NCBI GenBank assembly: GCA_024276655.1
Contig: JAJRWU010000068.1
Location: forward strand, 1-64,000
Direction of reading: 5' to 3'
DNA: 64,000 nucleotides
DNA from: Planctomycetota bacterium
GTDB taxonomy: Bacteria > Planctomycetota > Planctomycetia > Pirellulales > Pirellulaceae
Shown: positions 1 through 64,000 of the stretch, piece after piece
How positions within the stretch are numbered: position 1 is the first letter of the stretch
How the letters are laid out: the number at the start of each line of letters is the position of its first letter
Program-made: the position numbers and the translations under genes
Notes under the pieces: model-generated
The model's input: only the letters and a program-made list of their open reading frames with translations
The model's database searches: none
What the model was told of the DNA's origin: nothing

Positions 1-3000
1 GGGCACTGTCCGAAATGCGATCGAAAAATCGCGGCGCAATCGCGAGAGCAAATTATCGCCCGCATCTTGCAACTGCCGCGTCATACGAAAGTTTTGGTGT
101 TGGCGCCGTTGGTGCGCGGCCAGAAAGGCGAACACCGCGATCTGTTCGACGGCCTAGTGAAGGAAGGTTTCTCTCGCGCGCGGGTCGACGGAGAAGTGGT
201 TTCGCTTTCCTCGCGGCTCTCGCTCGATCGCCAAATTCGGCACGATATTGAAGTCGTGGTCGATCGGCTCACGATCCAAACGAGTGTACGTCCTCGCTTG
301 GCCGAAGCGGTGGAGTTGGCTCTAAAAATGGGCCGCGGCAATCTGTTTGTGTTACATGAAAATCCTGAAACGCCCACGGCCGGTGAAACTCCCCCCGCAG
401 AGCAACTCCGTCTCACGACCAACACCACCTTTTCGGCCGATTACGCCTGCACGCATTGTGGCGTGAGTTTTGAACCGCCGAGTCCTCAGCTATTTAGTTT
501 CAACAGCCCGCGCGGCATGTGCGAGGAATGCGACGGGTTGGGCAACCTTTATTCGTTCGATCCGGAATTGCTGATCCCCAACGACCGGCTTTCATTCCGC
601 AAGGGCTGCATTGAACTTCTCGGCAAGTGGAAGGAAATGGGCCGCTGGCGTCGGCATATTTATCAGGGCGTGGCCGACACCATGGAGCGGAAGTTGGGGC
701 TTGAAGAAGGCGTTATGCTGGAAACGCCCTGGCGCGATCTCGACCAGCCGCTGCGAGATGTTTGGCTCTGGGGCGCCGACGACGAACACATCACGTTCAC
801 GTGGCGCGGCGGCGCCTCGCCGATGAAATACGGCGGCCATTTCGAAGGCGTGATTCCCATCTTGCTGGGCAAGCATCGCGAAAGCAACAGCCGCATCCAA
901 CGGCGGCGGCTGGAAAAATACATGTGTACGGTCAACTGCCCGCGCTGCCGTGGAACGCGCTTGAACGCGCAGGCGAGGTCGGTCCGGCTGACCACGCTCA
1001 GCGACAAGTTTGACGACGCCCTTTTCCCGCACGGCCGCGCGTTGTCGCTCCCCGAAATTTCCGAGCTGCCAATCGCCGACGCAGCCGAATTCTTCTCGAA
1101 CTTGGAACTGGACGACACCCGTAAAATCATCGCCGCCGAAGCGCTCAAGGAAATTCGCAACCGCTTGGGATTCTTGGTCAATGTCGGCCTCGATTACCTC
1201 TCGCTGGCGAGAACCGCGCCGACGCTCTCCGGCGGCGAGTCGCAACGCATTCGTCTGGCGAGCCAAATCGGGGCGGCGCTCGTGGGCGTGTTGTACGTGC
1301 TCGACGAACCCTCCATCGGCTTGCACCCTCGCGATAACGACCGCCTCCTGAAAACGCTCCAACAACTTCGCGACATGGGCAACACCGTCGTGGTGGTCGA
1401 ACACGATGAAGACACCATGCGCGCCGCCGACCATATTTTCGATTTCGGTCCTGGGCCGGGAGTGCGGGGCGGGGAGCTTGTCGCGCACGGCGATTTGGAG
1501 GCTATCACGAGCGCCAAACGCAGCATCACGGGGCAGTACCTTTCCGGCAAGTTGAAAATTGAGATTCCGAAAAAACGTCGGCCCATCAGTGGAGACCGCC
1601 TGAGCGTGATCGGGGCGCGGCACAACAACCTCAAGAATGTCGATGTCCACATTCCGCTGGGTGCGTTGGTCTGCGTGACGGGGGTTTCGGGCTCGGGCAA
1701 GAGTTCGCTGGTCACCGATATTTTGCTTGAATCGCTGCGGCGAGATCTGAACGGCGGCGAAGGTGAACCGGGCGCCCACGATTCGATCGAAGGTTGGCGG
1801 CTGCTCGATAAGTTGATCGCGATCGATCAATCTCCGATTGGCCGCACGCCACGCTCCAATCCGGGAACCTATATCAAGGTTTTCGATGAAATCCGCAATC
1901 TGTTCGCACAGCTTCCCGACGCCAAACGCCGCGGCTACAAACCGGGCCGTTTCAGTTTCAACGTGGCCGCTGGCCGCTGCGAAGCTTGCGATGGCAATGG
2001 CTCGAACCGCCTCGAGATGGATTTCCTGGCCGATGTCTGGGTGACCTGCCCGGTTTGCCAGGGCAAGCGTTTCAACCGAGAAACGCTGCATGTGAAGTTC
2101 AAGGGCCAGTCGATCGCCGACGTGCTCGAACTCGATGTGCAACAGGCGCTCGAACTGTTTGACGCTATCCCCAAGGTGCGCCACAAACTGCAAACCCTGC
2201 ACGACGTGGGGCTCGATTATCTCAAAATCGGCCAGCCTTCGCCCACGCTTTCCGGCGGCGAGGCGCAACGCATCAAACTGGCCCGTGAACTGGCCAAAAA
2301 GAGCACCGGCCAAACGCTGTATTTGCTCGACGAACCCACCACGGGGCTCCACTTCGCCGATATCAAAATGCTTTTGCAAGTATTGCATGGTTTTGCCGAC
2401 GCCGGCAATACGGTGCTCGTTGTGGAGCACAACCTGGATGTGATCAAAACCGCCGATTGGGTGATCGACCTTGGCCCCGAAGGCGGCCAGGGCGGCGGCC
2501 GGATTCTTGTCGAGGGAACTCCCGAAGACGTCGCCAAGTGCAAGGCGTCGTACACCGGCGCCGCCTTGGCGAAAGTGCTGCGAGAAAAACCGGCCAGCAA
2601 GGTCGCTAAAAAGAGAAAACCCAAAAAACGGGCCGCCGTGTTCAGCGAAAAGATCATCGTGCGCGGCGCCCACGAACACAACTTGAAGCATGTCGACGTC
2701 TCGATCGAGCGAGACAAACTCACGGCGTTCTGCGGCATGAGCGGCTCGGGAAAAAGTTCGCTCGCCATGGACACCATCTACGCCGAAGGCCAACGGCGCT
2801 ATGTGGAGAGCCTCAGTTCTTACGCCCGGCAGTTTGTCAGCCAGATGCAAAAGCCGCGGCTCGACCACATCGAAGGCCTCTCGCCCGCGATTGCCATTGA
2901 ACAGAAAAACCTGGGGCACTCGCCGCGCAGCACCGTCGGCACCGTGACCGAAGTCTACGACTACCTGCGGATCTTGCTGGCGCGGCTGGGCCAGCCGTAT

Positions 3001-6000
3001 TGCCCGGAATGCGATGTGCCGATCGGCTCGCAGACATCCGATGAAATCGTCGCGAAGATCATGTCGGAGCCAGAGGGCGCCAAGCTTTACTTAATGGCGC
3101 CGATGGCGATTGACGTCGGGCAGAAGTACGAAACGCTCTGGGAGGAGGCGAAAGCGGCGGGCTTCGCGCGTGTTCGCGTCGACGGCCTGACCTACTCCTT
3201 GGACGACCCGCCAAAAATCACGCGGCGGCGCAAACATCAGGTCGAAGTCGTGATCGACCGCGTGACGGTGCGGCCTGGCGCTCGTTCGCGTATTGCCGAC
3301 AGCGTGGAGGCTTCGCTCACCTTCGGGCGAGGCGTGATGGCCGTTGCGCGTGTCGAGAAAGACGCCCCCGAGCCGAGTTGGGAAACCGTCACGCATAGTT
3401 TGCACCGTGTTTGCGAAGAATGCGGTCGCAGTTTCGAGCCGCTCTCACCGCATAATTTTTCCTTCAACAGCCAGTTGGGCTGGTGCACCGATTGCGAAGG
3501 GCTGGGCGTGCAAACCGGCGCCAACCTCGCCGCGTTGTTGAACGACCCTAAGTTGACGTTGGCCGACGGCGCGCTGGCGCTCTGGCCCGACCTAAGAAAA
3601 GACGTCTCGGTTTGGATGCTGGAAGCGCTTTCCGCCGGCGCCAAGGTTCCGCTCGATATTCCCTTTGAACAGCTTGGCGCGCGGCAACGCCGTACGGTGT
3701 TGCACGGCGCCGGCGAGCAGTGGTTTGAAGTACGCAAGCCGAACTCCAAAAAGACCGATCCTCCGCTGTTCCGCTTCCAGTTCAAGGGGCTTTACCCGGC
3801 GTTGGAGGAAGCGGCTCGGCTCTCGTTCACCTTCCGTGCGCGGTTGGAGCATCTGGTCGATGAAGTGGAGTGTGCGTCGTGCGGCGGCACGCGTCTGCGC
3901 GACGATTCCTCCGCCGTTCGTTTTCACGGCAAGACGGTGGACGACATCTGCCGACTGCCGTTGGCGCAATTGCAAGAAGAAATCGAGGGTTGGAAACTCG
4001 ACAAACGCGAGAAACGCGTGGCCGGAGAAGTGATACGCGAAATTCGCGACCGCATCCGCTTTCTCAACGATGTGGGGCTGTATTATCTCTCGCTTTCGCG
4101 CACCGCGGCGTCGCTCTCGAACGGCGAAGCACAACGCATTCGCCTCGCCAGCCAGCTTGGCAGCGGACTATGCGGCGTGTTGTACGTGCTCGACGAACCG
4201 ACCATCGGTCTGCATCCGCGAGATAACAAACGTTTGCTCAACGCCCTGCTGAAACTTCGCGACTTGGGCAACACGCTGCTGGTGGTGGAACACGACCGGG
4301 AAGTGCTGGAAAGCGCCGATTTCATTTGCGATTTCGGTCCCGCCGCCGGCAAGAACGGCGGCCGCATTGTCGCACATGGAACACCCGCCCAACTCGCCAA
4401 AAAGCGGGCTTCCGTTACTGGGCCTTACTTGAGCGGCAAGAAGGCGATTCCCGTCTTTGACGAACGCCGCGTCCGGCCGTCCAAAGAGAAAACAAAAACG
4501 AAGGCGGCGTCGAAATCGAAATCGAAAGTCGCGAAAAACAAAAGTGACGCACACGCTCCGCTTCCGCAGCCGCATGCACCCGGCGGTTGGCTGGAAGTTG
4601 TCGGCGCTCGCCACCACAATTTGCGCAATGTGCATTTGCAGATTCCGCTCGGCGCCTTGACCGCTATTACCGGCCCCAGCGGCAGCGGCAAAAGCTCCCT
4701 CATTGAAGGCGTGCTTTACAATTCACTGGCCCGCACGCTGCACCGGGCGTCGACCACTCCCGGCCCGCACGATAAAGTCATCGGCCTGGAAAACATCAAC
4801 AAGGTGATCCGCGTCGATCAACGGCCGCTGGGCAACACGCCCACGTCGAATCCGGCCACGTACACCGGCGCCTTCGAACTGATTCGCATTCTTTTCGCAC
4901 AACTGCCCGAAGCGAAAATTCGCGGCTACCAACCGCGGCGGTTCAGTTTCAACGCCGCCGGCGGCCGTTGCGACGCCTGCGAAGGCAACGGACAAATCAG
5001 AATTGAAATGCACTTTCTGCCAGATGTTTGGGTCGAATGTGAAACGTGTCGGGGGCAGCGTTACAACCCGGAAACACTGGCCGTGCGGTACGAAGAGCGT
5101 TCGATTTCCGACGTGCTCAACATGACCTGCGGCGATGCGGTGAAGCTGTTTGAGAACATCCCCAAAATCCGCAAAATCCTGCAAACGTTGTGCGACGTGG
5201 GGCTCGACTACCTCACACTCGGCCAATCCGCGCCGACGCTCTCCGGCGGCGAGGCGCAGCGCGTGAAGCTGGCCGCTGAGCTCGCCCGCCCAGACACCGG
5301 TCGGACGCTTTACCTGCTCGACGAACCGACCACCGGCTTGCACTTCGACGACCTCGCCAAGCTGCTCGACGTGCTACATCGCTTGGTCGACATGGGCAAC
5401 TCGGTGGTGGTCATCGAACACAACCTCGACGTGATCAAATCGGCCGATTGGGTGATCGATTTGGGTCCTGAAGCGGGCGAAGACGGCGGTCGGATTGTCG
5501 TCGAGGGAACGCCCGAAACCGTGGTCGAGTATGCTCGCAAGGCGAAACGCGGCAAGAAGCTCGCTCGCTCCCACACGGGAGAAGCCCTGGCGCCGGTGCT
5601 GGAGGAAAGTCCTCGGAAAGCTCGCAAGACGTTCGACGCGCGCCGGGAGAATGCCAGCAAGCCGGGCGACCTCGACATCAACGAAGTGGGTCGCAACGCA
5701 AAAATGCCCTGGGAGTTGGACGGCCGGCGTTGGCATACCCAAGATCGTGTCGGCCGGCAGGGCGAACCCTGCCAGTGGGATGGCCGCCTGCTGGAGCGCG
5801 TGGTCGATTTCATCCACGAAAAAGGCGACTTCGCGGCCACCGATTGGAACTCTCGCGGCGTGGTCGAAATTACGGCCGAGCGGAAAGCGTCAGGTTGGTT
5901 TTTTCACGCCATTACCGGAGAGGCCTGGCTGCTGAAAATGAAGTTTCGCGTGGCCCGAAACGCCTTCCAACGCGGCGAGGTTGCACAAATGCTTCCGCTG

Positions 6001-6081
6001 CGTACGCTCAACGAGATGGACGCCATCCCGCTGTACGGGAACGATCCTCGCGTTCGCCAGAAAATGCAGCAAGGCCCTTAG
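1..6081 (+). CDS. uvrA: UvrA-type excinuclease ABC subunit A, tandem-duplicated form (5' end outside window)
   Basis: DNA damage-recognition ATPase of nucleotide excision repair. The frame is open from base 1 (GHCPKCDRKI...), so the gene starts upstream; 2026 residues are visible, about twice a normal UvrA (~940), because two UvrA units are fused head to tail, a form common in planctomycetes. Visible in order: CxxC zinc module (CTHC...CEEC), signature LSGGESQ and Walker B LDEPS; Walker A GVSGSGKSS near nt 1681, CEAC...CPVC zinc module, LSGGEAQ and LDEPT; then a second unit with Walker A GMSGSGKSS near 2734, the SYARQF/IEQKN UvrB-interaction region, CEEC...CTDC, a degenerate signature LSNGEAQ near 4114, Walker A GPSGSGKSS near 4672, CDAC...CETC and LSGGEAQ near 5239. 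A C-terminal extension follows and is cut by TAG at 6079-6081, after which the same frame stays open to 6630. Confidence 0.95.
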   Translation, partial: GHCPKCDRKIAAQSREQIIARILQLPRHTKVLVLAPLVRGQKGEHRDLFDGLVKEGFSRARVDGEVVSLSSRLSLDRQIRHDIEVVVDRLTIQTSVRPRLAEAVELALKMGRGNLFVLHENPETPTAGETPPAEQLRLTTNTTFSADYACTHCGVSFEPPSPQLFSFNSPRGMCEECDGLGNLYSFDPELLIPNDRLSFRKGCIELLGKWKEMGRWRRHIYQGVADTMERKLGLEEGVMLETPWRDLDQPLRDVWLWGADDEHITFTWRGGASPMKYGGHFEGVIPILLGKHRESNSRIQRRRLEKYMCTVNCPRCRGTRLNAQARSVRLTTLSDKFDDALFPHGRALSLPEISELPIADAAEFFSNLELDDTRKIIAAEALKEIRNRLGFLVNVGLDYLSLARTAPTLSGGESQRIRLASQIGAALVGVLYVLDEPSIGLHPRDNDRLLKTLQQLRDMGNTVVVVEHDEDTMRAADHIFDFGPGPGVRGGELVAHGDLEAITSAKRSITGQYLSGKLKIEIPKKRRPISGDRLSVIGARHNNLKNVDVHIPLGALVCVTGVSGSGKSSLVTDILLESLRRDLNGGEGEPGAHDSIEGWRLLDKLIAIDQSPIGRTPRSNPGTYIKVFDEIRNLFAQLPDAKRRGYKPGRFSFNVAAGRCEACDGNGSNRLEMDFLADVWVTCPVCQGKRFNRETLHVKFKGQSIADVLELDVQQALELFDAIPKVRHKLQTLHDVGLDYLKIGQPSPTLSGGEAQRIKLARELAKKSTGQTLYLLDEPTTGLHFADIKMLLQVLHGFADAGNTVLVVEHNLDVIKTADWVIDLGPEGGQGGGRILVEGTPEDVAKCKASYTGAALAKVLREKPASKVAKKRKPKKRAAVFSEKIIVRGAHEHNLKHVDVSIERDKLTAFCGMSGSGKSSLAMDTIYAEGQRRYVESLSSYARQFVSQMQKPRLDHIEGLSPAIAIEQKNLGHSPRSTVGTVTEVYDYLRILLARLGQPYCPECDVPIGSQTSDEIVAKIMSEPEGAKLYLMAPMAIDVGQKYETLWEEAKAAGFARVRVDGLTYSLDDPPKITRRRKHQVEVVIDRVTVRPGARSRIADSVEASLTFGRGVMAVARVEKDAPEPSWETVTHSLHRVCEECGRSFEPLSPHNFSFNSQLGWCTDCEGLGVQTGANLAALLNDPKLTLADGALALWPDLRKDVSVWMLEALSAGAKVPLDIPFEQLGARQRRTVLHGAGEQWFEVRKPNSKKTDPPLFRFQFKGLYPALEEAARLSFTFRARLEHLVDEVECASCGGTRLRDDSSAVRFHGKTVDDICRLPLAQLQEEIEGWKLDKREKRVAGEVIREIRDRIRFLNDVGLYYLSLSRTAASLSNGEAQRIRLASQLGSGLCGVLYVLDEPTIGLHPRDNKRLLNALLKLRDLGNTLLVVEHDREVLESADFICDFGPAAGKNGGRIVAHGTPAQLAKKRASVTGPYLSGKKAIPVFDERRVRPSKEKTKTKAASKSKSKVAKNKSDAHAPLPQPHAPGGWLEVVGARHHNLRNVHLQIPLGALTAITGPSGSGKSSLIEGVLYNSLARTLHRASTTPGPHDKVIGLENINKVIRVDQRPLGNTPTSNPATYTGAFELIRILFAQLPEAKIRGYQPRRFSFNAAGGRCDACEGNGQIRIEMHFLPDVWVECETCRGQRYNPETLAVRYEERSISDVLNMTCGDAVKLFENIPKIRKILQTLCDVGLDYLTLGQSAPTLSGGEAQRVKLAAELARPDTGRTLYLLDEPTTGLHFDDLAKLLDVLHRLVDMGNSVVVIEHNLDVIKSADWVIDLGPEAGEDGGRIVVEGTPETVVEYARKAKRGKKLARSHTGEALAPVLEESPRKARKTFDARRENASKPGDLDINEVGRNAKMPWELDGRRWHTQDRVGRQGEPCQWDGRLLERVVDFIHEKGDFAATDWNSRGVVEITAERKASGWFFHAITGEAWLLKMKFRVARNAFQRGEVAQMLPLRTLNEMDAIPLYGNDPRVRQKMQQGP

Positions 6082-6630
6082 CAGGAAATCGAAATTCGCG
6101 CCCATACGCTTCAGGAGCTTGATCGCCCGGAGTTTTGGAACGTACTGGAACGCGCCATCGAGAGTTTCATGGGCATCGCGAATCGGGCCGCGATCAATCC
6201 GAACGACCTCATGCCCTGGAAGGCGCTGGGCAAAAAATGGCATCTGCTGCGGAAAGGTTTTCCGCCGGGCAAGCGCGTGTTGTGGGAGGTGGAGGTGCTG
6301 GAGCGACTGTGTGATTTAGTGGAAACCGCCTTGCCCCACGGCTCGTTCCAATGGGACAACAAAGTGCTCGTACACCATTCGCCGCCCGGCGCCGAAGCGC
6401 CTTGGGCCAGCATCCACACCAAGCGGCCGGCGGTTGTGGAGCTTGTGCTGCGTGCGCCGAAGAATCGCGTTGCCTTGGGGCGCATCGCCCATTTGGCGCG
6501 TGATCGTTCGCTCGACGCCACGCATGAAGATCGCGATGTGGTCAAACTTCGTTTTCGCACCCTGGAAGATCTCGAACGGGGCGACCTCGCCAATTTTCTC
6601 AAGGAACAAGCCGGCCAACTCGAAGCCTGA
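6082..6630 (+). pseudogene. C-terminal tail of UvrA downstream of an in-frame TAG
   Basis: Reading straight on in the uvrA frame after TAG gives 182 more residues (QEIEIRAHTLQELDRPEFW...) up to a TGA at 6628-6630. There is no frame change and no convincing ribosome binding site or early start codon; the first ATG is at 6169, inside what looks like a continuous domain. I infer that the tail belongs to the C-terminal extension of the duplicated UvrA and that a single base change (for example TGG or CAG to TAG) separates it. TAG is a normal stop elsewhere in the window (arfB, fliE, fliG, motA, fliN), so codon reassignment is unlikely. Both UvrA units lie upstream of the stop, so the truncated protein may still work. 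Confidence 0.7.
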
Positions 6631-6712
6631 GTTGCAGAGAGCGAATCGTTTGGCCAGATACGTTCACCACTAGGACGCGAAGAGCACGAAGTATGGACTT
6701 CGACGATCTCTC

Positions 6713-6781
6713 CCATCGCGGAAAGTGGCCGGCGTGAAGATTGGCTTGCTCATCAACTTCAACAACGTCAAATTGAATTGA
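6713..6781 (+). pseudogene. Remnant of a GxxExxY protein C-terminus
   Basis: The translated string KVAGVKIGLLINFNNVKL at about 6722-6775 matches the hallmark GLLINF C-terminal end of GxxExxY proteins, a small family scattered through planctomycete genomes. The N-terminal body is missing, the frame ends in TGA at 6779-6781, and a +1 shift would continue as LNGVRLN. I read it as a decayed fragment. The surrounding DNA (about 6660-6700 and 6925-6960) has purine-rich GGCGCAAAGGGCCGCAAAG-type strings of the kind seen in other repeats in this window. Confidence 0.45.
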
Positions 6782-7146
6782 ACGGTGTGCGACTAAACAA
6801 AACGGCGTTGCGGTTCACGCGTCAGAGGTCGTTGGCGCGAGTCCGGGGTGTTCGCTTCGGCGGCATCAAAAATTCCGAGGCATGGCGTGATCGATTTTCT
6901 GACAGAACTCCACGAGCAACCAAGGCGCAAAGGGCCGCAAAGAAAAGATGCTCAAAAGACAAGCTTTTACGAGCTTGCTCGAAAGAGCACACTGAATGTG
7001 ATGCGTCGAGCGATAACGAAGCGCCCGATTTAATGGTACGGCAGCCTTGGTAGGCTGTCGGTTGATAGATTTCGACCGCCTTGGAAGGCCAGCGTACGAC
7101 GGTGTTTTTCCGTGCGATGTTTGGTTCATAAAGTTCTTAATTCCTT
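6782..7146. other. Intergenic, no gene seen; short palindromes
   Basis: Between the GxxExxY remnant and yidD I see no credible coding frame. Around 7033-7105 there are two short inverted repeats, CAGCCTTGGTAGGCTG and a CGCCTTGGAAGGC-type string. The second resembles the perfect palindrome at 10647-10668. Short open frames here lack ribosome binding sites and family features. Confidence 0.5.
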
Positions 7147-7377
7147 ATGTGGCGCAAACTCTTCCAACTTCCCTCGCTGGCGCTGATTGGCCTGGTGCGG
7201 CTCTACCAGATATTTCTCAGTCCGCTGCTGGGCCGGAACTGTCGCTTCACGCCGACCTGCAGCGCCTATTTCATTGAGGCCGTGAAAAAATACGGCGTCC
7301 TACGCGGCTTCTGGAAAGGCGTCAAACGCATTTGCCGCTGCCATCCCTTCACGCCGGGCGGATTCGACCCGCCGTAA
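7147..7377 (+). CDS. yidD: Membrane protein insertion efficiency factor YidD
   Basis: A 76-residue protein of the YidD family, which acts at the inner membrane and assists YidC-mediated insertion. The sequence shows the family core: an N-terminal amphipathic/hydrophobic helix ([19 protein letters not shown]), then [19 protein letters not shown] and [11 protein letters not shown] with conserved Cys residues. Length is normal (70-85 aa). It stands alone here, not beside rnpA/yidC as in many genomes. No strong ribosome binding site precedes the ATG, but the start fits the family N-terminus (MWRKL). Confidence 0.92.
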
Positions 7378-7600
7378 GAATGTCCGCAACAAACAGGCCC
7401 CAGGGGTACACTCCCACGGCGCGGAGGGAAGATAATATCCGATCGGCCGGCGTGCCGACTTTAAGCTGTTTCGGTATAATGGGTTACGCATTTCGTTGGG
7501 CCGGCGAATTTCCGCCGACTCACGGCGGCCCAAAAACCATGCCAAGATCGGCGTCTGGCTGGCGAATTCCTTGATAGCGAAAGGCTCTCCGAGGCGAAAC

Positions 7601-8020
7601 ATGTTGGAGGTAAACGAGCGGCTCTCCATTCCATTGGCGGAGTTCCATTTCACGTTCTCGCGCAGCGGCGGACCGGGCGGCCAGAATGTGAACAAGGTGA
7701 ACACCAAAGTGCAGTTGCGATGGGCGATTCATCGCTCCCGCTATTTGCCAGACGATGTTCGCGAACGATTTTTACAACTGCATCGACGTCGGATCAACAA
7801 ACAAGGTGAATTTTACATCGGTAGCGAACGGTTTCGCGATCAAGGACGCAACGTCGCCGACTGTCTGAACAAACTGCGGGTGTTGCTGAACGAAGCCTGC
7901 CAGAGGCCCGCTAAAAGAAAACCCGTGAAACCGAGCCGAGGCGCGAAAATCCGCCGCATGCAGGATAAGCGAGCACGCTCACAACGCAAACAACTTCGAA
8001 AACCACCGGCGAGCGACTAG
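7601..8020 (+). CDS. arfB: Alternative ribosome-rescue factor / peptidyl-tRNA hydrolase ArfB (YaeJ/ICT1 family)
   Basis: A 139-residue protein that rescues stalled ribosomes by hydrolysing peptidyl-tRNA. The GGQ catalytic loop is present (SRSGGPGGQNVNKVNTKV, residues ~19-36) and the C-terminal tail is strongly basic (RAKRK...KIRRMQDKRARSQRKQLRK), which in this family inserts into the empty mRNA channel. The frame is open further upstream to 7496, but the family begins at MLEVNERLSIP, and a GAGGCG purine stretch sits about 5-10 nt before this ATG. RF1/RF2 are excluded by the short length. Confidence 0.92.
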   Translation: MLEVNERLSIPLAEFHFTFSRSGGPGGQNVNKVNTKVQLRWAIHRSRYLPDDVRERFLQLHRRRINKQGEFYIGSERFRDQGRNVADCLNKLRVLLNEACQRPAKRKPVKPSRGAKIRRMQDKRARSQRKQLRKPPASD

Positions 8021-8119
8021 CCGAACCTGTGAAATCCGAAGCCGTCGAAAAACAGGTCTGCTGTTGAAGAAATATCAAAATCCCGCTACAAAAAAGACAA
8101 CTACCTTGGAGAGAAAAAC

Positions 8120-8431
8120 ATGTTAGGCAACGCAAAGTGGTTTGCTGAAAAGCAAATGGGCAAGCAGATCAGTCCTGTCACTTGGCAAGGCTGGGCCTAT
8201 GTGTTGGCTTGGGGCGGGGCCATGGCCGGGCCTTTTGTCGCGTTGTTGGCTCGCGGGCAGAACCCCGAAGCATTCCTCTGGCTCACGGCATCGGCTGCTG
8301 CATTGTGGCGTGAGACAAAAACGCTCAGGACCGCCGTTCGTCGCCGATCGGAAGCGGAACTGTTTTACATTGGCGACGACGAAGCCTCGCGCATCGCCAC
8401 GGAAAACTACGATTTCAGCCTAAAGGCATAA
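8120..8431 (+). CDS. Small two-helix membrane protein, unknown function
   Basis: A 103-residue protein with a GGAGAG ribosome binding site 6 nt before ATG. It begins with a short basic/amphipathic stretch, then has two likely transmembrane helices (WAYVLAWGGAMAGPFVALLA and AFLWLTASAAALW), followed by a charged cytoplasmic tail ending GDDEASRIATENYDFSLKA. I do not recognise a named family. It lies 4 nt upstream of another membrane protein gene on the same strand, so the two are probably co-transcribed. Confidence 0.7.
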   Translation: MLGNAKWFAEKQMGKQISPVTWQGWAYVLAWGGAMAGPFVALLARGQNPEAFLWLTASAAALWRETKTLRTAVRRRSEAELFYIGDDEASRIATENYDFSLKA

Positions 8432-8435
8432 GCAC

Positions 8436-9158
8436 GTGTCTAATGCGCCGTCAGACAATCCTTCTTCGGCGTCGGCGCCCGTGGAAGCAGCTTGCGTGGA
8501 AGAAACGCCGGACGATGCGGCGGTTGCCGTCGAACCAGCAAAGCAGCCCCGCGCGATGGGCGTGCTTTGTATCGTGCTGTTGTTGTTGGGAATCGCGGGC
8601 GGTTTTACTGGGGCGTATTCTTTTGCCATGACGTTGCTGGCGCCAGTCCTGCAAAAGACGATGGCGTCGCTCCAGCAGGTGGGCTCGCCGGAAATGCGGG
8701 AACAACAGCAACTGATCAACGCCGCCTCGCAAGATCTCGCCCTGCGCTTCCGCACCGTGAATTTGGTGCTCTCGGTGGCGCATATGGCCGTCGCTGTCGG
8801 ACTCATCTACGGCGCCGTGTTGGGGTTGAAGAAGTCGCCCCGGGCGGCGGGCGTGTTGGCGATGATCTGCCTGGCGGCGATTGTCTTTGAACTGGCGAAG
8901 ACGGCGCCCACTATCATGATGCAGCGGGAAATAGGTCAGCTCATGGCCGAAAAGATGCCGGCCATGATCACGGCGAGTCAAGGAAAAAATGCTCCGCCTA
9001 ACGCGCCCGATTTCTCCAAAATCCTGAAACTCGCCATGCAAGTGTATATGGCGGTTATTTTTGTCTTCACGTTAGGCTGGGTGGCGTTCAAAGTGATTCT
9101 CTATGGCTTTGTGGTCTCTTATGTTAGCCGCCCCTACGTTAAAGCGGCCTTGCGGTAG
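8436..9158 (+). CDS. Four-helix membrane protein, unknown function
   Basis: A 240-residue protein read from a GTG start; an AAGG purine motif lies about 10 nt upstream and the start is 4 nt after the previous gene. An acidic, Ala/Pro-rich N-terminus (~1-38) is followed by hydrophobic segments near residues 42-65, 98-120, 125-147 and 200-228, with a soluble loop containing Pro/Asn-rich sequence between the third and fourth. This layout is typical of small planctomycete membrane proteins without an assigned role. Nothing in the sequence gives a function. Confidence 0.72.
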   Translation: MSNAPSDNPSSASAPVEAACVEETPDDAAVAVEPAKQPRAMGVLCIVLLLLGIAGGFTGAYSFAMTLLAPVLQKTMASLQQVGSPEMREQQQLINAASQDLALRFRTVNLVLSVAHMAVAVGLIYGAVLGLKKSPRAAGVLAMICLAAIVFELAKTAPTIMMQREIGQLMAEKMPAMITASQGKNAPPNAPDFSKILKLAMQVYMAVIFVFTLGWVAFKVILYGFVVSYVSRPYVKAALR

Positions 9159-9230
9159 GATCGGGCGCCATTACGATATCTGTTAAGCAAAGCCTGGCCA
9201 ACTCACCGATCCCAAAAACCGCCGGTCGTC

Positions 9231-9740
9231 ATGGAAGCAAGCAATATTCGCGTTGCGGTTTATACCGGATCGTTCGATCCGATCACGCTTGGGCATCTCG
9301 ACGTGATTCGCCGGGCCAGCCGTCTGGTCGACCGACTGGTGGTGGGAATCGGCCTGAACGTTGAAAAAACGTCGTTTTTTTCACACGCCGAGCGCGTCGA
9401 TTTGGTTTCCTCGGTCGTGGCGGATTTCGACAACGTGGAAGTGCGCACGTTCGATGGGTTGGCCGTCGATTTTGTCCGCAAATGCAACGCCCGGGTCATG
9501 ATTCGAGGCGTGCGGCCGTTGACCGATATCGCCGCCGAATTCACCATGATGATGGCCAACCGTCAGCTCGATGCGGAAATTGAAACCGTTTTCCTCATGG
9601 CCGATGAACGGTTCGCGCATGTTTCCAGTTCCTTGATCAAGCAGATCGCACATTTGGCGTCCGACGAAAAACTCGCCAAATTCGTGCCCGCCCAAGTGAT
9701 TCCCTCGCTGCGCGCGAAGATAGAGTCTGCTGGCGCCTAG
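9231..9740 (+). CDS. coaD: Phosphopantetheine adenylyltransferase
   Basis: Catalyses ATP + 4'-phosphopantetheine to dephospho-CoA, the penultimate step of CoA synthesis, in the cytosol. The 169 residues show the nucleotidyltransferase signature GSFDPITLGHLDVI (T/HxGH motif), the substrate-binding region RTFDGLAVDFVRKCNA and the family block VMIRGVRPLTDIAAEFTMMMANRQL, then SSSLIKQIA. Length matches the family (~160). The stop codon TAG (9738-9740) is also the first three bases of the TAGTGCTTTGTCACAGC palindromic element, so the element begins exactly at the gene's end. Confidence 0.96.
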   Translation: MEASNIRVAVYTGSFDPITLGHLDVIRRASRLVDRLVVGIGLNVEKTSFFSHAERVDLVSSVVADFDNVEVRTFDGLAVDFVRKCNARVMIRGVRPLTDIAAEFTMMMANRQLDAEIETVFLMADERFAHVSSSLIKQIAHLASDEKLAKFVPAQVIPSLRAKIESAGA

Positions 9741-9875
9741 TGCTTTGTCACAGCTTAATTTCAGGATCAGCCGCAGGGCGCTAGCCCACGGTTCCGAGCA
9801 GGAAAACCGTGGGCTAGCGCCCCGCGGCTGATATCTTGCAACCCTAATTCTTAGCTGTGACAAAGCACTAGGCGC
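9733..9875. repeat. Long palindromic element (TAGTGCTTTGT family) at the coaD stop
   Basis: About 143 bp with near-perfect inverted ends: GCGCCTAGTGCTTTGTCACAGC on the left and its reverse complement on the right. A second inner stem contains GGGCGCTAGCCCACGGTT and AACCGTGGGCTAGCGCCC. It carries no reading frame. A second copy with the same ends lies at 54546-55077, and a relative sharing the GCGCTAG-CACGGTT inner part is at about 29679-29775. This looks like a MITE-like or REP-like mobile palindrome. Confidence 0.8.
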
Positions 9876-9882
9876 ATAAAAA

Positions 9883-9919
9883 ACTCTCACCGCAGGATTT
9901 TCGATCCAGCGATGAGAGT
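9883..9919 (-). terminator. Rho-independent terminator for the small secreted protein gene
   Basis: On the minus strand the stem ACTCTCATCGC...GCGGTGAGAGT, with an inner GGAT/ATCC stem around CGAA, is followed directly by TTTTTT. It lies about 70 nt past the stop codon of the minus-strand gene at 9989-10321. Geometry and T-run fit an intrinsic terminator. Confidence 0.72.
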
Positions 9920-9988
9920 AGTGGGTTGTCGCTCGCTTCGGAGCTGCGTCCTCTTTGGGGACGCGCCGCCAGATTCAAACCGGCCGGC

Positions 9989-10321
9989 TCAAAACTGATC
10001 CAAAATGAATTGGTGCCCTTGGTGGTAGGCGCGGCCTTCCGGGAACGGACTGTGCCACTGTCGGTTGTAAACAGGGGTCCTCATTTCCGACGGGTAGCGG
10101 TAGTACAGCGATTCGCTGCTCCGATAATACTCGCTTCCCCAGAAGTTGCGCGGGTAGTACACGTACGGGTAGTGGTAAAATCGCTCCCAATCCCGGACAT
10201 TATTCCCGCCGCCCCAAACACGGCCGAACGCCCTCTCTTGGGCTTGGCACGACGAAGCGCCGACGGCAAAAACGAGAAACAAAGCGCCCGCCAGCGCGAT
10301 TACTTTGGCTTGAAACATCAT
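9989..10321 (-). CDS. Small secreted protein of a planctomycete family often labelled calmodulin-binding
   Basis: A 110-residue protein starting at a double ATG preceded by GGGGAG. The N-terminus is a signal peptide (KVIALAGALFLVFAVGASSCQA). The mature part is aromatic and Arg-rich: RAFGRVWGGGNNVRDWERFYHYPYVYYPRNFWG, then YYRSSESLYYRYPSEMRTPVYNR and a C-terminal GHQFILDQF. I recognise the pattern from small secreted proteins of planctomycetes annotated by similarity as calmodulin-binding; no biochemical role is implied. The frame is open further upstream but the signal peptide and ribosome binding site fix this start. An opposite-strand open frame here is a shadow. Confidence 0.75.
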   Translation of the reverse strand: MMFQAKVIALAGALFLVFAVGASSCQAQERAFGRVWGGGNNVRDWERFYHYPYVYYPRNFWGSEYYRSSESLYYRYPSEMRTPVYNRQWHSPFPEGRAYHQGHQFILDQF

Positions 10322-10697
10322 TAGGCTCCCCTGTGCCACCGACCTCAGACATCGTTTGATTTTCGCCCACGATAGGCGACCCGCCGAAGACGAATGGAAT
10401 CGTCCGCGCGGCAGCTCATCTTGGTTGCGGCCTTGCCGCCGTGGTAACGTCGCCAACGCCGCAATGGATTCACAGCCTGACATCACTTACCATCGGCTGG
10501 CCCCGTAACCGGCATTGAGCGATTATGCGGAAGAATCGGTGCAATGCATCGCTCCGTGAAAGTGGGACGAATAGGTGGAATATTCGGCCGCGTTCATGGC
10601 GGGGCGAGCCATCTAAAGACATGTTTTGAAATGTAGGCCGCCAGTGCGATGGCCTTGGAAGGCCATCGTATCCTTTCGTTTCAAAGCCCGGCGTTGC
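10322..10697. other. Intergenic, no gene seen; short palindrome
   Basis: The region between two minus-strand genes holds the promoter side of the small secreted protein gene and the 3' flank of the glycosyltransferase gene. At 10647-10668 there is a perfect 10-bp inverted repeat, CGATGGCCTT-GG-AAGGCCATCG. There is no T-run on the minus strand side that would make it a clear terminator. I see no credible coding frame. Confidence 0.5.
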
Positions 10698-11462
10698 TCA
10701 GTGGGACGTCCGCCATTCGCGCCACACAAGCTGCGGAAAGACCCAGGCATCGCGCGCATAGCGCCGACAAAGCCGCCGCGGTTCGCTGGCCATTCGATGG
10801 AGCCATTCCAGACCGCTGCGTTGCATCCAATTCGGCGCACGCGATTTTTCTCCGGCGAGAAAGTCGATCGTGGCTCCAATACAAAGGGCGGCGTCGGCGC
10901 TAATTTCGTCGCGGTGCGCATGCACCCATTTTTCTTGTTTCGGCGCGCCCAACCCCACCATCAGCACTTGCGGCGCTGCTTGGCGAATCAACTCCAAAAT
11001 GCGTTGGTTTTCGTCGTCATCGTGCTCAAAGCCGAGAGGCGGCGAGTAAACCCCCGTGATTTGCACATGCGGCCAACGTCGTTCGATATTAACCGCCGCC
11101 CGCTCCCCAACACCGGCGGCGGCGCCTAAAAGAAACACGCGCAACGGCTGCTCGAATTGCTCGGCAACCTCGAACAACGCCGGCGCCAGATCAGAACCCG
11201 GGGCTCTCTCGGGCAGGCGTTTACCCAATAGCCGGGAGGCCAACACAACCGGCCAACCATCGGCCAGCACCATGGCGGCGTCGCCATAGGCGGCGCGGAG
11301 CGAAGCGTCGTGCTGAAGCAGAACGGTATGATCTACGTTCGGCGTAACCACATACCGGCATTGCGATTGTGGGGACTTACACCATTCGACAATTCGCTCC
11401 ACCGCTTCGGTCATGCGGATCGAATCGATTTCAACACCAAATAATCTGACTCTTCCCGACAT
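10698..11462 (-). CDS. WecG/TagA/CpsF family glycosyltransferase
   Basis: A 254-residue glycosyltransferase of the GT26 family, whose members transfer N-acetylmannosaminuronic acid, ManNAc or similar sugars to lipid-linked intermediates in surface polysaccharide synthesis. Family blocks are visible: VVTPNVDHTVLLQHD near residue 40, LADGWPVVLASRLLGKRLPERAPGSDL (the catalytic-Asp region), VFLLGAAAGVGERAA, then VGLGAPKQEKWVHAHRDEI and CIGATIDFLAGEKSRAPNWMQRSGLEWLHR. Length is normal. It stands alone with no polysaccharide cluster around it, so the acceptor cannot be inferred. Confidence 0.92.
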   Translation of the reverse strand: MSGRVRLFGVEIDSIRMTEAVERIVEWCKSPQSQCRYVVTPNVDHTVLLQHDASLRAAYGDAAMVLADGWPVVLASRLLGKRLPERAPGSDLAPALFEVAEQFEQPLRVFLLGAAAGVGERAAVNIERRWPHVQITGVYSPPLGFEHDDDENQRILELIRQAAPQVLMVGLGAPKQEKWVHAHRDEISADAALCIGATIDFLAGEKSRAPNWMQRSGLEWLHRMASEPRRLCRRYARDAWVFPQLVWREWRTSH

Positions 11463-11915
11463 TGCCCGTTGGCTCCCGGTGTATGTGTTTTTTCAGCAAA
11501 ACGCCGACACGCAAATGCCAGCCGCCCACCGAAACATACGTTGCCCGCACCCGTTTTGCAGGCAGCGGGTCGGAGGAATCTGTTTTTCTAGCTGCAAGAA
11601 ATATTTTCCGCTATTGACTCCGCATAAAGAGCTTTGTACGCTTCCGCCCCAAATCTGTATTGCCGGTATTCGTGCGGCGCGGGGCTTTTGCATCCCCACT
11701 ATTTCACCGGTTTATTCCGATTTGGCGAACTTTTCGGATTAGTTGGCCTGAAGCAACTATTCCGCCGAAGAGAAGAGGAAGCACTTCGTCTGCGATTACG
11801 TTGCCGCCGACGTCGTGGAGCGAAGGCGGGTCTCCCAAGAGGGGAGCGCGCAAGCATTTTACGGTCGTTTGCAAGCGCGATTCTGGCAGGCGAATCAAAA
11901 CAGGACAAGGAAGTC
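11463..11915. other. Divergent intergenic region with weak promoter candidate
   Basis: This gap separates the minus-strand glycosyltransferase from the plus-strand repeat lipoprotein and must contain their promoters. A possible sigma-70 site is TTGACT at 11614-11619 with TACGCT at 11637-11642 (17-nt spacer); the -10 match is poor. No coding frame with a ribosome binding site is seen; the frame open from 11634 in phase with the lipoprotein is explained by its upstream leader. Confidence 0.4.
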
Positions 11916-13100
11916 ATGCAGATCAAATCATCGCGATGGAAATTCGTAGCTCTCACGTCCGCCTGGATAGCAGTAGCGGCCATGACCGGCTGCCAAAGCG
12001 GTGGGGCGTACAACACTCCCGGAATGGGTTGGCTGGGTTTCGGCAAGAAAAAAACAGCCGATAGCGGAATGGTGGCCAATAGCTCCACGCCGAAACCGCC
12101 TTCCTCCACGGGCACTCCGTATCCGGTGAGCGGCCCCAACGCCGTTGCATCGAGCCTGGGCTACCCTCAGAGTAGCGGCGGATACGGCAATCCGGTCGAC
12201 ACACTCCAGCAAACGGCGGCGCAAGCGGCTTACGGCGCCCAGCAAGTTGCCAGCCAAGCGGCCTACGGCGCCCAACAAGCGGCGTCGCAGTCGGCCTATG
12301 GCGCGCAACGAGCCGTTTCCGACGCCGCCTACGGCGCAGCGGACCGCGTGTCCCAAGCTGCTTCGCAAGCGGCTTACGGCGCCCAACAAGCCATCGGCGG
12401 ATACAACACCGGTCAGTACCAAACCGGCGGCGCCTCCGCTTACGTAGCTAGTGCGCCGCAATCGGGTTACTCGCAGCCAAGTCCTCAAAGCGGCTATGGG
12501 CAAACACCAGCCGCCGGCTATGGGCAAACACCAGCCGCCGGCTATGGGCAAACACCAGCCGCCGGCTATGGCGCGCCGGCTGCAACGGGCTATGCTGACC
12601 AATCCGCCACGGGCGGACAGAGCTATCAAGACAATAGCTACGGCGCTTCGCCGCAGATGCAAAACGCGCCTGTTGCGGAAGCGGAAAGCGGCTCGGGCTA
12701 CGGTCAATCTGGTGGTTACGGCGGCCAACCCTCCAGCGCTGGAAGCTACCAGCCTCCGGCGGCGGCGTACGGCTCCGCTCCCGGAAGCGCGTACCAACAA
12801 CCCAGCAGTTACCAACCACCCGCCGACAACAGCTACGCCCCAACCTCCAGTTATGGCGGCGGCTACGGCGCCACGGACTCAGCCGCTGGCAGTGAGTACC
12901 GACCAGGAAGCACCGCCAACTACGGCAGCGCGGAGGCGGGCAACGTCCAACCAGCGACGTACTCCCCCGGCGGCTATGCCTCACCGGCCGGTGAAAGTCC
13001 GGCCTACGGCGGAACGCAAGGCTCTCCATACGGCGCCCCGGCGGCAAAAACCGCCGCGCCTGCCGAAGGGTCGCACTCGCACGGCTCGCATAGTCATTGA
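11916..13100 (+). CDS. Repeat-rich secreted lipoprotein (Tyr/Gly/Gln/Ala-rich)
   Basis: A 394-residue protein starting at ATG with an AAGGAA ribosome binding site. Residues 1-25 are a lipoprotein signal (FVALTSAWIAVAAMTGCQSG), so the mature protein should be anchored to a membrane through Cys. The rest is low-complexity: an Ala/Gln heptad-like zone (AAYGAQQVASQ repeated about five times), then perfect YGQTPAAG octapeptide repeats, then Tyr-Gly-Ser-Pro repeats, ending in a His/Ser tail (EGSHSHGSHSH) that might bind metal. No catalytic domain is seen. I do not recognise a named family; composition resembles structural or surface-layer-associated planctomycete proteins. Confidence 0.8.
   Translation: MQIKSSRWKFVALTSAWIAVAAMTGCQSGGAYNTPGMGWLGFGKKKTADSGMVANSSTPKPPSSTGTPYPVSGPNAVASSLGYPQSSGGYGNPVDTLQQTAAQAAYGAQQVASQAAYGAQQAASQSAYGAQRAVSDAAYGAADRVSQAASQAAYGAQQAIGGYNTGQYQTGGASAYVASAPQSGYSQPSPQSGYGQTPAAGYGQTPAAGYGQTPAAGYGAPAATGYADQSATGGQSYQDNSYGASPQMQNAPVAEAESGSGYGQSGGYGGQPSSAGSYQPPAAAYGSAPGSAYQQPSSYQPPADNSYAPTSSYGGGYGATDSAAGSEYRPGSTANYGSAEAGNVQPATYSPGGYASPAGESPAYGGTQGSPYGAPAAKTAAPAEGSHSHGSHSH
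12495..12566 (+). repeat. Three perfect tandem copies of a 24-bp coding repeat
   Basis: Three identical consecutive 24-bp units (beginning TATGGGCAAACACCAGCC) encode YGQTPAAG three times within the repeat-rich lipoprotein. Nucleotide identity is complete, which points to recent expansion by slippage or recombination. Confidence 0.9.
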
Positions 13101-13124
13101 GCTGTTGCCAGCGGCGTGAAGTAT

Positions 13125-13157
13125 AAAAGCCCGGCATTTTGAAAATGCCGGGCTTTT
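13125..13157. terminator. AAGCCCGGC hairpin between convergent genes (bidirectional terminator)
   Basis: A perfect inverted repeat with 16-bp arms around one base, AAAAGCCCGGCATTTT and its complement. It is flanked by A-run and T-run, so it can act as an intrinsic terminator in both directions. It lies between the convergent lipoprotein (ends 13100) and PIG-L gene (ends 13181). The same sequence recurs at 17542, 18434, 22759 and 23898. Confidence 0.85.
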
Positions 13158-13180
13158 TTTCGAGAGTTCCATGTTCCGGC

Positions 13181-13876
13181 TTACAGTATCGCAACGGGCC
13201 GTTTGCGGGCCGCCCACAACGCCTCGGCATAACGAACGCCGCAGGTCTGCCCACGATAGCGAGCCAGTGTTTCCTTGTTTTGCTGGGCGCCGCCGGGCTG
13301 GTTCGCCTGGTATTCCCGGTTTTGTTGCAAGGCCATCAATCGCCCCAACCATTCATTGGCCTGCTCCCAGTAATCGCTGATATCGACAAACGTATCGGGT
13401 TCAAAGCCGATGGTGTGGCCGGGGCCGTTATCGTATTGATAGATGGCTCGCGGCGTTTTGAAATGCTCTTGATTGATCACCCGGCCGCCATGCCGCAAGG
13501 CAATTTTGCTCAGTTGCGCCGCGATGGTGTGATCGTGGTGGTGGTCGTTTTCCCACAAGTGGAAAGCGATGTCGGGCTTGATATCGAACACCGCTTGCGC
13601 CACTTTCTGTTTCGCTTCCGCATTGGCGTCGTACTGATGCGAAGCGAAAGCGAGAAATTGCGTTTCCACGCCATACGTTTGGCAGATCTTACTCACCGAC
13701 GCCACGAATTCCCGCTCGCGGCCCTTGGTGGGCGGCCAATTTGAATAATCGCCGATCAGAATCAACTGAATCACGCGGTAATGTTTGGCCACCGCCTTGA
13801 GCATGATTCCGGGAACGCCGTAAATGCAATCATCGAAATGGGCGCCGATCGCCAACAATGTTTTTTGAGCGGCCAA
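13181..13876 (-). CDS. PIG-L family zinc-dependent deacetylase
   Basis: A 231-residue member of the PIG-L/LmbE family, which removes N-acetyl groups from sugar conjugates using a metal bound by an AHxDD motif and a downstream HxxH. Here the motif is GAHFDDCIYG (residues ~12-21) and the downstream site HDHTIAAQ. The start is TTG with GAGGAG seven bases upstream. Its substrate cannot be read from context, since the neighbours are unrelated. It converges on the repeat lipoprotein, separated by a hairpin terminator, and diverges from the oxidoreductase gene at 14070. Confidence 0.88.
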   Translation of the reverse strand: MAAQKTLLAIGAHFDDCIYGVPGIMLKAVAKHYRVIQLILIGDYSNWPPTKGREREFVASVSKICQTYGVETQFLAFASHQYDANAEAKQKVAQAVFDIKPDIAFHLWENDHHHDHTIAAQLSKIALRHGGRVINQEHFKTPRAIYQYDNGPGHTIGFEPDTFVDISDYWEQANEWLGRLMALQQNREYQANQPGGAQQNKETLARYRGQTCGVRYAEALWAARKRPVAIL

Positions 13877-14069
13877 CGGTCTTCTCCTCAGCGGCGACAG
13901 TTTGAAAGTTGGAATCGAGATACCGGGTATTGTAACACGCTGGCGGCGGCCTCTCGCGACTGGCCAGTTGCATCGTGTACAGTGGTGCGATCAGGAGACC
14001 ATGCCAAAACTTTTTGAATACCGAATTCAGCTTTGCCAACAACGCGCGATTCGCTAGGGAGAAACGAGC

Positions 14070-15047
14070 ATGTCGAGGACCAGTTTTTCACCGGTGAAAG
14101 TGGGCGTTGTCGGGCTGGGCCGCTTCGGGCGGCTGCACGCTTTAACACTCGCCGGACTCGCGGAGTCTGAATTGGTGGCCTTGGTGGCGCGGCGGCGGGA
14201 AAGCCTCGACGCCCTCGCGCCGGAGCTTCCCGGCGTGCGAGGTTGGACAAACCTTCAGCAGGCGATTGCGGAGTCCGGCGCGGAAGCCTGGGTGGTTGCC
14301 TGTTCGACGGCGTCGCATGCGTCGGTGGCCAAGGCGTTGCTGGAGAGTGGAAAAACGGTGCTCCTGGAAAAACCGATTGCCGACAACCTGCCTGACGCGG
14401 AAAGTTTGGCGCCGTTGGTATCGCCCAACTCCAGCAATCTGATGATCGGGCATATCGTGCTCTTCAATAGCGAGTTTCAGGAGTTGCGCGCCGCGGCGCG
14501 GCGGCGAGGACCGATCTCGTACATCAACTGCGTGCGGCATCGGCCGGCCAGCATCGTGAAGGACTTTCCCGGCGAGAATCCTCTGCATGCGGCGATGGTC
14601 CATGACCTTTACGCCACGCAGGTTTTGCTCGACCGCGCCGAACCTAATCATTGCAGCGCGCAATTCCATCGGACCGAAAGCGGCGTGATCGACCTGGCTC
14701 TGGCGCAGCTCAAGTGGAAAGACGGCCCCGTGGCGTCGTTCGCGGCATCGTATTTAACGCCTTCGGGAATGCCGCCCCGAGGTTTCGACCGAACCGAAGT
14801 ATTCGGCGCGGGGTGGTCTGCCCGCATTTCGCCGAACCCCAGGCCGATCGAAGTCTGGGATTCGCAAGCTTCCTGGCCGTTGGCGCTCGAGGTGCGCGCT
14901 GTTCCGCCGAGCGGAATGATGGCCGAGGAACTGCGGTGTTTTTGTCGCGTCGCGCAAGGACTCGAACCCGTGCCGCTTGGCGCGACCTACGCCGACGCCA
15001 TCCAAGTGCAACGCTGGATGGAAAAACTCAACGCCAGCGCGGAGTGA
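14070..15047 (+). CDS. Gfo/Idh/MocA family NAD(P)-dependent oxidoreductase
   Basis: A 325-residue dehydrogenase with an N-terminal Rossmann fold: VGVVGLGRFGRLHALTL (GxGxxG-type, residues ~10-27) and the family EKP motif (TVLLEKPIADN, residues ~92-103). The C-terminal half fits the alpha/beta GFO_IDH_MocA_C domain. Members act on sugars, inositols or their derivatives; the substrate is not evident. A GGGAG ribosome binding site lies 7 nt before the ATG. It is divergent from PIG-L and convergent with the hydrolase downstream. Overexpanded Gfo/Idh families are typical of planctomycetes. Confidence 0.92.
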   Translation: MSRTSFSPVKVGVVGLGRFGRLHALTLAGLAESELVALVARRRESLDALAPELPGVRGWTNLQQAIAESGAEAWVVACSTASHASVAKALLESGKTVLLEKPIADNLPDAESLAPLVSPNSSNLMIGHIVLFNSEFQELRAAARRRGPISYINCVRHRPASIVKDFPGENPLHAAMVHDLYATQVLLDRAEPNHCSAQFHRTESGVIDLALAQLKWKDGPVASFAASYLTPSGMPPRGFDRTEVFGAGWSARISPNPRPIEVWDSQASWPLALEVRAVPPSGMMAEELRCFCRVAQGLEPVPLGATYADAIQVQRWMEKLNASAE

Positions 15048-15124
15048 AGCGGCGATGAGTGGCATTGATCGGCCAGCCGAGTTTTCCCACAAGGCAAGCG
15101 GCGATATTTTTTCAGCCGCTCGCC

Positions 15125-16045
15125 TCAAAGATGCTCGTCGAACCAATCGGCAAATTTTCGCAGGTCCCAGAGCATCGTCGGCCAACCGTGCTCGCCTCCT
15201 CGGTGAACGACAATCTTCACTACGCCCCCGCGCTCGACCGCGCGTTGTTGAAACCATTGCGACTGTTCGAGCGGCGTCAAGGTATCGGCGTCGCCATGAT
15301 AGATGAGCGTCGGTGGAAGATCGGCCGTGATGTGGTAGATCGGCGAACATTCGCGGCCAATCACTTTCCAGGCGGAAAGCTTCGCGGCGTCGGGCCCGAA
15401 AGCTTTCACGAAACTCTTGGGCGGTCCGCCATCGCCCAGGTTTTCCGTGGAATTCCCCAAGTGCAATAGATCGGTCACGGGGTAAAAAATAGCCACGGCT
15501 TGAACGGCGCTGCTCTCACGATCGACGGGATCTTGCGAGTCTTGAGGGCCGGGTCGGCCGCAGGTGGCCAGCATTAAACTGAGGTGTCCCCCGGCGCTGC
15601 CGCCGCTGACTCCCAGCCTTGTCGGATCGACTCCGTATTCCTCCGCATGATGCCGGACAAATCGCACCCCGCGATGAACGTCTTCGATGATCTCGGTAAC
15701 GGTCGCTTCGGGTTGCGAAACATGGCAAATCGCGAAAATCGTGTAGCCTCGGCGGAGCAATGGCGCCATCATCCAGGTCGGCGTCTCGCCAGGACGCCCT
15801 GATTTCCAACCACCGCTGACCATAAACGCCACGCCGCGCCCGTTCGGGCGCAGAGGCTGAATCACATCGAGCGTTAACGGTAGATCGTTTCGGCGTCCAT
15901 ACACAAGCCCGTCGGTGCGCTCCACCACGGGGTGCAAATACCACCAGCCGGCGCCCGCCAGCAGCAGAAACGCAGCCATGATCGAAAACGTCGTCAGCAG
16001 AACCATTCGCAGCCAACGACGGCGCCAAAACCAGAATCGTTTCAT
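15125..16045 (-). CDS. Membrane-anchored alpha/beta hydrolase (acetyl esterase/lipase type)
   Basis: A 306-residue protein with an N-terminal basic stretch and one transmembrane helix (MVLLTTFSIMAAFLLLAGAGWWYL), then an alpha/beta hydrolase fold. The nucleophile elbow is GVSGGSAGGH (GxSxG, residues ~160-169), the acid is probably in HGDADTLTP and the His in GGEHGWP. This arrangement matches BD-FAE/acetyl-xylan-esterase-like or Aes-type esterases. ATG at 16045 is chosen because AGGTGG lies 8 nt upstream; a GTG at 16057 is an alternative. Substrate unknown. Confidence 0.88.
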   Translation of the reverse strand: MKRFWFWRRRWLRMVLLTTFSIMAAFLLLAGAGWWYLHPVVERTDGLVYGRRNDLPLTLDVIQPLRPNGRGVAFMVSGGWKSGRPGETPTWMMAPLLRRGYTIFAICHVSQPEATVTEIIEDVHRGVRFVRHHAEEYGVDPTRLGVSGGSAGGHLSLMLATCGRPGPQDSQDPVDRESSAVQAVAIFYPVTDLLHLGNSTENLGDGGPPKSFVKAFGPDAAKLSAWKVIGRECSPIYHITADLPPTLIYHGDADTLTPLEQSQWFQQRAVERGGVVKIVVHRGGEHGWPTMLWDLRKFADWFDEHL

Positions 16046-16111
16046 ATCACTTTCCACCTGCGTAAGGAGCCGCCCAACAATAACCCGCGCGTTCCAGAAA
16101 CGTTTCGCCAG

Positions 16112-16237
16112 TTAGCACCGCCCGATAAATAACGGTCGCATTTGTGTAGCCATCGTCGCCAGACGGCGGGTGAGCGGTGACCCATCCCACGCTCTGGCGA
16201 GCATGGCTACGACACTAATTTTCCGCTCGATGCTTAA
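16112..16237 (+). repeat. ~125-bp TTAGCA-ended MITE-like element, copy 1
   Basis: Ends are imperfect inverted repeats, TTAGCACCGCCCGATAAAT and ATTTTCCGCTCGATGCTTAA, and the middle holds a second inverted repeat, GTAGCCATCGTCGCCAGACGG against GCTCTGGCGAGCATGGCTAC. No open frame. Four more copies lie at 22829, 22951, 46075 and 61872. The right end overlaps the stop codon of the minus-strand gene at 16234. Confidence 0.85.
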
Positions 16238-17355
16238 TGAACAATCGCCTTGCCATCGGGGAAGTCGCCCTCCCATCCACACGGGAAGCAGCCGGCTTCG
16301 TAGGTCGTTAGTAGAAACGAGCAAAGACCGCCGGGCATGCCTTGGGCCACAAGCTCGTATTCGATCGTCATGTGCATCAGATCCCAAGTGAAATACCGAT
16401 CAAAGGGGACTTGGTATTTCCTTAATTTCGAGGGGAGTCGTGGCCTAATCTTCGCGTAGAAAATTTCCTCGCAAGCGGTGTCAATTTCGCCTTTTTTGTC
16501 TCTATAGTATGTTTCCGCGTCGCTTTGTACATTGTTCTTCACCCATTCCATAACGCAATGCCACGCAGCCAGTTTTATGAATCCCCAATCTGAATTGTGT
16601 GCGTATGTGAGATACGCATCGGTCAGATCGGAGCCTTTGCTCGTCGCCCATGGAGAATCAACCGCCTCTCCAGCGTGTGCGAAATAATCGAGATTGGCCA
16701 ACTTCGTGAGCAACGGATGTTTTTCAACGGCTCGTTGGGCAAACGCCCCGAACTGCACTTCTTGCTGGCCAACCCCGACCGTTTCACAATCGTCTTGCTC
16801 GCCATCGTCCCAGGGAACTTCTCGGACCCAGGCGTATCCATGGAAATTGTGCTTGGGCGAACCTTCACCGATGAGTTGCTGTGTCAGGGCGTGGTAAACC
16901 GTTTCGGAAATATCGAGTAGATCCTGAAAATCATCGTCTGCCAGAGAGGAAAACCAACGAACCGCTCCCGAGAGTTGCGACTCAAAGGAATCAGGGTCAA
17001 AGCTCCAAATTTCTCCGGCGTCGATCTTGATGAAATCAAAAGATGCGCCATCGATCAGCTCTTCAAACGCCGCGATCTGTTCAGCATTTCGAGGGAATTT
17101 GTCGTGGAGTAATGCAACGCGACTTTGAAAACGCCGCCTCGCATTTATGGCCGGCGCCACAATGGTCGGTATTCGGTGGTCGTCGAATACATGATGCGTT
17201 ACGTCTTCCTCGGCGAAGAGCGATAGCCAAAGAACGGGAATGAGTCGAGAAGCGCCCGCGAGGATTTCCGCATTAGGGTCGTAGCCGCCACCATCGATTG
17301 ACGGGCCGGCGGTGCAACGCTCATTGCTCCCGACAAGATAAGCTCGATTGGCCAT
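16234..17355 (-). CDS. Conserved hypothetical protein, 373 aa
   Basis: Start at MANRAYLVGSNE is chosen because GAGAG lies about 4-8 nt upstream; the open frame extends 18 codons further without support. The protein is soluble, acidic in the middle (DDGEQDDCE) and rich in aromatic residues, with no signal peptide or transmembrane helix. The C-terminal part (TWDLMHMTIEYELVAQGMPGG) looks well folded. I do not recognise a family with certainty. The final TAA is contributed by the terminal TTAA of the adjacent 125-bp repeat, so the insertion may have replaced or trimmed the original C-terminus. Confidence 0.72.
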   Translation of the reverse strand: MANRAYLVGSNERCTAGPSIDGGGYDPNAEILAGASRLIPVLWLSLFAEEDVTHHVFDDHRIPTIVAPAINARRRFQSRVALLHDKFPRNAEQIAAFEELIDGASFDFIKIDAGEIWSFDPDSFESQLSGAVRWFSSLADDDFQDLLDISETVYHALTQQLIGEGSPKHNFHGYAWVREVPWDDGEQDDCETVGVGQQEVQFGAFAQRAVEKHPLLTKLANLDYFAHAGEAVDSPWATSKGSDLTDAYLTYAHNSDWGFIKLAAWHCVMEWVKNNVQSDAETYYRDKKGEIDTACEEIFYAKIRPRLPSKLRKYQVPFDRYFTWDLMHMTIEYELVAQGMPGGLCSFLLTTYEAGCFPCGWEGDFPDGKAIVH

Positions 17356-17541
17356 TTGCTCTCTAACAGCCTCGTGGTTTTGAGCCCCTCCAACGATTGG
17401 TATTATCAATTACTGCTGAAAAAGAACAATGGCCGCCGGCCTTCCCAGGGAAGCTGAACGACTTGCCATGTTCTTCACGATGGGTGAAAATGATTTCCGC
17501 TACCCATCGCAAGGACAATGAAATAACGGATGCAGCTTAAA

Positions 17542-17574
17542 AAAAGCCCGGCATTTTGAAAATGCCGGGCTTTT
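17542..17574. repeat. AAGCCCGGC hairpin, copy 2
   Basis: A perfect 16-bp-arm hairpin identical to that at 13125. The right flank (AATTCAGTATGTAAATTCGG) is the reverse complement of the conserved flank seen at 18434 and 22759, so it is an inverted copy of the larger element. It lies between the unrelated genes at 17355 and 17711 and could terminate the latter. Confidence 0.8.
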
Positions 17575-17641
17575 AATTCAGTATGTAAATTCGGCCCTGG
17601 TCCTTAGTCCCCCTTGGTAAGGGGAAATTGTTTTCCAGTTC

Positions 17642-17674
17642 AGAAGCCGGTTTTTTTCCAAAAACCCGGCTTCT
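17642..17674. repeat. Imperfect AGAAGCC hairpin, variant copy
   Basis: AGAAGCCGGTTTTT and AAAAACCCGGCTTCT form a slightly imperfect stem. The sequence after it, CGCACCGCCAATTCGGGAGC, matches the flank of the hairpin at 21017, so both belong to one subfamily. It lies just downstream of the minus-strand gene ending at 17711 and may terminate it. Confidence 0.65.
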
Positions 17675-17710
17675 CGCACCGCCAATTCGGGAGCAAGCTG
17701 TTGCACTTGC

Positions 17711-18028
17711 CTACGATGTCAACGAACCCGAGCGGCGTTGGGTGCGCGCGCGGCGGCGGGGCTTACGGGGCTTGACCACCGTGTCCCATTCCTTGGTCAG
17801 CGTTTCGAACACTTCGGGCGACTCGTATCGAATGATGTTCTTGCCATCGGGCATGGGGCCGATCAGTCCTCGAAAAACCGGCAGGCCGCGCAGGGCGAGG
17901 TCGGTGCTGCAGTCGTCGATGCCGATCTGCGTATGCATTTCCAGCAGAGGATCTTGGGAGTGATATTCCCTGATCCGCAGTTGCCCTTCCGACCCGCGAG
18001 TAACGACGCGAAAAGTTTGCTTGGTCAT
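17711..18028 (-). CDS. Small conserved hypothetical protein with basic tail
   Basis: A 105-residue soluble protein from ATG at 18028 (MTKQTFRVVTRGSEGQ); an in-frame ATG at 18055 is an alternative. The core is LRIREYHSQDPLLEMHTQIGIDDCSTDLALRGLPVFRGLIGP, and the C-terminus is strongly basic (KPRKPRRRARTQRRSG), which suggests nucleic-acid binding or ribosome association. I do not recognise the family. The gene stands alone. Confidence 0.6.
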   Translation of the reverse strand: MTKQTFRVVTRGSEGQLRIREYHSQDPLLEMHTQIGIDDCSTDLALRGLPVFRGLIGPMPDGKNIIRYESPEVFETLTKEWDTVVKPRKPRRRARTQRRSGSLTS

Positions 18029-18547
18029 GCTTTGGTTCTCTCTGTTGGCGGTCATTGCCTGGGGGAGGCGGTGATAAAATCGGCCGGGTCCTTGGCGCAA
18101 TAACGTTCTCGGTGCTGGTAAGAAAGAAGAATCGGCCAAATAGAGGATGAAAACGCAGTTTGCTTTGGCGGACGGTCTTACGAATGTAAAACGCCATATC
18201 CGACAGATCACGTGCGATGGGAAAGGGCGTTACAACTGCTCCCTGGGCGGTCGGTTTGGGAGGTTTGGCGCCAATGTATCGCCCGCCGCCGATTCGCATA
18301 ATCGTTGCGACGCCTGCCGCCATGCGTAGGTGTTTTGTCTGGTGGAATTGTCGGTTATGCTGGGCCGGCAGGGCGGCGGCGGCCATCGCGCTCCCGCCCC
18401 CTAGGAAACGGTCCCGAATTTACATACCGAGTTAAAAGCCCGGCATTTTGAAAATGCCGGGCTTTTTCGAGCTAACCGGGAACGTATTTCGGGACCGTTC
18501 CTAACAGCGATGCCCTCTCGCCGACTGATTCCAAGGAGACGCAGCAC
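18029..18547. other. Divergent intergenic region with one palindromic element
   Basis: Holds the promoters of the minus-strand 105-aa gene and of the methyltransferase at 18548, plus the MITE-like element at 18403-18502. No credible coding frame; the short frames of about 60-70 codons lack ribosome binding sites. Confidence 0.5.
18403..18502. repeat. 100-bp MITE-like element containing the AAGCCCGGC hairpin
   Basis: Outer inverted ends AGGAAACGGTCCCGAA and TTCGGGACCGTTCCT enclose the perfect hairpin at 18434-18466. The left flank (AATTTACATACCGA) and right flank (GAGCTAACCGGGAACGTATT) recur at 22729-22829 and, inverted, at 23861-23960. This shows that the hairpin is the core of a larger mobile palindrome, not just a terminator. 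Confidence 0.8.
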
Positions 18548-19396
18548 ATGAACGACGCGCAGCCGAGCGACCCAGAAACAAACAACCCCGCGCCGGAAAA
18601 CGCCATCACCGGCGACCTCTACGACTACCCGGCTTATTACGATCTGGTTTACGGCTCCGACTGGAAAGCCGAATTCGATTTTCTCCAAGCCTGTTTTCAA
18701 AAGCATGGCCCGCTAACGAATCGCGGGCCGGCTCGCGCCCAGGACATATTCGAGCCGGCGTGCGGCACCGGGCGGCTTTTGTTTCGTTTGGGAAAGGCCG
18801 GGTTTCGCGTTTCGGGTTTAGACCTCAACCCGAAAATGGTCGACTACTGCAACCGGCGGTTGCATCGCCACGATTTGCCACAGACCTGCGTCGTGGGCGA
18901 CATGACTGATTTCCAACTTGCGAAACCGGTCGACGCCGCCTTCAATATGATCAACAGTTTTCGGCACCTGACCAGTGAAACACTCGCCGCGGCGCATCTT
19001 GATTGCGTGGCCCGAACGCTCCGCAAGGGAGGGCTGTATGTGTTGGGGCTGCATCTGACGCCCGGCGTCGGAGAGCCGGTGGAGTATGAATCATGGTCGG
19101 CCCGCCGAGGGCATTTGGCGGTCGTTTCCACACTCCAAACCACCAGCCGCGACCTCTCCCATCGTGAGGAGCGTTTTGGCATGTCGTTCGATGTGTACAC
19201 GCCCACGCGCCACTTTCGCTTGGAAAACGAAGTTGTATTCCGCACCTACAGCGTCGCACAATTCACGCAACTCATCGAACGCATTCGCGATTTGGAAATC
19301 GTCGAAACCTACGACTTCGCCTATGATATTGATTCTCCGATCCTGCTCGACGACAGCACCGAAGACGTCGTGTTCGTGCTGCGGAAGCGATTCTAG
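18548..19396 (+). CDS. Class I SAM-dependent methyltransferase
   Basis: A 282-residue enzyme with a Rossmann-type methyltransferase core: motif I DIFEPACGTGRLLFRLGKAG (residues ~77-96), the acidic loop SGLDLNPKMVDYCNRRL, and the GDMTDF and AAFNMINSFRHL regions that follow in UbiE/Methyltransf_25-like proteins. The N-terminal 22 residues are polar and disordered. AAGGAG lies ten bases before the ATG. The C-terminal strand-rich part (MSFDVYTPTRHFRLENEVVFRTYS) is typical of class I enzymes acting on small molecules. The substrate is unknown and the gene stands alone. Confidence 0.9.
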   Translation: MNDAQPSDPETNNPAPENAITGDLYDYPAYYDLVYGSDWKAEFDFLQACFQKHGPLTNRGPARAQDIFEPACGTGRLLFRLGKAGFRVSGLDLNPKMVDYCNRRLHRHDLPQTCVVGDMTDFQLAKPVDAAFNMINSFRHLTSETLAAAHLDCVARTLRKGGLYVLGLHLTPGVGEPVEYESWSARRGHLAVVSTLQTTSRDLSHREERFGMSFDVYTPTRHFRLENEVVFRTYSVAQFTQLIERIRDLEIVETYDFAYDIDSPILLDDSTEDVVFVLRKRF

Positions 19397-20016
19397 TTGC
19401 AGCCAGCAGCCGTTGAGGAGCGGCAAAATACGCCGGGCTTTTTGGTTCTCGATTCCCAACCCTCAAATCAGATGTGAATCCAAATGAAAAAACACTGTAT
19501 TTACAGTGTGAATCGGGTCTTCGGCGTGTTGTGCGGTGAAGGGCTTTTTCTCGGTCGCCGCCAAGAAAAGTGCTAGCACTCAAAGTGCTTGCACACGATA
19601 TGGTGTGGGCCAGATTACATTGCATCTAAATAGATCATTGCCTTGCTACGAATGCTGCCGACGGTAGACTCTTCTTCGACTTGCAACACCTTTCGCAGCG
19701 AACACATCAACAAGGAGTTTCATGGGGCCCAACTGATAGGGATATCATCCGAAGCGTTGAGGCCCCATTGCCTCTTTCTGGTGACCGCCACACTTTCGAT
19801 GCCGCGTCAGGGACGACGTTCAAGCAGGCCGATTCACGCGCCGCTGTTTCTTCCTTCGCATTGATACGTGTACGTGTTGCCGAGCGCGGCGTCGTCCGTT
19901 TGAACGGTCGCGGCCGCGACGCTTCTGCATTTCCATGCCATGGGCTTCATTGTATTTCATGATTGGCCGAAGTCTGTAACGACTACAGACCGGCTCTCCG
20001 CTGAAAGGAATATTAG
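19397..20016. other. 620-bp gene-free region with two inverted repeats
   Basis: No credible gene. Two operator-like inverted repeats are present: ACACTGTA-TT-TACAGTGT at 19492-19509 (perfect 8-bp arms) and GCTAGCACT-CAA-AGTGCTTGC at 19572-19592 (one mismatch). Either could be a regulator binding site or the base of a decayed element. The gene at 20017 starts 425-525 bp downstream. An open frame at about 19643-19864 has no ribosome binding site or recognisable product. Confidence 0.4.
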
Positions 20017-20763
20017 ATGCACACGAAGCCGCTTATTGGTTTGAACGCTGACTTTCGCAGCAAGGACGGGCGCTCGCCCGCGTTCAGCTACGTTACCGCG
20101 GGGTACTACGACGCAATCGTTGCCGCCAAGGGAATCCCTGTCATTACGCCGCCGCTTGAAAATGAAGACGACCTCAACTCCGTGTTGGATCGCCTCGACG
20201 GGTTTGTGCTCGTCGGAGGCCCCGACCACGACCCTCGGCTCGACGGTTTTATGCGGCACCCTTCGGTTCGCGCCATGGCTTCCCGACGCGAACTCTTCGA
20301 CCGCATGCTAGCCCGCCTGATCGGCGAACGCCACATGCCGGTTTACGGCATCGGCGGTGGTATGCAACTGCTGAACTTGAGTCAGGGAGGGAACCTATTT
20401 CTCCACCTTCCCGAAGACATGCCCGAAGCGCTGCCTCATAAAGATCCTCAAGATCAAGGGCATCGGCATGGGCTCAGTATTGAGCTAGACAGCCTCATGG
20501 GCCGTGTGTACGGCGACGGTGAAATTCGCGTCAATAGCATGCACCACATGGGGGTGGATGAAGTGGCGCCCGGTTTTGCGGTCACGGCGCGATGCCCTGA
20601 TGGCGTCGTGGAGGCGATCGAAAGCCAGATCGAAGGCTGGTTCGCCCTCGGTACGCAATTCCATCCCGAAGCGGCCTCCGCCTCCGCTCTGGATCAACGC
20701 ATTTTCGAGGAATTCATTGCAGTCGTCGAGGGCGCTACGCCAGCAGCTCGGTTGGCGGCCTGA
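20017..20763 (+). CDS. Class I glutamine amidotransferase-like protein (peptidase C26/PuuD family), catalytic Cys missing
   Basis: A 248-residue member of the gamma-glutamyl-gamma-aminobutyrate hydrolase family. The fold signatures are present: PLIGLNADFR at the start, GFVLVGGPDHDP, the nucleophile-elbow region MPVYGIGGGMQLLNLSQGGNLFLHLPED, a RVNSMHH block and ALGTQFHPEAAS, which holds the His and Glu of the catalytic triad. Active members have GxCRGxQ at the elbow; here it reads GIGGGMQ, so the nucleophilic Cys is Gly (codon 20353-20355). Hydrolase activity in the usual sense is therefore unlikely. AAAGGA lies 6 nt before ATG. Confidence 0.85.
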   Translation: MHTKPLIGLNADFRSKDGRSPAFSYVTAGYYDAIVAAKGIPVITPPLENEDDLNSVLDRLDGFVLVGGPDHDPRLDGFMRHPSVRAMASRRELFDRMLARLIGERHMPVYGIGGGMQLLNLSQGGNLFLHLPEDMPEALPHKDPQDQGHRHGLSIELDSLMGRVYGDGEIRVNSMHHMGVDEVAPGFAVTARCPDGVVEAIESQIEGWFALGTQFHPEAASASALDQRIFEEFIAVVEGATPAARLAA

Positions 20764-20925
20764 CCTCTCTTCCTGAGCAAATGCGGTTCTGGCGCCTCCC
20801 GCATGGCGTGCAGAAACGGCCCGCAGATATCGGTCCGTTGCCAGGGATTGGCGCCACTGTAGAAATATGGTGTGTCGGCGGTTCGCCGTTCGCGGCGAAC
20901 CGCCGAGCATGGATGCAGATAGAAG

Positions 20926-20954
20926 AAGCCCGGCTTTTTGAAAAAGCCGGGCTT
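20926..20954. terminator. AAGCCCGGC hairpin (TTTTT loop variant) with T-run
   Basis: AAGCCCGGCTTTTT-G-AAAAAGCCGGGCTT is a perfect inverted repeat followed by further T residues on the plus strand. It lies 160 bp past the amidotransferase-like gene and can act as its terminator. It is preceded by another palindrome, GTTCGCCG-TTCG-CGGCGAAC, at 20881-20900. Confidence 0.7.
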
Positions 20955-21016
20955 TTTTGCATTGGCTGGCGCCGCAATCAATGCGAAGGACGAACGTCCG
21001 TTCCGCGCGCCAGAGA

Positions 21017-21049
21017 AGAAGCCCGGCTTTTTGAAAAAGCCGGGCTTCT
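21017..21049. repeat. AGAAGCCCGGC hairpin, subfamily with GCCGCCAATTCGGGA flank
   Basis: AGAAGCCCGGCTTTTT-G-AAAAAGCCGGGCTTCT is a perfect 16-bp-arm inverted repeat, followed by CGCGCCGCCAATTCGGGAAC, as at 17674. It lies just downstream of the minus-strand DUF1559 gene (ends 21088). Together with the hairpin at 20926 it fills the 324-bp gap, in which no gene is seen. Confidence 0.75.
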
Positions 21050-21087
21050 CGCGCCGCCAATTCGGGAACTCATTGCTCCGAACTTTC

Positions 21088-22008
21088 TTATTGAATCGCT
21101 TCGCCGCCCTGGGCAGTGCCCTTGGCGCGCCAGATGGCCAATTCAATGGTCTCCGCGACAAACGAAACGGAGCCGTCGACCAACGCCGTTTGCACCCCGC
21201 CAGGATGCCGGCTGCGCGCCGCAAACATAGTGGGGTTGGTGCTGGTGGCCACCGCGCAAGGCAGCCCTCGGCGAGGATTGTTCTGGCAATAATACGAAGT
21301 GTAGATGCGGTCCGGCTGCGACGTATTCGGCCGGAGGTACACCGTGAAACTGGAGGCGTCGCCCCACCAAGTGAAGCCGCGCAAATCACGGCCAATTCCT
21401 TGCAGCACCTCGCCGAACAGCAAGGTGTTGCTCGTGCCATCGGTAACCGTGGCGAATTTACCATGCTTGGCGCCGCTGGCGCGGTAGGGAGTGAAGAGGA
21501 ACGGAGCGCCGGCAAAAAGGACGCCGTTGAGCGACCTTTGTTGCGAGTACCCGGTGTTTCCGAAGTTAGCCGCGTAATTGTGGCTCGTGATGCCCGAAAT
21601 CGGAGCGTTCGGTTGATCGCTGGGGCACGTATGCGCCGAAATTCGCTGCGTCGTGACCGGACGATTCCTCGAACCGCCGTAACGATAAGAGCTGTCGCCA
21701 TTCTCATCGTACTTGCGGATGTGGAAGTACTGATCGTAGAGGTTGCCGTTTTCCTCGTACGGTTGAATCGCGATTTGCCAGGTTCCCCAACAGCAGCTAT
21801 AGGCGCCAGTGGGAAACACGTTGTAGGAGTCGTGGTAATTGTGGGTGGCCAGCGCGATTTGTTTCATGTTGTTGCCACACTGCATGCGCCGCGCGGCTTC
21901 GCGCGCCGCCTGAACAGCGGGCAGGAGCATCGCCACCAAGATTCCAATGATCGCGATCACGACCAGCAACTCAACCAGCGTAAAGCCGCTGTCCTTTTGC
22001 CTCTTCAT
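21088..22008 (-). CDS. DUF1559 protein with type IV pilin-like N-terminus
   Basis: A 306-residue protein of the family greatly expanded in planctomycetes. The N-terminus is a prepilin-like signal, [27 protein letters not shown], with the GFTLVE cleavage motif and a hydrophobic helix, followed by [27 protein letters not shown], the family hallmark. The C-terminal [19 protein letters not shown] block (H-X9-DG domain) is also present. It is probably an exported pseudopilin-like structural protein; the precise role is unknown. AGAGG lies 6 nt before ATG. It lies downstream of and co-directional with the small lipoprotein, a common pairing in these genomes. Confidence 0.93.
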
Positions 22009-22193
22009 GGAAAACCTCTTTCGTAACTGTCATACGTCAAACAGACGAGAAATGCGGTTTGCATCGCATCGATACAAAACCTCAAGTGCGGGCTGCACGA
22101 GGTATGACGAACAAGCCAAATGACGGGAAAAATATAATACGATCGTCGCATATACAAAATGTGCAGCTCGAATCGACCAGACGCATTTCAGGA

Positions 22194-22631
22194 TCAGGGT
22201 ATATCAAACACGAAGTCGTTCTCGCTGTCTTCCTTGACTTGAACGACTTCCTTACTGTTGACGTTGTACTCGGCGGGGATCCTTTCGGTGGCCGTCTGTT
22301 GGATGCTCTCCATGCCGGGCGCCTCTTCGTTGGCGTGAACTTCACTCTCATCGGCGGAATGGATGCGCACCGTGTAAGCCCCTGGAAGCAGGCCATGTAT
22401 GGCGTCGATCGAAAATTTACCATCTTCGATGGCGGCGCCAGTCTGTTGGTTGCCGTCGTCCGAGGTAAATTCGATGGAGCCTTCCTTTAACGGCTGGCCT
22501 TGAAACGTGATCGAACCCGAAAGCGCCAATTTGCCGCCGGTATCGGGCGAACCGCAACCGCTCATCAAAGCCGTCGCCAACAAGCAAAGAAACCCGAGCC
22601 TCTCGATTCGCCGAAAACGCATAAATTCCAT
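22194..22631 (-). CDS. Small lipoprotein with carboxypeptidase-regulatory-like fold
   Basis: A 145-residue protein with lipobox signal LGFLCLLATALMSGCGS. The mature part reads LALSGSITFQGQPLKEGSIEFTSDDGNQQTGAAIEDGKFSIDAIHGLLPGAYTVRI, the beta-sandwich pattern (G-x-V-x-dG-x-pl...G-x-f) of carboxypeptidase regulatory-like/transthyretin-like lipoproteins that planctomycetes place next to DUF1559 genes. Start at 22631 has GGGATG upstream. The tail (VVQVKEDSENDFVFDIP) is the final strand. It lies 185 bp upstream of the DUF1559 gene and is probably co-transcribed. Confidence 0.85.
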   Translation of the reverse strand: MEFMRFRRIERLGFLCLLATALMSGCGSPDTGGKLALSGSITFQGQPLKEGSIEFTSDDGNQQTGAAIEDGKFSIDAIHGLLPGAYTVRIHSADESEVHANEEAPGMESIQQTATERIPAEYNVNSKEVVQVKEDSENDFVFDIP

Positions 22632-22728
22632 TTTTCATCCCAAACACAAAGTTTATTTACCACCTGCGGGGGGTTCCCCAATACTATTTATAACTGCGGA
22701 GAGTAGGGCGCGTCAACTGGCAATTGCT

Positions 22729-22829
22729 GGGAACGGCCCCAAATTCACATATCGAAATAAAAGCCCGGCATTTTGAAAATGCCGGGCTTTTCGGAGCTAC
22801 CTCAGGGAACTTATTTCGGGATTGCTGCT
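22729..22829. repeat. 100-bp MITE-like element with AAGCCCGGC hairpin
   Basis: Contains the perfect hairpin at 22759-22791 with the same left flank (AATTCACATATCGAA) and right flank (GGAGCTACCTCAGGGAACTTATTTCGGGA) as the 18403 element. Outer inverted ends are weaker than at 18403. It abuts two tandem copies of the 125-bp repeat; together they fill the 440-bp gap 22632-23071, in which no gene is seen. Confidence 0.75.
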
Positions 22830-22953
22830 AAGCACCGCTCGATAAATAACGGTCGCATTTGTGTAGCCATCGTCGCCAGACGGTGGGTGGGCGGTGAACC
22901 ATCCCACGCTCTGGCGAGCATGGCTACGGCTCTAATTTCGCGAGCGATGCTTA
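22829..22953 (+). repeat. 125-bp TTAGCA-ended element, copy 2
   Basis: Near-identical to the copy at 16112 in the inner part (GTAGCCATCGTCGCCAGACGG and GCTCTGGCGAGCATGGCTAC). The right end TTAGCA at 22951 is shared with the left end of copy 3, so two elements are in direct tandem with one terminus in common. Confidence 0.85.
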
Positions 22954-23075
22954 GCATCGGGCGAGGAATGATGGTCGCATTTGTGTAGCCATCGTCGCTA
23001 GACGGTGGGTGGGCGGTGAACCATCCCACGCTCTGGCGAGCATGGCTACGGCACTACCTTTCCGATCGGTCTTAA
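22951..23075 (+). repeat. 125-bp TTAGCA-ended element, copy 3
   Basis: More diverged at the outer ends (GCATCGGGCGAGGAATGATGG at left, TTTCCGATCGGTCTTAA at right) but identical in most of the core. Its terminal TTAA forms the TAA stop of the minus-strand gene ending at 23072. Confidence 0.85.
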
Positions 23076-23386
23076 GCCGAATCGGCGCGGACGACTCGCA
23101 ACGTGGCGGCCGATTGCGGTTCGCATATCCGGCAAGAAGATTCGGCGCTATTCTGGCCCGCCACCATGCGAGCGGCGCTCAGCGCTGCGCGAAAATCATC
23201 GATCTGGTCCGCTCCCAGCGTCAGGCTCGACTGCGTGTACCAACCCACGCCATCGCCTTGCGATTGTTGGCGCACTTCGATCTGACTGCCGCCCGTAGCC
23301 GATGTCTGGACCACCACCTGCAAACGCTCCTTGGGAGCGGCGGAGGGCAATGTGGCCAGAACAATTTCTTTTTGTGAGGTCTTCAT
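23072..23386 (-). CDS. Small conserved hypothetical protein, 104 aa
   Basis: A 104-residue soluble protein (MKTSQKEIVLATLPSAAPKERLQVVVQTSATGGSQIEVRQQSQGDGVGWYTQSSLTLG...). It looks like one beta-rich domain followed by LGADQIDDFRAALSAAR, a short helix. No signal peptide and no motif I recognise. It is divergent from the small gene at 23636, so the two may share a control region. The stop codon is supplied by the adjacent 125-bp repeat, and the last residues (TLRVVRADSA) may have been altered by that insertion. Confidence 0.6.
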   Translation of the reverse strand: MKTSQKEIVLATLPSAAPKERLQVVVQTSATGGSQIEVRQQSQGDGVGWYTQSSLTLGADQIDDFRAALSAARMVAGQNSAESSCRICEPQSAATLRVVRADSA

Positions 23387-23635
23387 GTGCGGTTTTGCAG
23401 TGGGGCGTTAGTGAGATTAAGTCTCAGTTACAATAATTCTAGTCGTTTGAGGCGGGTTGTCAACTCGAACCGCCAAGTGCTCAAGAAAAATCCGTTTTTT
23501 CGGAAAAATCGTCGCCACCGGACCTAACGTGTCTTGCCGCCTGCGAAGAATGCTTCTGTTAATCCGCTGGTTATCGAGGGTTCGTGGCGACATCGCCCGC
23601 GCCGACCAGGGAGCACTTTTCAAGGGAGATTCATA

Positions 23636-23860
23636 ATGGCGAAGTTCTACGTGGAATCGGGTGATTTGCAGGTGGTGGTCGAAGCGGAACGGGCTATTCC
23701 GGCGGCGGCTCGAGCGCTTTCCTGGACCCACGAGCATTTCAAACTGGCGCCTCGCGTGTCGATCAAACGACGTTCCAACGGCGCCAACGAGCCGACGCCG
23801 TTCATGGAGCTGGAAACCGGCACGCTGCTCTCGATGATCGGTGAATACGATATGGCCTAA
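23636..23860 (+). CDS. Small conserved hypothetical protein, 74 aa
   Basis: A 74-residue protein with AAGGGAG 7 nt before ATG: MAKFYVESGDLQVVVEAERAIPAAARAL, then LAPRVSIKRRSNG and FMELETGTLLSMIGEYDMA. The pattern suggests a small alpha/beta domain. The upstream open frame to 23534 has no support. I do not recognise the family, but the clean ribosome binding site and balanced composition argue it is real. The MITE-like element at 23861 begins on the base after its TAA stop. Confidence 0.65.
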   Translation: MAKFYVESGDLQVVVEAERAIPAAARALSWTHEHFKLAPRVSIKRRSNGANEPTPFMELETGTLLSMIGEYDMA

Positions 23861-23960
23861 GGAACAGTCTCGAAATAAGTTCCCGAATGCAGTTCAGAAA
23901 AGCCCGGCATTTTGAAAATGCCGGGCTTTTAATTTGGTAGGTAAATCCGGGACTATCCCC
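23861..23960. repeat. 100-bp MITE-like element with AAGCCCGGC hairpin, inverted copy
   Basis: Starts immediately after the TAA of the preceding gene with GGAACAGTCTCGAAATAAGTTCCC, contains the perfect hairpin at 23898-23930, and ends AATCCGGGACTATCCCC. It is the 18403/22729 element in the opposite orientation. The hairpin is followed by TTTTAATTT and may terminate the 74-aa gene. Confidence 0.8.
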
Positions 23961-24077
23961 GAGAGGCGGGACGCAAACGAGCATGTCGCGGTGTGTGGCG
24001 TACCGGTTCCGTTCTCGCCACACACCGCCAAAGTGTGTTCCGCCGCCCGCGAAAACAAAGATTCCCACAAAGCCGCA

Positions 24078-24107
24078 TTGACAATCTTTAATCTTTTTTG
24101 GTAAATG
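24078..24107 (+). promoter_or_regulatory. Candidate sigma-70-type promoter for the head of the flagellar locus
   Basis: A perfect TTGACA at 24078-24083 is followed after 17-18 nt by GTAAAT/TAAATG (24101-24107), a moderate -10. The spacer is A/T rich. It lies about 90 bp upstream of the first gene of the flagellar locus, with no better candidate in the 23961-24194 gap. Confidence 0.45.
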
Positions 24108-24194
24108 TCCGCCGTATTTTTAAGAACTGACATCCCACAAGGGGGGTCGGTGGCTTTTTACCGTTAGCGGATATCTTCTTTTGGTAAGTAGGTT

Positions 24195-26753
24195 ATGGCT
24201 GCGGAAGACACACCCGAATCAGAATCGCTGGCAGAGTCCGACGTCGTGGCGTCGAGCGGCGGCTGGCGTTCTCGATTGCTGAGCGGCCCCCGCTGGGTAC
24301 TGCAGAAGCCGCTCGTGCGGGCGCCGCTTGTGCTAGCGGTCTTGCTGATTCCGGCTGGCATGATCGTGCTGGCGTCGTATTCCATGGCGCCAGAGCGTGC
24401 TTCCCTGGGAACATTGGAAGACGCTTTGGCAGCGCTCGATGAAGGCCGCCTCCAGAAGGCTAAAACCATCGCGATGCAAATCGATGAAACGTCCTATACG
24501 GCCTACGACGAGCAATTGGGCAAGGAATTCGTGTTGGGCGCCGCAGCGGCGCTGGAGGCAATCGTGACCTGGGATCCCAAAAAGCGAAAGAAACTTTCGC
24601 TGGTCGCGGCAAGTTACCTGAACACGGTGCGCAATCATGCTTTTCCTCTGGGGCGCCGTGCTCAGGGCCTGACACTATTAGGGAACTCGCTCGTCGAGAT
24701 CGGCCTCTACGCGCGCAGCTTGCCGGTGTTGACCGAAGCATTGGAGGAGAATCCTGTGCATCCTGAGCAGGTGCATTATCTGCTTTCGATCTCGTATAAG
24801 AACGACTCGCCGCCCGACTTGGAAAAATCGCTTTACTTCAGCGAGCTTTATTTAGGCGGCGCCGAGTTAAGCCCCGACGACCGCAATCGGGGATTATTAC
24901 GGCAAAGCGAAATACAATTATTGTTGGGCCGGCGCGATGATGCGCTCGCGACGCTCGGCAAAATACCGGTGGAGTCGAGTTTTCGCGCGGAAGTTTTGGT
25001 GATGCTCGCCCGGCTGAAAATCGACGAATATGGCCCCCTTCTTTCTGATCCTCGGCAGAAGAACGAGGCGTTGCGAAAACAGGCACAGGCCGAGATCGCT
25101 TCTGCGGAGGAGCTATTGCAACGGGCGCAGGCGCGCGACGCCTTGGGGTCTTCGGCGACTCGGCAGTCGGAATTTCTGGCTGGCGTGTGCCGCAAACTCA
25201 GCGGCGACCAACGCGCCGCCGCCACGCAGTTCTCGCGAGTTCGCCGCCTCTATTTCGGCACGCCTGAATGCGTCGCGGCGGGCGTCGAGGAGGGCGACGC
25301 CGCTCGCGCGTTAGGAAACGATACAGCGGCGCTCGCCGCGTATCGTCGCGCGATTCAGGAAGCCGGGCCGCCGAAAACCTTCAGCAACACCTGGATGACT
25401 CTCGGCGATATGCGTTTCCGCCTACACAACGCCTACTTCGGCTACATCGCTTCGGGAAAGTTCCAACAGGCTATCGACCTCGCTCGCGCAATGCCGCCCC
25501 TGGTTTCCGACGACAAAGCCATGGAGCTTCGTGCTAAGGCGCGACGCGCCTGGGCGGATCATTTATTCACGGAGGCCAGAGGCAAGTTGGGGCTCCAGGC
25601 GGAGCCATTATTGCGGCGAGCCCGAGAGCAGATGCGCAAAGCGGCTATTGCCTACGGCCTGTTGGCGCAGATGCGTCAGGCGTCGACCGATTTTGGCGAC
25701 TACCTTTGGGAAAGCGCCGGTTCCTATCTCGCCGGCCGAGATTTCGAGCACGCCGAGCGGCTGCTGCGAACCTATTTGGCGCGAGAGTCGAGCGGCCGCC
25801 GCGCTCAGGCACTGGCGGCCCTGGGAGAGGCGCTGCTTTCACAGCATCGGGTGGATGAGGCGATCGTCCCGCTGGCGGACGTCATCGCCTCTTTCCCCCA
25901 GCACCCGGCTTCCTATCGGGCTCGATTATTGACGGCTCAGGCTTTGGTCGAAAAACGCGAGTTAGAAAACGCCCAGAAGATTCTGTACGAAAACCTGCAT
26001 AGCGAATCGCTGACGCCTCGAGGACCCGAATGGCGAGATTCCTTAATCGCGTTGGGCAAGGTGCTTTACCAACGAACCATGATTCTCGATGCGGAGAGCA
26101 AAATACTGGCGGCCGAAGGCGGCGATGAGGCGACAAAAAAAACGCTGCGGAAGTTAGAGGAGTTGCAGAAGGTCGCCCACGAGGCGGTGGCCATTCTTGA
26201 AGAGGCCGCCGAGCGTTATCCCGACTCCGATCAAATTGCTTTCGTCAAATACTACCAGGCCGAGAGCGTGCGCCGCGCCGCGAAATTCGCGATCAAACGA
26301 TTGCCGTTGGTCACCATCGAGACCAGCCGAGCGGTGCAGGAGCGAGAAATTCAAAAAGAGTTGCTGGCGGCCGTCGCCATTTACAGCGAACTGACAAAAA
26401 TGCTCGTCGACCAACAGGAACGCGAGCCGCCCACCGAATCTCAACGAGGGCTCCTGCGGAACTGTTACTTCGCGCGCGCCGAAGCCTTCTTCGACATGAA
26501 ACAATACGAAGAGGCGATTCACGCCTATTCCACGGCCACGAATTTATATCAAACGCAGCCGGAATCGCTGGAGGCGTTTGTGCAAATCGCGGCGTGTTTG
26601 CAAATTTTGCAACGGCCGGTCGAAGCCAGAGGCTCGCTGGAACAGGCAAAACTTGTTTTACAACGTATTCCCGCAAACGCAGATTTCACGAAAACGACTC
26701 GCTATGGCCGAGAAGATTGGTCCAGCTTGCTCGACTTACTGATCGCACGTTAA
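24195..26753 (+). CDS. Membrane-anchored tetratricopeptide-repeat protein at the head of the flagellar locus
   Basis: 852 residues: a polar cytoplasmic N-terminus (~1-45), one transmembrane helix (APLVLAVLLIPAGMIVLASYSM, ~46-67) and a very long helical region with many degenerate TPR units, for example LGNSLVEIGLYARSLPVLTEALEENP, ALAALGEALLSQHRVDEAIVPLADVIASFPQHP and RAEAFFDMKQYEEAIHAYSTATNLY. Such proteins are scaffolds for protein-protein contacts, here probably in the periplasm. It runs co-directionally into the FlgN-like gene 33 bp downstream, so a role in flagellar assembly or its coordination is likely, but nothing in the sequence proves it. Confidence 0.82.
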   Translation: MAAEDTPESESLAESDVVASSGGWRSRLLSGPRWVLQKPLVRAPLVLAVLLIPAGMIVLASYSMAPERASLGTLEDALAALDEGRLQKAKTIAMQIDETSYTAYDEQLGKEFVLGAAAALEAIVTWDPKKRKKLSLVAASYLNTVRNHAFPLGRRAQGLTLLGNSLVEIGLYARSLPVLTEALEENPVHPEQVHYLLSISYKNDSPPDLEKSLYFSELYLGGAELSPDDRNRGLLRQSEIQLLLGRRDDALATLGKIPVESSFRAEVLVMLARLKIDEYGPLLSDPRQKNEALRKQAQAEIASAEELLQRAQARDALGSSATRQSEFLAGVCRKLSGDQRAAATQFSRVRRLYFGTPECVAAGVEEGDAARALGNDTAALAAYRRAIQEAGPPKTFSNTWMTLGDMRFRLHNAYFGYIASGKFQQAIDLARAMPPLVSDDKAMELRAKARRAWADHLFTEARGKLGLQAEPLLRRAREQMRKAAIAYGLLAQMRQASTDFGDYLWESAGSYLAGRDFEHAERLLRTYLARESSGRRAQALAALGEALLSQHRVDEAIVPLADVIASFPQHPASYRARLLTAQALVEKRELENAQKILYENLHSESLTPRGPEWRDSLIALGKVLYQRTMILDAESKILAAEGGDEATKKTLRKLEELQKVAHEAVAILEEAAERYPDSDQIAFVKYYQAESVRRAAKFAIKRLPLVTIETSRAVQEREIQKELLAAVAIYSELTKMLVDQQEREPPTESQRGLLRNCYFARAEAFFDMKQYEEAIHAYSTATNLYQTQPESLEAFVQIAACLQILQRPVEARGSLEQAKLVLQRIPANADFTKTTRYGREDWSSLLDLLIAR

Positions 26754-26786
26754 ATCATTACACCTTCACTCCAACGCAAGGAAGCA

Positions 26787-27251
26787 ATGGTGGCGAAGCA
26801 GAGCTATGAAACGGAACGACTGGCGGAGCTTATCGGCTGCAAGCACGATATTCTCATTCACCTGCGCCGGCTGACCATGCGGCAAGCGGAGTTTGTCGGG
26901 GCGGGCGATCTCTCGTCGCTGCATCGGATTTTCGCGGCCAAACAGTCGCTCCTGAATCAATTGCAACGGGTGGAAAGCCTGCTCGATCCGTTTCGAACCC
27001 AAGACCCTTCCCAGCGCCGGTGGCGCACGCCGGAAGATCGGCGGCGGTGTCGGGAGATGTCTGACCGCTGCGCCGTATTACTGGAGGAAATCAAGCAAGC
27101 GGAATGCAACGACCAACAGACGCTTGTCCGCCGCCGAGACGAAGTGGCCTCGCAACTCGAAGTCGCGAATACGGGCGTTCACGCGTGCAACGCCTATTTG
27201 ACCAACGATACGGCGGCCCGCCGCCAGCTTGATATTACGTCTGAACAATAA
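26787..27251 (+). CDS. flgN: FlgN-like flagellar export chaperone
   Basis: A 154-residue, almost wholly helical protein. The first 60 residues (ERLAELIGCKHDILIHLRRLTMRQAEFVGAGDLSSLHRIFAAKQSLLNQLQRVE) fit the FlgN pattern of a long helical hairpin with an LLxxK-type turn, and the rest is a second coiled helix. FlgN chaperones hook-associated proteins FlgK and FlgL to the export gate. AAGGAAG lies just before ATG; a GTG three bases later is an alternative start with better spacing. Identification rests on helical pattern and position at the start of the flagellar cluster. Confidence 0.6.
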   Translation: MVAKQSYETERLAELIGCKHDILIHLRRLTMRQAEFVGAGDLSSLHRIFAAKQSLLNQLQRVESLLDPFRTQDPSQRRWRTPEDRRRCREMSDRCAVLLEEIKQAECNDQQTLVRRRDEVASQLEVANTGVHACNAYLTNDTAARRQLDITSEQ

Positions 27252-27282
27252 GCGATCCACTGAAATAACGGCGAACCGCGGC

Positions 27283-28131
27283 ATGACGCTCCAACAACTC
27301 CAACAAGGTCAACTCCAACAAGATGTCGACCTCGAAACCGTGCTCGCAGCCTGGGAATCGGCCACGCAGCGGTTGCAGAGCACGCATCACACGCTGCGCA
27401 CCGAAGTGCGGCGGCTCTCCGATGAGCTTGAAATCAAAAACCGTGAACTGGCTCGAAAAAACCGACTCGCCGACCTGGGGCAAATTAGCGCTCATGTGGC
27501 GCATGAAGTTCGAAACAGTTTGGTGCCCATTACCTTGTACGTGAGCCTCTTGCAACGCCGGTGTCGAGCCGACGCCGGCGTGTCGGAGGTGCTTGAAAAA
27601 ATTGATTGCGGCCTTTTGGCCATGGAGGCGACCGTGAACGACTTGCTCCATTTTTCAGCCGACCGAGATCCCCAATGCCGTTCGTTCGATCTTCGCGATC
27701 TGGTGGACGGCGTGTGCGAATCGCTCGCGCCGCAACTCGCCGCCCCAAAAATCAGCACGGAAATTGACATCGCCCAAACAACGCAGTGTTTCGCCGACCC
27801 CGACATGCTGCGGCGACTTTTGTTGAACCTTATTTTGAACGCGATCGACGTCATGCCCGAGGGCGGTGAATTGGTGGTCACTGGAGAAGCCGACGCCGCC
27901 GGGATGGAGTTGGAAGTTGCCGACAGCGGGCCGGGCGTCGCCGAAACCGTCAAAAACAAGCTCTTCGATCCTTTCTTTACCACCAAGAGCGGCGGCACCG
28001 GATTAGGGCTCTCAATCGTGCATCGCATTGCCGAAGCGCATGGCGGCTCGATTTCGGTGGCCAATTGCCCGGAGGGCGGCGCCGCCTTCACGCTGCGAGT
28101 TCCCTGTCAACTACGAAAGGCGGCCGCATGA
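27283..28131 (+). CDS. Sensor histidine kinase, FlrB-like, paired with a sigma-54 activator
   Basis: 282 residues without transmembrane helices. A coiled coil (~1-60) leads into the H-box GQISAHVAHEVRNSLVPITLYVSLL (phospho-acceptor His in HEVRN, ~residue 74), then the ATPase core with N-box NLILNAIDVMPEGGEL, G1 DSGPGV, F-box FFTT and G2 GGTGLGLSIVHRIAEAHGG. Its stop overlaps the start of the response regulator (ATGA), a strict operon pairing. Soluble kinases of this kind (FlrB/FleS) phosphorylate FlrC/FleR to switch on middle flagellar genes. Start at ATG 27283 chosen because the upstream 18 codons overlap the flgN end. Confidence 0.88.
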   Translation: MTLQQLQQGQLQQDVDLETVLAAWESATQRLQSTHHTLRTEVRRLSDELEIKNRELARKNRLADLGQISAHVAHEVRNSLVPITLYVSLLQRRCRADAGVSEVLEKIDCGLLAMEATVNDLLHFSADRDPQCRSFDLRDLVDGVCESLAPQLAAPKISTEIDIAQTTQCFADPDMLRRLLLNLILNAIDVMPEGGELVVTGEADAAGMELEVADSGPGVAETVKNKLFDPFFTTKSGGTGLGLSIVHRIAEAHGGSISVANCPEGGAAFTLRVPCQLRKAAA

Positions 28132-29549
28132 TACGCGCTCCCCAAAACTCTTCGGCTGTGAAGGAATCGATTCTTGTGGTCGACGACCACGCCAGCGCTC
28201 GCGAGTCGATGGCGCACGTGCTGCAAGCGGAGGGCAGAACGGTGCGCTGCGCCGCCAGCGCCGTGGAAGCTCTGGAACTGCTGGAAAAAAAGAGCTTCGA
28301 CGTCATCATCACCGACATGAAAATGCCGGGCGTCAGCGGACTCGAATTTATTCGCCGGCTCGAACAACGCGAGTGCCGTTCGCAAATCGTGATGGTGACG
28401 GCGTACGCCAGCGTAGCTTCGGCCGTCGAGGCGATGCGTCACGGCGCGTTTGATTATATAGAAAAGCCTTTTGACGTTGATACGCTGGAGGAGCTTGTCG
28501 GCCGCGCTTTGCGTTTTGGCGAGAATGTGTCGCGGAGCGAAGGCGCCGCCAACTCCAACGCCGCCAACTCCAACGCAGCAGCGCCGTTACTCGGCGCCAG
28601 CCCGGCCATGGAGGCGCTGCGAGACCGAATCCAGCAAGTGGCGTCTACCGCAGAAACGGTGCTTATCACGGGCGAAAGCGGCGTGGGCAAGGAGTTGGTC
28701 GCCCGCGCGATTCACGCCTCCAGCCCTCGCCATGCCGAAACATTGGTGAGTTTGAACTGCCCGGCGCTGTCGCCCCAACTGATGGAAAGCGAACTGTTTG
28801 GACACGTGCCCGGCGCCTTCACCAGCGCTGAGTCGGCGCGCGTGGGAAGATTTGAACTGGCCGACAAAGGTTCAATCTTGCTGGATGAAATCAGTGAAAT
28901 TGATTTGAGTCTGCAAGCCAAACTTTTACGCGTGCTGCAAGAAAGAACGTTTGAACGCGTGGGCGATTGCCAAACCATGCATGTCGATGTGCGCGTGCTC
29001 GCGACGACGAATCGCGATATCCGGGGTGAAGTCGAGGCGGGTCGCTTCCGCGAAGACTTGTACTACCGCCTAGCGGTGGTGCCGTTGGATGTGCCGCCGC
29101 TTCGAGAACGCCGCTCCGACATCATCTTGCTGTGCGAACACTGTTTGCAAAACGTGGGGCAACGTATCGGACGCCCGCCGCGCGCTCTCAGCGAAAACGC
29201 CAAAGACCTACTCACCGGCTACGATTGGCCGGGCAACGTGCGGGAACTGGATAACATCATGACCCGTTCGAGCGTCTTGCACAGCGCTCCGGAAATTGAC
29301 GCCGACGACCTGCGACCCTGGTTGATGGGCGAAAGCGCCGACGCCGCCCGCGGGCCAACCGCTTCGCTGAAAGTGGGCGCCAAGTTGCATGAAATGGAGC
29401 GCATGCTGATCGAATCGACCTTGGAAAAACTGGACGGCCACCGGGGAAAAACCGCCGAAGCGCTCGGCATTGGAGTACGAACCCTGGCCAATAAATTAAA
29501 AAGCTACGGATACGGCCCGCGCGATAAATCGCTTGCGCGAGCCGCCTGA
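28128..29549 (+). CDS. Sigma-54-dependent response regulator, FlrC/FleR-like
   Basis: 473 residues in three parts: receiver (ILVVDDH..., phospho-Asp in IITDMKMPG, Thr/Lys in VTAYAS and EKPFD), a short repetitive linker (SNAANSNAA), an AAA+ domain with Walker A TGESGVGKELVARAIH, the sigma-54 contact loop GAFTSA (GAFTGA in most members), Walker B GSILLDEISE and R-finger region, and a Fis-type helix-turn-helix (GKTAEALGIGVRTLANKLKSYG). GAAAGGCGG lies just upstream; ATG overlaps the kinase stop. It probably activates the sigma-54 promoter before flgB, 380 bp downstream. Confidence 0.9.
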   Translation: MIRAPQNSSAVKESILVVDDHASARESMAHVLQAEGRTVRCAASAVEALELLEKKSFDVIITDMKMPGVSGLEFIRRLEQRECRSQIVMVTAYASVASAVEAMRHGAFDYIEKPFDVDTLEELVGRALRFGENVSRSEGAANSNAANSNAAAPLLGASPAMEALRDRIQQVASTAETVLITGESGVGKELVARAIHASSPRHAETLVSLNCPALSPQLMESELFGHVPGAFTSAESARVGRFELADKGSILLDEISEIDLSLQAKLLRVLQERTFERVGDCQTMHVDVRVLATTNRDIRGEVEAGRFREDLYYRLAVVPLDVPPLRERRSDIILLCEHCLQNVGQRIGRPPRALSENAKDLLTGYDWPGNVRELDNIMTRSSVLHSAPEIDADDLRPWLMGESADAARGPTASLKVGAKLHEMERMLIESTLEKLDGHRGKTAEALGIGVRTLANKLKSYGYGPRDKSLARAA

Positions 29550-29678
29550 TGACAACAACGCCTAAGCGCAGTCTCGAAATAAGATCCCACTGTTCGTAAT
29601 CGCTCACAGGACATGTAACGCTGAACCGTGAAAGGCAAGAAATATTTTCTTGAATCGTTGAAAGAAGTGAGAGAGTCC

Positions 29679-29775
29679 TAGCCCGGATGATTCATCAGCC
29701 GATGAGCGCTAGCTCACGGTTTTACAGCATTCTCGGAGAACCGGACGCTAGCGCGTTCCGGCTGATTTTTCGGGG
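29679..29775. repeat. Degenerate palindrome related to the 9733 element
   Basis: CAGCCGATGAGCGCTAGCTCACGGTTTT at left and GGACGCTAGCGCGTTCCGGCTG at right form an imperfect long stem. The GCGCTAGC-CACGGTT part matches the inner stem of the 9733 element. A half-element string (CAGTCTCGAAATAAGATCCC) of the 23861 family also occurs at about 29566-29587. No gene is seen in 29550-29997. Confidence 0.55.
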
Positions 29776-29930
29776 AGAGGTTAGCGGTTTCGGCATTTAG
29801 TTTCGGCGCCTTTTGCCGAAGGGCGTCCGCAAAAGGCGCCGGTTGGTTAAATCGAAGAACCTGTCGGAAGTCGGCTAACGTATGTGGAGGAAACAAGATG
29901 CGAGTTTTTACATCGCCGTACGATTACCGC

Positions 29931-29947
29931 TTGGCGCGCCAATTGCA
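29931..29947 (+). promoter_or_regulatory. Sigma-54 (-24/-12) promoter for flgB
   Basis: TTGGCGCGCCAATTGCA matches the sigma-54 consensus TTGGCACG-N4-TTGCA: GG and GC are separated by exactly 10 nt, as required. It lies about 50 bp upstream of the flgB start and 380 bp downstream of a sigma-54 activator gene. The embedded GGCGCGCC palindrome occupies the spacer. This places the flgBC-fliE... operon under RpoN control. Confidence 0.75.
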
Positions 29948-29997
29948 TAAGCATCCTGCCATGTCGCCACAACGTGGCGGTGAAGCGAAGGTGAACC

Positions 29998-30411
29998 ATG
30001 CTACCTAGCCTGTTCGACGCCACAACCATTCCCGCGCTCAAGGAAGTCATCAACTTCACGGAGTCGCGGCACAAAGTACTCGCCGGAAACATCGCCAACC
30101 TGGATGTTCCCGGATACAAAACCCGCGACCTTTCCGTTGAAGAATTTCACGGCCGTTTGAAGGAGGCGTTCCAAACGCATCGAGAGCAAGGCAACAGTTG
30201 GTCGGAGGGTCTTTCGTCTTCCGGTCCTGGCGACGCCATGCGGCGCGTGCGAGATTCCGCCAAAACCATTCTTCATCTCGACGACAGCGACGTCGGCCTG
30301 GAGCAACAAGTTACGCAAATTTCCAACAACCAGGATCAGCATACTATGGCGATTGCCATTATGAGCAGCCAGTTTCGTTTGCTTGAAGCAGCGATTAGCG
30401 AACGCGTTTAA
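29998..30411 (+). CDS. flgB: Flagellar basal-body rod protein FlgB
   Basis: A 137-residue proximal-rod subunit. The rod family N-terminal signature is clear: ALKEVINFTESRHKVLAGNIANLDVPGYKTRDL (residues ~12-44), and the C-terminal helix DQHTMAIAIMSSQFRLLEAAISERV matches the terminal heptads that interlock in the rod. Length matches FlgB (~135). It heads the flgB-flgC-fliE group behind the sigma-54 promoter. Confidence 0.94.
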   Translation: MLPSLFDATTIPALKEVINFTESRHKVLAGNIANLDVPGYKTRDLSVEEFHGRLKEAFQTHREQGNSWSEGLSSSGPGDAMRRVRDSAKTILHLDDSDVGLEQQVTQISNNQDQHTMAIAIMSSQFRLLEAAISERV

Positions 30412-30443
30412 CCGTTTTCATTTTTTCTCCAAGGAGTCTTTTG

Positions 30444-30866
30444 ATGGCTTCAGCATTCGATATCAGCTCCAGCGCACTTGTGGCGCAGCGCGTGCGGCTG
30501 AACGCGATTTCCAGCAATCTGGCGAATATGTCGTCGCTGCGAAATGAGAACGGCGATGTCGAACCGTATCAGGCGAGGTTCGTCGTGTTTCAAACCGACG
30601 AAGACCTTTCCACGCCCGATGGCGCCGCCGGCGTGAAGGTCGCTTCGGTGGAAACGGAAACGATTGAGCCGAACTACAAGTACCAACCCAACCATCCGTT
30701 GGCGATCCAACAAGGCGATCATAAAGGGTATGTGGCGTATCCGAATATCAACATGACGGCGGAGTTTGTCGACGCGCTCGAAGCCACGCGGGCTTACGAA
30801 GCGAATGTCGGCGTGATCGAGGCGACCAAGAGCATGGGAGCCCAGGCGTTGCGTATTTTGGCGTAA
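30444..30866 (+). CDS. flgC: Flagellar basal-body rod protein FlgC
   Basis: A 140-residue rod protein. The N-terminus MASAFDISSSALVAQRVRLNAISSNLANMSSLRNENG carries the LNxISxNLAN signature, and the C-terminus VDALEATRAYEANVGVIEATKSMGAQALRILA is typical FlgC. ATG at 30444 is chosen because AAGGAG lies 7 nt upstream; a TTG three bases earlier is not needed. It is followed by fliE after 36 bp. Confidence 0.95.
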   Translation: MASAFDISSSALVAQRVRLNAISSNLANMSSLRNENGDVEPYQARFVVFQTDEDLSTPDGAAGVKVASVETETIEPNYKYQPNHPLAIQQGDHKGYVAYPNINMTAEFVDALEATRAYEANVGVIEATKSMGAQALRILA

Positions 30867-30902
30867 GGCGTTGTCGTTTAACTTTTTTTTGCAGTCGAAC
30901 CA

Positions 30903-31205
30903 ATGATCAATTCCGTTTCAAGCTTGAACCCGCTGCCCGCCGCGCTCCCGCCGGGGCTCAAACCGCAAGGGTTGCAGTCGGCCGAACAGCCGTTCAAGAA
31001 TCTTTTGCTGGAGTCGTTGCAGCAGGTCAACTCCATGCAGCAAGACGCCGACAAAGCAGTGGAAACGCTTGTCACCGGCGGCGATGTCAACACCGCCGAG
31101 GTGTTTACCGCCATCCAAAAGGCCGACATGTCGTTCCGCATGTTGCTCCAAGTACGAAACAAAATGCTGCAAGCCTATCAAGAAGTAAAGGATATTCGGA
31201 TTTAG
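30903..31205 (+). CDS. fliE: Flagellar hook-basal body complex protein FliE
   Basis: A 100-residue protein that joins the MS ring to the rod. The family pattern is present: FKNLLLESLQQVNSMQQDADKAVETLVTGGDVNTAEVFTAIQKADMSFRMLLQVRNKMLQAYQEVKDIRI, especially the LQVRNKxxxAYQExxxMxI-like end. The first 30 residues are Pro/Leu-rich and variable. Last gene before the hairpin at 31234. Confidence 0.95.
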   Translation: MINSVSSLNPLPAALPPGLKPQGLQSAEQPFKNLLLESLQQVNSMQQDADKAVETLVTGGDVNTAEVFTAIQKADMSFRMLLQVRNKMLQAYQEVKDIRI

Positions 31206-31233
31206 AAAGCATGAAAAAACCGCGTCCCGCTTC

Positions 31234-31266
31234 AGAAGCCCGGCTTTTTGAAAAAGTCGGGCTTCT
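31234..31266. repeat. AGAAGCCCGGC hairpin between fliE and fliF
   Basis: AGAAGCCCGGCTTTTT-G-AAAAAGTCGGGCTTCT is an inverted repeat with one G-T type mismatch. It has no strong T-run after it, so it may weaken but not stop transcription from flgBC-fliE into fliF. It belongs to the same family as the hairpin at 21017. Confidence 0.7.
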
Positions 31267-31361
31267 CAAACGCTATCTTGGGAGCTAGTGTCTCGACGCT
31301 TTCCTAGCTGCGCGTAACTTCCAGCCATTCACTTGAACTACTTACGTAAGGGCGTCCACGG

Positions 31362-33059
31362 ATGGACTTCTTGAATCAAACCTCTGATCAAATCAAAGAG
31401 TTGTACGCCTCGATGTCGGTCGGCGGGCGGATCACGGCTGCGATGCTGTTTGCGGTTGTGTTGTTCAGCGTGGCCTACTTGTTTCAATATCAAAGTTCCA
31501 CTCCCGATGAGTTTTTGTTGGGCGGCCGCGTGTTTTCCTCCAGCGAAATCCAGAGCATGGAAGCGGCCTTCGCCAAGTCCAGCCTCAGTTCCTACGATTA
31601 CGAAATCGTGGGCAATCGGGTAAAAGTTTCCCGTAGTTCGCGCATCGACTTCTTGGCGGCGTTAGCCGACGCCGACGCCCTGCCGCCCGGTCTTGATACG
31701 TTCATGGACAACGCCGTCGGCAAGATCAGTCCGTTTGAATCGAACGCGCAGCGCGAAGCCCGCACAAAACACGCTCATGAAAAAAGGATGTCGCAGATCA
31801 TCTCTCGCATGCACGGCGTGGAAACGGCCATCGTGACATACGACGAGCAAGACTCCGGCGGTTTTCCCCGGCAGAAGGAAAAACGCGCCTTGGCGGCCGT
31901 GTGGGCTGAAGGCAATGCCCACCTCTCGGAGCAACTCGTGCGAACGGTCCGAAATACGGTCTCCGCCGCCGAAGCGGGTTTGAAGCCGGAGCATGTCACG
32001 GTGATCGACGAAAACGCGGGGCTTTCGCATGTTGGGCTCGACAGCAACGGCATGCCGATCGCCGCCAACGACGCATACGCCATGCGCAAACGCATGTACG
32101 AGGATCGTTACCGCCAAAAAATTCTGGCCAGCCTGTCGTACATGCCGGGCGTGATTGTGGCGGTGAATGTCGAACTCAATTCTGAAGGCGTTGTGCAACG
32201 CAGTTCCACGAAATACGACAGCACGGAAACCGTCGCCATTCGAGCCCGAGACTCCAGCACCACCAAGACCTCTTCGCAGCCGGCGCCGGCGGGGCGTCCT
32301 GGCGCTGTTGCGAATGGAGTTTCCGCCAATTCCAGCGCTACGGTGAACCAAGTGGCGGGCGCGGAATCGACGACGGAACAGTCCGAGAGCGACAAAACCA
32401 CGGTTCCCTCGTACGAACAAATCATGGCTCGACCCGCAGACTTGGTTCCCAGAGAAGTCAAGACCTCGATCGCCATTCCCAAGAGTTACGCCTTGGCGGT
32501 GTGGCGGGAACAGAACCCCGCCGGCGCCGATGGCGAACCGGCGCCGGAGCCCACGCCCGATGACCTGCAAAAAATTGAAACCGACAATCGCACCAAAATC
32601 CAAGAGGCGATCGTGGCGGTCCTTCCCGAATTGCCCGCCGGCGACGACAAATATCAAAACGTGACCGTCTCGTCGTATCAAGACATCAAAACAGAGCCGC
32701 TCGAACCGCCCGGTTTTGCCGCCAACTTCATGGCCTGGCTGGGCGGCAATGTAAAAACCGTGGGGCTCTCCCTCATGGGCGTGGTCGGTTTGCTGATGCT
32801 GCGAAATATGGTGCGAAGCGCCGCCGCGGGCAGCCCCGACGTCGAGGAAGCGTCGGAGGAAAGCGAGCAGTCCGTTCGACTGGCCGAACAGACAACCACC
32901 GAAGAAGGCGAAGAACCGGCGGATTCCGAACGGGCCAGCCGACTGAAAACGAATTTTTCCGGCGGGCCCGATCTTCGCGGCGAACTTGCCGATATTGTCA
33001 AGGAAGATCCTGAAGCCGCCGCCAATGTGCTCAGAGGTTGGATCGGCGACGTCGGTTGA
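31362..33059 (+). CDS. fliF: Flagellar MS-ring protein FliF
   Basis: 565 residues. First transmembrane helix ITAAMLFAVVLFSVAYLFQY (~24-43), the ring-building motif region (VGNRVKVSRSSRIDFLAALADADALP, ARTKHAHEKRMSQIISRMHGVETAIVTYD), a long Ser/Ala-rich periplasmic insert (~295-345), second transmembrane helix TVGLSLMGVVGLLMLRNMVRS (~466-486) and an acidic C-terminal tail ending LADIVKEDPEAAANVLRGWIGDVG, the FliG-binding region. Sits directly before fliG as in most flagellar operons. Confidence 0.94.
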   Translation: MDFLNQTSDQIKELYASMSVGGRITAAMLFAVVLFSVAYLFQYQSSTPDEFLLGGRVFSSSEIQSMEAAFAKSSLSSYDYEIVGNRVKVSRSSRIDFLAALADADALPPGLDTFMDNAVGKISPFESNAQREARTKHAHEKRMSQIISRMHGVETAIVTYDEQDSGGFPRQKEKRALAAVWAEGNAHLSEQLVRTVRNTVSAAEAGLKPEHVTVIDENAGLSHVGLDSNGMPIAANDAYAMRKRMYEDRYRQKILASLSYMPGVIVAVNVELNSEGVVQRSSTKYDSTETVAIRARDSSTTKTSSQPAPAGRPGAVANGVSANSSATVNQVAGAESTTEQSESDKTTVPSYEQIMARPADLVPREVKTSIAIPKSYALAVWREQNPAGADGEPAPEPTPDDLQKIETDNRTKIQEAIVAVLPELPAGDDKYQNVTVSSYQDIKTEPLEPPGFAANFMAWLGGNVKTVGLSLMGVVGLLMLRNMVRSAAAGSPDVEEASEESEQSVRLAEQTTTEEGEEPADSERASRLKTNFSGGPDLRGELADIVKEDPEAAANVLRGWIGDVG

Positions 33060-33108
33060 TGCAAATGCTGGGAGTTCGCCGCGACGCCAGCGGTGGGAGA
33101 ACGAATGA

Positions 33109-34308
33109 ATGTCAAATAAAAAAAACAACGCCATGCGGAAAGTCGCCATTTTGGTCGACTCGCTCGACCGCCATACAGCCGACGCCCTACTCGACACGTT
33201 GAGCGATCAACAAGCCGCACAGGTTCGCGATGTGTTGGTCGATTTGGAGCCGATTCATGACGAAGAACGCGAGCGTATATTGAACGATTTTTTTGACGCG
33301 GGCGGGAGGCCGGCAGCGGCGGGTGACGAGGCCGCAAGCGGTGAGGCCGTTGCGCTGGAGTTGTCGTCGGCCAGCAGGGAAGCCTTGGAGCACGCGCCGA
33401 CCGCAACAACAACTCCCACAGCGAGAACGACTCCGCGGGCAAAGCCGCCTGCAACGGCGCCGCGTCTGGCGCTCGACCAAGCGCCGGTTCCCACCTTGGT
33501 GGCGTTTCTAAAGAAGGAGCATGCACAAGTGGCGGCTTTGGTGATCGCCCATTTGCCGCGACCCAAGGCGGCCCAAGTGCTGCAAGCATTTTCCTCGCAA
33601 GAGCAAGTGGAATTGGCGCGGCGCATTATTGATCTACGCGAAACCGACCCCTCGATCATTCAGGCGGTGGAAAACGCTTTGGCCGCGACGTTGGCGGAGT
33701 CGCTCGAAGAGCAGCGCCGCCGAGTATCTGGGCGATCGGTGTTGCAAGAAATTTTGTCGTCTTCGAACGGCGCCGCCAGGGATTCGCTGCTGGACAATCT
33801 GGCCCAGGAAGGCGTCTCGCTGCGAACCGTCCAACTCCCATTCACCCCAGAGCCGCCCGCCGATAAAGCGACCCACGCGCCGCCACCCACTCCAAAGCCA
33901 GAATCAGAAACCATTGCCGCCCCTGCGAGCGAAGTACAGAAAATATCGCCGCCGAGTCCTTTAAGCAGCCCGCCGGCGAGAAACACCCAGGCCGCCGACC
34001 TTCCTGAATTCGCCTTCGACGACTTGGCCAAGCTTGATAAAAAATCACTCTATCGGGTGCTGGGCGAGTCGCCGGAGTTGGCGTTGTTGGCGTTGGCCGG
34101 CGCCAGCACGGAATTAGTGGCGCACATTTCGCGAGGCTTGACCACGCGCGAAGCGAACGCCATGCGTCGTGGGATGGAGCAGTTGGGGCCGATACGGCTG
34201 CGCGACGTGGAGCGGGCGCAACTTGAAATCGCAAAACTCGTCGAGCAACTGGCGCGGCAGGGCGAAATCAAACTACCCGTTACCCAGCGTTTCGCGGCGG
34301 CGGCTTAG
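33109..34308 (+). CDS. fliG: Flagellar motor switch protein FliG (divergent)
   Basis: 399 residues, longer than the usual ~335 because of two low-complexity Pro/Ala/Thr linkers (~67-125 and ~244-290). N-domain: MRKVAILVDSLDRHTADALLDTLSD. Middle domain carries EHAQVAALVIAHLP in place of the usual EHPQ motif. C-domain: FDDLAKLDKKSLYRVLGESPELALLALAGAST...LTTREANAMRRGMEQLGPIRLRDVERAQ. Of the five charged E. coli torque residues, K264, D288 and D289 align with Ala, Arg and Gly here; R281 and R297 are kept. GGGAGA lies 8 nt before ATG 33109. Follows fliF after 49 bp. Confidence 0.9.
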   Translation: MSNKKNNAMRKVAILVDSLDRHTADALLDTLSDQQAAQVRDVLVDLEPIHDEERERILNDFFDAGGRPAAAGDEAASGEAVALELSSASREALEHAPTATTTPTARTTPRAKPPATAPRLALDQAPVPTLVAFLKKEHAQVAALVIAHLPRPKAAQVLQAFSSQEQVELARRIIDLRETDPSIIQAVENALAATLAESLEEQRRRVSGRSVLQEILSSSNGAARDSLLDNLAQEGVSLRTVQLPFTPEPPADKATHAPPPTPKPESETIAAPASEVQKISPPSPLSSPPARNTQAADLPEFAFDDLAKLDKKSLYRVLGESPELALLALAGASTELVAHISRGLTTREANAMRRGMEQLGPIRLRDVERAQLEIAKLVEQLARQGEIKLPVTQRFAAAA

Positions 34309-34354
34309 CGAACAGACGTTCACACCCTTTGACATCGAGACCGACGAATCATCC

Positions 34355-35029
34355 ATGGCGACCGTTATCAAATCAGGCCAGCAACGTCAGAACAACCACG
34401 CGCCCAAGAGCGTGGCGTTCAACTTTGACGACATGGCCGTTAAGGCGGAGGAGTACCTGGGCAAGATTCGCCAACAAGCCGGCCTGATCGTTTCAGAAGC
34501 TCACGAACAAGCCCGGAAAATCAAGGAGCAGGCTTCCGTCGATGGTCGGCAACAAGCGATCGAACAGGCGTTGCAGCAAGTGCGGCAAGAGGCGAGGGCG
34601 TCGCGAACCGATGAACTGGAAACACTGCGGTCGGCCCTCCAGCAAGCGATTCATATCATCCAGCAGGCGAGGTCGGAATGGCGCCAACAATGGGAGGAGA
34701 ACGTCGTGCGGCTAGCCGGCGCGATTGCCGAACGCATTCTCCGCCACGAACTGGAGAAGCAGCCGACGCTCAGCTTGAACGTGGTGCGAGAATCGTTGGA
34801 GTTGGCCTCCGGCGCCCGCCAACTGCGGGTGCGGCTGAATCCTAACGACTGCGTCGCGTTGGGCGACCAAATTCAAGCCTTCGTAGATGAATTCAGCGGC
34901 CTGGGCGCCGCTGAAATAGTGCCCGACGCGGAAATTGAGCGCGGCGGCTGTTTGGTGCAAACGGAGTTCGGCGCCATCGACCAACGCGTCGCCACGCAGC
35001 TTGCGCGCATCACCGAAGAACTCATTTAA
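34355..35029 (+). CDS. fliH: Flagellar assembly protein FliH
   Basis: A 224-residue regulator of the export ATPase FliI. A long coiled N-terminal half (KAEEYLGKIRQQAGLIVSEAHEQARKIKEQ...) with GxxxG-free but Ala/Gln-rich heptads leads into the V-ATPase E-subunit-like C-domain: WEENVVRLAGAIAERILRHELEKQPTLSLNVVRESLELA, then LRVRLNPNDCVAL and GGCLVQTEFGAIDQRVATQLARI. Start ATG 34355 is chosen because the open frame before it overlaps fliG. Confidence 0.9.
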   Translation: MATVIKSGQQRQNNHAPKSVAFNFDDMAVKAEEYLGKIRQQAGLIVSEAHEQARKIKEQASVDGRQQAIEQALQQVRQEARASRTDELETLRSALQQAIHIIQQARSEWRQQWEENVVRLAGAIAERILRHELEKQPTLSLNVVRESLELASGARQLRVRLNPNDCVALGDQIQAFVDEFSGLGAAEIVPDAEIERGGCLVQTEFGAIDQRVATQLARITEELI

Positions 35030-35061
35030 TCGATCTCAAACCTTTGAAAACTGTCACGCAC

Positions 35062-36408
35062 ATGCAATCGTTTCGCGAACAAATCGCCACCATCATGCCC
35101 GCCGGGCTGACCGGAACGGTGGTGCGCACCGAAGGTGTGACCACCGCCGTGTCCGACTTCCCGGCGCCGGTGGGTTCGGTCGTGGAAATTGAACGACAAA
35201 CCGGCGTTCCGGTGCTCGGCGAAGTGATCGGCTTTCGCGACCGGCTCACGTTGGTCTATCCGTTTCAAGAAGTTCGCGGGGTGCGGCGCGGAAATCGGGT
35301 GAAGATGCTAAGAACGTCTCACTATTTGCGAGTGGGCGGCAGTTTGTTGGGACGCGTCGTGAATTTCCAAGGCGAACTGGTCGACGAAGGCCCGCCGCTG
35401 CGGCTGGCCGATCGCACGCCGCTGAGTCGGCGACCGCCGCCGGCGGTGCAACGCCCCCGTATCGACACTCCCTTCACCACGGGCGTGCGTGCGATTGACA
35501 GCGTTCTGACCTGCGGCGTCGGCCAACGGATGGGCATCTTCGCCGGCTCCGGCGTGGGTAAGAGCGTGTTGATGGGCATGTTGGCCAAGTTCGGCAACTC
35601 CGATGTGAACGTGATCGGTCTGATCGGCGAGCGGGGCCGCGAGGTGAACGACTTTTTGGAACGCGACTTGGGACCGCAAGGCTTGGCCAAGAGCGTGGTG
35701 GTCGTGGCCACGAGCGACGAACCGGCCTTGGCCCGCGTGCAAGCCGCCATGGCGGCCACCGCCATCGCTGAATACTTTCGCGACGCCGGCAAAAACGTTT
35801 TGCTGATGATGGATTCCCTCACCCGCTTCGCCATGGCGCAGCGAGAAATCGGCCTAGCTGCCGGCGAACCGCCAACCACGCGCGGCTACCCGCCTTCGGT
35901 TTTCGCCCTGTTGCCCAAACTCGTTGAGCGCGCCGGCCGCAGCAAACAGGGGAGCATCACTGGGTTTTACACCGTGCTCGTGGAAGGCGACGACACCAAC
36001 GAACCGGTCAGCGACACCGTGCGAGGTCTGCTCGACGGCCACACCATTCTCTCCCGTTCGCTAGCTTCCAAGTCGCACTACCCCGCCATCGACGTACTGG
36101 AAAGCATCAGCCGCACCATGCCGGACGTGATCGAACCGGCGCACCTCAACGCCGCCTCCGTGTTGCGACAAATTCTCGCCGCCTACCGCGATCATGAAGA
36201 CTTAATATCCATCGGCGCGTACCGCCAGGGCGCCAATCCGATTGTCGACGCGGCCATCGCCCTCAAACCAGCGATCGACGCCTTCCTGAAACAGACACCC
36301 GTCGAACACTCCACCGCGGAACAAACACAAGCCCTGCTCACACAGTTGACAACCCAAGCCCAAGGGCTTCTGCAGCAAGCAGTCGCCCAGCCGGCGGCAG
36401 AGAAATAG
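35062..36408 (+). CDS. fliI: Flagellum-specific export ATPase FliI
   Basis: About 448 residues of the F1-beta-like T3SS ATPase. Walker A GIFAGSGVGKSVLMGML (~160-176), Walker B VLLMMDSLTRFAMAQREIGLAAGEPPTTRGYPPSVFALLPKLVERAGRSKQGSITGFYTVLVEGDD, the family's most conserved stretch, and HTILSRSLASKSHYPAIDVL. It powers unfolding and chaperone release at the flagellar export gate. ATG 35062 is preferred; an in-frame TTG at 35044 would add six residues, and neither has a strong ribosome binding site. Confidence 0.96.
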   Translation: MQSFREQIATIMPAGLTGTVVRTEGVTTAVSDFPAPVGSVVEIERQTGVPVLGEVIGFRDRLTLVYPFQEVRGVRRGNRVKMLRTSHYLRVGGSLLGRVVNFQGELVDEGPPLRLADRTPLSRRPPPAVQRPRIDTPFTTGVRAIDSVLTCGVGQRMGIFAGSGVGKSVLMGMLAKFGNSDVNVIGLIGERGREVNDFLERDLGPQGLAKSVVVVATSDEPALARVQAAMAATAIAEYFRDAGKNVLLMMDSLTRFAMAQREIGLAAGEPPTTRGYPPSVFALLPKLVERAGRSKQGSITGFYTVLVEGDDTNEPVSDTVRGLLDGHTILSRSLASKSHYPAIDVLESISRTMPDVIEPAHLNAASVLRQILAAYRDHEDLISIGAYRQGANPIVDAAIALKPAIDAFLKQTPVEHSTAEQTQALLTQLTTQAQGLLQQAVAQPAAEK

Positions 36409-36443
36409 ACAAACAGGAAATCCCCAACCGGGTCGCGATTACC

Positions 36444-36914
36444 ATGCGTTCATTTCGTTTTCGATTAGAGACATTGCTCAAACTTCGCGAGTCGGCCCGC
36501 GACGCGCGGCGGGAGCAATATGCGCAGGCGCAAGAGGCGGAGAAAATTATTGATCACCAACAACGAGAAATCGACGACGAACTCAACAACGCCAAACTCT
36601 CGACACACAAAGCCGTCGAACCGGGAACCGTCGATGTCGACGCCCTGCTGCACGCCAACCAGCGCCAACGCGTGCTGTTGGCGCAACAGGCGGCCTTGCG
36701 GGAGCAAGGGAAAACCATCGCCGAAGCCGTACAACAACGCCGCGAGGCGCTAATGGAAGCCGACCGGGAGGTCAAGGTTTTGGAAAAGCTGCGAGAAAGG
36801 CAAAAAACGCAGTTCCAACACGAACAACATCGGATCGAAAACAAACAGATGGATGAAATCGCGCAACGCGTCCGAACGATTGAGCATGAAACCGTGGAGC
36901 AAGAAGCGGAATGA
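36444..36914 (+). CDS. fliJ: Flagellar export protein FliJ
   Basis: A 156-residue, fully helical coiled-coil protein, the central stalk of the FliI ring. It starts MRSFRFRLETLLKLRESARDARREQYAQA, the typical FliJ opening (F-x-LexLLxlRe). C-terminus is rich in Glu/Arg/Gln. Its end overlaps the next gene by 4 nt, so translation is coupled. Confidence 0.9.
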   Translation: MRSFRFRLETLLKLRESARDARREQYAQAQEAEKIIDHQQREIDDELNNAKLSTHKAVEPGTVDVDALLHANQRQRVLLAQQAALREQGKTIAEAVQQRREALMEADREVKVLEKLRERQKTQFQHEQHRIENKQMDEIAQRVRTIEHETVEQEAE

Positions 36915-37642
36915 TGGGCCTTTATCGCATTCTGGCGCCGGTGTTGGCGGCCTTCTGTATCGGCACCGTGATTTCGGCGGCCGCCGGCATGATGTATTTG
37001 TTGTCGGCCGGAAAAATCGACCGCGAAAAAATGTTTCAGATCGTGGCCGTGATCCAGGATGTCGACCTAGCCGCCATGCAACAAAAGGAAGAAGCCGCGA
37101 GAAAACCACTTGAATCAGAACAGATTTCACTCGAACAGGTGTTGCAGAAGCGCGTCGAACAAAGCCTCGCCCGCGATATGCGGGAAATGGCGCTCGACAA
37201 GGCGTTGGACGATCTCCGGCGTTTGCAAAATGATTTGACCATCGATCGGCGGCGTTACAACGAACTCAAGGAATCGTTCGACAACCGTTTGCAATCGCTT
37301 GAACAAGGCGCTCGGGAAGCTGGCATCTTGGAGCTGCAACGCACGTTGGAAGCTATCAAACCCAAACAAGCCAAGGAGCAAATCCTCAAGATCATCGAAG
37401 AGGCCGGGCAGAGCGCCGACGGATCGGCGAACGGAAACGACGAATCGCTGAACGCGGTCGTGACGATTCTCAAGGGCATGCCGGTCGATAGCCGTAAAAA
37501 GATCATCGCCGAATTCAAAACGGCCGACGAAAGCGCCAAGTTGCACGATATTTTGAACCGCATTCGTCGCGGAATACCCGAGACCGATATTTACAAACAG
37601 ACGCGCGATCAACTCGACGAGTTTAAGTCGAGAGAGAAATAA
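36911..37642 (+). CDS. MotE-like membrane-anchored coiled-coil protein
   Basis: 243 residues with an N-terminal transmembrane helix (ILAPVLAAFCIGTVISAAAGMMYLLSAG, ~6-33), a long coiled coil (~50-150) and a C-terminal helical domain (NAVVTILKGMPVDSRKKIIAEFKTADESAKLHDILNRIRRGIPE) resembling the MgtE-N-like domain of MotE. MotE-type proteins sit in the periplasm beside the motor and act as chaperones of the stator or MotC in alpha-proteobacteria and relatives. Coupled to fliJ by overlap and followed by fliK after 6 bp. The MotE assignment rests on topology and position. Confidence 0.65.
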   Translation: MMGLYRILAPVLAAFCIGTVISAAAGMMYLLSAGKIDREKMFQIVAVIQDVDLAAMQQKEEAARKPLESEQISLEQVLQKRVEQSLARDMREMALDKALDDLRRLQNDLTIDRRRYNELKESFDNRLQSLEQGAREAGILELQRTLEAIKPKQAKEQILKIIEEAGQSADGSANGNDESLNAVVTILKGMPVDSRKKIIAEFKTADESAKLHDILNRIRRGIPETDIYKQTRDQLDEFKSREK

Positions 37643-37648
37643 CCCATC

Positions 37649-39340
37649 ATGGCAACCACTCCCACAGCGGACCTATTCAATATCACGGCCCCGGCGCCGG
37701 CGCCCCTCCGCGCTGCGCAAGCGGCGCCCCCGGCGAGCGATGAGAAGTCGTTCCCATCGCAATTGCGCGCCGCGCCGGCGAACTCCGAACAGAAGGCGGA
37801 GGCAGCAGTTCAAGACCAGCCTCGAAAAACCGACGAAAATCATGCCCCGCAATCCTCTTCGAAATCCTCCTTAAAATCCTCCTTAAAAACATCGCCCCGA
37901 GAAGACCAAGAGGCGACGAATCAGCCCGGCGGCCAGACGGCGGCGCAAACGGCGGATTCCACCGAGAGAAGCAACCAGCAACACGGGCCGCAATCTGAGC
38001 TGGCGGAGAATGCAGCCCCGGCTCTTCCTGCAGAGCCGAGCCTGGCGAATGAAGGCGAATCTGAAACGCTCGATGATGTTCAACTCCTGGAAGCCGCGGC
38101 GGAGGCGACGCCCAACGTCGAACCACTCAATATCGAAGCACCCAACATCGAACAAGGCGTTGCGGGGACTGCGGCGGCAAAGGCGTCGCGGGCGGCCGTC
38201 GACAGCGCTCCCGGCAAAGCGGCCGATGCGGTGCTGGGCGCCGTAGCGGCGGAACAGGGCGCCGCGTTGCCAGCCCAGAACAGCGACACCACCATCGATA
38301 GCGTGGCCGGCCGTGAGGCGGCTGCTTCGCTGGCGGCGGCCGATCGTATTCAGGAAGGCGAACCGACTAGCGTCGTTTCCAAGGAAGCGGCGACGACCGT
38401 GGTTGCTCAGGCAACGACCGCCACCGCTACGGCGCCGAACGGCGTGAACGCGGTTGAAACACCGCTTAATAAAGGTGCGGAAAAACGAGGCGGCGCGTCT
38501 TCCACTGATGCCGAAGCGGCGAACGCGTCTGTCGAAAAGACAAGCGAAAACTTGGTCGCCCCCGCAACGGAAACATCCTCATCAGACGATGCGCCCAAAC
38601 GCCATTCCCCAGAGCGAAAAAACACCGACGATGTTTCTAAGGCCGGCGCGGCGGAAAAAGCCGCGTCTAAGAACACCACGGCGGCCCAGTCCCAAAATAT
38701 TGCGATAGCTTCTCTCGACACGGCGCTCGAATCGGCGGATCCGGCAAGCGAAACGCTCCCGCAAGAGCGGGCGGCGGATTCCGCCATGGGGGCGTCCGCC
38801 ACGGAGGCCAACGCCGCTGCGGCCACGCCCAATCGCACCGAGGGAGTGGCCAGCCGGGCTTCGCAAGCGTTGTTCGGCGTTTCCTACCGCTCCGACGCCA
38901 GCCAACTCAATCAGGCCGACCAATCTCGTTTCGTGCAACGCGTGTCGAACGCCTTACGCGCGGCGAGTCAACGGCAAGATGCGGAAATTCGCCTGCGTTT
39001 GAGTCCGCCTGAACTGGGAGCGTTGAAGTTGCAGGTCAGAGTGGAGCAAGGCGCGCTGGTGGCCACGCTGGAGGCGGAAACGCAAACAGCCCGCGACCTA
39101 CTCCTGGAACAACTGCCGGTGCTCCGCGAGCGTTTGGCGGCGCAGGAAATTAGGATCGAAACCTTCGATGTGCAAGTCAGCGACCGACAACCCAACGCCG
39201 ACCAAGGCAGCCACGCCCAGCAGCGCAACTCGCGCGAACCCCGCGCACAACCTGAAAACAACTCGACCGAGAGAGAATCGGAACAAACAACCGCGGCGCC
39301 GCCGCGGCGAGGCGATGGCCTGCTCGACGTGGTCGCATAA
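37649..39340 (+). CDS. fliK: Flagellar hook-length control protein FliK
   Basis: 563 residues. The first ~400 are low-complexity, Ala/Glu/Ser/Thr-rich and poorly conserved, including a short SSLKSSLK repeat, as expected for the ruler part. The C-terminal Flg_hook domain is clear: DAEIRLRLSPPELGALKLQVRVEQGALVATLEAETQTARDLLLEQLPVLRERLAAQEIRIETFDVQV (~445-512). It measures the hook and switches export specificity through FlhB. Followed by flgD as is usual. Confidence 0.88.
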   Translation: MATTPTADLFNITAPAPAPLRAAQAAPPASDEKSFPSQLRAAPANSEQKAEAAVQDQPRKTDENHAPQSSSKSSLKSSLKTSPREDQEATNQPGGQTAAQTADSTERSNQQHGPQSELAENAAPALPAEPSLANEGESETLDDVQLLEAAAEATPNVEPLNIEAPNIEQGVAGTAAAKASRAAVDSAPGKAADAVLGAVAAEQGAALPAQNSDTTIDSVAGREAAASLAAADRIQEGEPTSVVSKEAATTVVAQATTATATAPNGVNAVETPLNKGAEKRGGASSTDAEAANASVEKTSENLVAPATETSSSDDAPKRHSPERKNTDDVSKAGAAEKAASKNTTAAQSQNIAIASLDTALESADPASETLPQERAADSAMGASATEANAAAATPNRTEGVASRASQALFGVSYRSDASQLNQADQSRFVQRVSNALRAASQRQDAEIRLRLSPPELGALKLQVRVEQGALVATLEAETQTARDLLLEQLPVLRERLAAQEIRIETFDVQVSDRQPNADQGSHAQQRNSREPRAQPENNSTERESEQTTAAPPRRGDGLLDVVA

Positions 39341-39430
39341 GGCGGCGTCGTATAGGGCGGCGCGGCGTAAAGACGCATCGCATTAAGCCGCCGCCGATCC
39401 AAAAACAGAAAATCCAAAAGGAATACTGAA

Positions 39431-39928
39431 ATGTCGCGTATCCCCAACTTTGTGAACGTGAGTGCGGAAGACGTAAAGAATGTCAAACGAGGCGGCAATA
39501 ATTTTAACGATGTTGAACTTGATTCGTTTCTTCAGTTGATGGTTACGGAACTTCAGAATCAGGATCCTTTGAATCCGACCGATAACAGTGAGATTATCTC
39601 GCAGATCAGTCAGATGCGTCAGATCGCCTCCTCGAATCAATTGATCGAAACACTGCAAGGCGTGCTCACCGGCCAAAGTTTGGGAACGGCGAGTAGTCTG
39701 ATCGGCAAAAAGATCGAAGCCTTGACCGATACGGGTGAAAATGTGGTGGGCGTTGTGGAGAGCGTTTCGGTGAGCGTCAATGAGAAGGACGACTCGCGCA
39801 CTTATAAGTTGCAAATAGGCTCTAACCGAATTGACTTGAAGAATGTGCGTTCGGTGCTGCCAAACGGCGCGTCGTCTTCAGAGGAAGATGCAACAGTCGC
39901 GGAGGAAAACCAGCCAGTGGCGTCTTAA
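39431..39928 (+). CDS. flgD: Flagellar hook assembly (capping) protein FlgD
   Basis: A 165-residue protein. The N-terminal hallmark LDSFLQLMVTELQNQDPLNPTDNSEIISQISQMRQIASSNQLIETLQ (~30-76) is unmistakable FlgD, and LIGKKIEALTDTGENVVGVVESVSV fits the following Tudor-like/FN3 part. It is shorter than the E. coli protein (231), lacking most of the C-terminal domain, as in many non-proteobacteria. GGAAT lies 7 nt before ATG. Confidence 0.93.
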   Translation: MSRIPNFVNVSAEDVKNVKRGGNNFNDVELDSFLQLMVTELQNQDPLNPTDNSEIISQISQMRQIASSNQLIETLQGVLTGQSLGTASSLIGKKIEALTDTGENVVGVVESVSVSVNEKDDSRTYKLQIGSNRIDLKNVRSVLPNGASSSEEDATVAEENQPVAS

Positions 39929-40043
39929 GAAAGTAATGAAAACGAGTGGGTCGAAGTGAATGGAATTATTTACAAGCGATGAAAAGCGTTTCCCGCAACG
40001 CACGCATTTCGCTTGAAACTGATAGCATGGAGGAAATGATAAG

Positions 40044-42566
40044 ATGGGTTTACAGTCTGCTTTAACCACGGCGCTCACGGGCTTGACCGCCGCCGAAGCG
40101 CAAATTGACGTCGTCGGCAATAACCTGGCCAACTCACAGACCGTTGGCTTCAAGCAATCAACGGCGCTGTTCGCCACGCAGTTCCTGCAAACGCAAAGTC
40201 TGGGATCAGCGCCAACGGGAAACACCGGCGGCACCAACCCCCGGCAAACCGGCTTGGGCACGCAGGTGGCTTCGATCTCGCCCGATTTCACGCAAGGCAC
40301 GATCGAGGTGAGTTCCAGTCCTTCAGACCTCGCCATTCAAGGCGATGGTTTTTTCATGGTCGAGGCCGGCCAGGGTGAACGCTTTTTCACGCGCAATGGC
40401 GTGTTCAAAACGAACTCCGCGAACGAGTTGGTGACGACATCCGGTGCGAGGTTGCTCGGTTTCGGCGTGGATGAATCATTTGATATCCAAACAACGCAAC
40501 TGCAACCGCTGCAAATACCGCTGGGCGGCGCCTCCGTTGCGCAGGCCACGCAAAATGTCACACTGGAAGGCACGCTGACGCCCACCGGCGAGATCGCCAA
40601 TACGGCGGAAGTGGTCGAGAGTGCGACCCTCGGCGATTCCGCAACCCTGCAACCCAGCACCACCGGCGTGGCGGTTTCCGTCGGGCCGGTTCCCGCCGCG
40701 GCGGCGTCCGGCACGACGGCGGTCACCAACAACACCGGAACGGGCGCTCTTGTTCCGGGCACAACCTACGAATACCGGTTTTCATTTACCGACGACTCCG
40801 GCTCGGAATCGGATCCTAGCTCCTCGACCGACTTGGTTTCAGTGACCATCGGCGCCGGCGACGATTCGGCCAGCCTCTCCAGTTTGCCGCTCCCTCCAGG
40901 CGGCCCGGCGTTTGAATACACCTTGGTGAACGTCTACCGGCGGGAAGTCGGGGCGGTCGCCGGCAGCGATCAAGACACCTTCAAACAAGTGGGGGCGAAC
41001 ATCGCGTACAACGCCGCTAGTTTCGTCGACGATGGAACCACGGTGCTGGCCACGGCGCCTTCCATAGACGAAGCCACGATCGACGGCAACTACACCTACA
41101 TGATCACCTACGCCTTGGCCGGTACGGAGGAAAGTCGGCCGATCACCCTGCCGGGAACGCCGATCGCGGTACAGAACGGACGCGTTCAAATTCGGAACGT
41201 GCCGACGCCGCCTGTTCCCGGCGCCACCGATTCTTTTCCAGCCTATAACAAAGTGCGTGTTTATCGAAATCTTCGCAACGACGCCAGCTCCTTTTATCTG
41301 GTGAAGGAGTTGAATCCTGGAGAGTCGTTCACCGACAACGTGGCCGATACCACCATCGCTCCGGCTGCCGGCGCGGCGCTTGGCCCCGGCCAGGCCATTC
41401 TCGATTTCGACGGCCCCCGCGTCGACTTCAACACCGTGCTCACCGACGTGATTCGCTTTAACGGCAACAGTTCGAATGTGGGCTATGAGAGCGTTTTCGA
41501 TTTGGGTGAACTGACCTTCGCGGCCAAAAAAGGGGGCGCCCAACTCGCCGACAAAACATTCCAGGTGGCGGCCACGACCACGATCGGCGATTTGCTCGTC
41601 TTCATGGAAGACGCGATGGGCATCCAACGCGAGCAAGACGATCCGCAAAACCCGATTCCCAAATCGTTGAATGTCATTCCCGGTGAAACAACCGATCTGT
41701 CGCCCGGTGTCACGATCAACAACGGAAAAATACGCTTCGTATCGAACAACGGAACCGCCAACGCGTTGGAAATTGGTTTGTCGTCGTTTTCGATCCGCAA
41801 GTCAGACGGCACGAACACCAGCCCGAACATGGAATTCGGTTCGATTCAAACCGCCGTGGGCGAAAGCACCGGCGGCGATTTCCTGGCCTTCGATTCCTTG
41901 GGCGTGCCGATCAATGTTCGCCTGACGGCCATTTTGGAGAGCCGGTCGTCGAACGCCACCACGTATCGCTGGTTCGCCGATTCCGCCAACAACGATCCGC
42001 TTTCGGGCAGTGAAATAGCGGTGGGCACCGGCTTGGTTTCGTTCGATGGCGAAGGCAACTTTATTTCCACCACGAACTCTCGGGTGTCGATCGACCGCCG
42101 CAATATCCCCTCGGCCTCGCCACTCGAATTCAATCTTGATTTCACGGGCGTTTCCGGATTGGCCGAGGATAACTCCAGTTTGGCGGCCACTCGGCAAGAC
42201 GGCTTTGCCGCCGGTAAGTTGACCAGCTTTAGTATTGGCGAAGACGGCATCATCAGCGGCGCGTTCACCAACGGCGTGAGCCGCAGTTTGGGGCAAGTCC
42301 GACTGGCTCGTTTCGCCAACCCCTCGGGTTTGGAGCAGCGTGGCCAGAATCTGTACTCGCTGGGCGTGAACTCCGGCCTGCCGGTGGAGGGCAATCCTGG
42401 CGGCAACGGCATCGGGCAGGTGATTGCCGGCGCCGTGGAGCTATCGAACACCGACATCGGTCAAAACCTGATCGACTTGGTCTTGGCGTCGACCCAATAC
42501 CGAGGGAACACGCGCGTGATCACGACCGCGCAACAAATGCTTGATGAACTACTCAACCTACGATAA
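40044..42566 (+). CDS. flgE: Flagellar hook protein FlgE with large inserted domains
   Basis: 840 residues, about twice the usual length. N-terminal rod/hook signature: LTTALTGLTAAEAQIDVVGNNLANSQTVGFKQSTALFATQF; then TLEGTLTP and SSPSDLAIQGDGFFMV of the FlgE/F/G core. Between residues ~200 and ~480 lies an extra region with two fibronectin-III-like segments (TTYEYRFSFTDDSGSESDPS; YTYMITYALAGTEESRPITL). The C-terminal part has QGNLYSLGVNSG-type and ELSNTDIGQNLIDLVLASTQYRGNTRVITTAQQMLDELLNLR, the diagnostic hook end. GGAGG lies 10 nt before ATG. The insert should decorate the hook surface. Confidence 0.93.
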   Translation: MGLQSALTTALTGLTAAEAQIDVVGNNLANSQTVGFKQSTALFATQFLQTQSLGSAPTGNTGGTNPRQTGLGTQVASISPDFTQGTIEVSSSPSDLAIQGDGFFMVEAGQGERFFTRNGVFKTNSANELVTTSGARLLGFGVDESFDIQTTQLQPLQIPLGGASVAQATQNVTLEGTLTPTGEIANTAEVVESATLGDSATLQPSTTGVAVSVGPVPAAAASGTTAVTNNTGTGALVPGTTYEYRFSFTDDSGSESDPSSSTDLVSVTIGAGDDSASLSSLPLPPGGPAFEYTLVNVYRREVGAVAGSDQDTFKQVGANIAYNAASFVDDGTTVLATAPSIDEATIDGNYTYMITYALAGTEESRPITLPGTPIAVQNGRVQIRNVPTPPVPGATDSFPAYNKVRVYRNLRNDASSFYLVKELNPGESFTDNVADTTIAPAAGAALGPGQAILDFDGPRVDFNTVLTDVIRFNGNSSNVGYESVFDLGELTFAAKKGGAQLADKTFQVAATTTIGDLLVFMEDAMGIQREQDDPQNPIPKSLNVIPGETTDLSPGVTINNGKIRFVSNNGTANALEIGLSSFSIRKSDGTNTSPNMEFGSIQTAVGESTGGDFLAFDSLGVPINVRLTAILESRSSNATTYRWFADSANNDPLSGSEIAVGTGLVSFDGEGNFISTTNSRVSIDRRNIPSASPLEFNLDFTGVSGLAEDNSSLAATRQDGFAAGKLTSFSIGEDGIISGAFTNGVSRSLGQVRLARFANPSGLEQRGQNLYSLGVNSGLPVEGNPGGNGIGQVIAGAVELSNTDIGQNLIDLVLASTQYRGNTRVITTAQQMLDELLNLR

Positions 42567-42641
42567 TTTCCATAGCGGCTGACAGGCTTTGAACCATGTT
42601 TGCAAAGAAATCGATACGAGTTTACACGGAGGATGATCGCC

Positions 42642-42872
42642 ATGATTAAGGTGCGTCATCTGACCGGCGAAGCGTTCATTTTGAATGCGGAGTTGATTCG
42701 ATTCGTGGAAGCCCGACCCGATACCTTTGTCACGCTCACCACGGGCGAGCGTTTGGTAGTGCGGGAAACCATGGAGGAAGTGGTTCGCCTGGCTTTGCAG
42801 TACCAGCAGGCGAAGCATTTTATTCCTCCGCCGAGAGCCAGCCGACCCCAACCAGAAAGCACAGGTGAGTAA
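42642..42872 (+). CDS. flbD: Flagellar FlbD family protein
   Basis: A 76-residue protein: MIKVRHLTGEAFILNAELIRFVEARPDTFVTLTTGERLVVRETMEEVVRLAL matches the FlbD/SwrD family, small proteins encoded between flgE and motA that raise motor torque in Bacillus (SwrD). GGAGG lies 9 nt before ATG 42642; an in-frame ATG at 42633 is less well spaced. The stop is immediately followed by motA ATG with no gap. Confidence 0.9.
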   Translation: MIKVRHLTGEAFILNAELIRFVEARPDTFVTLTTGERLVVRETMEEVVRLALQYQQAKHFIPPPRASRPQPESTGE

Positions 42873-43646
42873 ATGGATATCGCGACCGTGGTGGGGGTTG
42901 TCTCGGCGTTCGGCCTGATTCTCGCGGCGATTATCGTTGGCGGCGGCTCGTTGGGGTCGTTCATCGACGTTCCCTCGGGATTGGTCGTGATTGGCGGCGC
43001 GATCGCCGCGGCGCTCATTTCCTTCCCGTTGAAGTCGTTGCTGGCTTCGCCGATGGTGGCCAAGAAAGTGTTCTTGAACAAAGCGGAGGACTTCTCCGGC
43101 TTGGTCGAGCAGATTGTTAGCTTGGCGGAAACCGCTCGCCGCGACGGATTGCTGGCGTTGGAGGGCCGGATCGAGGAGATCGAAAATAAATTCGTCACGC
43201 TGGGCGTGCAAATGGCCGTCGACGGCACGCGGCCGGAAGTGATCGAAGACATTCTTCGCACCGAAATCGACGCCGTCGCGACGCGCCACCGCGATGGCAA
43301 GAGCGTGTACGATCAACTCGGCCGCTTTGCGCCGGCCTACGGTATGATCGGCACGCTGCTGGGGCTGATCATCATGCTAGGCGATATGTCGGACCCTTCC
43401 AAAATCGGCGCTGGCATGGCGGTGGCGTTGCTCACAACGCTCTACGGCGCGATCGTTTCCAACGTTATTTTTCTGCCGTTTTCGGAGAAGCTCTCTTTCA
43501 TGAACAAGCAGGAATTGCTGGCCAAGGAGATTGTGGTTCGCGGAATCATGGCGATTCAATCAGGAGAGAACCCGCGTGTGATCGAGCAGAAACTCAACAC
43601 GTTCCTGCCGCCCAACCAACGCGGCGCCGAGAAGGATGCAGCTTAG
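42873..43646 (+). CDS. motA: Flagellar stator protein MotA
   Basis: 257 residues with four transmembrane helices. The cytoplasmic loop retains the torque charges: in ARRDGLLALEG, Arg and Glu align with E. coli R90 and E98. The proton-channel part AYGMIGTLLGLIIMLGDM and GAGMAVALLTTLYGAIVSNVIFLPFSEKL is conserved, with P residues of TM3-TM4 in the usual places. It forms the stator ring with MotB. Starts on the base after flbD. Confidence 0.95.
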   Translation: MDIATVVGVVSAFGLILAAIIVGGGSLGSFIDVPSGLVVIGGAIAAALISFPLKSLLASPMVAKKVFLNKAEDFSGLVEQIVSLAETARRDGLLALEGRIEEIENKFVTLGVQMAVDGTRPEVIEDILRTEIDAVATRHRDGKSVYDQLGRFAPAYGMIGTLLGLIIMLGDMSDPSKIGAGMAVALLTTLYGAIVSNVIFLPFSEKLSFMNKQELLAKEIVVRGIMAIQSGENPRVIEQKLNTFLPPNQRGAEKDAA

Positions 43647-43714
43647 GCGCGCGGCGGATGAGAATTTACCTAATACAAGCACGAAGCGCAAGCGAGTGAA
43701 TCAGAAAACGGTCA

Positions 43715-43732
43715 TTCCCGCGTAGGCGGGAA
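43715..43732. repeat. Short REP-like palindrome between motA and motB
   Basis: TTCCCGCGTAGGCGGGAA within GTCATTCCCGCGTAGGCGGGAACCC, a REP-like sequence widespread in bacteria. The string CACGAAGCGCAAGCGAGTGAATC just upstream also looks repetitive. The 183-bp motA-motB gap is otherwise empty. Confidence 0.6.
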
Positions 43733-43829
43733 CCCAAAAAAACTCACCGACTCCCGCTGCGTGCGGGTAAGTTAGTTTCCGCCGCTCGCCTTAACGCTCG
43801 ACTCACCAATTTTTACGTGAGCCCCACAC

Positions 43830-44591
43830 ATGGAAATGGAAGAAGAGGAAATCGGCATCCCGGAATGGGTCGTGACCTTCGGCGACATGATGTCGTTGCT
43901 GCTGACCTTCTTCATCATGCTGGTGTCGATGAGTGAAATCAAGGAAGAAGAACGCTATCAGGCGATGGTGGAATCGCTTCGCCAGCAATTCGGCTACGAC
44001 AAATCCATGATGAGCATGGCGCCGGGCAAAGCCAAGCCGCGTAATTCGGCCGTGGCCAAAATAGCCGCTCAGGGCCGAGCCAACCGCTTCGACACCACGC
44101 AAGGCGGCGACAAAGTCAAGGCGCCTTCGGGCGATTTTCCTCGCGTGCGGGTCGTTAGCCCCGGCAAGAAAACGGGGATCGGCACCGTGATTCACTATCT
44201 GGAGGGTGATCCCGACCTCTCCGATAGCAATAAGCACGATCTTGAAATCGAGGCGGACGAAATGCGCGGCAAGCCGCAGAAGATCGCCGTTCGCGGCCAT
44301 ACGTCGTTGCGGCCGCGCGCCGGCGGAAAAAAATTCCGCGAGAACTGGGAGTTGGGTTACACACGTGCGCGCAGCGTCATGGAATATTTGGTCAATGAGT
44401 TGGGAATCAACCCTCGGCGCATTGAAATCACTTCCGCCGGTCCAAACGAACCACTGCATGTAGGATCTGACCCACTTCAACTAAAACTTAACCCGCGCGT
44501 CGAGGTTTATATGCTAGATCAAGTAGTAGAGGGCCTCTCAGGCGGTGATGCGAAACGGCGGGAGCGTTTTTTCGAAAGTACGGCCCCCTGA
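43830..44591 (+). CDS. motB: Flagellar stator protein MotB
   Basis: 253 residues: cytoplasmic start MEMEEEEIGIPEWVV, one transmembrane helix TFGDMMSLLLTFFIMLVSM with the proton-carrying Asp (TFGD, ~residue 18; E. coli D32), plug region, and an OmpA-like peptidoglycan-binding domain (KIAVRGHTSLRP...NWELGYTRARSVMEYLVNELG...NPRVEVYML). The usual GHTD motif reads GHTS, so one diaminopimelate contact is altered; the following NWEL and R are kept. Confidence 0.93.
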   Translation: MEMEEEEIGIPEWVVTFGDMMSLLLTFFIMLVSMSEIKEEERYQAMVESLRQQFGYDKSMMSMAPGKAKPRNSAVAKIAAQGRANRFDTTQGGDKVKAPSGDFPRVRVVSPGKKTGIGTVIHYLEGDPDLSDSNKHDLEIEADEMRGKPQKIAVRGHTSLRPRAGGKKFRENWELGYTRARSVMEYLVNELGINPRRIEITSAGPNEPLHVGSDPLQLKLNPRVEVYMLDQVVEGLSGGDAKRRERFFESTAP

Positions 44592-44667
44592 GTTCCGCCA
44601 ACGCTAGCATCAACTGTTATATTCCTCCTAATCGGCGTAGCCGGCGCATGGGAGGGGAGAATTCTTC

Positions 44668-45225
44668 ATGGCAGAGAATGAGCAACCTGAAGCGGCGCCA
44701 AGTCCTGGCGGCATGAAAACACTAATAGGCATGGTAATGGCCGCGGCGTTCATGGGCGCGGTGATCGTGGTGGAATGCGCGGTGGCGTATCTGTGGTTTC
44801 CCAGCGCCGAGGAGGTGGTCGCGTTGGCCGAAAAAAAACTGGAAGAACGCCGACCAAGCTCCCAAGACCCCGTCGATCTTCTCTCGCCGGAAGGTGAAGC
44901 CGTCCCCATGACCGAGCAAGATCTGGGGAATTATAGCGTGACCGCCTTCCAACCCACCAGCAACACAACCTTGCGGATCGACTTCCATCTTTTTGGGTCG
45001 ATTATCGACGAAGACGCCGACGAATTCCAGAAACTTTTCACGCGTTCGGAGCACCGATTTCGAGAGCAAGTTATTGTTACGGTGCGCAACTCGGAAATTA
45101 CCGATCTTACCGATCCCGGGTTGGGGTTGATTAAAAGGAAGATATTGGAGAAAACTAACCGCCTGTTAGGAAAGGCGCTGCTGCAATCGGTCGTGTTTAG
45201 CGAATTTTCGTTCGTCGAGCAGTAG
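44668..45225 (+). CDS. fliL: FliL-like flagellar basal-body-associated protein
   Basis: A 185-residue protein with one transmembrane helix (GMKTLIGMVMAAAFMGAVIVVECAVAYLWFP, ~15-45) and a periplasmic domain with stomatin/FliL-like strands (LGNYSVTAFQPTSNTTLRIDFHLFG... IVTVRNSEITDLTDPGLGLIKRKILEKTNRLLGKALLQSVVFSEFSFVEQ), the last matching the FliL end that reads LxxLxVxxVxFtxFvvQ. FliL rings surround the stator and raise torque. AGGGGAG lies about 10 nt before ATG. Confidence 0.87.
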   Translation: MAENEQPEAAPSPGGMKTLIGMVMAAAFMGAVIVVECAVAYLWFPSAEEVVALAEKKLEERRPSSQDPVDLLSPEGEAVPMTEQDLGNYSVTAFQPTSNTTLRIDFHLFGSIIDEDADEFQKLFTRSEHRFREQVIVTVRNSEITDLTDPGLGLIKRKILEKTNRLLGKALLQSVVFSEFSFVEQ

Positions 45226-45347
45226 ATTTTGGAGCAGTTAATAACTTCGCGCGGCCGGAATGGCGTTTTTGCATATCGAGGATGATTGCAAGGAATCGGC
45301 GTCCGGCTGTCGGAAGCACGCAACCTGCCGCAAAGGAATGGATTCCC

Positions 45348-46055
45348 ATGGCAGACGACTCAGAACAAATTGGCCAAGACGAAATCGAAGAGCTTTTGCG
45401 CCAGGCGCAACAGGCCGCCGGTTCGTCGAAGCCGCCCGCCTCTGAAGCCGAGCCCGCCGCTGAAGCGGCGCCTGCCGAAGAGCCGGACGACAGCGGCGCT
45501 CTCGGTCAAGATGAGATCGAGGCCTTGCTCAATCAAGGCGCGGGCGGCCCTCCCAAGCCGGCGGCTGCTAGCCCGGCAGTATCTTCTCCGCCAGCGCCGC
45601 CTCCACCAGCATCTCCACCGCCGCCCCAACCAGCGCCCGCCATGGCGGGCGCCTCCGGCGAGACGCAATCGCAGGGCGATATCGAATTTCTTTTGCAGCA
45701 GGCCGAAATGGCGTTGGCCTCCGTCGACCAACCGACCGGCGAGGCGCCTCCCGGGCTGGGAGCGTTCGAACTGAAAGAGTTCGCGGGCGAACCGGCGTCG
45801 GCCGACAAAGCCACCCTCTACCTGCTCAGCGATGTTGATCTCAAGATTCGCATCGAATTGGGCCGCGCCCAGATGTACCTCAAGGATATCCTTTCGCTGC
45901 GGAAGGGGTCGGTCGTGGCGCTCGACAAACTGGCCGGCGACCCGGTCGACGTTTTTGCCAACGGGCGTTTGATCGCGCGTGGCGAAGTGCTGGTTCTCAA
46001 CGACAGTTTTTGCGTGCGTATCGCGGAGTTGGTGTGGGGCGAAGAAGCGGCGTAG
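45348..46055 (+). CDS. fliN: Flagellar switch protein FliN with three FliM-like N-terminal motifs
   Basis: 235 residues. The C-terminal SpoA/FliN domain is clear: TLYLLSDVDLKIRIELGRAQMYLKDILSLRKGSVVALDKLAGDPVDVFANGRLIARGEVLVLNDSFCVRIAELV (~157-230). The N-terminal 120 residues hold three copies of a motif like FliM's CheY-binding LSQxEIDALL: IGQDEIEELL (8-17), LGQDEIEALL (52-61) and SQGDIEFLL (108-116), joined by Pro/Ala linkers. fliM itself is missing between fliL and fliN, where it usually lies. The protein resembles FliY of Gram-positives and spirochaetes but lacks room for a CheC domain. AAAGGA lies 10 nt upstream. Confidence 0.9.
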   Translation: MADDSEQIGQDEIEELLRQAQQAAGSSKPPASEAEPAAEAAPAEEPDDSGALGQDEIEALLNQGAGGPPKPAAASPAVSSPPAPPPPASPPPPQPAPAMAGASGETQSQGDIEFLLQQAEMALASVDQPTGEAPPGLGAFELKEFAGEPASADKATLYLLSDVDLKIRIELGRAQMYLKDILSLRKGSVVALDKLAGDPVDVFANGRLIARGEVLVLNDSFCVRIAELVWGEEAA

Positions 46056-46074
46056 CCCCGCTTTCAGGGAAGAG

Positions 46075-46199
46075 TAGGCATCGAGCGGAAAATTAGTGTC
46101 GTAGCCATGCTCGCCAGAGCGTGGGATGGTTCACCGCTCACCCACCGTCTGGCGACGATGGATACACAAATGCGACAGTTATTTATCGAGCGGTGCTAA
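46075..46199 (-). repeat. 125-bp TTAGCA-ended element, copy 4 (between fliN and fliO)
   Basis: Reverse-orientation copy of the 16112 element: GCATCGAGCGGAAAATTAGTGTCGTAGCCATGC at left and CGACAGTTATTTATCGAGCGGTGCTAA at right. It sits 20 bp after the fliN stop. The rest of the 264-bp gap holds nothing recognisable except the fliO ribosome binding site. Confidence 0.85.
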
Positions 46200-46319
46200 G
46201 GAGAGCAACTTCTCGTGACCCAACCACAATTTTGGAGTCAATCCAGGCCGGACTTACGCTTTATCGTTATCGCCGCTGAAACGCGAAAAATTTAGCAAAA
46301 TTTTGAGGAATGTGAACGG

Positions 46320-47114
46320 ATGCCTTCTTTGACGAGCACACTACTGTTGGCGGTCGTTATGGCGCCGCCTCATGGAGCGCCGCCACGGTTTGGCCAACGC
46401 GAAGCCGCGGTCGATTTGAGGTCGCCCACGGGGGTGGACGCCGCCGCCGGAGAATTGTTGCAACAGCAAGGGCATGTGAAACAGCGAGGGCAGGCCGAGC
46501 AAACCTCTTCTTATGGGCAACCGCCGTATCGGGAACGTCGGGCCGCCGTTTCAGTGGGAGCGCCGGTTGTCCCCAGCCGTGGCGAGGTAAGGCTACAAGG
46601 TAACGCCGGCAGCGCCGTTGCGGCAAAACGATCGGATCCCTTACCGCCGCGTTCAAAAAACGCCGCAGGGGAGTTGCAAACGCCCACGCCGACCAGAAGC
46701 AGCGCCTTCATGACGGTGGCGGCGAGTCTGAGCGTGGTGCTGGGATTATTTTTTCTTGTCGTTTGGTTCGCCCGACGCAGCGGGCGGGCGCTCCACGCGC
46801 AAATGCCGGCCGAAGTGCTGGAAGTGTTGGGAAAGTCGCCCCTCTCGGCGCGAATGCAAATGCACGTGGTGCGGTTCGGCAACAAGCTGGTGCTGCTGGC
46901 GGTGTCGGCGGAAGGCGCCGTTTCGCTGGCGGAAATTACCGAGCCGCTGGAGGTCGATCGTCTGGCGGGCGTCTGCCAGGCGAATCAGAACAACAGCATT
47001 ACCGAGTCCTTTCGACAAGTATTGGGGCGCATGGGAGAGGAACCCGCGCCGAAGGGATTTCTCGGCGCCGAAGCGAGAACGTCTACCGCTCCGGTTGCCA
47101 GTGATATTGCCTAA
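46320..47114 (+). CDS. fliO: Flagellar biosynthesis protein FliO
   Basis: 264 residues. A long Gln/Arg-rich N-terminal part (~1-130) precedes one transmembrane helix (AFMTVAASLSVVLGLFFLVVWFARRSG) and a FliO domain (AEVLEVLGKSPLSARMQMHVVRFGNKLVLLAVSAEGAVSLAEITEP) with the pattern of a hydrophobic strand pair after the membrane. It scaffolds FliP ring assembly. Next gene fliP starts 28 bp downstream. Confidence 0.85.
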   Translation: MPSLTSTLLLAVVMAPPHGAPPRFGQREAAVDLRSPTGVDAAAGELLQQQGHVKQRGQAEQTSSYGQPPYRERRAAVSVGAPVVPSRGEVRLQGNAGSAVAAKRSDPLPPRSKNAAGELQTPTPTRSSAFMTVAASLSVVLGLFFLVVWFARRSGRALHAQMPAEVLEVLGKSPLSARMQMHVVRFGNKLVLLAVSAEGAVSLAEITEPLEVDRLAGVCQANQNNSITESFRQVLGRMGEEPAPKGFLGAEARTSTAPVASDIA

Positions 47115-47141
47115 AACGCCAAGGGAAATGGCGGCCAACTC

Positions 47142-48020
47142 ATGCTGCGAAAAATTCATCGTGTACAACACAAACTGAAACAACCGCGCGTTGTCGGGCG
47201 GCCCGCGCGCCGTTGGTTGCCAGCCGCAATGGCGCTGCTGCTCGCGATTCTGCTTTTGGCTTGGAAGCCGGCGCTGGCGCAAGAGCCGCCGGTGGTCACG
47301 CCGCGTCCGCTCGAACTGCCCGATTTCGGCGGCGGGCCAAACGTCTGGACCAGCCCCGAAGGGCTCAGCTCTTCCCTGCAAGTGATGCTGTTGCTGACGG
47401 TGTTGAGCCTCGCGCCGGCGGTGCTTTTGATGACCACGAGTTTTATCAGGATCGTGGTTGTGTTGGGGCTGCTGCGGCAAGCTCTGGGTACGCAACAGCT
47501 TCCTCCCAGCCAAGTGATTACCTCGATAGCGTTGTTCATGACATTGTTGATCATGGCGCCCGTTTGGACGGAAGTCTATGACGACGCCATTGCGCCGTAT
47601 ACCGACCCCGCGGTGGATATGTCTTTGGACGAAGCCTGGCGGGCGGGCGCCGCTCCGATTCGAAGGTTCATGCGCCGGCAGATTGAAGAAGCTCGCAACG
47701 TGGACGACGTCTGGCTGTTCTTCGAGCACCTCCCGCCCGATACGCCCGAACCGCAAGGTTGGGACGACGTCCCGCTGCGAGTGCTGGCGCCGGCGTTCAT
47801 GCTCAGCGAGTTGAAGGTCGCCTTCCTGCTCGGTTTTCAAATCTATTTGCCGTTTCTGATCCTCGACATCGTCGTTTCCAGCGTCACGATTTCGATGGGC
47901 ATGATGATGCTGCCGCCGGTAATGATTTCACTGCCCTTCAAACTGTTGCTGTTTGTGATGGTCGATGGCTGGCGGCTGGTGGTCGGCATGTTGATGGAAA
48001 GTTTCGCTCCCTATACCTGA
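47142..48020 (+). CDS. fliP: Flagellar export-gate protein FliP
   Basis: 292 residues. Signal peptide-like N-terminus ([21 protein letters not shown]), then the FliP core: [51 protein letters not shown] and [62 protein letters not shown], both nearly consensus. Five FliP, four FliQ and one FliR make the export gate. Confidence 0.95.
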
Positions 48021-48086
48021 CCGGCTCGCGCCAACAACGGATAACGCCCCGCCAACAAGGCGAAACTCAAAGGAGAGAACAAAACA

Positions 48087-48362
48087 ATGGACGCTCAATA
48101 CGCAATCGACCTTGGTCGGCAAGCCATTCTTACCGCCTTGATTCTCGGCGCGCCCGTGCTCGTGGTGGGCATGGCGGTGGGACTGGTCGTGGGACTATTA
48201 CAAGCACTCACTCAAATTCAAGATCAAACGATTTCGTTCGTGCCCAAGGTCGTGGCGATGATTGTCGCCTTGGGGTTCTGCCTGCCCTGGCTGATGAATT
48301 ATTTGGCCGAGTATTCGCATGATATTATCGTAAACGCGCCGCGCATCGTGACCGGAGGTTAG
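48087..48362 (+). CDS. fliQ: Flagellar export-gate protein FliQ
   Basis: A 91-residue protein with two transmembrane helices: AILTALILGAPVLVVGMAVGLVVGLLQALTQIQDQTISFVPKVVAMIVALGFCLPWLMNYL. The QALTQIQDQTxxFVPK loop is the family signature. AAAGGAGAG lies 10 nt before ATG. Confidence 0.95.
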   Translation: MDAQYAIDLGRQAILTALILGAPVLVVGMAVGLVVGLLQALTQIQDQTISFVPKVVAMIVALGFCLPWLMNYLAEYSHDIIVNAPRIVTGG

Positions 48363-48393
48363 ACGTTTTATACTTCACACGGCTAGCAAAAGC

Positions 48394-48487
48394 TCGTTTA
48401 ACGGCAAGCCGAAGGCGACTGCGTTTTGAGCCCACGCGTTCGAGCAAACCAAGAAAACACAGTCGCCTTCGGCTTGCCGTTAAACGA
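48394..48487. repeat. Long inverted repeat between fliQ and fliR
   Basis: TCGTTTAACGGCAAGCCG and on for about 34 bp (48394-48427), then its near-perfect reverse complement at 48454-48487, around a 26-base loop. No T-run follows, so it is more likely a MITE-like palindrome than a terminator; as RNA it would form a very stable stem inside the flagellar transcript. Confidence 0.8.
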
Positions 48488-48543
48488 AAAATACGCCAAT
48501 TGCAACCGTGCGCGGTAGAGCCGCCACCCATGAACCAACATAG

Positions 48544-49326
48544 ATGTCCAACGAATTTCTCGACGCATTTCTGACCAATTTCCTGGTCTTTGTTCTTGTG
48601 CTCACGCGCATCGGCGCGCTGATCATGACCGCGCCCATGTTCGCCTCGCCGTCCATTCCGATTCGCATCCGGGCGCTGTTGGCGATCGGCATCTCGGCGA
48701 TGACAACCGCCACGCTCTGGGATACGCCGCTGGAACTGCCCGCGAACCTGCTGCAACTGCTCGTTCTGCTGGCCAGCGAAGCCGTGCTGGGACTCGCCCT
48801 GGGGCTGGGAATCGTGGCGTTGTTCTCCGGTTTGCAACTCACCGGACAAGTGCTGGGCCAGATGAGCGGCATGCAACTCGCCGACGCTTTCGACCCCACC
48901 TTCAACGCCAGCGTTCCCCTGTTTTCACAATTTTTGAACCTCATGATGGTCACGGTGTTTATCATCATCGGCGGGCACCGCCAACTGCTCAGCGCGCTGC
49001 TTGATACTTTCCGCGAAATGCCGCCCGGGCAAGCGGGGCTGCAACTGAATGTCGCTCACGCCTTGCTGCAAATTGTGTCTTCGAGTTTTGTGCTGGGCAT
49101 GCGCGCCGCGGCGCCGGTGATGGTGGCGCTGCTGGTTTCGATTCTGATTCTTGGACTGATCAGCCGTACGCTGCCGCAGTTGAATGTCATCGCGATCGGT
49201 TTCAGCCTTAACTCGATGATGATGCTGGCGGTGCTTTGCATCTCGCTGGGCGGCGCCGTTTGGATCTTCCAAGGACAATTCGAACCGACCATCGAACTGC
49301 TGCGCGAGGCGCTGCAAGCGAATTAG
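48544..49326 (+). CDS. fliR: Flagellar export-gate protein FliR
   Basis: 260 residues with about six hydrophobic segments. FLTNFLVFVLVLTRIGALIMTAPMFASPSIPIRIRALLAIGISAMTT, GLALGLGIVALFSGLQLTGQVLGQMSGMQLADAFDPTF and RTLPQLNVIAIGFSLNSMMMLAVLCISLG are FliR hallmarks. It completes the gate with FliP and FliQ. The following 617 bp is occupied by repeats before flhB. Confidence 0.94.
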   Translation: MSNEFLDAFLTNFLVFVLVLTRIGALIMTAPMFASPSIPIRIRALLAIGISAMTTATLWDTPLELPANLLQLLVLLASEAVLGLALGLGIVALFSGLQLTGQVLGQMSGMQLADAFDPTFNASVPLFSQFLNLMMVTVFIIIGGHRQLLSALLDTFREMPPGQAGLQLNVAHALLQIVSSSFVLGMRAAAPVMVALLVSILILGLISRTLPQLNVIAIGFSLNSMMMLAVLCISLGGAVWIFQGQFEPTIELLREALQAN

Positions 49327-49357
49327 CTCCTGCTCGAAAAGTATTGGTCATGCACGG

Positions 49358-49895
49358 TGGCGCGGGAAATTGCGACAACAACCCAGCCGACGCCGAATAA
49401 CCCATAATCACGAAGAGGGGAAACGCAGAGATCGCAAAGGCGCGGAGGGCCGCAGAGAAGAAAAAATGGTAACTATTCAGCGACGAGCTTCGATCGGTGC
49501 TTGATGGAACCACGAATGAACACGAATAGACACGAATTCTTGTGGCGAGCTTTCCACGTAATGGCACGGCTGACGTCGCTTGTTTCCAGGAGAAAACCTG
49601 AGAGTCCGTTGAAATTCATTCGTGTGAATTTGTGTCCATTCGTGGTTCTCGCAAAAAAGCAGCGTGTGATCATCGCTGAGTAGTTACGAAAAAAATGAAA
49701 AGAAAGAAAACGAAATATCGGCGATGGTTATTGGCTGAGCTATTGCATTACATTGCCAACTTGGGGCCGGATGATTGGAGACTGCCCTCTGCGTTGAAAT
49801 GATCACCCGGAAACCGCCGAGGGCGTGTGGAAATGCGAGAGCAGTCTATCCGATAGCGAATAGTCCATGAACGGTTACGAAAAACATTAGCCGAA
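49358..49895. repeat. Degenerate repeat A (first copy), interrupted by a nested element
   Basis: GCGGGAAATTGCGACAACAA, then GGGAAACGCAGAGATCGCAAAGGCGCGGAGGGCCGCAG, later TCGGCGATGG...TTGCATTACATTGCCAACTTG and GAACGGTTACGAAAAA, all of which align in order with 56012-56350. The nested element at 49469-49687 splits it. No coding potential is seen in 49327-49943. Confidence 0.6.
49469..49687. mobile_element. 219-bp MITE-like element with GTAACTAYTCAGCGA ends
   Basis: Terminal inverted repeats GTAACTATTCAGCGA and TCGCTGAGTAGTTAC (14 of 15 match), and an inner long stem GAACCACGAATGAACACGAATAGACACGAA against TTCGTGTGAATTTGTGTCCATTCGTGGTTC. No transposase; moved in trans if mobile. Inserted in repeat A between fliR and flhB. 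Confidence 0.75.
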
Positions 49896-49943
49896 CTCAA
49901 ATCCGCAGTTCAACGAATTTTTACGTGAGCTTATTGAGCCAGC

Positions 49944-51026
49944 ATGGCTGAAGATTTTGGCGAAAAAACACACGACGCAACACCGCATCGCCGCGACAAA
50001 GCGCGCGAGCAAGGCCAGATTCCCAAAAGCCAGGACCTCTCCTCGGCCGCTATTCTCCTCGCCGCCGTGTTGGCGCTCGCGATGCTTGGCGGCGGCGTGA
50101 CCAAATTTCTCAGCCGGCTCACGGTTCGACAATTCACCGAACACACCGTACTGTATTTTGACGCCTCCGATGCGTTCGCGCACTTGCGGCGCTTAATGTG
50201 GGATTTGGCCAGCACGCTGACGCCGCTCTTGGGCTTCTTTCTCTTGGCGGCGGTCGTGGTGAACTTGTTTCAGGTGGGCTTCCTCTTCCTGCCCGAAAAA
50301 CTCGCTCCCAAGTGGAGCAACGCCAGCCCGATGCAGGGCGTCAAACGACTGTTCTCGATTTCCAATTGGGTTCGCCTGGCGTTCGGCGTTTTCAAGGTGG
50401 CGGTGGTGGCGGGTATTGGCCTGTGGAGTCTGTGGAACGACTGGGAAAATGTCATGGGACTGGCGGCGATCGAAGTTCCCCAGACAGCCGCCTTCATCGG
50501 GCAAACATTATTCTGGGTGGCCGCAAAAATCGGCGCCGTGCTGTTCATCTTGGCCTTGATCGACTATTTCTACCAACGCTGGAAACATGAACAAGACATC
50601 CGCATGACCGACCAGGAAGTGCGCGAGGAAATGAAGAATTTGCAGGGCGATCCTCAAATGATCGCGCGGCGAAAAACGATCCAACGTCAGATGGCGTTGA
50701 ACCGCATGAGCGAGGCCGTTCCCAGCGCCGATATGGTGGTTACGAACCCCACGGAATTGGCGGTGGCGTTGAAGTACGATATCGAAAAAGACCCCGCTCC
50801 GATTGTGGTCGCGAAGGGGGCGGGTGTTGTCGCGCAGCGCATTCGCCGCCTTGCCCTGGAGCACAACGTGCCGATTGTGGAACGCAAGCCGCTGGCGCAG
50901 TTTCTGTATAAAGAGGTCGAGATCGGCCAACCGATTCCCACCGAGCAATTCGCGGCCGTGGCGGAATTATTACGGTACGTGTATCAACTGCAAGGTAAAC
51001 CGCTTCCCTCGCTCGACGCGGCGTAG
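49944..51026 (+). CDS. flhB: Flagellar export switch protein FlhB with NPTE cleavage motif
   Basis: 360 residues: short N-terminus with the family opening KTHDATPHRRDKAREQGQIPKSQDLSSA, four transmembrane helices (to ~residue 215), the linker KHEQDIRMTDQEVREEMKNLQGDPQMIARRKTIQRQMALNRM and the cytoplasmic domain. The self-cleavage site, NPTH in most members, reads NPTE (nt 50745-50756); the cleaving Asn-Pro pair is kept. It switches export from rod/hook to filament substrates. Last flagellar gene here; flhA is not in the window. It converges on the cytochrome gene with only 7 bp between stops. Confidence 0.94.
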   Translation: MAEDFGEKTHDATPHRRDKAREQGQIPKSQDLSSAAILLAAVLALAMLGGGVTKFLSRLTVRQFTEHTVLYFDASDAFAHLRRLMWDLASTLTPLLGFFLLAAVVVNLFQVGFLFLPEKLAPKWSNASPMQGVKRLFSISNWVRLAFGVFKVAVVAGIGLWSLWNDWENVMGLAAIEVPQTAAFIGQTLFWVAAKIGAVLFILALIDYFYQRWKHEQDIRMTDQEVREEMKNLQGDPQMIARRKTIQRQMALNRMSEAVPSADMVVTNPTELAVALKYDIEKDPAPIVVAKGAGVVAQRIRRLALEHNVPIVERKPLAQFLYKEVEIGQPIPTEQFAAVAELLRYVYQLQGKPLPSLDAA

Positions 51027-51033
51027 GCGGTCT

Positions 51034-53049
51034 CTACCGTTTTTTCGTTTTGCCCACGCCCATTTTCTCCAGCAAGCGGCGATGGCGGTCTGCTTTTTTG
51101 TCTTCCCCCAAGCGACGATAAATATCGACCAACCACACTCGCAACGAAACCATGGTCGGGTCGATTTTCAGCACGCGTTCCGCTTCTTCGGCGCCTTTGG
51201 GCAGGTCTTTTTTATACGTTTGCAGTTTGACGCGCATTTCGAGCACTGCGGGCATCGCGGGGCTGATCTTTCGCAGCCGCTCCAGGCAAGCGGCGTAAGT
51301 GTCGATGTCAGACGACTCCACCGCCACGTTCGCGATTCCCAACAGGGCTGTCTCGTTTTGAGGCTCGAGCTCCAACACTCGTTTCCAACAGCTCTTCGCG
51401 GCGGTGAAATCTTGCAATATAAAATAGGCCGCCCCCAATTCTTCGAGCAGCATGACGTCGTCGATTCGGGATACGCGAGCGGAGATCGGCAGCGTGGAAA
51501 ATTCCAAGGCTTTCAGGAGCTTTGTCAGGGCCTGTGAAGCGAGGTATCGATCGTGACGATTCCAGGCGTCGGTCATGAGGGCGATGCCGCGCGCGCGATC
51601 GATTTCCGCCTTGGGGAGCCGTTGGTCGGCGTCGTCAAAAACACGCAGCGCGGGGCGCCCCGTTTTTTTGGCGGCCGGTTGCTTGATCGTTTTTTCTTGC
51701 ACTGTGTTGCGGAGAATGCGATGGTCGGTCATGGCGGTATGCGGCACTGCGTCGGTCGGCAGCCCCGGCATGTGGCAATGGGTGCAGGCGTTGCCAGCCG
51801 GCGAACGCTGACGCGATTCAAGAGCGACGGAGCAGCCATGGTCGTCGGCGCGGTGGCATTGATTGCAGCGATTCCGATAGTGCGAATCACGATCTTCGGC
51901 CGCCAGAACAGTGTGTGTGTCGTGGCAGGTAACGCAGCCCATTTTGCCCGCCGACGCCTGATAACATTTGCTGGCCCGCATCTGCTCCACCTGGCTCACC
52001 GCGCGCACGGTTTCCCGAACTTGCGTATCCGACTTTTGCGAAAGAACGACGAACACATCTTCCAAGGTGTCGCCGGGGCGAAAGTCGTAGAAATCGCGGC
52101 CGTAACGGGGGATCACCGACCGACCCAATAAATGGCACTGGAAACAAATGGCGTCTCGCTGTTTCGGAGCAAGATTGGCCGGATTCACAATCGGATCGGC
52201 GATGTCTTGCTGGTCGATTTCTTCGGAATGGTGCTCGATATGCGCTTCCCCAGGGCCATGGCAGCGTTCGCAACCGATGGCTGCTTCAAATAACGAGGCG
52301 GCGTTGTGGTCGTTATGGTGGTCGGCATTTTGTTCGGCCCCTTCGGCATCGCCCATTTCGGTATCGCCCATTTCGGTATCGCCCATTTCGGTATCGCCCA
52401 TTTCGGTATCGCCCGTCGTCTGACGCGTGCTGGCGCTGGCATGACAATACAAACAGCCGTCGCCGACTTCTCTGGAAAAGCGAGGGTGCCTCCCGGGGAC
52501 ATACCCTGGCGAAAGATCCCACCGCTTCGACTGGGAATACCACCCCAGAGGCGACTGATAAAAGCGGCCCTTGCGTTCGATCAGATAGGCCCTGCCGCGT
52601 TTTCCCGAACCCACGGAAAAACGGATCGGCTGGCCGAGGTCGAACAAAGGTTCGTCGTTCACGTCGTAGGTGATCTCATGGTGTGTGAACGTATTCCCTT
52701 CGCGTCTGGCTTGATACCCTCGTTTTTCGGCAAGGCCGATCACCTTTTTTGATTCGTAGTCTTCGATCACGGTTGCCTGCTGAATCGCCGCCATGGAACG
52801 CCCCATGTCTGTTTTTCGGTATTGCACGAAAATCTCTTCATGGCACCTAGCGCACGCATCGCTGCCCACATAATTTTGTGGGCGTGGCTGGGGCCGCGAC
52901 AGACGCATCACGACAGGACGCTCAAACAGATTGCCAGCCGCAGGCGCTACAGCATGCGCCGGCCCGGGCGCCGGCCGGGAACGGGCAACGATGATCACCC
53001 CGCTCACGATCACACACACCGATAACACAGCAACCATTCGTCGTTTCAT
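51034..53049 (-). CDS. Multihaem cytochrome c with C-terminal TPR domain
   Basis: 671 residues. Signal anchor MVAVLSVCVIVSGVIIVARS, then seven CxxCH haem sites (CARCH, CLYCH, CERCH, CFQCH, CVTCH, CNQCH, CTHCH) between residues ~70 and ~440, so an exported electron-transfer protein of the cytochrome c554/NrfB-like type. The C-terminal 200 residues are TPR-like (YFILQDFTAAKSCWKRVLELEPQNETALLGIANVAVES). Between the second and third haem lies a GDTEM repeat run. Planctomycetes have many such cytochrome-TPR fusions of unknown role. ATG 53049 is chosen for the signal sequence; the open frame extends 33 codons upstream without support. Confidence 0.88.
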   Translation of the reverse strand: MKRRMVAVLSVCVIVSGVIIVARSRPAPGPAHAVAPAAGNLFERPVVMRLSRPQPRPQNYVGSDACARCHEEIFVQYRKTDMGRSMAAIQQATVIEDYESKKVIGLAEKRGYQARREGNTFTHHEITYDVNDEPLFDLGQPIRFSVGSGKRGRAYLIERKGRFYQSPLGWYSQSKRWDLSPGYVPGRHPRFSREVGDGCLYCHASASTRQTTGDTEMGDTEMGDTEMGDTEMGDAEGAEQNADHHNDHNAASLFEAAIGCERCHGPGEAHIEHHSEEIDQQDIADPIVNPANLAPKQRDAICFQCHLLGRSVIPRYGRDFYDFRPGDTLEDVFVVLSQKSDTQVRETVRAVSQVEQMRASKCYQASAGKMGCVTCHDTHTVLAAEDRDSHYRNRCNQCHRADDHGCSVALESRQRSPAGNACTHCHMPGLPTDAVPHTAMTDHRILRNTVQEKTIKQPAAKKTGRPALRVFDDADQRLPKAEIDRARGIALMTDAWNRHDRYLASQALTKLLKALEFSTLPISARVSRIDDVMLLEELGAAYFILQDFTAAKSCWKRVLELEPQNETALLGIANVAVESSDIDTYAACLERLRKISPAMPAVLEMRVKLQTYKKDLPKGAEEAERVLKIDPTMVSLRVWLVDIYRRLGEDKKADRHRRLLEKMGVGKTKKR
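52351..52410 (-). repeat. Four tandem 15-bp coding repeats
   Basis: Four identical 15-bp units (GCCCATTTCGGTATC on the plus strand) encode the GDTEM pentapeptide repeat in the cytochrome. Copy identity is complete and a fifth, variant unit (GDAEG) follows. A slippage-prone, probably length-variable site. Confidence 0.9.
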
Positions 53050-53336
53050 AGCCTGACTCGAATTCGCTGAGGGAGAGCAGCCAATTATACCCCAATTTCG
53101 GGGCGGATAACCAGTTCGCAAACGGCTATCCTTCGCACGACTGCTCAATAGCTTGGGAAATCGGTGCGCGAAGCGGCCCGCCGAAAAAGCATCATTATGT
53201 TATACTTCCCTCGATGACCATTGCGCCCTCTCCAGCGGAACGAAGTATATAATACGAGAAGTGGGAATCCCCATGAGCCGCAATCGATTTGGTTTTTTGA
53301 ACCTTTCACTCGCCGCCCCGAATAGCACAATCGAAC

Positions 53337-54260
53337 ATGAAGCGTAGCCGCCGCAATCTGATCCGGCTCTTGGCCGTCGCGTTGGTGATCTGCATAGCCT
53401 CCCTGGCGTACATGGAGTCTGGCAGACGTCGGGTGGTGTGGCTGGAGGCGGAATGTGATGCAGCTAGTAAGTCGGAACAGTGGCCGCGCTTGGAAAACCT
53501 CGCCGGACAATGGGTGCAACATCGCCCCGACTTGGCCCTCCCCTGGCTTTACGCGGCCGAAGCGGCGAGCCAGCAAGGCGATTCCATTCGCACGGCGTAT
53601 TACCTTTATCACCTGCCCGATTCCGATGCCCGCACCCCGGTGGCGTTGTTTGAGTTGAGCCACTTGCAGTTCGGCGCCCTTAACCAACCGATTGCGGGGG
53701 CGGAAACCTGCGAACGCATTTTGCGTCTGCAACCTCAAGCATCGGAAGCCCATCGACGCCTGCTTTTCTACTACGCCATGTCGCGCCAGCGCGGCAAGCT
53801 GATTGCCGAAGCGCGCCGAGCGATTGCGACGGGGTGCGATGTCCCCGAGACCTACGTCTACTTAATAGCCGCCGACTGGATCACCTTCACCAATGGTTAC
53901 GATGTCAACCAGCGTTGGCTGCAATCGTCGCCGGAAAACGAAACCTTTCTGGTGGCGCAAGCCTATCATCTTGTTCGCTCGGCGGCGCTGGATGAAGAGG
54001 CGGAGTTGGTCGATGAGAGCGGAATATCGCGTCCCGAGCGGCTCATGAATGTTTTGCTGGAGCGATTTCCGCATAACCGGGAAGTCTTGGCTTTCCAGTT
54101 GAACATGGCCAGTTTTCGCGGCAAGGTTGACCGTGTCGCCAAGTTACTCGCCCAAGCGCCTCCTTCTTCCACCGAAGACAGCCGCTTCTGGCGTTTCAAG
54201 GGCTGGATGCATGAAACGCGCCACGAACTTGAAGAGGCGGAAAAGGCTTACCTGCAGTAG
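53337..54260 (+). CDS. TPR protein with N-terminal membrane anchor, truncated by in-frame TAG
   Basis: 307 residues from ATG: signal anchor RNLIRLLAVALVICIASLAYM, then TPR-like helices (LPWLYAAEAASQQGDSIRTAYYLYHLPDSD, PIAGAETCERILRLQPQASEAHRRLLFYYAMSRQRGKLIAEARRAI). The frame stops at TAG (54258-54260) in the middle of a TPR helix pair (EEAEKAYLQ) and continues without shift in the next 85 codons. It is divergent from the cytochrome-TPR gene, separated by 288 bp, and may work with it. Confidence 0.8.
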   Translation: MKRSRRNLIRLLAVALVICIASLAYMESGRRRVVWLEAECDAASKSEQWPRLENLAGQWVQHRPDLALPWLYAAEAASQQGDSIRTAYYLYHLPDSDARTPVALFELSHLQFGALNQPIAGAETCERILRLQPQASEAHRRLLFYYAMSRQRGKLIAEARRAIATGCDVPETYVYLIAADWITFTNGYDVNQRWLQSSPENETFLVAQAYHLVRSAALDEEAELVDESGISRPERLMNVLLERFPHNREVLAFQLNMASFRGKVDRVAKLLAQAPPSSTEDSRFWRFKGWMHETRHELEEAEKAYLQ

Positions 54261-54518
54261 TTGAAGCTCCATCCCTACGATGGCGAAACCCAACGTTTTT
54301 TGGCGGGCGTGTACCGGCAAATGAACAAACTCGACAAAATGGCGGCCTACCAGTCGCTCTCGGTGCTAGCCAAGGAAATTATGCGGGAAACGCTCCAGGC
54401 GCCCGACACCCAATCGTTTTCTGGGGGTTTATTGCGGAAGATGATAAAATTTGCCGAAATGTCGGGTGAGCCATCCGTGGCTGAAAGACTGAGCGAACGG
54501 GTGAGAAAGTCCCGATAA
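54261..54518 (+). pseudogene. C-terminal part of the TPR protein after the in-frame TAG
   Basis: Reading on in frame gives LKLHPYDGETQRFLAGVYRQMNKLDKMAAYQSLSVLAKE..., which completes the TPR started before the stop (AYLQ-x-LKLHPYDGETQRFLAGVYRQ), and ends at TAA 54516-54518. No ribosome binding site precedes the TTG at 54261. The two pieces are one gene split by a single substitution to TAG, or by a sequencing error. Confidence 0.75.
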
Positions 54519-54545
54519 CAGGGGGCGTCTTCCGGCAATAATGGG

Positions 54546-55077
54546 TAGTGCTTTGTCGCAGCTTAATTTTAGAATCAGCCGCAGGGCGCTAGTGGGCTGT
54601 TGATTTAGTGTATCCGCAAATTGAGGGGAATAGCACTTGCGATTTTCTGGGGTTGCGCTAGGCTTTGTTTCGCTGGAGCGAGGGCGCTTGCGGCGAACTT
54701 TTTCTGACGAGGACGGTCCCCTTGAGCCGACGAAAACGCAAAGCGAACTACACTGACTCCCATGGGCCAAGAATGGCTTTGGGCATCGACGGCGTTCAAC
54801 TTAAAGAAACTGATGAGCCGCTGGACCGAGTTGCGCGCCGCGCTCGACGTTCCGAGGGCTCAAGCGACAAGCTAGGCGAAATAGGGGGAACCCTGCGCGA
54901 ATTCAGAGCAAGTTGAGTCGCGGCAAGGGGGCCATTGGCTGCTCGTTGACCAACACACGCGTCAAACGAAAAAACGGCCAGCCCACGAAATTCAAAATCC
55001 CAGCAACCGCGCCTAAGACAACAGCCCGCTAGCGCCCTGCGGCTGATTCTAAAATTAAGCTGTGACAAAGCCCTAGG
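54546..55077. repeat. TAGTGCTTTGT palindrome, second copy, opened by an insertion
   Basis: Left arm TAGTGCTTTGTCGCAGCTTAATTTTAGAATCAGCCGCAGGGCGCTAG (54546-54592) and right arm CTAGCGCCCTGCGGCTGATTCTAAAATTAAGCTGTGACAAAG...CTAG (55029-55077) are the two halves of a palindrome like 9733-9875. A 435-bp block lies between them. The right end supplies the TAG stop of the minus-strand SET gene. Confidence 0.8.
54593..55027. mobile_element. 435-bp insert with GGGCTGTTG inverted ends, nested in the palindrome
   Basis: Ends GGGCTGTTGATTTAG and CTAAGACAACAGCCC are inverted repeats (13 of 15), and GCTAG is found directly on both sides, which could be a target duplication or part of the host palindrome. 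No complete transposase is seen; an internal string (54760-54910) reads as a short open frame without family features. Probably a MITE or a decayed insertion sequence. Confidence 0.65.
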
Positions 55078-55501
55078 TTGCCAGAGGCAGTTGGTCGAGT
55101 TCATCGGGGTCGACGATCCAGCCACGACATCGGGGGCTGCCGCAGAGGCAGCGAATCGCGGTTTCCGCGGGCCAGCAATAGTCGATCGTGAGCGGCTCGC
55201 CGGCTTGAACTTGGCGAGTCGCGCACAGCCAAACCGATTCTTTCTCACCATCGGCTTTCGCCCAAGAGATAAATTCGCAATTGGGTTCGCAGGAATGATT
55301 CAAAAACCGATAGGGAGCACGGGGCTCCAACGAAAGGTCGCCGCCCATGTCGATGCAATAATCGGAACTGTAGTCAGGATCATCGATCCATTCGCCTTGC
55401 ACTTCTCCGACGACATCGTCGACTTGAAAACTTCTGATCGCCAGTACGCCATACCCCAACTCCGTTTGCTCCACGAGCACGCCATCTACCGAACTCTCCA
55501 T
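55073..55501 (-). CDS. SET-domain protein-lysine methyltransferase-like protein
   Basis: 142 residues with a compact SET domain: GYGVLAIRSFQVDDVVGEVQGEW (SET-N), FLNHSCEPNCEF (the NHSC motif of the SAM/substrate pseudoknot), EPLTIDYCW (the catalytic Tyr region) and a post-SET Cys cluster CLCGSPRCRGWI. Standalone bacterial SET proteins probably methylate lysine in ribosomal or other proteins; the target is unknown. AAGGAG lies 10 nt before ATG. The TAG stop comes from the adjacent palindromic element, so the C-terminus (DELDQLPLAT) is close to the post-SET end. Confidence 0.87.
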   Translation of the reverse strand: MESSVDGVLVEQTELGYGVLAIRSFQVDDVVGEVQGEWIDDPDYSSDYCIDMGGDLSLEPRAPYRFLNHSCEPNCEFISWAKADGEKESVWLCATRQVQAGEPLTIDYCWPAETAIRCLCGSPRCRGWIVDPDELDQLPLAT

Positions 55502-55644
55502 ACGCCGAACACTCCTTGACCCTGTTTCTTGTCGCGCGCCGTTACGCGCGGCGCGGCCTTCGCTCGGTATACTTCAACCGGCGAAGATCGTCAAAGGGGC
55601 GTGTGGGAAAAACGCGGTAAGGAGTGACGAGGCTTGGCTCGCAT

Positions 55645-55950
55645 TCAAGCGGCGGAGCGAGAAGTTCGCGCGTGCTTTCGCAGGCGCCGCACTTGCTTGA
55701 GCACGACTTGTCGCTCGGCATGTTGCCGGATAAATCGCCGAGCTGTTTCCACGGCCATCGTTACCGAATGGAAGCCGTGAAAATACGCGCCCGCCTCGGT
55801 CTCGTTTCTCACGGAAACATGAAACATTTGGCGAACGATGGTAAAACCGGTGCGGCGCCGCGAAACTTCAATCGCCCAGCCTTGGTGCGTTTCGGTGAAG
55901 ACCGTTTGGGAGGCAACTCGCGGCGCATTGGGTTTGGTTTGCATCAGCAT
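55645..55950 (-). CDS. Small hypothetical protein, 101 aa
   Basis: A 101-residue basic protein: GWAIEVSRRRTGFTIVRQMFHVSVRNETEAGAYFHGFHSVTMAVETARRFIRQHAERQVVLKQVRRLRKHAR. The alternation of a beta-rich part and a basic C-terminal helix looks like real coding sequence, more so than the opposite-strand frame of similar length. No ribosome binding site is obvious; ATG at 55944 is an alternative. I do not recognise the family. Confidence 0.45.
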   Translation of the reverse strand: MLMQTKPNAPRVASQTVFTETHQGWAIEVSRRRTGFTIVRQMFHVSVRNETEAGAYFHGFHSVTMAVETARRFIRQHAERQVVLKQVRRLRKHARTSRSAA

Positions 55951-56011
55951 GCATCACGAAATCGTGGCTAGGCAACGGGTGTGAAACAACAACAACCGTT
56001 CACGGCGCTGC

Positions 56012-56350
56012 GGGAATTTGCGACAGCAATCTGTCCGGCGGCGAATAACCGATATACGGTTACGAAGGCGGGAAACGCAGAGGCCGCAAAGATGCGCAGA
56101 GGGCCGCAGAGAAGAACGAAAGGCAAGAAAATCAAACCTCGGCGATGTTCATCGGCTGTGCGATTGCATTGCATCGTCAACTTGAGCCGAGATGATTGGC
56201 GCCCGTCCTCTGCGGCCCTCCGCGCCTTTGCGTTCTCTGCGTTGAAATGTCCGCTCAGAAACCGCTGAGCAATGTCTGAACTTCCGCCGGCGCTGCGGGA
56301 AATTGCGATAATATCCAGCCGACAGTTCAAAATCTGTGAACGGTTATGAA
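56012..56350. repeat. Repeat A, second copy, with long GCAGAG-type stem
   Basis: Aligns in order with the copy around flhB. Inner arms: GAAACGCAGAGGCCGCAAAGATGCGCAGAGGGCCGCAGAG (about 56071-56110) and CTCTGCGGCCCTCCGCGCCTTTGCGTTCTCTGCG (about 56210-56245) are inverted repeats. A partial third unit (GCGGGAAATTGCGATAATATCCAGCCGAC...GAACGGTTATGAAAAAAC) follows at about 56294-56350. No gene seen in 55951-56381. Confidence 0.65.
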
Positions 56351-56381
56351 AAAACAACAGCCGTGTTTTGCCTCCGGGAAA

Positions 56382-57026
56382 TCAACGACGCGGCGCCGCG
56401 CGATACCCACCCGCCGTTTTCCGAGATCGCGACCTGCGGTTGTATACTGTCTTTGCCCTGCCGACCTCTTTTTGAGGGCCGCCGACAACTCCCTCGAACA
56501 CCTGAACATCGCGAATAGCGCCTTCAAATTCGCCGGGGCGGCTTTCCACGATTCCATGGTCTGCATGCTCATCGGCGACATAGCCTTCGTCGACATACCC
56601 TTCATCAACAAACACCTCGCCGCCGCCTGCCGATCCACAACCCTCGTGTATTCGAGAGCCCCAAAGATTGCCCAACCGGGCGCCGCTGCATTCGTGGCTG
56701 CCGCAGGAATCGCAACTTTTTTGGCCGGTCCAATTTCCGTAGTCGTCGCAAGAGTCGCAGTCGTCGGGCGCGTCGTTGATCCAAGGATGCAAGTAGAATT
56801 CACCGCAGCCGGAGCCGCAGGTCAGTGCGTTTTTCATGTAAGACAGCAAACCGATGCGGCCAACTCCGCCGGCGCATGAATCGCAGCCGCCGCCTCCGCA
56901 ATCGTCGCATGCCGCCGCAATGGGCGCGCCCTCGAAGCCGCCCCGGTAGAGGCTGTCGGTGCAGCACCCCGTAGCCAGCACCACCAACAGACACGCCCAG
57001 CCTAGGCCGAAGAATCGCAACATCAT
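56382..57026 (-). CDS. Cys-rich lipoprotein
   Basis: 214 residues from a double ATG with AAAGGA seven bases upstream. Lipobox signal FFGLGWACLLVVLATGCCTD, then a Cys/Gly/Asp-rich zone with DDCGGGGCDSC, CGSGCGEFYLHPWINDAPDDCDSCDDYGNWTGQKSCDSCG and a C-terminal basic tail. Resembles small Cys-rich exported proteins common in planctomycetes (GCDSC repeats, FYLHPWIND-type motif). Probably envelope-associated; the Cys may bind metal or form disulphides. Not recognised as a named family. Confidence 0.75.
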   Translation of the reverse strand: MMLRFFGLGWACLLVVLATGCCTDSLYRGGFEGAPIAAACDDCGGGGCDSCAGGVGRIGLLSYMKNALTCGSGCGEFYLHPWINDAPDDCDSCDDYGNWTGQKSCDSCGSHECSGARLGNLWGSRIHEGCGSAGGGEVFVDEGYVDEGYVADEHADHGIVESRPGEFEGAIRDVQVFEGVVGGPQKEVGRAKTVYNRRSRSRKTAGGYRAAPRR

Positions 57027-57332
57027 CGAAGTTTCCTTTGTCGTAAAATCGCCATGCTTCGCACGGTGGCCGATAGGTCGTTCAACGGCAAATCGGAGCC
57101 GGCTGGATACGCCAGCACATCAAAAACGCCAGCACTCCAGGCGGCGCAGAGCGCGTTTTCCGGCCTGGATAGGTTTATCGACCGCCTAATCCGCAAAATC
57201 GAGAAAATCGCCATAAACTCCGCATCTTAATAGCGGCGGGTCGGTTGTCGTGGTTGGCGGGTGTTTTATACTGGCCCTTGTTGTTGGCCTACGCTGTTGT
57301 TGGCCCACACTTTCGACCTCTCGGATTTGACC
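57027..57332. other. Divergent intergenic region, nothing clear
   Basis: Holds the upstream regions of the Cys-rich lipoprotein and of the VOC protein. A string GGTCGTTCAACGGCAAATCGG at about 57073 is weakly like the arm of the 48394 palindrome. No convincing promoter or gene. Confidence 0.4.
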
Positions 57333-57746
57333 ATGACCTCACTCCCCATTCAGCGGTTGCACCACGCCGCCCTGACGACCGCCTCTCCCGAGCGGTCCAA
57401 GGCGTTTTACATGGAGGTGTTAGGGTTCAAGGAGTTGGAGCGGCCGGGGTTCCATTTCCGCGGCGGTTGGCTGGCGGGCTACGGTATGCAGATCCACATT
57501 ATCGAAAATGCGGCGGGAGTTGGCGAGCGTTCCACGGAAATCGATTCACGCAGGAACCATTTAGCCTTCGCCGTGGACGACGCCAGCCAAGTGACCGCCA
57601 TTCTCGAAGAGCACGGCATTGCGTATCGTGAGCAAGTGAACGCCGGCGGCATCCATCAGACCTTTTTCCACGACCCCGATGGCCATCATATCGAAATTGC
57701 GGAGTATCCACCCGATCCGCCGTTCGTGGTGAACGATCAAACCTAA
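57333..57746 (+). CDS. VOC/glyoxalase superfamily protein
   Basis: A 137-residue single-domain protein of the vicinal oxygen chelate fold: LHHAALTTASPERSKAFYMEVLGFKELERPGFHFRGGWL (first beta-alpha-beta-beta-beta unit, metal His in LHHAA), RNHLAFAVDDASQVTAILEEHGI and TFFHDPDGHHIEIAEYP (second unit, metal His and Glu). Such proteins are dioxygenases, glyoxalases or resistance proteins; the substrate is not evident. ATG 57333 is chosen because the protein core begins there; the open frame extends upstream without support. Confidence 0.88.
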   Translation: MTSLPIQRLHHAALTTASPERSKAFYMEVLGFKELERPGFHFRGGWLAGYGMQIHIIENAAGVGERSTEIDSRRNHLAFAVDDASQVTAILEEHGIAYREQVNAGGIHQTFFHDPDGHHIEIAEYPPDPPFVVNDQT

Positions 57747-57867
57747 GAGCTCCTAACATAACCCCTGTTTGGCGTTTCAAACACGGAGTTTGACGCTGAC
57801 CTACTAAGTTGTGTTAGAAGGTATAAACATACACAGATGAATCACAGAGCAATGGCGGCCCAAACGC

Positions 57868-58542
57868 GTGAATGAAACCTCAGAGTCGATCGAAGAAGCG
57901 AGAGAACCCTCGGAATCTTTTGAGGAAGCGCTGCAGCGTTGCGGCCTGGACTTGCCGGAGCAGCAATTCGCCCAGTTAGACAACTACCGCGAACTGCTCT
58001 GGGGATGGAATAAAAAGCTCAACCTGACCCGCCACACCGACTTCGATACGTTCGCCTCGCGCGATGTGGTCGACGCTTGGCAACTCGCCCAGCATTTGCA
58101 GCCGGGAGAAGAGGTGTTGGACGTCGGCTCCGGCGGCGGCGCGCCCGGAGTGATACTCGCGATAATACGTCCTGACTTGCAAATGACGTTAGCCGAATCG
58201 GTCGGCAAGAAAGCGCAAACGCTCGATTCCATCGTGGCCGATCTCGAGTTGCCGGTGACGGTTTTCAATTCCCGCGCCGAGCATATGCTCGACGACTTTC
58301 GCTACGACGTGCTTGTCGCGCGGGCGGTCGGTTCGATGTCGCGCATGCTGAAATGGTTTGACCCACACTGGGCCGCCTTCCATCGGCTGCTGCTCATCAA
58401 AGGGCCACGCTGGGTGGACGAGCGCAAGGAAGCGCGGGAGCGCGGCCTGCTAAGCAAGCTCGAATTACGGCGTGTGGCTTCGTACCCCATGCCCGGCACG
58501 GAATCGGAAAGCGTGATTTTGCAAATCACGCTGAAAGAATAA
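57868..58542 (+). CDS. rsmG: 16S rRNA (guanine527-N7)-methyltransferase RsmG
   Basis: 224 residues from a GTG start. Family blocks: YRELLWGWNKKLNLTRHTDFDTFASRDVVDAWQLA (~38-72), SAM-binding EVLDVGSGGGAPGVILAIIRPDLQMTLAESVGKKAQTLDSIV (~81-122), VFNSRAEHMLDDFRYDVLVARAVGSMSRML. It methylates G527 of 16S rRNA in the 530 loop. N-terminal ~20 residues are an acidic extension. Usually near gidA/parAB; here it stands alone. A half-element of the TTATTTCGGG family follows directly after the TAA stop. Confidence 0.95.
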   Translation: MNETSESIEEAREPSESFEEALQRCGLDLPEQQFAQLDNYRELLWGWNKKLNLTRHTDFDTFASRDVVDAWQLAQHLQPGEEVLDVGSGGGAPGVILAIIRPDLQMTLAESVGKKAQTLDSIVADLELPVTVFNSRAEHMLDDFRYDVLVARAVGSMSRMLKWFDPHWAAFHRLLLIKGPRWVDERKEARERGLLSKLELRRVASYPMPGTESESVILQITLKE

Positions 58543-58598
58543 CCTTATTTCGGGGCTGCCCCATAGGGCATGGATAACTTTCTTCACGCTATAAATTT

Positions 58599-58629
58599 GA
58601 CGTAGTCGGTTTTCCGACCTACGTTTTAG
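58599..58629 (+). terminator. Candidate terminator after rsmG
   Basis: ACGTAGTCGG-TTTT-CCGACCTACGTTTTA: a ~10-bp stem with one bulge, a TTTT loop and a short T-run, 57 bp past the rsmG stop. A moderate match to an intrinsic terminator. The rest of the 390-bp gap up to 58933 shows no gene. Confidence 0.45.
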
Positions 58630-58932
58630 ATGGGTGTATTCCGTCAGGCGAGTTCTCGCAATTTCTCTCACGATTTGTGACGGATGCCCCTCACGCGGCA
58701 AGGTGCGGCGCAGTTGCATCCTCGTGATGCGAATGCGTCCTATTCGGTCGCTTGGAGTTAAACACACATCGACCACCAGGACATTCGTCTGGCCGCTGGA
58801 ATTTTGTGTTGATCACCGCCGCGTGTGTGCGACTGCGCTCATGCTTCGTTGGCAATCGGTTTTCAGTGCGCCGGGTTCGGTTATCACAAGCCTCTTTTGC
58901 GCCGATTTCGGACGCAGGACTGCTGAACGCTT

Positions 58933-59628
58933 ATGAAAACAAAGTTGTTCGAAAAAGGGCGCCCCTACCAGGATTCGCTGCAAGGTTTTCGCGAAGACTT
59001 CCAGGCTTTGGAGCAGTTGGTGGACGAACTCTTTGAACAACTGCATGTGTTCCGAGCTTCGTTGGCGTCGAAGGAAAAAGAACTGGAGCTGGTGCAGAGC
59101 CAGCTCGACGACCGCACTCGCGAACTCGAACACCAGCGCAGCGACGCCGATTCGCTGGCCGCGCATTTTGATCATCATGACCAACAACTCGCCAACGCCC
59201 TGCGATTGCTGGAGGAGTTTAAGGTGGAGGCGTCGCAATACCCGAACCTGAATGCTGAAGGGGCGCCGGTGAGCGGCGCCGAAGCCGACCGGCTGCTCGC
59301 CTCGGAGCAACAGCGGGCCGCGTTGGAAGCCGAACTCGAGATAGTCCGCAGTCGGGCGGCGGAATTGCAAGAGACGATTTTCGAACAGAAACAAGAAGTC
59401 GCCACGCGGTCTGACCAACTGCAACAAGATTTAAGGTACGTGCGAACGTTGCTGGAAAAACGCGTCGTTGCGGTCGAGCAGTTGGACACGCCGGCGGCGC
59501 AACGCACTGCTTCCGAACCGCAGGCGAACGCACCGCGAGACGAACCCGATCCTGTAGCCGATTCGATCAAGGCGCAATTCGCCAAACTCCAACAAGATGT
59601 CGCCAAACGCCGAACAAGACGTAAATAA
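58933..59628 (+). CDS. Coiled-coil protein at the head of a GTPase cassette
   Basis: 231 residues with no signal or membrane helix. About residues 15-75 and 110-185 are strongly heptad (LVDELFEQLHVFRASLASKEKELELVQSQLDDRTRELEHQ; ALEAELEIVRSRAAELQETIFEQKQEVATRSDQLQQDLRYVRTLLEKRV), with a basic C-terminus (AKRRTRRK). Likely an oligomeric adaptor. It overlaps the next gene by 32 nt, so they are translated together. Not a recognised family. Confidence 0.78.
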   Translation: MKTKLFEKGRPYQDSLQGFREDFQALEQLVDELFEQLHVFRASLASKEKELELVQSQLDDRTRELEHQRSDADSLAAHFDHHDQQLANALRLLEEFKVEASQYPNLNAEGAPVSGAEADRLLASEQQRAALEAELEIVRSRAAELQETIFEQKQEVATRSDQLQQDLRYVRTLLEKRVVAVEQLDTPAAQRTASEPQANAPRDEPDPVADSIKAQFAKLQQDVAKRRTRRK

Positions 59629-60865
59629 ATCTATGGAATCAAAATCATATCATTATTGGGCCGCGTACGCCGGCGGCGGGTTCGCCTTATTGGCCATCGC
59701 CGGGGCATGCCTGCTGTTTCGCTCTTCCCTGCCGCTGGTGGCGGCGGGAGTGTTTTGGTCGAGCTGGCTGTCGTCGCTTCGCCGATTTTTTTCGAAGGCG
59801 GAAGCCGACGAGGAAGAACCTTGTGTAGAAGGGGCGGCGGAGCATCAAGATGACATTCTCGAAACGCACGACCTCGTCCGGCAGATGTTCGTGCAGAATC
59901 GATGTGCGCTGTTGCTCCGACCGCAAATCGCGGCCGACCTAGAACCCGAGACCGTGAATCACGCCCACAAATGTCTGGAAGACGACATGGCTTTTACGCC
60001 GGAGGGGGCGGTGTTCATGGAATCGTGGCGGGCTCTCAACGGTAATGAAGAAGACGCAGAAGAGGATGCGATGCTCGGCGCCTTGGTGCATGTAACAACC
60101 TACTACCTCGACCGACACACGGTCACGAATCAGCGATTTCAGAAGTTTGTCGACGCCGGTGGTTACGAAGACATGTCGCTCTGGGATCCTGAAATATGGC
60201 CCGCCGTGTTGAGCTTCATCGACCAGACCGATCACCCAGGCCCTCGCTTTTGGCGCGGCGGGCGGCATCTGAAAGAGTTGCAAACGCACCCGGTGGTGGG
60301 CGTTTGCTGGTATGAGGCGGCGGCGTACTCGCGTTGGGTGGGCACGCGTTTGCCGACCGACCCGGAATGGGTCAAGGCGGCGAGTTGGCCGGTTTCGGTC
60401 GGCGACCGGCGCCCCGTCCAGCGCAAATTCCCCTGGGGCGATACACCCGCAGATTCGCCGGCCCGGCTGTGGGCCAGCGATGGTCAGAGCACCGTTGGCG
60501 TCGACCAACACCCAGAAGGCGCCACCGTCGGCGGCGTGCTGCAAATGGTGGGCAACGTGTGGGAATGGACCGCCGATTCCTTCGGCGCCTGGGAGCCGCC
60601 GGAAGCTCGCATCGAAACCAATTCCGGCATGCGGAGCATCCGCGGCGGCGCGTTTGACACCTACTTCGCCAATCAGGCTGCTTGCCAATTTCAAAGCGGA
60701 GAGAACCCGCTTTCGCGGCGGCGCAACATTGGCTTCCGCTGCGCATTGGGCGCCGCCGACCTAGCAACCACCTTCGCCGACTTCGATTCCCTCGAAGACG
60801 AGCCCGCCGCCCAACGCGACCATCAACTTACTGAATCAACGAACGCCCTCGCGGAGACGCCATGA
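59597..60865 (+). CDS. Membrane-anchored FGE/SUMF1-like domain protein
   Basis: 422 residues: two adjacent hydrophobic segments near the N-terminus (YAGGGFALLAIAGACLLFRSSLPLVAAGVFWSSWLSSLRRFF, ~26-60), an acidic linker, and a formylglycine-generating-enzyme-like (SUMF1, C-type-lectin-like) domain: YYLDRHTVTNQRFQKFVDAGG, VVGVCWYEAAAYSRWVGTRLPTDPEWVKAAS, FPWGDT, VGGVLQMVGNVWEWTAD, RSIRGGAFDTYF, RRRNIGFRCA. All family landmarks are present. In signalling and conflict contexts this domain usually binds ligands instead of modifying sulfatases. The stop overlaps the next start by 4 nt (ATGA). Confidence 0.85.
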   Translation: MSPNAEQDVNKSMESKSYHYWAAYAGGGFALLAIAGACLLFRSSLPLVAAGVFWSSWLSSLRRFFSKAEADEEEPCVEGAAEHQDDILETHDLVRQMFVQNRCALLLRPQIAADLEPETVNHAHKCLEDDMAFTPEGAVFMESWRALNGNEEDAEEDAMLGALVHVTTYYLDRHTVTNQRFQKFVDAGGYEDMSLWDPEIWPAVLSFIDQTDHPGPRFWRGGRHLKELQTHPVVGVCWYEAAAYSRWVGTRLPTDPEWVKAASWPVSVGDRRPVQRKFPWGDTPADSPARLWASDGQSTVGVDQHPEGATVGGVLQMVGNVWEWTADSFGAWEPPEARIETNSGMRSIRGGAFDTYFANQAACQFQSGENPLSRRRNIGFRCALGAADLATTFADFDSLEDEPAAQRDHQLTESTNALAETP

Positions 60866-61743
60866 CATCACCCGTTACAAGTCGTCATTCGATTGTGCCG
60901 CTCGATTCTTATCGTTTGGCGCAATACATGAAACCGATCGCTTGCTTTATTTGCGGCGAGGGAAACACGTTTGACTCCGAACTGTGCCACCTGTGCCACG
61001 CGCCGATGGCGCTGGCGCATCAGGCGAACGACCAGCAGGTGGAGCCGCAAATGATCGCCGTGATTGGCGCCGCCGGCGCCGGGAAAACGGTCTATCTGGG
61101 CATGCTCACCGACATGCTTTCGTCGTGCAATTCGGAGTTGCAACTCCTGGCGCGCGGCGCGTTTTCGATCTCTCTGCAACAGGCGACCATTGCGGCCTTG
61201 GCCCGTTGCGATTTTCCCGACAAAACGCCCAACGAACCCGATCGTTGGAATTGGATGCACTATCAGGCCATGATGAGCAACCGCCGCCACCCGCTGGAAA
61301 TCATGATCCCCGACATGGCCGGAGAAGCCCTGCTGGAGGAAATCAACCACCCGCATTCCTACCCCGTGATTCGCGCTTTTCTTTCCAAATGCACCGGCGC
61401 CTTGTTGCTGATCGACGCCAGCCGGTTGGAAAACGGCGATCGCGGCCATGACCTCACGGGAATGAAAATCCTGAGCTACCTTCGCGAGTTGAACGAACAA
61501 CGCCAACGGAAAGATCAAATTACCCGCTGGCGATCGTGTTCACCAAAGCCGACGAATGCAACACCTGTTTCGATTCGCCTCCGGCATTCGCCGAGCGTTA
61601 CGCGGCCGGCGTTTGGGGACATTGCCAACAACGCTGGGACCGCTGCCGTTTCTTCGCCGCCGGGGTGGTGGGTTCCTGCGGCGTCCGCCGCGATTGGAAT
61701 ACTTTTGTGCGGGTGCCGTTGCGAGTGGAGCCGCGCGGCGTGA
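60862..61743 (+). CDS. Zinc-ribbon P-loop GTPase, reading frame broken near 61520
   Basis: The N-terminal ~217 residues are genuine: a zinc ribbon (CFICGEGNTFDSELCHLCH, four Cys), Walker A/G1 VIGAAGAGKTVYLGML (~70-85), and G3 IPDMAGEA (~150). At about nt 61518-61524 the frame that matches the family switches: this frame goes on as TRWRSCSPKPTN..., which is not protein-like, to a stop at 61743, while the -1 frame reads PLAIVFTKADEC. Reading the two together gives a full TRAFAC-type GTPase with the G4 TKAD motif. Overlaps the FGE gene by 4 nt. Confidence 0.8.
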   Translation: MTSPVTSRHSIVPLDSYRLAQYMKPIACFICGEGNTFDSELCHLCHAPMALAHQANDQQVEPQMIAVIGAAGAGKTVYLGMLTDMLSSCNSELQLLARGAFSISLQQATIAALARCDFPDKTPNEPDRWNWMHYQAMMSNRRHPLEIMIPDMAGEALLEEINHPHSYPVIRAFLSKCTGALLLIDASRLENGDRGHDLTGMKILSYLRELNEQRQRKDQITRWRSCSPKPTNATPVSIRLRHSPSVTRPAFGDIANNAGTAAVSSPPGWWVPAASAAIGILLCGCRCEWSRAA

Positions 61744-61814
61744 CAGAACCCTTTCTCTGGCTTCTCAAACAATTTGAAGATCGGCGTAGTCGGCAAAAAC
61801 GCAAAAAATCGTAG
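61525..61814 (+). pseudogene. C-terminal half of the GTPase in the shifted frame (G4 motif and tail)
   Basis: PLAIVFTKADECNTCFDSPPAFAERYAAGVWGHCQQRWDRCRFFAAGVVGSCGVRRDWNTFVRVPLRVEPRGVTEPFLWLLKQFEDRRSRQKRKKS, ending in TAG at 61812-61814. TKAD is the guanine-specificity (G4) motif. ATT-AC-CCG-CTG at the junction lacks one base, as if ACN had lost a base before CCG. There is no slippery heptamer, so an indel mutation or assembly error is more likely than programmed frameshifting. Confidence 0.75.
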
Positions 61815-61871
61815 TACTTGCAGCGGCGGCAGGCCTTCAGCGGGGCCGCAGCCAATGCAACGTTCTCCCCC

Positions 61872-61996
61872 TTAGCATCGAGCGGAAAATTAGTGTCGTA
61901 GCCATGCTCGCCAGAGCGTGGGATGGTTCACCGCTCACCCACCGTCTGGCGACGATGGCTACACAAATGCGACCGTTATTTATCGCGCGGTGCTTA
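61872..61996 (-). repeat. 125-bp TTAGCA-ended element, copy 5 (inside the GTPase cassette)
   Basis: Reverse-orientation copy, almost identical to that at 46075 (GCATCGAGCGGAAAATTAGTGTCG... CGGTGCTTA). It lies between the GTPase and the GAP1-N-like gene and extends the latter's open frame upstream spuriously; the repeat is not coding. Confidence 0.85.
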
Positions 61997-62036
61997 CGCA
62001 CTTCCCGACTCCTTTTTGAACTGCCAGGACGTCCCA

Positions 62037-62933
62037 TTGAGCGAGCATCTTTACGAGCAACACCCGTTGCATATCGAGCAGGCGATTTATGCGTCGCAAG
62101 TATCCGACCGAATGTCGGGCTATCAAATTTGCGCCGCCAGCAGCGGTATCGACGCCAATACCTCGCTGGAGCTTTCCACGTGGGGGCCCGCCCACGACGC
62201 CTTGGTCGATAGCCATCCCTTCGCGGCGAGCGTCAACTTTTTTCGTCTCAACAATGGATCGCCCGTGGTCGCCTTTTCTCAGGCCGTTGGCGGTGAGTAC
62301 AGTGATCGAAAAGGGCAACACATTTGCACGCGGTTTCTGGTTCTTGACGCCGAAGGGTTCGCCAAATACTCCCATAACCCGTTTTTCATTATTGAAGCGG
62401 CGAAGGCGGCGGGGCATCTGGAGTGGCCGAGCCCGCCGACCAAAACGCTCGACGCCATCACGCTGGGAGGATCGGCCGGTCCGCTAGACCAAATTCTGCT
62501 GCGGCGATTGGCCCGACGCTGGGGGCCGAAACGCCTGTTGCAACTTTTAGACGCCGCACTTGTGCAGCCCCGACTGTTTGTCCGACCGCCGCGCGACGCA
62601 AGTTGGGCCATTGCTGCAATCCTCAGCTTGGCGCCAGCGCAACATCGCTTGGAGCTGACCTTCACCACCGGCCTAAGATTCTCCAACACGCGTCCATTCC
62701 GGATCCACTGCATGGTCGAGGAACATCGAAACCGTTTGAGGACCCGCGTCGGACCAGACGCCATGGTATTTCACCTTGACGCCGACCAAAACAGCTCGCC
62801 GATCCACGAGTGGTCGAAGAAAATCGGTCCTGCCCTTCTGGAGCGGCAATGGAGCCGCATCGAAACCCAGCTTCGCCAAGCCGCCGAGCAACACGCCGAA
62901 TGCAGCGAAAGTGCGTCTTTGAGTGCGTCATGA
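62037..62933 (+). CDS. GTPase-associated protein 1 N-terminal-domain (GAP1-N) protein
   Basis: 298 residues from TTG at 62037, with AGGA 7 nt upstream; the open frame reaches back to 61923 but that part is the repeat element. Core: HIEQAIYASQVSDRMSGYQICAASSGIDANTSLELSTWGPAHDALV (the QAIYxSxxxxxxGYQxxAxSxGI signature), VVAFSQAVGGEYSDRKGQHICTRFLVLDAEGFAKYSHNPFFIIEAAKA. This matches my knowledge of GAP1-N domains, encoded beside P-loop GTPases in predicted conflict or signalling systems. A 300-residue version lacks the large GAP1-M/C parts of longer members. Neighbouring GTPase at 60862. Confidence 0.75.
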   Translation: MSEHLYEQHPLHIEQAIYASQVSDRMSGYQICAASSGIDANTSLELSTWGPAHDALVDSHPFAASVNFFRLNNGSPVVAFSQAVGGEYSDRKGQHICTRFLVLDAEGFAKYSHNPFFIIEAAKAAGHLEWPSPPTKTLDAITLGGSAGPLDQILLRRLARRWGPKRLLQLLDAALVQPRLFVRPPRDASWAIAAILSLAPAQHRLELTFTTGLRFSNTRPFRIHCMVEEHRNRLRTRVGPDAMVFHLDADQNSSPIHEWSKKIGPALLERQWSRIETQLRQAAEQHAECSESASLSAS

Positions 62934-63056
62934 TTGCCCGCAGCGGATTCGCAACCTAGAGTTGCACTACTTGGCGCGCATCACGAGAAGGCGGGGCGGA
63001 AAAGCAAGCACCGCGCACCAGGGTGACAATAACGTCTCTTTTTTGAGTGACCTGAA

Positions 63057-64000
63057 ATGCCCCCTTCGCAAAATACCTGCGTCGCAGCGATGTCAGAAGT
63101 TTCACCCGCCTCGCCATGTTCCGCTCCCGCCGCGAAACGCGCGGCGTCTGCTCGTTTGCAGGAGTTGCGAGAGTGGTTTGGGGCGGAATTTTCACAATTC
63201 GACGGCAACACCGGCAATTTGGAATGGTCGGCTCGCGACGGATTTTCCTTTGATGACGTTGTCACCGCCGAATTGGTGCGCGCCGTCTCGCGCGGCGGCA
63301 AGGCTGAAGTGATTGCCGAAGCAGGCGCTCTGCTCGTGCTTGCCATTCCTCTTAACGCAATAGGCAATGCGGCCTCGGTTGCCGTCGGCAAATTCCTCAC
63401 CACGGCAATCACCAATGAATGCGAGGCGAGCGCCGAAGCAACCGCTCTGGGCGCTTCGGCGGCGGAGGTCGTGGCGTGGGCCCAACGGCAAACCGTTTGG
63501 CCGGCGCGAGCACTCATCAAATTGGCGGAGGCGGTAACGCAAAAGTTTTTCGCCGAAGTAGAAAAAGATCTCGCCAAAAAAGAAGTCGAGAAACTGTCAG
63601 ACAACCTCTCCTCCACCTACGAAGAAATCAGCCTGCTTTACGGCGTCACTCGCAATCTGCGAATTTCCAGTTCCGAAAACGACATGGGTCGCCTCACGCT
63701 CGATTGGCTGATTGAGTGCGTGCCGGCTGAATCGGTCGCTATCTACTACGCACCCGTGGCCGACGCCGATGAAGCAACCTATCAGGCTCGCACCGAAGCC
63801 AGCCTGATTGTTCATGGCGAATGCCCGCTCGATGTCGAGCAATTGGAGCAACTCATCCAGGAACTTGAACTAGGCCCCGGCTGTGGCCCGCACGTGGCGA
63901 ATCTTCCCGTCACGCAGGCGCCGGGCTGGCCGTTCCCGGAGATTCGCCAGTTGATCGTGGCGCCGCTCAGCGAAGGCGAGAATTTGTTTGGCTGGCTGGT
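63057..64000 (+). CDS. Signalling protein, N-terminal part (GAF-like region; 3' end outside window)
   Basis: ATG at 63057; the frame stays open to the end of the window (314+ residues). Residues ~195-315 (EVEKLSDNLSSTYEEISLLYGVTRNLRISSSENDMGRLTLDWLIECVPAESVAIYYAPV...) have the pattern that in planctomycetes precedes GAF domains of HD-GYP phosphodiesterases or PP2C-like phosphatases. The earlier part (~80-190) is Ala-rich and helical. It follows the GAP1-N gene by 123 bp on the same strand. The output domain cannot be seen. Confidence 0.6.
   Translation, partial: MPPSQNTCVAAMSEVSPASPCSAPAAKRAASARLQELREWFGAEFSQFDGNTGNLEWSARDGFSFDDVVTAELVRAVSRGGKAEVIAEAGALLVLAIPLNAIGNAASVAVGKFLTTAITNECEASAEATALGASAAEVVAWAQRQTVWPARALIKLAEAVTQKFFAEVEKDLAKKEVEKLSDNLSSTYEEISLLYGVTRNLRISSSENDMGRLTLDWLIECVPAESVAIYYAPVADADEATYQARTEASLIVHGECPLDVEQLEQLIQELELGPGCGPHVANLPVTQAPGWPFPEIRQLIVAPLSEGENLFGWL

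Follow-up and report, generated by a model that had tools for sequence, protein, structure and literature searches.

Repeated FliM-type motifs on the N-terminal arm of a Pirellulaceae FliN: putative additional docking sites for CheY-like proteins

Reception of CheY is the textbook task of FliM, with FliY as the known exception. The window analysed here, the whole stretch of 64,000 nucleotides from a Planctomycetota bacterium of the family Pirellulaceae, contains a flagellar cluster in which fliN follows the gene at the fliL position and encodes several segments resembling the CheY-binding motif of FliM. This raised the question whether FliN replaces FliM in signalling, as had been suggested from the sequence, or receives CheY in addition to FliM.

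The fliN gene and the location of fliM

The flagellar genes of the window are arranged in the order FliF-family protein, FliG, motA, motB, fliL-position gene, fliN, fliO and fliP (Table 1). The fliL-position protein did not match any Pfam or NCBIfam model and was therefore named by gene order alone. Its homologue was located before fliN in 74 of the 80 named relatives, and 63 of them have a recognisable fliO or fliP homologue 3' of fliN. The window has no fliM between fliL and fliN, nor was one found near fliN in the 80 named relatives; the sequence-only reading had thus described the gene order correctly. The genome encodes two FliG proteins, one in the window (33109-34308, +) and one directly 3' of a cheX gene (L296:2468-3475, +; G000:C157). 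The FliG of the window cluster scored below the second one on all three FliG domains.

The protein was identified as FliN by its SpoA (FliMN_C) domain and TIGR02480 equivalog score (cut-offs 23.8 for PF01052 and 84.05 for TIGR02480), and by the position of its gene in the flagellar operon ahead of fliO and fliP, both of which lie downstream in the window. The FliM middle domain PF02154 was not matched by this protein, and the FliM model TIGR01397 gave 30.9 bits through SpoA only, against a cut-off of 219.6, so it does not qualify as FliM. Nor is it a FliY, since model NF005995 gave 102.4 bits (cut-off 218) over residues 126-231 only; a CheC/FliM-like middle domain of the FliY type is absent. 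The start listed in Table 1 (MADDSEQIGQ...) is likely the correct one, because the FliN proteins of relatives begin at a matching MADD or MSDD, and the start originally assigned at 45282 is 22 codons too early. In two relatives (L023 and L024, in G100 and G068) the listed FliN matches each span one in-frame TAA. Extraction of the open reading frames gave full-length frames for both, and the match probably overran the terminal stop codon.

A whole-genome family search detected one FliM, which is encoded elsewhere in the genome (G000:C191; PF02154, E = 2.9e-63). This protein of 342 aa scored 306.4 bits with TIGR01397 against the cut-off of 219.6. Its N-terminus is MGDEVLSQAEVESLL; it begins MGDEVLSQAEVESLLSAMD and carries its own CheY-docking motif, LSQAEVESLL. 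A neighbour of this fliM reads like a putative ProA-type reductase. Among the 149 family genomes a FliM was found in 124, and a match to the window FliN in 121 when weak SpoA-level matches are counted in. The docking motif was recognised by pattern in 28 of 30 family FliM proteins, and the remaining two have one-residue variants (LSQDEVESHL and LSQNQVESLL). In relatives assembled as a single contig the distance between fliM and fliN ranged from 21 kb (G104) up to megabases, and the genes were far apart in G096, G079, G148, G128, G019, G006, G072, G011 and G028. Since single-contig genomes show both genes well separated, an unlinked fliM is the usual state in the family. A switch in which FliN substitutes for FliM could be read from the missing fliM near fliN, in the window and in the named relatives alike, but the complete, motif-bearing FliM of the same genome and the FliM proteins of most family genomes rule it out, and we attach practically no probability to it.

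Table 1. Positions of the flagellar features in the window and the evidence for each.
Feature	Position	Strand	Evidence
FliF-family protein	at 31362		part of the window flagellar cluster
fliL-position gene, 185 aa	44668..45225	+	gene order; appearance of a single N-terminal membrane segment
fliN, 235 aa, corrected start (likely)	45348..46055	+	PF01052 77.7 bits; TIGR02480 97.7 bits; starts in relatives
FliM-type motif 1, IGQDEIEELL, residues I8-L17	45369..45398	+	conservation; predicted helix 10-24
FliM-type motif 2, LGQDEIEALL, residues L52-L61	45501..45530	+	pattern search and alignment; predicted helix 54-65
Motif-like pre-SpoA helix (motif 3), QSQGDIEFLL, residues Q107-L116	45666..45695	+	conservation; predicted helix 109-126
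SpoA (FliMN_C) domain of FliN, residues 160-229	45825..46034	+	PF01052; solved relatives 1o6a, 1yab, 8umd
fliO, next gene after fliN	46320..47114	+	PF04347 41.6 bits, cut-off 22

FliM-type motifs on the FliN arm

The CheY motif of FliM is LSQxEIDxLL (PMC5677366), and CheY-P docks on EIDALL of both FliM and FliY (PMC9126983). Motifs 1 and 2 of the window FliN conform to the FliM-type pattern Q-x-[DE]-I-[DE]-x-L-L in its N-terminal flexible segment, and the consensus of the FliN motifs, [LIV][GDSN]Q[DSN][ED]I[ED]xLL, agrees with the FliM motif. In an alignment of 40 FliN proteins, Q10, I13, E14, L16 and L17 of motif 1 were at least 90% conserved, while motif 2 has been lost or gained between relatives. 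The two motifs share an identical peptide core but are encoded by different codons, so that an origin of motif 2 by very recent duplication of the DNA of motif 1 was rejected. An exact codon-level search of the genome for the QDEIE core returned only the two FliN copies, a search that misses other spellings such as that in the motif of FliM.

The third segment is of a different kind. D111, L115, A122 and S125 in the core of this helix are invariant in the 40 relatives, and the helix was recognised by pattern in 105 of 170 non-redundant FliN proteins, only 26 of these 105 being Q-bearing. It fits the pattern in the host genus, and the version in relatives does not generally bear the glutamine. 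Of the three FliM-like segments originally proposed, two thus stand as full motifs and the third is a pre-SpoA helix fitting the pattern. This segment could be a docking motif of long standing or a helix with a structural function that matches the pattern, and it may have a role in docking.

AlphaFold2, run on the window FliN with 39 relatives, predicted helices at residues 10-24, 54-65 and 109-126 with long loops between them. The mean confidence was only 63; locally, helices 1 and 3 were predicted well (blocks of 81-89), helix 2 with moderate confidence (74) and the SpoA domain poorly. The dimeric state of SpoA in the solved relatives may account for its poor prediction.

Distribution and constraint among relatives

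The non-redundant FliN proteins comprised 35 from the nearer family, 57 from named relatives (including Blastopirellula marina, Botrimarina, Lacipirellula, Aeoliella and Thermoguttaceae), 52 from the far family and 26 sampled from the remainder of the phylum. The mean number of Q-bearing motifs per FliN was 1.71, 2.32, 0 and 0.15 in these groups, respectively; because group membership followed similarity to the window FliN, the averages cannot serve as unbiased estimates for the order. With the pre-SpoA element left out, 81 of the 170 proteins had no copy, 26 had one, 47 had two, 14 had three and two had four. As judged from these sequences, the motif array is conserved through much of Pirellulales; absence of the motifs from close relatives would have spoken against the sequence-only reading, and they are present there. 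Members of the far family have at most a Q-less form, e.g. NTDDIEALL, and yet retain FliM, which marks the array as accessory. Other families of the phylum also have FliN proteins with a single canonical motif such as MADELSQAEIDALL, so one copy is more widespread than the array. Relatives from another family of the class have repeats in which P replaces Q (LLDPSEIEKLL).

The FliN arm is compositionally biased, and the motifs could in principle be chance products of a low-complexity region rich in Ala, Pro and Glu. Shuffling of the FliN N-terminal regions with their composition preserved, however, gave an expected number of about 0.001 motifs per protein, against the observed means of 1.71-2.32. 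Purifying constraint within genera and conservation across genera likewise speak against a chance origin, which we rejected as hardly credible. Within five genera, motif residues changed in 6.4% of comparisons with no gaps and linker residues in 28.3% with 4.4% gaps, the motifs being about four times slower to change; these within-genus pairs are non-independent, and motif positions were chosen by pattern in one of the sequences of each pair. Silent changes were frequent in motifs and linkers alike (23% and 38%). The constraint is uneven among genera, and was weaker (20-23%) in two of the five (g53 and g68).

A structural role was also considered, in which the helices aid packing or assembly of FliN, FliM or FliH and resemble the CheY motif simply as capped amphipathic helices. 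The pre-SpoA helix, conserved far beyond its glutamine, and the capped, Q-less LLDPSEIEKLL helix of the other family would fit such a role. Motifs 1 and 2, on the other hand, match the FliM motif position by position, and the fast-changing linkers around the motifs together with a copy number of 0-4 fit docking peptides better than packing elements. We regard a structural role as improbable.

Putative docking array and its ligand

The chemotaxis set of the genome consists of CheA, CheW, CheR, CheD, CheY and CheX, and a CheZ was searched for and not found. The chemotaxis cluster contains a CheY-type receiver protein, CheD, a weak CheX/CheC match, CheA, CheR and CheW. CheA is present as two adjacent open reading frames of 297 and 543 aa (L295:5704-8229, -; G000:C275), which may reflect a genuinely split gene or an error of reading frame or assembly. 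Two CheY proteins are encoded on C275. Most genomes of both family groups have CheA, and no tight link between CheA and the presence of FliN motifs was seen. CheA and CheW were undetected in G040 and G021 (both 99% complete), G058 (91%) and G016 (89%); in G007 the CheA domain was absent and CheW matches were present. Despite this, FliN retains Q-bearing motifs in G040 and G016, FliN of G021 has SQEEIDAIL and that of G058 the Q-less LNTDEIEDLL, and the FliM motif is retained in G040, G058 and G016.

In these relatives CheA may have escaped detection, or else the motifs are used by other receivers, and the ligand may therefore not always be the CheY-P of chemotaxis. The motifs could dock a CheY-like receiver outside chemotaxis, for example one driven by c-di-GMP like Cle of Caulobacter, which would adjust the motor to life on surfaces. 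The same FliM motif is bound by Cle proteins (PMC5677366), and FliN or FliM motifs persist where CheA or CheW was undetected. The host genome, however, has the full chemotaxis set, and we consider this alternative unlikely.

We think it rather probable that the switch is otherwise an ordinary one of FliG, FliM and FliN, in which FliN provides additional putative sites for the docking of CheY-P or a CheY-like protein. In this mechanism fliM would have left the flagellar operon, and FliN would have an enlarged flexible N-terminal arm bearing two complete putative docking helices of the FliM type and a related third helix adjoining SpoA. The FliN helices would bind CheY-P or a CheY-like regulator in the manner of the FliM N-terminus. 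The FliM N-terminus is viewed as a tether, and the tethered CheY then binds second sites on FliM or FliN (PMC7355467; PMC9126983). Capture by FliN would in the same way raise the local concentration of CheY-P available to the sites of the second step on FliM and FliN. The basal ring contains one FliM C-domain to three FliN (PMC11087270), and with about three FliN per FliM, each with two or three helices, the C-ring would carry several-fold more tethers. Against this mechanism weigh the relatives in which CheA and CheW were undetected, the large part of the family whose FliN has no Q-bearing motif, and the weaker motif constraint in two of the five genera.

This arrangement has partial counterparts in known systems. 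FliN shares the core Q-x-E/D-I-E/D-x-L-L with the CheY motif of FliM (PMC5677366; PMC9126983), and its motif 1 is likewise N-terminal, in a predicted helix of a flexible tail. FliM, however, has one motif with S at position 2, whereas the window FliN has two full copies and a third look-alike, and position 2 of the FliN motifs is often G or D. FliY of B. subtilis (PMC8809382) belongs to the FliN type and has a CheY-docking motif at its N-terminus, as predicted for the window FliN; FliY (B. subtilis, T. maritima, H. pylori) nevertheless has a CheC/FliM-like middle domain, which the window FliN lacks, and in the latter the motif is repeated. FliN of E. coli likewise takes part in receiving CheY at the switch, through a hydrophobic patch on the SpoA dimer in place of a motif array on an arm (PMC7355467; PMC11087270). 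In Caulobacter a second FliN homologue, FssF, is needed for chemotaxis and tied to CheY-dependent switching (PMC11580411); it is an accessory protein of 103 aa, whereas in the host the main FliN bears the array and a separate SpoA protein is also present.

This second SpoA protein of about 300 aa is encoded outside the flagellar cluster (L003:557-1459, -; G000:C57). It is conserved in the family (relatives L245-L274), at full length in some genomes and almost as SpoA only in others. Its N-terminal domain did not match any solved structure or family model, the SpoA part alone being matched. It may be a further component of the C-ring.

We found no description of a FliN with an array of CheY-binding motifs in the literature covered, which contained few subscription journals. 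Tentatively, and with slightly less than even confidence, we propose that across Pirellulales the evolving array of FliN, with up to four docking helices, forms a multivalent switch with hundreds of sites for CheY-P or CheY-like proteins, compared with the few dozen on FliM, which would alter sensitivity or let several regulators share the C-ring. The array is also relevant to the two-step model, according to which the docking peptide serves solely as a tether and CheY subsequently acts on FliM or FliN. A large clade with a putative docking peptide on FliN too, in a copy number that differs between lineages and with that of FliM retained, would be a natural experiment on the number of docking sites and the sensitivity of the motor.
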